Part shown: in pieces, positions 1 through 32,956 of the stretch
How positions within the stretch are numbered: the stretch's first letter is position 1
Layout: each line of letters starts with the position of its first letter
DNA from: an uncultured Prevotellaceae bacterium
Lineage (GTDB): Bacteria; Bacteroidota; Bacteroidia; Bacteroidales; Bacteroidaceae
Length of the DNA stretch: 32,956 nt
Assembly: GCA_947176655.1 (NCBI GenBank)
Contig: CAMWRK010000002.1
Location: forward strand, 1-32,956
Direction: 5' to 3'
The notes under the pieces: model-generated
The model's input: only the letters and a program-made list of their open reading frames with translations
Database searches by the model: none
Told to the model about the DNA's origin: nothing
Position numbers and translations under genes: made by a program

Positions 1-380
1 TGATGGATGCCGACACGTGGGACAGGATGTCGTGGAAGAGCGAGTATGACGGCACCATGCAGACCGCCCCGCGTGCGTATCCCGACATCACCCTGCGGCT
101 GAAAGAGCCGCAGGTGGTGACCCACGTGCGTTTCGCGCCCAAGAATGCCGACAACGGCATCCGCTCCGGCGACACCTACGAACTGCACTACTGGCATGAC
201 GGCTGGCAGTCCTGCGGCACTGTCAGGGCGGAATACGAGTATGTGGAGTTCCGCGACGTGCCCGCAGGCCAGCTCTACTGGCTCGAGAACAGGTCGCGCG
301 GACAGGAGGAGATGCCCTTCGTGCTGGACGAGGAGGGAAGGCAAAGGTTCGTGTACTATGATATTATTGACATCAAGTAA
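1..380 (+). CDS. C-terminal fragment of a secreted protein (F5/8-type-C-like C-terminal region, as in Bacteroidales transglutaminase-domain proteins); 5' end outside the window
   Basis: ORF 3..380 is open to the window edge. The sequence LRLKEPQVVTHVRFAPKNADNGIRSGDTYELHYWHDGW...LENRSRGQEEMPF resembles the C-terminal discoidin-like region of such proteins. Confidence 0.55.
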   Translation, partial: MDADTWDRMSWKSEYDGTMQTAPRAYPDITLRLKEPQVVTHVRFAPKNADNGIRSGDTYELHYWHDGWQSCGTVRAEYEYVEFRDVPAGQLYWLENRSRGQEEMPFVLDEEGRQRFVYYDIIDIK

Positions 381-412
381 GTTAAATAAACAAGCAACCA
401 AATATGATACGG

Positions 413-2000
413 TTCCAAAACATACCAATATGATGACTAAAGTAACAAGGAGAACCGTTCTGGCATTGCTGTCAGTCCTGTCCTTTGCAGTTCCATCGTT
501 TGCCGAGAAGAGGGATACTTTCTACGTAGATGGCTTTAAATACATTGTTGAGAATGCCACTACCGTTGCCATATCCGATGCAGGACCAGATGCCCCCATC
601 CCCATGTCGGAGGACAGTACGCTGACCATTCCGTCCGTGGTGGAGTTCGAAGGACGCACCTATAACGTAGACCGCATATACTGGGAGGCTTTCGCCCTCA
701 GACAGAAGATAAAACACCTTGTCATAGGCGAGGGCGTTAAGTTTATTGACCAATACGCTTTTTACATGTGTATGGGTCTTACGAGTGTGCACCTCCCGTC
801 AACTTATACAGGTTGGATAGATCGAGGAGAGTTCCTTATAGGTTGTTGCAATCTGAACCGCATCACGATAGACGAGCGTAACTACACGTACGACTCCAGG
901 GATGAATGCAATGCCATCATCCTCACAGAAGACAGCACTCTGGTTTTCGGATGCTTGGGGACGAGGATTCCGGCGACCGTCACAACCATCGGTCCCGGAG
1001 CCTTCCGCCAATGCTTAAAGCTGGAAAGCATCACCGTGCCGGAGGGCGTGAGGATAATCGAACCATGTGCCTTCCGGAACTGTGCCAACCTTAAGGAGGT
1101 CTCCCTGCCCAACTCTCTGGAAGGCATAGGATATAGTGCGTTCTCCGACTGCATGAGCCTGGAGACTATCACAATACCGCAGAACGTGTCGCAGATACGG
1201 GGCAATGACTTTTATGGCAAGATGTTGGATCCTTATAATCTGTTTGGGGGCTGCCATAATCTGAAGGAAGTCCGGGTGGACAAGAGAAACCGCACATTCG
1301 ATTCACGCAGCAACTGCAACGCCCTCATAGACACGTCGAGGGACATGATAGTGGCGGCCTGCGGAAATACAGTCATCCCGGATGGCATAAAAGGCATAGG
1401 GGCATACGCATTTACCGACATCTCCATTCCAGACATCAGGATTCCAAAAAGCGTGCAGACCATAGAGCCGGATGCGTTCTGGAGGTGCACCTTCTGTAGT
1501 TCCGTCTCCGTTGATGCCGGAAACAAGGCATACAACTCGAAGGACAACTGCAACGCCATAATAGAAACGGCAACAGGCAAGCTGATACACGGCTGTAGCA
1601 CGACCCGCATTCCGGACAATGTCAGGGAGATCGGCGACGGTGCTTTCTACGGTGTAAGGCTGCCACCGTTGCTGATCATCCCAGAAGGTGTGGAAACAAT
1701 CGGCGAACATGCATTTACGCGTGATTGCGGCTTGGAATATGTCAAGATGCCATCTACACTGAAACTGATAAAGAACGATGCCTTTGGCTGTTGCGATGGC
1801 ATACGTTACATAGACATGTCCAGATGCAGTCCAAAGATAGAAATGTTTGCATTTTCTCAGTGTGAGTATCTGTATCTGGTGGATTTCTCCCCAACCATCG
1901 GAGAGATACATGAACTGGCTTTCTCCCATTGCTATTGCGAGGCATGGGTGAAGAAACTTGTAGAACGCAGCAAATGAAAGAAATGATGAAAACGCTGTGT
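413..2000 (+). repeat. Direct long repeat, copy 1 (1588 bp)
   Basis: Aligns gap-free to 4391..5978. I counted 19 mismatches in 413..581 and none seen in 582..2000; translations of several reading frames are also identical. Confidence 0.93.
430..1977 (+). CDS. BspA-type leucine-rich repeat (LRR_5) secreted protein, copy 1
   Basis: Start placed at ATGATGACTAAAGTAACAAGG (MMTKVTRRTVLALLSVLSFAVPSFA signal peptide). Repeated ...CNAII...IPxxVxxIGxxAF... units are typical of BspA/LRR_5. The ORF track start at 145 is too far upstream. Confidence 0.9.
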   Translation: MMTKVTRRTVLALLSVLSFAVPSFAEKRDTFYVDGFKYIVENATTVAISDAGPDAPIPMSEDSTLTIPSVVEFEGRTYNVDRIYWEAFALRQKIKHLVIGEGVKFIDQYAFYMCMGLTSVHLPSTYTGWIDRGEFLIGCCNLNRITIDERNYTYDSRDECNAIILTEDSTLVFGCLGTRIPATVTTIGPGAFRQCLKLESITVPEGVRIIEPCAFRNCANLKEVSLPNSLEGIGYSAFSDCMSLETITIPQNVSQIRGNDFYGKMLDPYNLFGGCHNLKEVRVDKRNRTFDSRSNCNALIDTSRDMIVAACGNTVIPDGIKGIGAYAFTDISIPDIRIPKSVQTIEPDAFWRCTFCSSVSVDAGNKAYNSKDNCNAIIETATGKLIHGCSTTRIPDNVREIGDGAFYGVRLPPLLIIPEGVETIGEHAFTRDCGLEYVKMPSTLKLIKNDAFGCCDGIRYIDMSRCSPKIEMFAFSQCEYLYLVDFSPTIGEIHELAFSHCYCEAWVKKLVERSK

Positions 2001-3641
2001 GGGGAAATACATATCCCCACACTCGTGTTTTGCAGCGGATGCCTGTTCTGTACATCTGCCCATTTCCCTGAAACGGAAAAGATAATAAGGGAGAAATGGG
2101 CTGTCACGGGGATGATTGTCATGCTTCTATTGTGTGCTGTATCTGTTTTCCGTGGCAAACAATTCATTGCTCGTCCGGACAAAGTCTTTAAAACCTTTGC
2201 CTTATTAGGTGTGGTTGAGATTGCAATTGTACTTCTGCAGTTGTTCAGAGTGCTGCCTTCACTCCATCCGCTTTTACGGTTTACGGGGTCTTTCCGAAAT
2301 CCTTCCGTATTTGCCATGATGATGGCGCTTTGCCTGCCGATATGTGTTTTTTATGTTATCAGATACGATGACATGCTGAAGGGGGTGGGTAAAGCCAAAT
2401 TTTCCAGTACTATACGATTGCAAGAAAACACACAGGCAAAAAACTTATGGCTGTTCCTGACTGCATGCGTACTCTCATGTATTGTCTTGGCAGAATCCAG
2501 AACCGGCATAATAGCAGGGGTATGTTCTTCCTTTATGGTTGCTTTTTGGGAAATTCCTAAGTTTCGTTCCTGCCTGTCAAATCGTAAGATTCTATTTCTG
2601 GCCGTTTGCTGTGGAACAATGCTACTGGCTGCATCATACTGCTATAAGCGTGATTCTGCCGACGGACGTGCACTTATATGGGCAGTATCGTTTAGGATGA
2701 TTGTCCAAAAGCCGCTCTTAGGGTGGGGAGAAAACGGATTCTCTTCATCGTATATGCCGCATCAGGCAATATTCCTGTCAGGACATGAGGGAACGAAGTT
2801 CTCCTATCTGGCCGATAATGTTTCACATCCACTCAACGAATTCCTATTATTCGGAGTCAAATACGGGGTGGTTGGCATTACTATACTGTTAGGCATAACG
2901 GCTTTTCTTGTAAAAGTAATTATAAAGAACAGGAATACGTATACGAGTCTTTATCTTGGCAGCATACTGACGCTTTTCGTATTGTCAATGTTCTATTATC
3001 CGTATACTGTCCCCTTAATATGGCTCGTAAGTACATTCCTGATATGTTCTGCTGTTAGCCTCTACTGCAATAACAGCCCATGGCGTCGAAAGGTCATGCA
3101 ATCTCTGTTGGTATTTTCAGCAATCTGGATAATTGGACGGAATGCAAATATCTATGAAGAATGGCAGTGGCTGAAATTACAAACTTCACAGGCTCCAGTA
3201 GATAGAGCTTATCAGGAATACAGCAGACTGTATAAAAAGTTGAGTACTAATCCTTCTTTTCTATATAATTATGGCGCATGGTTGCATCACAACGGCTTTT
3301 ATAAGGAAAGTATGAAAATCCTTTTCGAGTGCACAAGGAGCTACGATGACTACAATGTGGAACTGCTGATAGCAGATAATTACAGGCAGCTGGGAGAAAC
3401 GAAATGTGCCATAGAAAGATTTGGATATGCCAACGCGATGATTCCGTGCAGATTTCTACCTTTATACCATGAGATGCTTATATATAAAGAGGAAGAGGAT
3501 TTGTACAATGCGTGTCGCATAGCCAGAATAATAATCACTAAACCTGTGAAAATACAGAAATCACCCTCTGTCAGAAAGATTAAATACGAAGCCGAGGCTG
3601 TCTTGAAATCAGCACCTTGCGATGCAACCCAGATTCATTGA
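1974..3641 (+). CDS. O-antigen ligase/polymerase (Wzy/WaaL/PglL-like) integral membrane protein with C-terminal TPR-like region
   Basis: Multiple hydrophobic segments, SRTGIIAG, LLGWGENGF and SHPLNEFLLFGVKYGVVG motifs typical of the Wzy_C superfamily, then a soluble helical-repeat tail (YGAWLHHNGFYKESMKILFEC...). The start at 1974 overlaps the LRR stop codon as ATGA. Confidence 0.82.
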   Translation: MKEMMKTLCGEIHIPTLVFCSGCLFCTSAHFPETEKIIREKWAVTGMIVMLLLCAVSVFRGKQFIARPDKVFKTFALLGVVEIAIVLLQLFRVLPSLHPLLRFTGSFRNPSVFAMMMALCLPICVFYVIRYDDMLKGVGKAKFSSTIRLQENTQAKNLWLFLTACVLSCIVLAESRTGIIAGVCSSFMVAFWEIPKFRSCLSNRKILFLAVCCGTMLLAASYCYKRDSADGRALIWAVSFRMIVQKPLLGWGENGFSSSYMPHQAIFLSGHEGTKFSYLADNVSHPLNEFLLFGVKYGVVGITILLGITAFLVKVIIKNRNTYTSLYLGSILTLFVLSMFYYPYTVPLIWLVSTFLICSAVSLYCNNSPWRRKVMQSLLVFSAIWIIGRNANIYEEWQWLKLQTSQAPVDRAYQEYSRLYKKLSTNPSFLYNYGAWLHHNGFYKESMKILFECTRSYDDYNVELLIADNYRQLGETKCAIERFGYANAMIPCRFLPLYHEMLIYKEEEDLYNACRIARIIITKPVKIQKSPSVRKIKYEAEAVLKSAPCDATQIH

Positions 3642-3737
3642 CCGATTTGGAATGCAACCAACTATAACATTACAAGGATAAAGTCCGCGCTCTTTGTAGG
3701 CAATTAATACTAACAATCTGCTGGCATAAATACAACA

Positions 3738-4373
3738 ATGAAACAGACATTAAGAGTTCTTTCAACAGGCTTAATCGCTTTGGGTGCCATTACTTTTGTA
3801 GGCTGTAGTCAAGAAGATGCCTTTTGGTTTGACGACGATCTGAGTATCAACTCCCAAGTCCCGCTGACAAGAGGTGAAAGTGAGCAAACATTGGGAACAA
3901 TAAATTACAACCTGTTCAGTTACGGTGAAAATGAATGTTGTCTAATTGCCCTTGTGGAAATGAAAGGGAAGAAAAGAGAATTTGACGCTACTTATTCTGC
4001 CCAAAGCTGCTATAATGATATAAAAGAGTATGCGACTTCCCTGATGGACGAAGATGGAAATCCCAGATATGAGGGAGGCGCAATGGATCTTGAGGTATTT
4101 CTTGAGGTAGGAAGAAATTTTAATCTTATTAATGAGAGAAAGCACTTTAACAACGATGAAGAGAAAATGGAATATTTTCTGGATAAAAAGTGTAAGCCAC
4201 AAGCAATCAACATTGATGTATGGAATGAGGAGAAGAAAATTATGGAATCGCACGTTGCTCGCGTAGAGTCTGTAAAAAGAAAGAGCGGAACAATCGAATA
4301 CTCTGTTCGTAATGGGAAAAAACTGACTATGGCAGAAATAGACATAAAAGAAATCAAGGATGTCTGGATGTAA
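3738..4373 (+). CDS. Small lipoprotein with papain-like/C39-like cysteine peptidase features
   Basis: Signal peptide with lipobox (AITFVGC/S). GENECCLIALVEMKG resembles the Cys active-site context, and ESHVARVESVKRKSGTIEYSVRNGKKLTM resembles the C-terminal His context. Confidence 0.5.
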   Translation: MKQTLRVLSTGLIALGAITFVGCSQEDAFWFDDDLSINSQVPLTRGESEQTLGTINYNLFSYGENECCLIALVEMKGKKREFDATYSAQSCYNDIKEYATSLMDEDGNPRYEGGAMDLEVFLEVGRNFNLINERKHFNNDEEKMEYFLDKKCKPQAINIDVWNEEKKIMESHVARVESVKRKSGTIEYSVRNGKKLTMAEIDIKEIKDVWM

Positions 4374-4390
4374 GCCCGTTACCCAAACCA

Positions 4391-5978
4391 TTCCAAAACA
4401 CACCGATATGATGACTAAAGTAACAAGGAGAACTGTTCTGGCATTGCTGTCAGTCCTGTCCTTTGCAGTTCCATCGCTTGCCGAGGATATAGACACCTTC
4501 TACGTAGACGGCTTCAAGTACATTGTTGAGACCGACTCGACCGTTGCCATATCCGATGTAGGACCAGATGCCCCCATCCCCATGTCGGAGGACAGTACGC
4601 TGACCATTCCGTCCGTGGTGGAGTTCGAAGGACGCACCTATAACGTAGACCGCATATACTGGGAGGCTTTCGCCCTCAGACAGAAGATAAAACACCTTGT
4701 CATAGGCGAGGGCGTTAAGTTTATTGACCAATACGCTTTTTACATGTGTATGGGTCTTACGAGTGTGCACCTCCCGTCAACTTATACAGGTTGGATAGAT
4801 CGAGGAGAGTTCCTTATAGGTTGTTGCAATCTGAACCGCATCACGATAGACGAGCGTAACTACACGTACGACTCCAGGGATGAATGCAATGCCATCATCC
4901 TCACAGAAGACAGCACTCTGGTTTTCGGATGCTTGGGGACGAGGATTCCGGCGACCGTCACAACCATCGGTCCCGGAGCCTTCCGCCAATGCTTAAAGCT
5001 GGAAAGCATCACCGTGCCGGAGGGCGTGAGGATAATCGAACCATGTGCCTTCCGGAACTGTGCCAACCTTAAGGAGGTCTCCCTGCCCAACTCTCTGGAA
5101 GGCATAGGATATAGTGCGTTCTCCGACTGCATGAGCCTGGAGACTATCACAATACCGCAGAACGTGTCGCAGATACGGGGCAATGACTTTTATGGCAAGA
5201 TGTTGGATCCTTATAATCTGTTTGGGGGCTGCCATAATCTGAAGGAAGTCCGGGTGGACAAGAGAAACCGCACATTCGATTCACGCAGCAACTGCAACGC
5301 CCTCATAGACACGTCGAGGGACATGATAGTGGCGGCCTGCGGAAATACAGTCATCCCGGATGGCATAAAAGGCATAGGGGCATACGCATTTACCGACATC
5401 TCCATTCCAGACATCAGGATTCCAAAAAGCGTGCAGACCATAGAGCCGGATGCGTTCTGGAGGTGCACCTTCTGTAGTTCCGTCTCCGTTGATGCCGGAA
5501 ACAAGGCATACAACTCGAAGGACAACTGCAACGCCATAATAGAAACGGCAACAGGCAAGCTGATACACGGCTGTAGCACGACCCGCATTCCGGACAATGT
5601 CAGGGAGATCGGCGACGGTGCTTTCTACGGTGTAAGGCTGCCACCGTTGCTGATCATCCCAGAAGGTGTGGAAACAATCGGCGAACATGCATTTACGCGT
5701 GATTGCGGCTTGGAATATGTCAAGATGCCATCTACACTGAAACTGATAAAGAACGATGCCTTTGGCTGTTGCGATGGCATACGTTACATAGACATGTCCA
5801 GATGCAGTCCAAAGATAGAAATGTTTGCATTTTCTCAGTGTGAGTATCTGTATCTGGTGGATTTCTCCCCAACCATCGGAGAGATACATGAACTGGCTTT
5901 CTCCCATTGCTATTGCGAGGCATGGGTGAAGAAACTTGTAGAACGCAGCAAATGAAAGAAATGATGAAAACGCTGTGT
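4391..5978 (+). repeat. Direct long repeat, copy 2 (1588 bp)
   Basis: Same alignment as copy 1. Homology stops abruptly after ...AAAACGCTGTGT. Confidence 0.93.
4408..5955 (+). CDS. BspA-type leucine-rich repeat (LRR_5) secreted protein, copy 2
   Basis: Near-identical to 430..1977 at a constant offset of 3978 bp with no indels. Signal peptide MMTKVTRRTVLALLSVLSFAVPSLA. Confidence 0.9.
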   Translation: MMTKVTRRTVLALLSVLSFAVPSLAEDIDTFYVDGFKYIVETDSTVAISDVGPDAPIPMSEDSTLTIPSVVEFEGRTYNVDRIYWEAFALRQKIKHLVIGEGVKFIDQYAFYMCMGLTSVHLPSTYTGWIDRGEFLIGCCNLNRITIDERNYTYDSRDECNAIILTEDSTLVFGCLGTRIPATVTTIGPGAFRQCLKLESITVPEGVRIIEPCAFRNCANLKEVSLPNSLEGIGYSAFSDCMSLETITIPQNVSQIRGNDFYGKMLDPYNLFGGCHNLKEVRVDKRNRTFDSRSNCNALIDTSRDMIVAACGNTVIPDGIKGIGAYAFTDISIPDIRIPKSVQTIEPDAFWRCTFCSSVSVDAGNKAYNSKDNCNAIIETATGKLIHGCSTTRIPDNVREIGDGAFYGVRLPPLLIIPEGVETIGEHAFTRDCGLEYVKMPSTLKLIKNDAFGCCDGIRYIDMSRCSPKIEMFAFSQCEYLYLVDFSPTIGEIHELAFSHCYCEAWVKKLVERSK

Positions 5979-6011
5979 AGCCGCCTGACACAGGTCTCAT
6001 CTTAATGATTT

Positions 6012-6044
6012 CACCCCTGCCCGAAGTTCATTCCGGCAGGGGTG
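6012..6044. terminator. Bidirectional intrinsic-terminator-like hairpin between convergent genes
   Basis: CACCCCTGCC (6012-6021) / GGCAGGGGTG (6035-6044), a perfect 10-bp stem between LRR copy 2 (+) and the Na/Pi cotransporter (-). Confidence 0.75.
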
Positions 6045-6156
6045 ATTATCAATTTCGAGAACATGTTAGACAGACCATTACTGACAGTATACAAGTGTCT
6101 GATATATGATGTATTCCGAAAAATGGGCGTACAGTTTTGCACTGCCACCGATGCAG

Positions 6157-7845
6157 CTAAACTCTCTCTGGCTTGGTGGCTTGAACAACGTTCAGGATAT
6201 AATCGCCGAGACGTTCGCATTCGGAAATGAAGTCTATATAGAAGACACCTATCTGATAGCTGTACACTCCGGCGTTGACATCCTGTAGGTTGCGGTTCTT
6301 CAGGTGCTTGCGGTAGTTGTTTATTTCGTTCTCCAGATTGTAGGAGATGTTGAAGTCCACGTGATGTCCGGTCATGCCGGCCTCTACAAGCTGCCCCATA
6401 TGCTCCATGGCCTTGCGTACCATGGACATCATGTGGTGCATGTTGTCTGTCTGCTGCTCGGTGAAAGGCGTTGTGCAGTTCTGCCGGCGACGGTTTAGGG
6501 TGCGTGCCAGATTGTAGCAGGAGTCTCCTATACTCTCCAATTCCGTCACTTGCCGCAACATGCGCATAATCTCCATCTTGGACTCGATGCTCAGCCTGCC
6601 CTCGCTGACCTTGTGAAGGTAGTTTGCTATCTCCACTTCCATGTTGTCCGTAATGCTCTCGTATTTCTCTATGCGTGAAAACAGTTTGTTGAAATCCTCA
6701 TCCTTGTCAATATCCAAGAGTTCGTCCACGAAGCCGGCCATACGGTTGCAGCGTACAGAGAAACTGTTTATCTCTTTCTGTGCCTCCAGAATGCTCAGTT
6801 CTGCAGTGGAGAGCATACCGGCGGATATAAATTGCAGACGCGATTCCTCGTCCTGTTCGCTGGTGGGCATAACCCAGCATACAAGCATTTCTATCTGCTT
6901 GACAAAGCCTATGAGCAGGATGGTGTTGAAGACATTGAAGGCCGTGTGGAAACTTGAGAGCTTGAACAGGTCGTTGCCGCCGCCCATAACGTTTTCCACA
7001 AACCAGTCCACAGCATCGCAGGCAGGATAGAATATCATCAAAACGACAACGACACCGAAGACATTGAAGAACATGTGTGCCAAGGCGGCACGGCGTGCCT
7101 GCGTATTGGCCGTAAGGGAGGCCATGAAGGCTGTGATGGTAGTGCCTATGTTCTGACCCATGGCCAAAGCGGCAGCCTCCTCGAAATCAAAGCCCGGAAT
7201 ATTCATGCTGAAAAGCATGAGAGTGATGGCCATGGTGGCGGCAGAGGCCTGTACAATCATTGTTACCAAAGCACCTACCACGACAAAAAGAAGTATGGTA
7301 AAGAAAGAATCCTGCGGCACCAAGGCCAGCATCTTTGCCACCATGCCGCTCAAATCCATTGCCACGGCAGCCTCCTGCAGGTATGACAATCCCATGAACA
7401 GGAAAGAAAAGCCGAATATGAACTCTCCAAGATTCTTCCTGCTGCCCTTGCCGCTGAACATCATAGGCATACCCAAGGCCAGCAACGGTATGGCAAAAGC
7501 TGCGATATTCATCTTGAAGCCGACAATGGAGATAACCCATGCCGTAACAGTCGTGCCGATGTTGGCACCCATGATTACTCCTATGGCCTCGGAAAGCGTC
7601 ATGAGGCCGGCGTTGACAAAGCTCACCACCATTACCGTAGTAGCCGATGAAGACTGTATCAGTGCCGTAATGATTATGCCAGTCAGAACGCCCATAAAGC
7701 GGTTCTTTGTCATCCAGGCGAGAATACCACGCAAACGCTCGCCCGCAAACTTCTCCAGCCCTTCACTCATCACCTTCATGCCATATAGGAAGAGAGCGAG
7801 TGAACCTATGAGGGCAAATATACTTATAACCATTTCCATTGCCAT
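6157..7845 (-). CDS. Na/Pi cotransporter family protein (NptA-type with C-terminal PhoU-like domain)
   Basis: GANIGTTVTAW and GQNIGTTITAF duplicated motifs, QSSSATTVMVVSFVNAG and QASAATMAITLM; C-terminal PhoU-like helical region. Confidence 0.93.
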   Translation of the reverse strand: MAMEMVISIFALIGSLALFLYGMKVMSEGLEKFAGERLRGILAWMTKNRFMGVLTGIIITALIQSSSATTVMVVSFVNAGLMTLSEAIGVIMGANIGTTVTAWVISIVGFKMNIAAFAIPLLALGMPMMFSGKGSRKNLGEFIFGFSFLFMGLSYLQEAAVAMDLSGMVAKMLALVPQDSFFTILLFVVVGALVTMIVQASAATMAITLMLFSMNIPGFDFEEAAALAMGQNIGTTITAFMASLTANTQARRAALAHMFFNVFGVVVVLMIFYPACDAVDWFVENVMGGGNDLFKLSSFHTAFNVFNTILLIGFVKQIEMLVCWVMPTSEQDEESRLQFISAGMLSTAELSILEAQKEINSFSVRCNRMAGFVDELLDIDKDEDFNKLFSRIEKYESITDNMEVEIANYLHKVSEGRLSIESKMEIMRMLRQVTELESIGDSCYNLARTLNRRRQNCTTPFTEQQTDNMHHMMSMVRKAMEHMGQLVEAGMTGHHVDFNISYNLENEINNYRKHLKNRNLQDVNAGVYSYQIGVFYIDFISECERLGDYILNVVQATKPERV

Positions 7846-7959
7846 ACGAGTAATTATTATTATTACAAAGGTAAGAAATTATATTGATTAATACCGTGCG
7901 TGGGCCTAAAAACCGACACGATGTCTGACATACGGCCGGTCTCTGACCTGTGCAAAGGC

Positions 7960-8910
7960 TTATTGCCTACCTGATATGTAGTTGTCCCTGCTACGGCACA
8001 CCAGAGAAGCATATTCTGTACCGCGCGCCACCAGAGAAGCCCATCCCTCGCGATTCATCTCTGCTATGTCCAGGCGGCGTATGCCACGGGCGTGCATGGC
8101 ACAGAGGAAACCGGCATTGAAGCTGTCTCCTGCACCCACGGTGCTGACAATCTCTTCCCTGGGCAGCAGAGGAACGTCGAAGTCATGTATGCCAGTGGGA
8201 GTACAGATGACTATGTGTCCGGCTCCTGCCGTACATATAAACACAGGACAAAGGGCTGAAATATGCCGACGGTATATTTCTTCTGGATCGGTACAGTCAA
8301 AGAGAACACGGAAGTCGTCGGCACTGCCGCGGACTATCGTGCTAAGCCCGCAGTTCTCCGCTATGCGAGGCGTCAGTTCGGCCAACTGGTGCTGATGGGA
8401 TTTGCGCAGATTTACATCGTAATATATTACCGTCCCGGCGCGGTTGGCCGCCATGAGCGTGTCCTTGACCTGAGAACGCAGACCGCTGCACACGGAATAG
8501 TACGATCCGTAAAGCATGTAATCCCTGTCTGTGAACTGCGGCAGGCCGTACTCGCCGGCTGCCACGGGCTCCTCCTTGTAAAAGGTGTAGTCCGCATCGC
8601 CGTTGCTGTCCAGATAAGCCAGCGAGATGGCAGCCCGTTCATCCTCACGCATCTGGAAATATTCGGTAGAGATATTGTTCTCTCTCAGAAAATCCGCTAT
8701 CTCCTGTCCCACACGGTTGTTGCCGGTATATCCCATGAACAGGCACGGAACACCGCTACGCCCAACGGAAATCATGCTGTTGAACGTACTGCCGCCTGGC
8801 ACGGATGCAAAGGGGACGAACCGTCGTCCGGTCTCGGAGCCTCCACTCTCCTGTTCATGGAAAAGAATGTCCATGACGGTCTCTCCCATTCCTATGATTC
8901 TTGAACTCAT
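7960..8910 (-). CDS. PfkB-family carbohydrate kinase (fructokinase-like)
   Basis: GGSTFNSMISVGRSG N-terminal motif and STVGAGDSFNAGFLCAM C-terminal PfkB signature. Confidence 0.92.
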   Translation of the reverse strand: MSSRIIGMGETVMDILFHEQESGGSETGRRFVPFASVPGGSTFNSMISVGRSGVPCLFMGYTGNNRVGQEIADFLRENNISTEYFQMREDERAAISLAYLDSNGDADYTFYKEEPVAAGEYGLPQFTDRDYMLYGSYYSVCSGLRSQVKDTLMAANRAGTVIYYDVNLRKSHQHQLAELTPRIAENCGLSTIVRGSADDFRVLFDCTDPEEIYRRHISALCPVFICTAGAGHIVICTPTGIHDFDVPLLPREEIVSTVGAGDSFNAGFLCAMHARGIRRLDIAEMNREGWASLVARGTEYASLVCRSRDNYISGRQ

Positions 8911-8969
8911 ATACTATAGACTATTGTAGTGTATGGATGTGATGTATCTGTAAATGACACCTGTCATAA

Positions 8970-9014
8970 AATGCCCCCTTCCATTCCGGTATGACAGGAA
9001 CGAAAGGGGGCATT
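8970..9014 (-). terminator. Candidate terminator of the GH2 transcript (and part of the pfkB leader region)
   Basis: AATGCCCCCTT (8970-8980) / AAGGGGGCATT (9004-9014), 11-bp stem. On the - strand it is followed by a short TTTTA. Confidence 0.6.
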
Positions 9015-9078
9015 ATGGCATATCAATCTGCCTTGTCTTGCATAGGCATGATATAAATGTGGCAGATATTCATGATGT

Positions 9079-12000
9079 TCAGTCTGCTAAGATAGAGAAT
9101 TCCGCACCGCTGGCAAAGTCCTGCCCGTCCTGACTGGACAAAGCCCTGAAGCGGAAGTAACGTGCCTTGACCGGAGTCTTAAGCATAACTTTCTTTTCCT
9201 TACGGTTGTTCTCGAATGTACCTTTCATTACAGCCTCGCCCCAGTTCTGCCCATCTTGGCTGACATAGATTTCATAGTCCTTGATGTTGCCGTTGTTACT
9301 ATCCTGACGCGGCATATATGCAAAACCCTTTAATGTCTTTGTATCACCTGCATCGAAGTCCACCCAATGCGGATACTTGGCCACAGTGACGCTATACATG
9401 GTGTGCCATATCGTGTTGGCGTCGCCATCGGTCAGATGCGTTGCATTGCCCTCGCCGGACTCCTCGCTGCTTGCAAAGACAACCTCAGTGTTTATTTTCT
9501 CTATTTTGGGGTATGTCATAGTCACTTTCAAATCAGGCTTTACTTTGGTATATACCGTAATGGTACCGCCGTTACGGAAAGCAATGGGACCTTCATACAC
9601 ATGAGCCTTGCGCTCCTTACCAACCTTATACAATAAGATAGCGTCCTTGTCTCCGCTCTCTATGACAATGTCACCGTTCTTCTGGCGTGTCATGAGGATG
9701 GGCTTTTCGCCTGCCACTGTCACATGGACACCACCGCGCGCAACCGTAGGACGGAGAATGAAGCCCATGCGCGTCGGCGTACCGAAAGCACGGTCATGTG
9801 CCAAAGGCCCGCCCTGACCGCAGGAGTTTCCTCCGAGACCCGTAACCATGGCATCGATGTTCACGTATGTCACATCACCCTTGGGCAGACGGTGCGGATG
9901 CGTAGCCATGGTAAGGTCCATGGAACTGTGGCTGGCCACGGAGACGGCATAGGGCTTTTCGTTGACAACAAGCAGACCCTTGCCGGCACCGTTGCTGAGA
10001 GAGGCCCAGCGTGTCTCCTCGTGGTTGCCCATCTGCTGAGGTTTGGGGAAGTTGACGAACTGCTCGGCCACAGTAGACTTGTACACCTCTATGAACTGGC
10101 CTGTCTTGCGGTCATTATAGTTGTCCACAGGGCCGCGTCCATAATAGTCGAAACGCTCCAGAGCCGCAGGAACCATCATCTCGTATCCGAGACGTGCCAG
10201 CACCAGAGAAGAATTGTTGGACGTTATGGCCGACTGCAATTCGATGGAGCCGTCTGGATATATGGTCCACATCTGGTTGGTGACAAACTTGAAGTCCGTG
10301 TCGCCAAAGGGACGGTCTGTATTTTCCTTAAGAGTGTGTATGCCGCTGTCGTAGCGACCGTTCTTGCTCTGCAGGGTGGCGGCGTTCGGAGCCTGTGATA
10401 CTACGGTAAAGGAAAGTACCACGTTGCCGTTCTTTTCGCGCACGATTTGTGCATCCTCGGCATGATGGCGCAGATTGTGCAGACCGTTGTTGAACCAAGG
10501 CTGATAGCACCAGTTGTCGTTGCTTACGAAGGCACGGAACGCATTGAGTCGCGGACCGCCGCCGGCAGCTATCACTGTCTCGCCGCCATAGACAAGTTTG
10601 TGTATGGTGCCCTGTGCCATGTCGAACTGTACTTCGAAACCTTCGCCGCGGAATGTGGTGATGCCGCTCTCCTGAGCCTTCTCTTCGGTTATCGTGCCGT
10701 TACCTGCAACAGTGCTTATGGCAGGTACGCCCTCGGCACTCTTCACCAGCAACTGCTCCTCGGCCTGCACATAGCCCATCTTGGCCCATGGCATGTCCTT
10801 GGCCAGGAGGAACTGCACCTTGACGAAATATTCGCTTTCGGCATTGAGTTTGTCATAGTCATACGGCATGCGGTAATTCATCTTCTGACGCGGACCGAGT
10901 ACCATACGCGGACCCATTAGCGGCTGATCCTCAGTCACACGCTTGCCGTCCTTCCACAGAGACCACACCATCATGTAGTCATTCAGAGGCTCGTAATAGT
11001 TCTTGTTGAAGATTTCCACGAGACCCTTCTTCATGTCCACGGCCTTCACGCCGACATATTGGTAGACCTTCTTCACCTCGTAGTACTGGGGCTTGGGCTC
11101 TCTGTCGCCGAAAATGATGCCGTTCATCACGAACTGGCCATCGTTGGGAGTGTCGCCGAAGTTGCCGCCGTATGCCAGATAGCGTGTACCGTCTGGCTCG
11201 TAATTGTACATGGACTGATCCACCCAGTCCCAGATGGCACCGCCGCAAAAGAAGTTGGTGCTTTCGATGGCATTCCAGTAGTCTATGAGGTTGCCCACGG
11301 CATTGCCCATGGAGTGGGCATATTCAGAGATATGGAAAGGATACTTGATGTCGTATTTGCCTGTGACGGCTCCGCGTGTCCATCCGATAGAGGGATACTG
11401 GTTGGAGCCCATGTCCACGATGTCGTTGTTACGCTCGTACTGTACCGGACGTGTTGTGTCGAAAGCCTTGATGGCCTTGTAGGCCTCCACGAAATTCTTA
11501 CCCGGGCCAGCCTCGTTACCCAGTGACCAGATGACGACACACGGATTGTTCACGTCGGCATGTACCATCTCCATTACTCTGGCAACGTGTGCCTTTCTCC
11601 ACTCTACGGGGTGGGAGAGCGACTCCTTGCCATAGTAATACTCATGGCTCTCGATGTTTGCCTCGTCCTCCAGATAGATGCCGTACTTGTTGCAGAGAAA
11701 ATACCAGTACGGGTCGCAAGGATAGTGTGAGTTGCGCACGTGGTTGATGTTGGCGCGCTTCATCATCATCACCTCTTCCGTCTGCATCTCTCTTGTCACG
11801 GCATGCCCCACCTCCGGATGGCTCTCATGGCGGTTCACACCCTTGAGCTTCACCGGCATGCCGTTGATATAGTAGTAGCGCCCTGCCAATCCGAACTCAT
11901 CCTTGTCGGCAGGCGTGTCCTTTATCTCCACCTTACGGAAACCCACTGCGGCAGACACAGTCTCTATGACATTGCCTTTCCTGTCCTTGAGCTCACCGAC

Positions 12001-13113
12001 GAGAGTGTAGCGATACGGAGCCTCGGCACTCCACTTGCGCGGAGACGCCATCTTCAGTTCGGTATTGGCGACAGTTTTGCCTCCAAGCTTTTCGAGGTTG
12101 ACTGGCTGACTTGCGGCAACACACCCGGTGAGGGTGTTCTCGTCGACGTACAGTTCGTTTGCATACAACGTATAGTGCATCTGCAGATCCTTGGCATTCT
12201 TCTTGGAGACATTGAGCAGTTCGGCACTGATGTTGAGAACGCCGTTTTCATAGTTCTCGTCAAGATCCGGCTTTACCACCAGGTCGCGCACACGTACAGC
12301 CGGGCGGCTCTGCAAAGCCACCGTGCGGAAAATGCCTGGCAGACGGAACATGTCCTGAGCCTCCAGGAAAGAACCGTCGCTTGAACGGTACACCTCCACT
12401 GCCAGAGTGTTCTCGCCATCCTTCTTCAGATAAGAAGTGATGTTGAACTCTGCCGTGTTGCGCGAGTTCTTGGAAAAGCCGACATACTGTCCGTTTATCC
12501 ACAGGTAGAAGAACGAATCCACGCCGTCGAAGGAGATGAACACCTCACGTCCGTTCCAGTCAGCAGGCACTGTGAAAGTGCGCAGATATGAGCCCACCTC
12601 GTTGCGATGTTTATATGTAGTCCAGTGTGTGGGAGGAGTTCGCATCACTCCGCCCTTCCAGTCGTCCACCACCCGACGGTGCTGGAATATGACAGGCTGG
12701 TTAACGTATATCGGCGTACCATACTTCTGCGTACCGTCTTTCTGAATACCCACAATGTTCCATGACGACGGAACTGGAATGCTGTCCCACGACGAAGCAT
12801 CGAAACCTTCTTTATAGAAATCCGCCGGCCTCTCGTCGGGATTAGGCACCCAATGGAATTTCCACGTGCCGTTAAGTGATTTCCAGTACTTGCTGTTCTC
12901 AGGCAACACCTTACGCGCCTGCTCCACATTCTCGAACGAGAAGAACCAGGCATGGGGCTGTTCCTTGTTCAGCGAGAGATCCTCAACAGACTCCCACTCC
13001 TTGCCGGTAGGGGCTGTTTCTTTCCCGTACCTGAAGCCTTCCAGATTGTCCGCACATGCTATACCTGGCATTCCGGCCAACATGGTGCACACTGTCAGAA
13101 ACTTTTTCATCAT
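9079..13113 (-). CDS. Glycoside hydrolase family 2 beta-galactosidase with C-terminal F5/8 type C (discoidin) domain
   Basis: VIWSLGNEAG (acid/base), FHISEYAHSMGN (nucleophile region), signal peptide; C-terminal NTIWHTMYSVTVAKYPHWVDFDAGDTKTLKGFAYMPRQD discoidin-like. Confidence 0.95.
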   Translation of the reverse strand: MMKKFLTVCTMLAGMPGIACADNLEGFRYGKETAPTGKEWESVEDLSLNKEQPHAWFFSFENVEQARKVLPENSKYWKSLNGTWKFHWVPNPDERPADFYKEGFDASSWDSIPVPSSWNIVGIQKDGTQKYGTPIYVNQPVIFQHRRVVDDWKGGVMRTPPTHWTTYKHRNEVGSYLRTFTVPADWNGREVFISFDGVDSFFYLWINGQYVGFSKNSRNTAEFNITSYLKKDGENTLAVEVYRSSDGSFLEAQDMFRLPGIFRTVALQSRPAVRVRDLVVKPDLDENYENGVLNISAELLNVSKKNAKDLQMHYTLYANELYVDENTLTGCVAASQPVNLEKLGGKTVANTELKMASPRKWSAEAPYRYTLVGELKDRKGNVIETVSAAVGFRKVEIKDTPADKDEFGLAGRYYYINGMPVKLKGVNRHESHPEVGHAVTREMQTEEVMMMKRANINHVRNSHYPCDPYWYFLCNKYGIYLEDEANIESHEYYYGKESLSHPVEWRKAHVARVMEMVHADVNNPCVVIWSLGNEAGPGKNFVEAYKAIKAFDTTRPVQYERNNDIVDMGSNQYPSIGWTRGAVTGKYDIKYPFHISEYAHSMGNAVGNLIDYWNAIESTNFFCGGAIWDWVDQSMYNYEPDGTRYLAYGGNFGDTPNDGQFVMNGIIFGDREPKPQYYEVKKVYQYVGVKAVDMKKGLVEIFNKNYYEPLNDYMMVWSLWKDGKRVTEDQPLMGPRMVLGPRQKMNYRMPYDYDKLNAESEYFVKVQFLLAKDMPWAKMGYVQAEEQLLVKSAEGVPAISTVAGNGTITEEKAQESGITTFRGEGFEVQFDMAQGTIHKLVYGGETVIAAGGGPRLNAFRAFVSNDNWCYQPWFNNGLHNLRHHAEDAQIVREKNGNVVLSFTVVSQAPNAATLQSKNGRYDSGIHTLKENTDRPFGDTDFKFVTNQMWTIYPDGSIELQSAITSNNSSLVLARLGYEMMVPAALERFDYYGRGPVDNYNDRKTGQFIEVYKSTVAEQFVNFPKPQQMGNHEETRWASLSNGAGKGLLVVNEKPYAVSVASHSSMDLTMATHPHRLPKGDVTYVNIDAMVTGLGGNSCGQGGPLAHDRAFGTPTRMGFILRPTVARGGVHVTVAGEKPILMTRQKNGDIVIESGDKDAILLYKVGKERKAHVYEGPIAFRNGGTITVYTKVKPDLKVTMTYPKIEKINTEVVFASSEESGEGNATHLTDGDANTIWHTMYSVTVAKYPHWVDFDAGDTKTLKGFAYMPRQDSNNGNIKDYEIYVSQDGQNWGEAVMKGTFENNRKEKKVMLKTPVKARYFRFRALSSQDGQDFASGAEFSILAD

Positions 13114-13236
13114 GATGATTAGTGTTTATTGTTTAGGTATATATATACAAGTGTCTGGGTACAAAGTTATAAAAAATAACTTACATTCATTATAAAGGCA
13201 CACGTTTTTGCACAGACTGCTGATAACGTAGCATAT

Positions 13237-15201
13237 TCACTTCTTCTTAGGTTTGCGTCTTGCCCATCCCTCCTCACTGAAATCGGGCATATTGCCTTTC
13301 AGTTCCGTGTTTTCAGGATGTAGGAACTTCATCCAGTCGTCCTTGGTGTAATGTTTTTTATGAGGCTGTGACTTAGGAGTGCCATTGGGTCTGTCTGAAA
13401 CGCTCCGCCCGCCTCGTCCGGACACCTGTCCCTGCTCCCTGGGCGAAGACTGACGTGCAGAGCGTCCGGAACGGCCTCTTTCAGAGGAAGACTCGCGTCC
13501 CTTGCGTCTGCGTCCGTCGCGCGACTCCTTCTCTTCTTTGTTTTTGTCGGCAATGTCGCACACCACGCTGCGGCCTTTAACGGTCACTCCGTGCTTCATG
13601 GCTCCTATAACGTCCTGAGCCTGTTCTGCTGCAACCTCGACAAAGGCAAAGTTCTTCATCAGGTCTATGCGGCCTATCTCCACCTGCATACCCTTCACGC
13701 TGCGGTTTATCAGACCTATTATTTCCTTGGCGTAGAAACCGTCTATCTTGCCTACGTTGATGAACAGACGCTCATATCCGGCCTCAGCCTCACGCTGGCC
13801 TCCCTTGCCACCGCGACGTGTACGCTCACAGCGTGCCGCTCCCTTGGCCTGTTCCTGCACCTCCTCTATCTCCGGTGCATCGGCATAGTATGCAAGGAAA
13901 CGTCCGAACTCGCGGCTTACCACACGTTTTATCAGTTCCTCCTTGTCAAGCCATGCCCAACGGCGCAACACCTCGGGTATCACGTCGGCAATCTCGTCTT
14001 CCATCACCTCCACACGCTCTATGTCGTCTACGACACGGTAAAGCTGCTTCTGGCATATTTCCTTGCCTGAAGGCAGTGTGCCACGCTCGAAACTCTTCTG
14101 TATGGTTTTCTCTATGATGCGTATTCTGCCCTTCTCACGGACATGCACTATGCTGATGCTCGTACCCTTCTTTCCGGCACGCCCCGTGCGTCCGCTGCGG
14201 TGAGTGTAGTTTTCGGTGTCATCGGGCAGACCGTAATTTATGACATGCGTCAGGTCGTTGACATCCAGACCTCTGGCCGCCACATCAGTTGCCACCAACA
14301 ATTGTGTCCTGTGCTGACGGAATTTCTGCATGGTAAGGTCGCGCTGCTGCTGCGACAGGTCGCCATGGAGAGCGTCGGCACTGTATCCGTCCTGTATCAA
14401 CTTGTCGGCAATCTCCTGCGTCTCCATTCGCGTGCGGCAGAACACTATACCGTAAATACGCGGATAGTAGTCAACCACCCTTTTGAGGGCAAGATACTTG
14501 TCCTGAGCCCTCACCATATAATATATATGAGTGACGTGTTCTGCGCCCTCATTGCGCGAACCCACCTGTATCTCCCGCGAGTCCTTGAGATAGTGACGTG
14601 CTATGTTCTCTATCTCCTTGCTCATTGTAGCGGAAAAAAGCAACGTGCGGTGATCCTCCGGTATACCGCCCAGAATCTCGTTAAGATCCTCCTGAAAGCC
14701 CATTGTAAGCATCTCGTCGGCTTCGTCGAGAACAACGTTCCTCACCGTAGAGAGGTTTGCCGCTCCACGCTTCATCAGGTCTATGAGCCTGCCTGGGGTT
14801 GCCACAAGAATATTGACTCCGCGTTTGAGCGCACGTATCTGTGCCTCTATGCTCGTTCCTCCATATACCGGAAGTATGCGCACTCCATCCGAGTACTTGG
14901 AAAAGCCCTCCAGGTCGTCAGCTATTTGCAGACACAGTTCTCTTGTCGGAGCCAGAATCAACGATACAGGATGCTGCGGTGCATCCTCAGTAAGCTGCAC
15001 TATCGGCAATCCGTATGCCGCCGTCTTTCCCGTACCGGTCTGTGCCAGGGCAACCAAATCGCCTTGCCATCCGTCCTCCTGTCCGATTCCAGTCAGCACG
15101 GGTATCACTGCCTCCTGTACAGGCATCGGATATTCATAACCTTGCTCGCCTATGGCGCGCAATATTCTCTCGTTCAGTCCTAATTCCTCAAATGTCTTCA
15201 T
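13237..15201 (-). CDS. deaD: DEAD-box ATP-dependent RNA helicase (DeaD/CsdA-like) with C-terminal RNA-binding domain
   Basis: AQTGTGKTAAYGLP, PTRELCLQ, DEADEML, SATM, HRSGRTGRAGKKG; DbpA-like RNA-binding domain and basic RGG-like tail. Confidence 0.93.
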   Translation of the reverse strand: MKTFEELGLNERILRAIGEQGYEYPMPVQEAVIPVLTGIGQEDGWQGDLVALAQTGTGKTAAYGLPIVQLTEDAPQHPVSLILAPTRELCLQIADDLEGFSKYSDGVRILPVYGGTSIEAQIRALKRGVNILVATPGRLIDLMKRGAANLSTVRNVVLDEADEMLTMGFQEDLNEILGGIPEDHRTLLFSATMSKEIENIARHYLKDSREIQVGSRNEGAEHVTHIYYMVRAQDKYLALKRVVDYYPRIYGIVFCRTRMETQEIADKLIQDGYSADALHGDLSQQQRDLTMQKFRQHRTQLLVATDVAARGLDVNDLTHVINYGLPDDTENYTHRSGRTGRAGKKGTSISIVHVREKGRIRIIEKTIQKSFERGTLPSGKEICQKQLYRVVDDIERVEVMEDEIADVIPEVLRRWAWLDKEELIKRVVSREFGRFLAYYADAPEIEEVQEQAKGAARCERTRRGGKGGQREAEAGYERLFINVGKIDGFYAKEIIGLINRSVKGMQVEIGRIDLMKNFAFVEVAAEQAQDVIGAMKHGVTVKGRSVVCDIADKNKEEKESRDGRRRKGRESSSERGRSGRSARQSSPREQGQVSGRGGRSVSDRPNGTPKSQPHKKHYTKDDWMKFLHPENTELKGNMPDFSEEGWARRKPKKK

Positions 15202-15262
15202 CCTGAAAAAACAATTTCTATTATCTTATTTATTTACGCTGTAATATCATGTTCCCACACGT

Positions 15263-15691
15263 CTATACATCCATAGTGTATACGTTTGTCTCTTTCTGCC
15301 TGAATCCCATGCTGCGGTACAACGCATTGGCCTCCGTGCGCGACGGCCTGGACGTAAGTCCCACCTTGTACCCGTATCCCGAGGCTTTCAGGTATGCCAA
15401 AACCTCCTCCACCAACCTGCGTCCGAGTCCCATGCCGCGACATTCCGGCAGAACCACCACATCCTCTATAGTAGCATGCCGTCCCGTTGGTATAGTAAAG
15501 CAGCACACTGTCGCCATGCCTGCTATCCGCCCATTGTCGTCCCTGGCCACAAAAAGTTGTGAGTTCCGGGAGACCAGAACCTCACGGACAATGTCCATAT
15601 CGGCCTTCGCCGTAGCTGAAAGCATGCCCGTCAGTCTTTCTATCTGCCCGAAGTCCTCCACAGAGCAGCAGGTCATTCTTGATATTTCCAT
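15263..15691 (-). CDS. GNAT family N-acetyltransferase
   Basis: IEDVVVLPECRGMGLGRRLVEEVLAY acetyl-CoA binding motif; ANALYRSMGFRQKETNVYTM C-terminus. Confidence 0.93.
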   Translation of the reverse strand: MEISRMTCCSVEDFGQIERLTGMLSATAKADMDIVREVLVSRNSQLFVARDDNGRIAGMATVCCFTIPTGRHATIEDVVVLPECRGMGLGRRLVEEVLAYLKASGYGYKVGLTSRPSRTEANALYRSMGFRQKETNVYTMDV

Positions 15692-15709
15692 AGTACCGAA
15701 GAATAAAAT

Positions 15710-16543
15710 CTACCGTAGCCCAACAGCTTTCCGTCTGCCGTTTACGGTACAATACCACCACATCACGACCGCACACATCACGGCCATGACACATGCTGCG
15801 GCAAAAGCAGCGATCCTGCCTCCGAACACGTCGGAAAGTGCCATGTCGCCAACACCGTCGCCCACGACCCACACCTGGACACATGCCACTGAATTGTTCA
15901 GGACATGCAAAGCCACCGGCCAAAGCACACTGCCGCTTCTCCAGTAGAGCATTCCGAGCAGGACTCCCATAGGTACTGCAAAAAACACTTGCGCCGGATT
16001 TATGTGTATCAGTCCGAAAAGCAGGGAACTTACCAATAACGATACCCTGACACTACAGCCGTTGCGAAGCATGTGCCCCATTATTCCATGCCTGAACATC
16101 AGTTCCTCTGCCACAGGTGCCGCAACGGCTATCGCCGCAACTCCCCAGGGGTCACGACACAGTTCCATCATGACATTCATCATCATGTCGGGGACTTCAG
16201 CCAACTCTCCGAATATGTCCAGTGCAGCGGTACCGAGTATGCACCCGGTCATGGCCGTAATGTTTCCAGTCCACGAAGCGGACAGCGGTCTATAGGTGCT
16301 CCGGAAATAGACGCTGCTGCGGAAAAGAACCATGCAGCCCACGGCCATGAGCAAATCGCACACCAGCGTAGTGACGGCGATGATACGTATGACAGAAGTG
16401 TCCGGCGAAAACAAGTCGCCTATATTTCCGTTTCCCGAAACAGCCCTCACCACCATGACAGAAACACCTGCTGCAAACTGCAAGGAGAGAAACAAGAGCA
16501 CTGCGAGAAACGGACGTCTGGCAACAGTAATAAATTCACGCAT
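15710..16543 (-). CDS. CPBP/CAAX-type intramembrane metalloprotease
   Basis: EELMFRHGIMGHMLR and FGLIHINPAQVFFA motifs in a multi-span membrane protein. Confidence 0.88.
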   Translation of the reverse strand: MREFITVARRPFLAVLLFLSLQFAAGVSVMVVRAVSGNGNIGDLFSPDTSVIRIIAVTTLVCDLLMAVGCMVLFRSSVYFRSTYRPLSASWTGNITAMTGCILGTAALDIFGELAEVPDMMMNVMMELCRDPWGVAAIAVAAPVAEELMFRHGIMGHMLRNGCSVRVSLLVSSLLFGLIHINPAQVFFAVPMGVLLGMLYWRSGSVLWPVALHVLNNSVACVQVWVVGDGVGDMALSDVFGGRIAAFAAACVMAVMCAVVMWWYCTVNGRRKAVGLR

Positions 16544-16707
16544 TCTTCATTCTTTATCAAATGCTGCTCCACAGTAAACAAAACACCGCCTCTCCCTTTG
16601 AAGCGACACGCCATGTACGGTCATGGAGAACATGTAAATATTTGTACAAATATAGGCATTTATTCATAAAAACACGAAGATTTCTTGTGCTGCTTTCGAT
16701 AATTGTA

Positions 16708-16715
16708 TAATTTTG
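16708..16715 (+). promoter_or_regulatory. Bacteroidetes-type -7 element (TAATTTTG) upstream of the TrmH-family gene
   Basis: Matches TAnnTTTG; close to the start codon at 16724, so the leader would be very short. The -33 element is not convincing. Confidence 0.35.
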
Positions 16716-16723
16716 TTTCTGAA

Positions 16724-17539
16724 ATGCAGATAACCAGTACACAGAATCCGCGTATAAAAGCCCTGCTGCAGTTACAGCAGAAATCGTCGTACCGGCGCGA
16801 ACAACAGCTTTTCGTTGTCGAGGGACGGCGCGAACTTATGCACTGTCTTTCACGAGGCTACCGGGCGGAAACTATTTTCATCTGCCCCGACATTCTCAAA
16901 GCAGAAACGGAATATGACAGTCTCATGAAGGCTTTGCCATCATGCACTACGCTGGATGTCAGCCCCAATGTCTACGACCGCATAGCCTATCGTGGCGGCA
17001 CTGAAGGAGTTATGGCCGTGATGCACATGAAGGAACACGGGGCAGACATACTTCCGGCCATCGGAGCATCACTCTGCCATCCCCCACTGTACATAGTGCT
17101 GGAAGGCGTGGAGAAGCCAGGCAATCTCGGTGCCATACTGCGCAGTGCCGATGCCGCCGGAGCGGATGCCGTAATAGTGTGCGACCCTCTCACCGACCTT
17201 TACAACCCCAATCTCATACGGGCATCACTCGGCGGCATATTTTCCGTCCCTACCGTGGCATGTACAGGCACGGAGTGCATACGGTATCTGAAACAAAGCG
17301 GCATACGCATACTCACGGCACAATTGCAGGATTCGTCGCTCTACTACGATACAGACATGACGGTGCCTACTGCCATAGTCATGGGTACCGAGGCAACGGG
17401 ACTGACACAACAGTGGCGCGATGCAGCCGACGCACACATACGCATTCCCATGCTGGGCATACTTGATTCGCTGAACGTTTCCGTGTCGGCAGCCATACTG
17501 ATGTACGAGGCTGTACGCCAGAGGGAAAACAAGTTATGA
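16724..17539 (+). CDS. TrmH/SpoU-family RNA methyltransferase (first of two in the window)
   Basis: N-terminal substrate-binding region MQITSTQNPRIKALLQLQ; YIVLEGVEKPGNLGAILRSADAAGADAVIV and IVMGTEATGL motifs. ORF track begins at an upstream TTG; ATG at 16724 is preferred. Confidence 0.92.
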   Translation: MQITSTQNPRIKALLQLQQKSSYRREQQLFVVEGRRELMHCLSRGYRAETIFICPDILKAETEYDSLMKALPSCTTLDVSPNVYDRIAYRGGTEGVMAVMHMKEHGADILPAIGASLCHPPLYIVLEGVEKPGNLGAILRSADAAGADAVIVCDPLTDLYNPNLIRASLGGIFSVPTVACTGTECIRYLKQSGIRILTAQLQDSSLYYDTDMTVPTAIVMGTEATGLTQQWRDAADAHIRIPMLGILDSLNVSVSAAILMYEAVRQRENKL

Positions 17540-17848
17540 CAGACAGACTTCATCCATAATTCATAAATAATTCTCACTGCTTATTTATTGAAAAAATATT
17601 ACATTTGCGTGGAGTAACTGACGGATTTTTATCAACAACATAAGTGCAAAAACACTCCTTGATTGTAAAGTAGAAGAAGATGTACAAGTCCATGTAGAAT
17701 TTCAAGGCTGAATATATTTACATTTATTCACATGTAACTTATTATATTATAATATTTTATCATACCACATAGACGTATTGTGCAGATACATAAAAGCATA
17801 ATATACGGTCTTGCTCATCGCGCCCGGTGTACCCCACCACTGAGACAT

Positions 17849-17919
17849 CACGGTCTTGGGGGCGAAAGACCGTGGTCTTGGAGGCCAAGCTCAATGGTCT
17901 TGGCCTCCAAGACCACGGT
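17849..17919. repeat. Nested/overlapping inverted repeats built on a 22-bp-periodic GGTCTTGG motif
   Basis: 21-bp perfect inverted repeat ACCGTGGTCTTGGAGGCCAAG (17869-17889) / CTTGGCCTCCAAGACCACGGT (17899-17919), overlapped by CACGGTCTT (17849-17857) / AAGACCGTG (17866-17874). GGTCTTGG occurs at 17852, 17874 and 17896. Confidence 0.9.
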
Positions 17920-18033
17920 GTCTGTATCCCGACATCAAGAGAACATGTCCCTGAGACCTGGAAGAGGCCAGTCCGGTGACAGATAAATGGTCAACTGAGG
18001 AATTGAAATATAATGACAAAAGACAGCAAGTCA

Positions 18034-19065
18034 TCACCGTTCTGTCAGTGCCACACACACGCGATCCTGAAAAGCACGTCCCATGGCTCCGCTCTCTATA
18101 CCCTGATTGATGATGCAGAATGAAATGACATGTCCGTTCCCGCCGTTGGCATAACCGCTGAGAGATGATACGCCCGTTACAGTACCAGTCTTGGCAAAAA
18201 TATTATTGCAGGCACATGTGCCAATAAAACGCTTCTTCAGGGTACCGTCCACACCGCCTATGGGAAGAGACGGAAACAGCAGGGAGCGTGTCTCCTCGCG
18301 GCTCCAGGCATAGACAAGAAGTGCGTTGAGCATCTGCGGCGTGATGTAGTTGTAAAGCGACAGTCCGCTGCCGTCGGCTATCCTGTAACCGCTGCCTTTA
18401 GGAATACCGGCACGGCACAGCACACTTTCTATGGATGAGACAACCGAAAGCAGGCTGCCCGGCTTTCCGCCACCGGATGCTGAAAGCTGCCAGAAAAGGC
18501 TCTCTGCCATCTTGTTGTCGCTGTCCTTCATCATCAGAGCCAGTACATCGGTTATGCCCATGCGACGGCGGGCAGAATATGGCATCTGCGACGTGATGTC
18601 GTCGTCCCAACACCATCCCTCTCCGGCCTTCTCTATGCGGGGAACATAACTGTATCCGCAACCAAGGAGTTCTATGGCCGCTATCGCAGTGACAAGCTTC
18701 TGACAGGAAGCCGGCCTCATGCGTTGTTCACCGTTTACGGTGAACAGGTATCTGCCGTCGGTAATGTCGTACAACACCATGCCGAGCTGGCTGTTTCTAA
18801 ACATGGGGTCGTTGCACAATTCCGTGAGACGCAACTGAAGGCGGCCTTCCCAGGTATCGGTGGAATACATCGGAGAAGTGCTGAAATTGCGGCAGCCCTG
18901 GCGGAGCATTCCGAGAATCATCAAGTCTTCGTTGCTGACCGCATTGCCTATTTTCTTTTCTACAATAACGGTTCTGACCTCTGGTTGAGGTACAACAGCA
19001 TTACGGTGGGACGAACATGAAAATAATATAGCCGCGGCTATTATACCGAATAAAATCTTCTTCAT
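18034..19065 (-). CDS. D-alanyl-D-alanine carboxypeptidase/endopeptidase (PBP4/DacB-like, compact form)
   Basis: SxxK (SCQK), SDN (KDSDNKMAES), KTG (AKTGTVTGVSSLSGY) penicillin-binding motifs; lipoprotein-like signal MKKILFGIIAAAILFSCSS. Start moved from 19257 to 19065. Confidence 0.87.
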   Translation of the reverse strand: MKKILFGIIAAAILFSCSSHRNAVVPQPEVRTVIVEKKIGNAVSNEDLMILGMLRQGCRNFSTSPMYSTDTWEGRLQLRLTELCNDPMFRNSQLGMVLYDITDGRYLFTVNGEQRMRPASCQKLVTAIAAIELLGCGYSYVPRIEKAGEGWCWDDDITSQMPYSARRRMGITDVLALMMKDSDNKMAESLFWQLSASGGGKPGSLLSVVSSIESVLCRAGIPKGSGYRIADGSGLSLYNYITPQMLNALLVYAWSREETRSLLFPSLPIGGVDGTLKKRFIGTCACNNIFAKTGTVTGVSSLSGYANGGNGHVISFCIINQGIESGAMGRAFQDRVCVALTER

Positions 19066-19155
19066 AACAGATACAAATATACGCTTTTTACTGATATATG
19101 CAGACATGCATGCAGCATTTATAAATAAATTGACATGGAAATCGCGGGCGCGTGC

Positions 19156-19186
19156 TTGCGTGTGCGAACTTATTTTCATATCTTTG
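19156..19186 (+). promoter_or_regulatory. Bacteroidetes housekeeping-type promoter upstream of nadB
   Basis: TTG (19156-19158), 20-nt spacer, TATCTTTG (19179-19186), matching the -33 TTG / -7 TAnnTTTG pattern. Confidence 0.6.
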
Positions 19187-19268
19187 TGCAAATTAACGGA
19201 TACTGAATTCCGCGCACACCCAAGTATCAGGCGGACACAGGATTCACGACCAAGCAAAGAAAAAGAAA

Positions 19269-20855
19269 ATGATCAGGAAATTCGATTTTCTCATTATCGG
19301 AGGCGGCGTGGCAGGAATGAGCTACGCATTGAAAGTGAGCCAGAATGGTAAGGGTAACGTGGCTCTTGTTTGTAAGACAACACTGGGTGAGTCCAATACA
19401 TCGAAAGCACAGGGCGGAATAGCTTCCGTGACTGACACTACGGTGGACGATTTTGAAAAACATATCCGCGACACTATGATAGCCGGCGACTACATATCTG
19501 ATCCGGCTGCCGTAGAACAGGTTGTCAAAGGAGGCCCCTCGGGAATAAAGGATCTGCTTAAATGGGGAGTTAACTTTGACAGAAATGAAAACGGAGACTT
19601 CGACCTGCACAGAGAGGGAGGACATTCGGAATTCCGCATACTTCACCATGCCGACGACACGGGATATGAAATACAGCGCGGCCTGATGGAGGCTGTAAGG
19701 AACACCCCTAACATAACAGTGCTTGAAAACCACGTTGCCGTAGAGATAATAACGCAGCACCACATGGGCATACGTGTGACAAGACGCACACCGGACATAG
19801 AATGTTTCGGGGCATACATACTGAATACCGGAACAGGCAAGGTAGACACTTATCTGTCCAGAATAACAATGATAGCCACAGGAGGAACAGGTGCCGTATA
19901 CTCGTCCACTACAAACCCTAACATAGCAACCGGCGACGGAATAGCCATGGTGTACCGCGCCAAGGGTAAGGTGCGCGACATGGAGTTCGTGCAGTTCCAT
20001 CCAACGGCACTATACAATCCACAGGAAAAGCACCCGGCATATCTGATAACGGAAGCCATGCGCGGATACGGCGGTATACTGAGACTGCCTGACGGTACGG
20101 AGTTTATGCAAAAATACGACGAACGTCTTAGTCTGGCGCCGCGTGACATAGTGGCCCGTGCCATTGACAACGAGATGAAGATACACGGTCTGGAGCATGT
20201 ATGCCTGGATGTTACTCATAAGAATCCGGAGGAAACGAAGAAGCATTTCCCTAACATATACGCAAAATGTCTTTCCATAGGCATAGACATAACGAAGGAA
20301 TACATACCTGTGTCTCCATGTGCCCACTACATGTGCGGAGGTATAAAGGTAGATCTTGACGGACAGAGCAGCATACACCGTCTGTATGCCGTGGGAGAAT
20401 GTTCATGCACCGGCCTGCACGGCGGCAACCGTCTGGCAAGCAACTCCCTGATAGAAGCTGTAGTGTATGCCGATGCGGCGGCACGCCATTCCATAGAAAA
20501 CATAGACCGTTACACCTTTAACGACAGTATACCGGAATGGAACGACGAGGGCACAATGACCAACGAAGAGAAAGTGCTCATAGCGCAGGACATGAAAGAG
20601 GTGAACCAGATAATGTCGACATACGTGGGCATAGTGCGCAGCGACCTAAGACTTCATCGCGCCTGGGAACGGCTTGACCTGCTCTACGAGGAGACGGAAC
20701 ATCTGTTCAAGAGAGTGAAGCCTACAAAAGACATCTGCGAACTCAGAAACATGATAAACGTAGGTTATCTCATTACGCGTCAGGCACTGGAGAGAAAGGA
20801 AAGTCGCGGACTGCACTATACTATAGACTATCCGAAGCACGCCTACGATAAATGA
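19269..20855 (+). CDS. nadB: L-aspartate oxidase
   Basis: FLIIGGGVAGMSYAL FAD motif, KAQGGIASV, MEFVQFHPTAL, SPCAHYMCGGIKVD, GECSCTGLHGGNRLASNSLIEAVV. Confidence 0.96.
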   Translation: MIRKFDFLIIGGGVAGMSYALKVSQNGKGNVALVCKTTLGESNTSKAQGGIASVTDTTVDDFEKHIRDTMIAGDYISDPAAVEQVVKGGPSGIKDLLKWGVNFDRNENGDFDLHREGGHSEFRILHHADDTGYEIQRGLMEAVRNTPNITVLENHVAVEIITQHHMGIRVTRRTPDIECFGAYILNTGTGKVDTYLSRITMIATGGTGAVYSSTTNPNIATGDGIAMVYRAKGKVRDMEFVQFHPTALYNPQEKHPAYLITEAMRGYGGILRLPDGTEFMQKYDERLSLAPRDIVARAIDNEMKIHGLEHVCLDVTHKNPEETKKHFPNIYAKCLSIGIDITKEYIPVSPCAHYMCGGIKVDLDGQSSIHRLYAVGECSCTGLHGGNRLASNSLIEAVVYADAAARHSIENIDRYTFNDSIPEWNDEGTMTNEEKVLIAQDMKEVNQIMSTYVGIVRSDLRLHRAWERLDLLYEETEHLFKRVKPTKDICELRNMINVGYLITRQALERKESRGLHYTIDYPKHAYDK

Positions 20856-22339
20856 AGAAGAGAACATTCGGCATACTGCTGCAACTGGAATCCGTCTTTC
20901 TTGTTCTTACATCGGCTGTAAGCCTGTTTTTCAAGGAAAAAGATTGGATGGTTTTTATGCTGTGTGCCGTTTTTAGTTTCTCTGTAGGTGCCGCATGTAT
21001 ATCAGTAAGCAAATGGCAGAAGAGACACAGGGACACTGACAGTGACAAGTACTTTTCGCGTGCAGACAGCTTTATGGTAGTGGCACTGACATGGGTGTTA
21101 TTCTCCATAATAGGAATGATTCCGTTCATACGTATAACAGGAATGGACATAACGGACGCATTCTTCGAGACAATGTCTGGATTCACCACTACAGGAGCAT
21201 CAATAATAGACGATGTGGACGGACTGAGTCACGGACTGAAGTTCTGGCGATCCATAATACAATGGATGGGAGGGCTTGGAATAGTGGTATTCACATTTGC
21301 TCTTGTTCCTACGGGAGAGATGCGTAACAATAACATTTTCTCTGCCGAAGCTACAGGAATAAGCCTGGACAAGTTCAGTCCGAAGATAGGCTCCACAGCC
21401 AGAAGACTGCTTGTCATCTATCTTATTCTTACAATAATATGCGCCGCCTCTTATTATATAGGTCCCATGAGTGCATTCGACTCGGTATGTCACGCACTGA
21501 CAACAACGGCAACAGGAGGATTCTCCACACACACAGCAAGTATGGCTCATTTTCAATCACCATATATAGAATACGTATGTTCTGTGTTTATGATTTTGTC
21601 AAGCCTTAATTTTGCCATGTACTATTATGCCGTAGTCAAACGGTGGGACATAATACGCAATAATGAGGAAATCAATATTTTCTTCAAGATTGTATTTACG
21701 GCCATCATAGTATTCATGCTGCTTTTCAATTTTGCTTCCTTTACGACAGAAAACATAAACAAACTGCCGTCAGGTGCGGAAGAACAGTTCAGGTCTGCAC
21801 TGTTTCATGTATCAACCATAATAAGCAGTACCGGATTCGCTGCAACGAAGTTCGATTATGTATCATGGGGTGAAATATTTATCATGCCTACAATAATCCT
21901 GATGATTATAGGTTCGTGTGCAGGAAGTACCTCCGGAGGTATAAAAGTGGTGCGGTTCATAGTTCTTTTCAAGGCCATACGTAACGAGTTTTTCAAACAA
22001 CTGCATCCGAGAGCCGTTGTCAGCGTATGTCTTGGCGGACGTGTAATAAACGATGACAGAGTGAAAAGAACACTCTGTTTCATCATCATATATGTAGGTA
22101 TGGTAATAACAGGAATAACTGTAATGACAGGATTTGGAATGGACTATGTTACAGGGTTCGGCAGCACAGTGTCGGCACTGAGCAACATAGGGCCAGGAGC
22201 AGGAATGACGGGCCCGTCAAACAACTATGCCGACATACATCCGGTGATAAAGTGGCTGATGAGTTTCTACATGCTAACTGGACGTCTGGAAATATATACT
22301 GTACTTTCTTTGTTCATGCCAAGTTTCTATAACAAATAA
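20852..22339 (+). CDS. trkH: TrkH-family potassium uptake protein
   Basis: TMSGFTTTGASII, WRSIIQWMGGLGIVVF, TTTATGGFSTH, SSTGFAA, GSCAGSTSGGIKVVR. ATGA overlap with nadB. Confidence 0.94.
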   Translation: MKKRTFGILLQLESVFLVLTSAVSLFFKEKDWMVFMLCAVFSFSVGAACISVSKWQKRHRDTDSDKYFSRADSFMVVALTWVLFSIIGMIPFIRITGMDITDAFFETMSGFTTTGASIIDDVDGLSHGLKFWRSIIQWMGGLGIVVFTFALVPTGEMRNNNIFSAEATGISLDKFSPKIGSTARRLLVIYLILTIICAASYYIGPMSAFDSVCHALTTTATGGFSTHTASMAHFQSPYIEYVCSVFMILSSLNFAMYYYAVVKRWDIIRNNEEINIFFKIVFTAIIVFMLLFNFASFTTENINKLPSGAEEQFRSALFHVSTIISSTGFAATKFDYVSWGEIFIMPTIILMIIGSCAGSTSGGIKVVRFIVLFKAIRNEFFKQLHPRAVVSVCLGGRVINDDRVKRTLCFIIIYVGMVITGITVMTGFGMDYVTGFGSTVSALSNIGPGAGMTGPSNNYADIHPVIKWLMSFYMLTGRLEIYTVLSLFMPSFYNK

Positions 22340-22354
22340 ACAGATAAACAAATC

Positions 22355-23143
22355 ATGGCTATAATATATCCTTCACCTGTATTCGGTCCGGTAAAAAGCA
22401 GAAGATTAGGAGTGTCGTTAGGCATAAATCTGATGCCTGGTGACGGCAAGTGCTGTTCGTTCGACTGTGTGTACTGCGAATGCGGGCTTAACGGCGACCA
22501 CAGACCAAAACAAAAGATGCCGTCAGCTAATGAAGTGAACCGTGGTCTTGAAAAGAAACTTAAAGAAATGAAAGAACGCAAGGAAATGCTTGATGTACTC
22601 ACCTTTTCAGGAAACGGTGAACCTACAATACATCCGCAGTTCGGAGAGATAGTGGACATGGTGCTGTCTCTGCGTGACATATACTATCCTAACGCAAAAG
22701 TTTCTGTCATTTCCAACAGTACACAGGTTCACAGGGACGAAGTGAGAAATGCACTGATGAAAGTGGACAACCCTCTTATGAAACTTGACACTGTATCGGA
22801 GAAATACATAAAAATTGTAGATCGTCCTACAGGAAAATATGATGTAAACGATATAATAGAGAATATTGCACGCATGAACGGGCATGCAATAGTTCAGACC
22901 ATGTTTATGAGAGGTTGCATAAAGGACGAAAAAGGAAACATGGTGTCAGTAGACAATTGCGGAAACGAATATATAGAATCTTACATAAAGGCACTGGAAA
23001 AAATAAAACCAAGACAGGTGATGATTTACACTCTCGACAGGGAATGGCCGGTGCAGGGACTGGAAAAAGCTGATAGTGAGACAATGGACGCAATAGCGGA
23101 AAAAATACGTATGGCAGGCTTCTATACAAGTGTAAGCTACTGA
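22355..23143 (+). CDS. Radical SAM protein
   Basis: CCSFDCVYCEC (CxxxCxxC) and LTFSGNGEPTIHP radical-SAM motifs. Confidence 0.9.
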   Translation: MAIIYPSPVFGPVKSRRLGVSLGINLMPGDGKCCSFDCVYCECGLNGDHRPKQKMPSANEVNRGLEKKLKEMKERKEMLDVLTFSGNGEPTIHPQFGEIVDMVLSLRDIYYPNAKVSVISNSTQVHRDEVRNALMKVDNPLMKLDTVSEKYIKIVDRPTGKYDVNDIIENIARMNGHAIVQTMFMRGCIKDEKGNMVSVDNCGNEYIESYIKALEKIKPRQVMIYTLDREWPVQGLEKADSETMDAIAEKIRMAGFYTSVSY

Positions 23144-23209
23144 ATATACTCACATATCTCCATTATAATAAAAAAATGGAACGGTAATATTTGTTTTGCC
23201 GTTAATTAA

Positions 23210-23869
23210 ATGTACATAAGATATATCATAACGATGATGCTTGCCATGTTCTGTTGCATTGCCAGTGCACAGGACACAACGGATATTACATGCATGTCGG
23301 AAGATATGTTCGAGATAAATACTCTGCCTACAGAGTATAAAATAAAGTTACAGATATACAGGTATAAGAAAATGTATGTATATGAAGGAGATACTATGTT
23401 TCAGTATCTTTTGCCTGAATTGCCTGTATATGCACCAATTAAATTCAAAAGCCGCAGACAGCGGGAAAAGTACGACCGTCTTGTGTACAACGTAAAGAAA
23501 GTTCTGCCTCTGGCACAGCAGGCAAACGCGCTTATAAAGGAAACTTACGAAACACTGGAAATGCTGCCAGACAAGAAAAGCAAGGACGCACACATAAAAG
23601 CTGTGGAAAAAGATGTGAAGAAGCAGTTTACACCTATGATGAGACAACTCACATATTCGCAAGGAAAACTGCTGATTAAACTGATAGACAGAGAATGCAA
23701 CCAGACATCATACGAAATAGTAAAAGCTTTTCTCGGACCGGCAAAAGCTACTTTCTATCAGATTTTCGCATGGACATTCCGTGCTTCGTTGAAAAAAGAA
23801 TATGACCCTGAAAATGACGATAAGATGATAGAGAGGGTGGTGGTTCAGGTGGAAGCCGGCGTATTGTGA
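23210..23869 (+). CDS. DUF4294-type secreted protein
   Basis: Signal peptide followed by YDRLVYNVKKVLPLAQQANALIKETYETLE and TSYEIVKAFLGPAKATFYQIFAWTF, as recalled for the Bacteroidetes DUF4294 family. Confidence 0.8.
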   Translation: MYIRYIITMMLAMFCCIASAQDTTDITCMSEDMFEINTLPTEYKIKLQIYRYKKMYVYEGDTMFQYLLPELPVYAPIKFKSRRQREKYDRLVYNVKKVLPLAQQANALIKETYETLEMLPDKKSKDAHIKAVEKDVKKQFTPMMRQLTYSQGKLLIKLIDRECNQTSYEIVKAFLGPAKATFYQIFAWTFRASLKKEYDPENDDKMIERVVVQVEAGVL

Positions 23870-23918
23870 TTACATACAAAACACAAATACTAAATAAAAA
23901 GCATCATTATAATAATAA

Positions 23919-24458
23919 ATGAGAAAACTTAAGGTTACGGAAATGGGACGCATAAGTCCGCAAGAATTTCAGAAAGCACGTAAGACACCGATAGTAGTAG
24001 TTCTGGATTACGTAAGAAGTCTGTACAATGTAGGCAGCGTGTTCAGAACAGCCGATGCCATGCGCCTCGAAGGAATATATCTGTGCGGAATAACAGCCAC
24101 TCCTCCTAACATAGAAATACATAAAACTGCGCTCGGTGCTGAAGATACTGTATCGTGGCAATACTTCTGCAATACCGAAGATGCTGTTGCGTCGCTCAAA
24201 AATGAAGGATACACTATAATGGCAGTGGAACAATGTGAAGGAAGTACCATGCTTAATGAATTCAGACCGGACAGTGACAAAAAGTATGCCATTATACTTG
24301 GAAATGAAGTGAAAGGAGTACAGCAGCACATAGTGGATATGGCTGACGGATGTATTGAAATACCGCAGTTCGGAACCAAACACAGCATGAATGTTTCTGT
24401 TACGGCAGGCATTATAATATGGGATATGATGCAGAAAAGTTATCTACATTTATGTTGA
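23919..24458 (+). CDS. TrmH/SpoU-family RNA methyltransferase (second)
   Basis: VVLDYVRSLYNVGSVFRTADAMRLEGIYLCG, IILGNEVKGV, IPQFGTKHSMNVSVTAGI motifs. Confidence 0.94.
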   Translation: MRKLKVTEMGRISPQEFQKARKTPIVVVLDYVRSLYNVGSVFRTADAMRLEGIYLCGITATPPNIEIHKTALGAEDTVSWQYFCNTEDAVASLKNEGYTIMAVEQCEGSTMLNEFRPDSDKKYAIILGNEVKGVQQHIVDMADGCIEIPQFGTKHSMNVSVTAGIIIWDMMQKSYLHLC

Positions 24459-24704
24459 TAACCTTGATGAAAAAACATGTATAACAAATATTCCAATGAA
24501 GATAAAATTTAAAATATTTTCTTTTCAACATAGTAGAATACACTATAAACATGGTTATAGATAACAGTATCAACATTACAAAAATAATATATAAAACATA
24601 CATAATCAATATCTTTAGTATTAAGTAAAGCAAAGTTATCTACATTATCAACACAGTATTATTATCATCATTCATTTATAAAAAATAAATAAACAAAAAT
24701 AATA
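24440..24704. other. Candidate chromosomal replication origin (oriC): AT-rich gap with clustered DnaA-box-like sequences
   Basis: TTATCTACA at 24440-24448 and 24636-24644; TTATCAACA at 24645-24653 and inverted (TGTTGATAA) at 24453-24461; TTTTCAACA at 24522-24530; GTATCAACA at 24567-24575; very AT-rich DNA up to nadA. Located at a shift in third-position strand composition. Confidence 0.6.
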
Positions 24705-25640
24705 ATGAACCTTAAAGACAAAATACGCAGGATGTGCCGTGAAAAGAATGCGGTTATCATGGCACACTATTATACGGACGGAGAAATACAGGAAATAGCT
24801 GACTTTGTCGGTGATTCTCTTGCTCTCGCACAGAAAGCTGCCAGAACTGATGCTGATATAATAGTAATGTGCGGTGTACATTTCATGGGCGAGACAAGTA
24901 AGATTCTTTGTCCGGACAAGAAAGTTCTTGTTCCGGATATGGAGGCTACGTGTTCGTTGGCCGAAAGCTGTCCGGCAGACAAATTTGCTGAATTTGTAGC
25001 TTCACATCCAGAACATACGGTAATAAGTTATGTAAACACTACGGCTGCTACAAAAGCTGTGACAGACATAGTGGTGACAAGCAGTAACGCACGTCAGATA
25101 GTGGAGTCTCTTCCGAAAGATATGCCTATTATATTCGGTCCTGACCGCAATCTCGGAGGATATATAAACAGTATAACAGGAAGAAACATGTTGTTATGGG
25201 ATGGAGCCTGTCATGTACATGAAAAGTTTTCGGTAGAGAAAATACTGGAGTTGAAAGAGCAGTATCCTGATGCAAAGTTGCTGGTACATCCGGAATGTCG
25301 TGGAGCTGTCGTAAGACTGGCGGATAAGGTTGGATCGACTGCTGCATTGTTGAAGTACAGTATAAGCAGTCCTGCCACAACATTCATAGTAGCTACGGAA
25401 AGCGGTATTCTGCACGAAATGCAGAAAGCCTGTCCGGAAAAGACATTTATCCCTGCACCCCCTGATGACAGCACGTGTGCCTGCAATGAGTGTTCATACA
25501 TGAAACTTGTAACAATGCAGAAATTGTACGATTGTCTGCTAAACGAGTCACCTGAGATACTTGTAGATGCCGAAATAGCAAATAAAGCCATACGCCCAAT
25601 AAACCGTATGCTTGAAATATCAGAGAAATTAGGATTATAA
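24705..25640 (+). CDS. nadA: Quinolinate synthase
   Basis: AVIMAHYYTDGEIQEIADFVGDSLALAQKA, HPECRGAVVRLADKVGSTAALLKY, CACNECSYMKL. Confidence 0.96.
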   Translation: MNLKDKIRRMCREKNAVIMAHYYTDGEIQEIADFVGDSLALAQKAARTDADIIVMCGVHFMGETSKILCPDKKVLVPDMEATCSLAESCPADKFAEFVASHPEHTVISYVNTTAATKAVTDIVVTSSNARQIVESLPKDMPIIFGPDRNLGGYINSITGRNMLLWDGACHVHEKFSVEKILELKEQYPDAKLLVHPECRGAVVRLADKVGSTAALLKYSISSPATTFIVATESGILHEMQKACPEKTFIPAPPDDSTCACNECSYMKLVTMQKLYDCLLNESPEILVDAEIANKAIRPINRMLEISEKLGL

Positions 25641-25667
25641 AAACTAAATACATACATATACAATAAA

Positions 25668-26765
25668 ATGAAAGCAGGTATAGTTGGTCTCCCAAACGTG
25701 GGTAAATCCACACTTTTTAACTGTCTGTCAAGTGCGAAGGCGCAGGCAGCCAATTTTCCTTTCTGTACTATAGATGCACAATTGGGTCAGGTGAGTGTTC
25801 CGGACGAGCGTCTGACACGTCTTGCTGAAATAGTAAAACCGGGTAGAATAGTTCCGGCTGTATGTGATATAGTGGATATTGCTGGTCTGGTTAAAGGAGC
25901 CAGCAAAGGTGAGGGACTTGGAAATCAGTTTCTTGCAAATATACGTGAGTGTGATGCCATAATACACGTGTTACGTTGCTTTGACGATTCTGGCATAGTG
26001 CATGTGGATGGCAGTGTAGATCCTGTACGCGACAAGGAAATAATAGACATGGAACTTCAGCTTAAGGATCTGGAGACATTGGAGAACCGTGCGAAGCGTG
26101 TGGAGAAAGCGGCACGGGTTGGTGGAGACAAGGCTGCCAAGATAGAGATGGATGTTATAGATGCTTACCGTAAGGCATTGCTTGAAGGAAAGAGCGCGAG
26201 AACCGTTACATTCGATACTGAAGATGAAACGGCAGCTGCAAAATCTTTGTTTCTACTTACAGCCAAGCCTGTATTGTATGTATGTAATGTGGACGACAAG
26301 AGTGCTTCTACAGGTAACGTACATACTGAACGTGTAGCCGAGGCTATAAAGGATGAGGATGCGGAGATGCTTGTAATAAGTGCTCAGACCGAGGCTGACA
26401 TTGCCGAACTGGAGACATACGAGGAAAAACATATGTTCCTTGAAGATATGGGTTTGAGCGAGAGCGGATGCAATCGTTTGATAAAGGCAATATACAGTTT
26501 ACTTACATTGCAGACATTCATAACGGCAGGCGAGATGGAGGTAAAGGCATGGACATTCCGCAAGGGCTGGAAAGCTCCGCAGTGTGCAGGTGTGATACAC
26601 ACTGATTTTGAAAAGGGTTTCATACGTGCTGAAGTTATAAAGTATGATGACTATATAAAGTATGGCAGTGAAGCTGCTGTGAGGGAAGCCGGTAAAATGG
26701 GTGTGGAAGGTAAGGAATATGTGGTTCAGGATGGCGACATAATGCACTTCCGCTTTAATGTATAA
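25668..26765 (+). CDS. ychF: Redox-regulated ATPase/GTPase YchF (OLA1 family)
   Basis: [63 protein letters not shown]-terminal TGS domain. Confidence 0.97.
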
Positions 26766-26774
26766 TAATAGTAT

Positions 26775-27668
26775 ATGCACAATATTGTATATATAAATTG
26801 GAATCCGGACATAGTGGCTTTGAATCTGGGCTTCATGGAGATACGATGGTATTCAGTGTTTTGGTGTCTGGGTTTGCTGGCTGTGTACTGTCTGATGCAT
26901 CATTTGTACAGAAAGCAGGGAATAGAAGAGGAAAAGTTCGAGCCTATGTTCATATACTGCTTCTTTGGAATACTTATAGGTGCGCGTCTCGGACATTGCC
27001 TCTTCTATGAACCTGTTTATTATCTTTCGCATCCCATGGAAATGCTTCTGCCTATGCGCAAACTCGCAGACGGAAGCTGGCATTTTACCGGATACGAAGG
27101 ATTGGCTTCACATGGCGGAACCATAGGTCTGATGGTTGCTTTGTTGCTGTACAGCAGGAAGACAAAACTTAACATAATGCACGTGCTGGACAATGTTGCT
27201 ATAGTTACTCCGGTATGTGCATGTGCCATACGTCTTGGAAACCTGATGAATTCCGAAATAATAGGCCGTCCCACGGATTTGCCATGGGCATTCGTGTTCG
27301 GACGTGTGGACATGCAGCCACGCCATCCCGGACAATTGTATGAGGCTGTGTGTTATTTTGTGTTCTTCTTTATAGGATGGATAATTTACAGCAGAACTGG
27401 TGATGCCAATCCGACAAACGAAAATATATGGCGGGACAGAAAACATATATTTGATACCAGAATAGGGTCTGGATTCTACTTTGGTTTATGTATATTTCTC
27501 ATATTTATGTCAAGAATATTAATAGAGTTTACAAAGGAGAATCAGGTTGACTTCGAATCATCCATGTTATTCAATATGGGACAGTTGTTGAGTATTCCTT
27601 TTGTATTGTTAGGTATATATTGTATGTTAGGAGGAAAATATTGTCGCAATTTAAGTGCTTATAAGTAA
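26775..27668 (+). CDS. lgt: Prolipoprotein diacylglyceryl transferase
   Basis: IRWYSVFWCLGL, GARLGHCLFYEP, EGLASHGGTIG, RLGNLMNSEIIGRPTDLPWAFVF, RHPGQLYEA. Confidence 0.95.
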   Translation: MHNIVYINWNPDIVALNLGFMEIRWYSVFWCLGLLAVYCLMHHLYRKQGIEEEKFEPMFIYCFFGILIGARLGHCLFYEPVYYLSHPMEMLLPMRKLADGSWHFTGYEGLASHGGTIGLMVALLLYSRKTKLNIMHVLDNVAIVTPVCACAIRLGNLMNSEIIGRPTDLPWAFVFGRVDMQPRHPGQLYEAVCYFVFFFIGWIIYSRTGDANPTNENIWRDRKHIFDTRIGSGFYFGLCIFLIFMSRILIEFTKENQVDFESSMLFNMGQLLSIPFVLLGIYCMLGGKYCRNLSAYK

Positions 27669-27684
27669 AAAATATAACCAATAA

Positions 27685-31953
<4,269 letters not shown>

Positions 31954-31987
31954 ACAACAATATGGCGTCTACTTAATTTAATGGCTT

Positions 31988-32809
31988 ATGGCTAAAAAGT
32001 TTTGCATATTTATATTATGCTGCATAAATGCTTTGACATTTTATGCCCAACGGACGGATACCGTTTCTGTCTACAGCAGTTCAATGAAAAAGGAGATAAA
32101 GAACGTTGTGATATTTCCCGACGGATACGATTCCGGAGACAAATATCCTGTATTGTACCTTCTGCACGGATACGGCGGTAATCACAAGACATGGCTCAAC
32201 ATAAAACCGGAACTGCCTGTGCTTGCCTCTTCACATGGGATGATAATCGTATGTCCGGACGGTGCCAAGTCATGGTATTGGGACAGTCCTAAGGATTCGG
32301 CATTGCGATATGAAACATACGTGTCTTCCGAACTTACAGACTATATAGACTCGCATTACAAGACAAAGGCGGACAAATCAGGAAGAGCCGTAACTGGACT
32401 GAGCATGGGAGGACAGGGAGCCTTGTGGCTTGGCATTCGCCATCAGGATGTTTTCGGTGCGTGTGGTTCTACAAGCGGCGGTGTCGACATACGTCCGTTT
32501 CCTGACAATTGGGACATGAAGAAATCTTTGGGCGAATACCGCGACAACATTGAAATCTGGGACAGGCACACCATTGTAAGCATTCTTCCTTTAGTGCGCA
32601 ATGGTCTGCCCATTTATATTGACTGCGGTACTGACGATTTCTTCTACAACGTCAATGAAAAGTTGCACAAAGAGATGCTTTACAGAAACATAAGACACGA
32701 ATACGTGACACGTCCCGGCAGACACAACGCTTCCTATTGGAACTTCTCAATAGAGTTTCAGATGCTCTTCTTCTCAAACTATTTCAAGGGCAAGGAGGTA
32801 TACAGATAG
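31988..32809 (+). CDS. Secreted alpha/beta-hydrolase esterase (esterase D/putative esterase family)
   Basis: YPVLYLLHGYGGNHKTW, TGLSMGGQGALWLGIRH nucleophile elbow, GTDDFFY, C-terminal RPGRHNASYW. Confidence 0.92.
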   Translation: MAKKFCIFILCCINALTFYAQRTDTVSVYSSSMKKEIKNVVIFPDGYDSGDKYPVLYLLHGYGGNHKTWLNIKPELPVLASSHGMIIVCPDGAKSWYWDSPKDSALRYETYVSSELTDYIDSHYKTKADKSGRAVTGLSMGGQGALWLGIRHQDVFGACGSTSGGVDIRPFPDNWDMKKSLGEYRDNIEIWDRHTIVSILPLVRNGLPIYIDCGTDDFFYNVNEKLHKEMLYRNIRHEYVTRPGRHNASYWNFSIEFQMLFFSNYFKGKEVYR

Positions 32810-32861
32810 GCATTTCTGTCCTGTTGCTTCACTGTACATGGTGTAATTGTAAATATCGTTT

Positions 32862-32956
32862 ATGGCGAATAGATATTTGTTGGGTTTTGATATAGGTAGT
32901 TCTTCAGTCAAGGCTTCGTTGGTGAATGCCGATACAGGGAAGTGTGTTGCTACTGC
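32862..32956 (+). CDS. FGGY-family carbohydrate kinase (xylulokinase-like), N-terminal fragment; runs off the window
   Basis: ATG at 32862 opens MANRYLLGFDIGSSSVKASLVNADTGKCVAT, the FGGY/actin-like phosphate-1 motif; absent from the ORF track because of truncation. Confidence 0.8.
   Translation, partial: MANRYLLGFDIGSSSVKASLVNADTGKCVAT

Follow-up and report, generated by a model that had tools for sequence, protein, structure and literature searches.

The window analysed here, a stretch of 32,956 nt from a draft MAG (306 contigs, 2.2 Mb, 78.6% complete), contains an AT-rich gap between a trmH gene and nadA. Together with the 3' end of trmH, this gap was considered a candidate oriC based on a cluster of DnaA boxes and a keto-skew minimum. 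The 265-bp stretch from 24440 to 24704 has a GC content of only 18.9%, and the features of the locus are as follows:

23919..24458, + strand: trmH/SpoU-family RNA methyltransferase gene, left flank (PF00588, 1.3e-33)
24440..24704, no strand assigned: candidate oriC, made up of the 3' end of trmH and the AT-rich gap between it and nadA
24440..24448, + strand: DnaA box TTATCTACA within the trmH 3' end, found at the same place in the genus relatives L006 and L008
24453..24461, - strand: inverted DnaA box TTATCAACA that overlaps the stop codon of trmH; L007 has a corresponding box at -257
24522..24530, + strand: weak DnaA box TTTTCAACA, one mismatch, conservation not seen in the genus sequences
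24567..24575, + strand: weak DnaA box GTATCAACA, one mismatch
24636..24644, + strand: upstream DnaA box of the core module, TTATCTACA, position kept in genus and order
24645..24653, + strand: downstream DnaA box of the core module, TTATCAACA, abutting the upstream box, position kept in genus and order
24654..24657, + strand: 4-nt spacer CAGT, mostly SSCT in relatives (from sequence and comparison)
24658..24672, + strand: five triplets ATT ATT ATC ATC ATT, a variant DnaA-trio-like repeat (complement 3'-TAR-5')
24673..24704, + strand: probable first unwinding stretch, 30/32 A/T, reaching the nadA start codon
24705..25640, + strand: nadA, quinolinate synthase, right flank, its transcription leading away from the origin (PF02445, 1.3e-121)

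Two ORFs on the left side of the window (145-1977 and 4360-5955) are accompanied by overlapping antisense ORFs of equal lengths (106, 107 and 128 aa) and equal spacing, which suggests a duplicated segment.

The four exact boxes and two near-matches listed in a preliminary description of this DNA were all recovered in the AT-rich gap, as were the abutting pair (24636-24653) and the inverted pair across the trmH stop codon (24440-24461). The four exact TTATCNACA boxes compare with a mean of 0.036 in 20,000 first-order Markov versions of the gap, among which the maximum was 2 and four were never reached, placing the cluster beyond chance. Across the 2.2-Mb draft, TTATCNACA occurred exactly 97 times, close to the count for the reversed control pattern (77). 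The genome-wide box search proposed in the preliminary description returned no comparable cluster, that is, no second intergenic group of four exact TTATCNACA boxes within a few hundred base pairs anywhere in the assembly. The sole other box array lies at the end of contig C207 (G000:C207:5-53, L319), where five exact TTATCTACA boxes occur in a minisatellite-like 10-bp tandem repeat of TAAATGTAGA units. It is a possible DnaA-binding array, and was rejected as a rival origin since it is a short tandem repeat at a contig end in which the model described below (R1) found no module. The dnaA gene is located on contig C182 of the assembly, which bears out the earlier remark that it is missing from the window.

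A comparison of the sequences upstream of nadA in 30 genomes of the genus showed that the conserved part is a 37-bp core module (24636-24672) and not the whole gap. In the module, a pair of DnaA boxes that abut each other is followed by a 4-nt spacer and then by five ATY triplets. Its consensus is TTATCNACA followed by NTATCNACA-SSC-(Y)AT-YAT-YAT-CAT-CAT, and beside it lies the AT-rich stretch (94% AT) that probably serves for unwinding. A sequence-only model of the module, R1, was built from 27 genus sequences and 3 others from the order. On the window, R1 scored the module at 31.8 bits, the next best place reaching 6.6 bits. Matches to R1 were obtained in 95 of 248 genomes of the order, many being missed at strict settings; where the position of nadA could be checked, 58 of the 71 best matches were on the nadA strand, at a distance of 78-294 bp upstream of the gene. 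Outside the order, R1 gave 8 weak matches in 117 genomes (best E 1e-3), and because it is nearly silent there, the module looks order-specific. Among 80 loci taken from GTDB genome records, 74 cores fell outside the training set, and 55 of these scored at least 20 bits with a position weight matrix whose best background score was 14.9 bits in 1.27 Mb; all module counts come from related genomes and are not independent samples. In nearly all genus loci the module was present upstream of nadA, even where trmH was inverted or moved. The conservation in relatives that the preliminary description had proposed to examine thus extends across the Bacteroidales, for the module and its position.

In the Prevotella loci checked, the module was not found upstream of nadA. 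Four loci of Prevotella and Hallella (L334, L336, L348 and L396) have a nadA gene lacking an upstream module, and the origin has therefore probably parted from nadA in these genera, as in family f51 (G111, G221, G254 and G286). The complete genome G244 carries eight R1 matches on C1 (for example L146), mainly to box 2 and the ATC part and several with identical scores; these may represent a dispersed repeat similar to the unwinding module.

Nucleotide skew was computed for the window and for relatives with complete genomes or large contigs (G218, G168, G251 and G234), which span three families. The cumulative keto-skew minimum of the window fell in the bin 24000-25500, which holds the gap. In G218, G168 and G251, the cumulative keto minimum was located no more than about 5 kb from the start of nadA (from sampled and contiguous stretches), and in G234 the skew switched within about 2.5 kb of it, so that in all four relatives the sign of the skew changes at the nadA 5' end. 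In three of them (G218, G234 and G251) dnaA is found at the contig start, far from this minimum, in line with the statement in PMC4755523 that oriC in Bacteroidetes is commonly far from dnaA. Two families, represented by G254 and G153, have a module that does not adjoin nadA, and these two genomes served as a blind test. In G254, nadA is 168 kb away and the module lies upstream of a gene judged ruvB-like by its sequence; in G153 there is no nadA within 10 kb, and ychF is still nearby. At 2-kb resolution, the R1 match in both genomes coincides with the point where the keto skew turns from negative to positive, which indicates that the module tracks the origin and not nadA. In G258, where the skew is weak, the R1 match was without skew support. 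Six single-contig Bacteroidales genomes begin at dnaA (L159, L165, L170, L173, L178 and L181, in G251, G218, G196, G234, G295 and G258, respectively), and since in those tested the skew minimum lies a long way from dnaA, Bacteroidales assemblies rotated to dnaA do not start at oriC.

These observations bear on two other explanations of the locus. The module might be a promoter or operator of nadA involved in NAD regulation, with DnaA-box-like words occurring by chance, and its location shortly upstream of nadA, on the strand of that gene, in most genomes would fit such a role. In G218, G168, G251 and G234, the skew minimum at nadA is nevertheless a replication signal, and in G254 and G153 the module is found at the skew switch despite its separation from nadA, making a purely regulatory element of nadA very improbable. 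Box clusters can also serve as DnaA sinks, and dnaA is often assumed to mark oriC, so the locus could be a regulatory or titration site for DnaA while the true oriC lies elsewhere, for example at dnaA. We hold this to be just as improbable, given the distance of dnaA from the skew minimum in G218, G234 and G251, the common separation of oriC from dnaA in Bacteroidetes according to PMC4755523, and the coincidence of the best module match with the skew switch in G254 and G153. The proposal of the preliminary description that the gap is the chromosomal origin is hence supported by the unique intergenic box cluster, by the retention of the module upstream of nadA, and by the skew minimum in the window and in relatives. 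We conclude with high confidence that the trmH-nadA gap is the chromosomal replication origin, the region upstream of nadA being very probably the site where copying of the chromosome starts.

The repeat downstream of the abutting boxes was compared with the basal unwinding system (BUS) of B. subtilis. In B. subtilis oriC, the box strand reads CTA CTA TTA CTT CTA CTA (5'-CTACTATTACTTCTACTA-3'; PMC10201434), and the BUS has the consensus 3'-GAT-5' on the bound strand and a spacer of about 4 bp (PMC8287927). Like the BUS (PMC6669920, PMC8287927, PMC10721633), the module combines tandem boxes, a short spacer (averaging 4 bp in the BUS) and, in the same register, a trinucleotide repeat whose complementary strand has A at the centre of the triplet. 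The complement of 24658-24672 reads TAA TAA TAG TAG TAA, so that five 3'-NAN-5' triplets follow the tandem boxes after a 4-nt spacer, where a BUS has at least three within 16 bp of a box. Unlike the BUS, the module has triplets of the form 3'-TAR-5' (box strand: ATY) and not 3'-GAT-5' (CTA), its boxes abut without a gap, and it does not lie beside dnaA. The preliminary description had pointed to a different trio, TAGTAGAAT directly after TTTTCAACA; this sequence is present (24531-24539) but is a chance-level match, reads TAG on the box strand where the canonical trio reads CTA, and did not appear among the genus sequences. The repeat at 24658-24672 is the more trio-like of the two.

The register of the repeat was further assessed in a sample of 60 genomes of the order chosen, as a guard against bias, by nadA position alone, with box pairs picked blind to the sequence that follows them. 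For the 16 strong box pairs, ATN occupied the canonical register in 41 of 80 positions, where 11.3 would be expected; none of 5,000 permutations reached this count, and CTA did not occur there (0/80). In the order, the complement of the repeat has thus kept the central A with changed surrounding bases, giving 3'-TAR-5', and the single-strand code of Bacteroidales appears to have shifted from 3'-GAT-5' to this triplet.

In the cryo-EM structure of B. subtilis, R202 and E228 of DnaA hold the G of the triplet, and N187 and E183 hold the A (PMC10721633). With these contact roles transferred from B. subtilis, we aligned the DnaA of the source genome to the B. subtilis chain and found I221, A247, V206 and H202 in place of R202, E228, N187 and E183, respectively. 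All four GA-contacting residues of the BUS are thus replaced, and three of them (N187, R202 and E228) are, with the 3'-GAT-5' consensus, the BUS hallmarks lacking here. Among 30 Bacteroidales DnaAs, R202 was never R (I/M/L/V) and E228 never E (A/T/V/S/I), N187 and E183 were each kept in one, and the arginine finger R264 was invariant. Among 29 DnaAs from other Bacteroidota, R202 was always and E228 mostly lost; 27 of them retained E183, and 21 had N or Q at position 187. The change on the A side is therefore largely order-specific, whereas that on the G side is wider and not confined to genomes carrying the ATY repeat. It is plausible that the variant trio is read by the remodelled DnaA pocket, and the residue changes may be causally linked to the ATY repeat.

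A third explanation accepts the origin and takes the ATY repeat to be only an AT-rich DUE, or a sequence bound on the box strand, and not a trio of canonical geometry. Within the repeat, it is indeed the box-strand A that varies least (55, 54, 54, 52 and 53 of 55 at +5, +8, +11, +14 and +17), and the T opposite the canonical central A was found in only 33 and 28 of 55 at +12 and +15, which makes recognition of the box strand a live alternative. The 3-nt periodicity, the fixed 4-nt spacer and the preserved canonical register, which plain AT-richness would not demand, argue against it, and we consider this explanation tentative, with odds somewhat against it. That 3'-TAR-5' replaces 3'-GAT-5' as the DnaA single-strand code in Bacteroidales origins, with the base-capture pocket changed along with the code so that the initiator-origin pair may be orthogonal to the Bacillus type, is a proposal to which we give even odds.

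Our main reading, with a probability of roughly 0.9, is that a gut Bacteroidaceae species starts replication of its chromosome in this gap, with module-guided opening and an apparently changed single-strand code. DnaA would bind the outer boxes as well as the two that abut at 24636-24653, and this pair would guide it over the 4-nt spacer onto the ATY repeat; the remodelled initiator-specific-motif pocket would probably read 3'-TAR-5' there, and the duplex would open through the adjacent AT-rich stretch toward nadA. This order of assembly is modelled on the B. subtilis basal unwinding system, the location and conservation of the module being direct observations.

The signals used here (skew extremum, DnaA box cluster and intergenic AT-rich stretch) are those of the predicted origins in DoriC and Ori-Finder, whose main texts make no mention of Bacteroidetes, of nadA as an indicator gene, or of a TAR trio (PMC6323995, PMC10225481). 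The predicted oriC of Prevotella intermedia OMA14 resembles the gap in its skew transition, multiple DnaA boxes and distance from dnaA, and the available text of that report was found to describe neither a link to nadA nor a trinucleotide repeat (PMC4755523). Our literature search returned nothing on a nadA-linked oriC or on DnaA pocket changes in Bacteroidetes. Published BUS work foresaw possible deviant trios, none being named for Bacteroidota in the main texts.

The locus is thus an object of an ordinary kind, an oriC, carrying a variant unwinding code that looks new. Because an order-wide deviant repeat occurs together with replaced DnaA contact residues, the link between origin and pocket is directly testable. 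The module also provides a sequence-level rule by which oriC can be located in genomes of the major gut order Bacteroidales, fragmented MAGs included; such a rule is useful for coverage-based inference of growth rates and for rotating assemblies, several of which begin at dnaA far from the origin.
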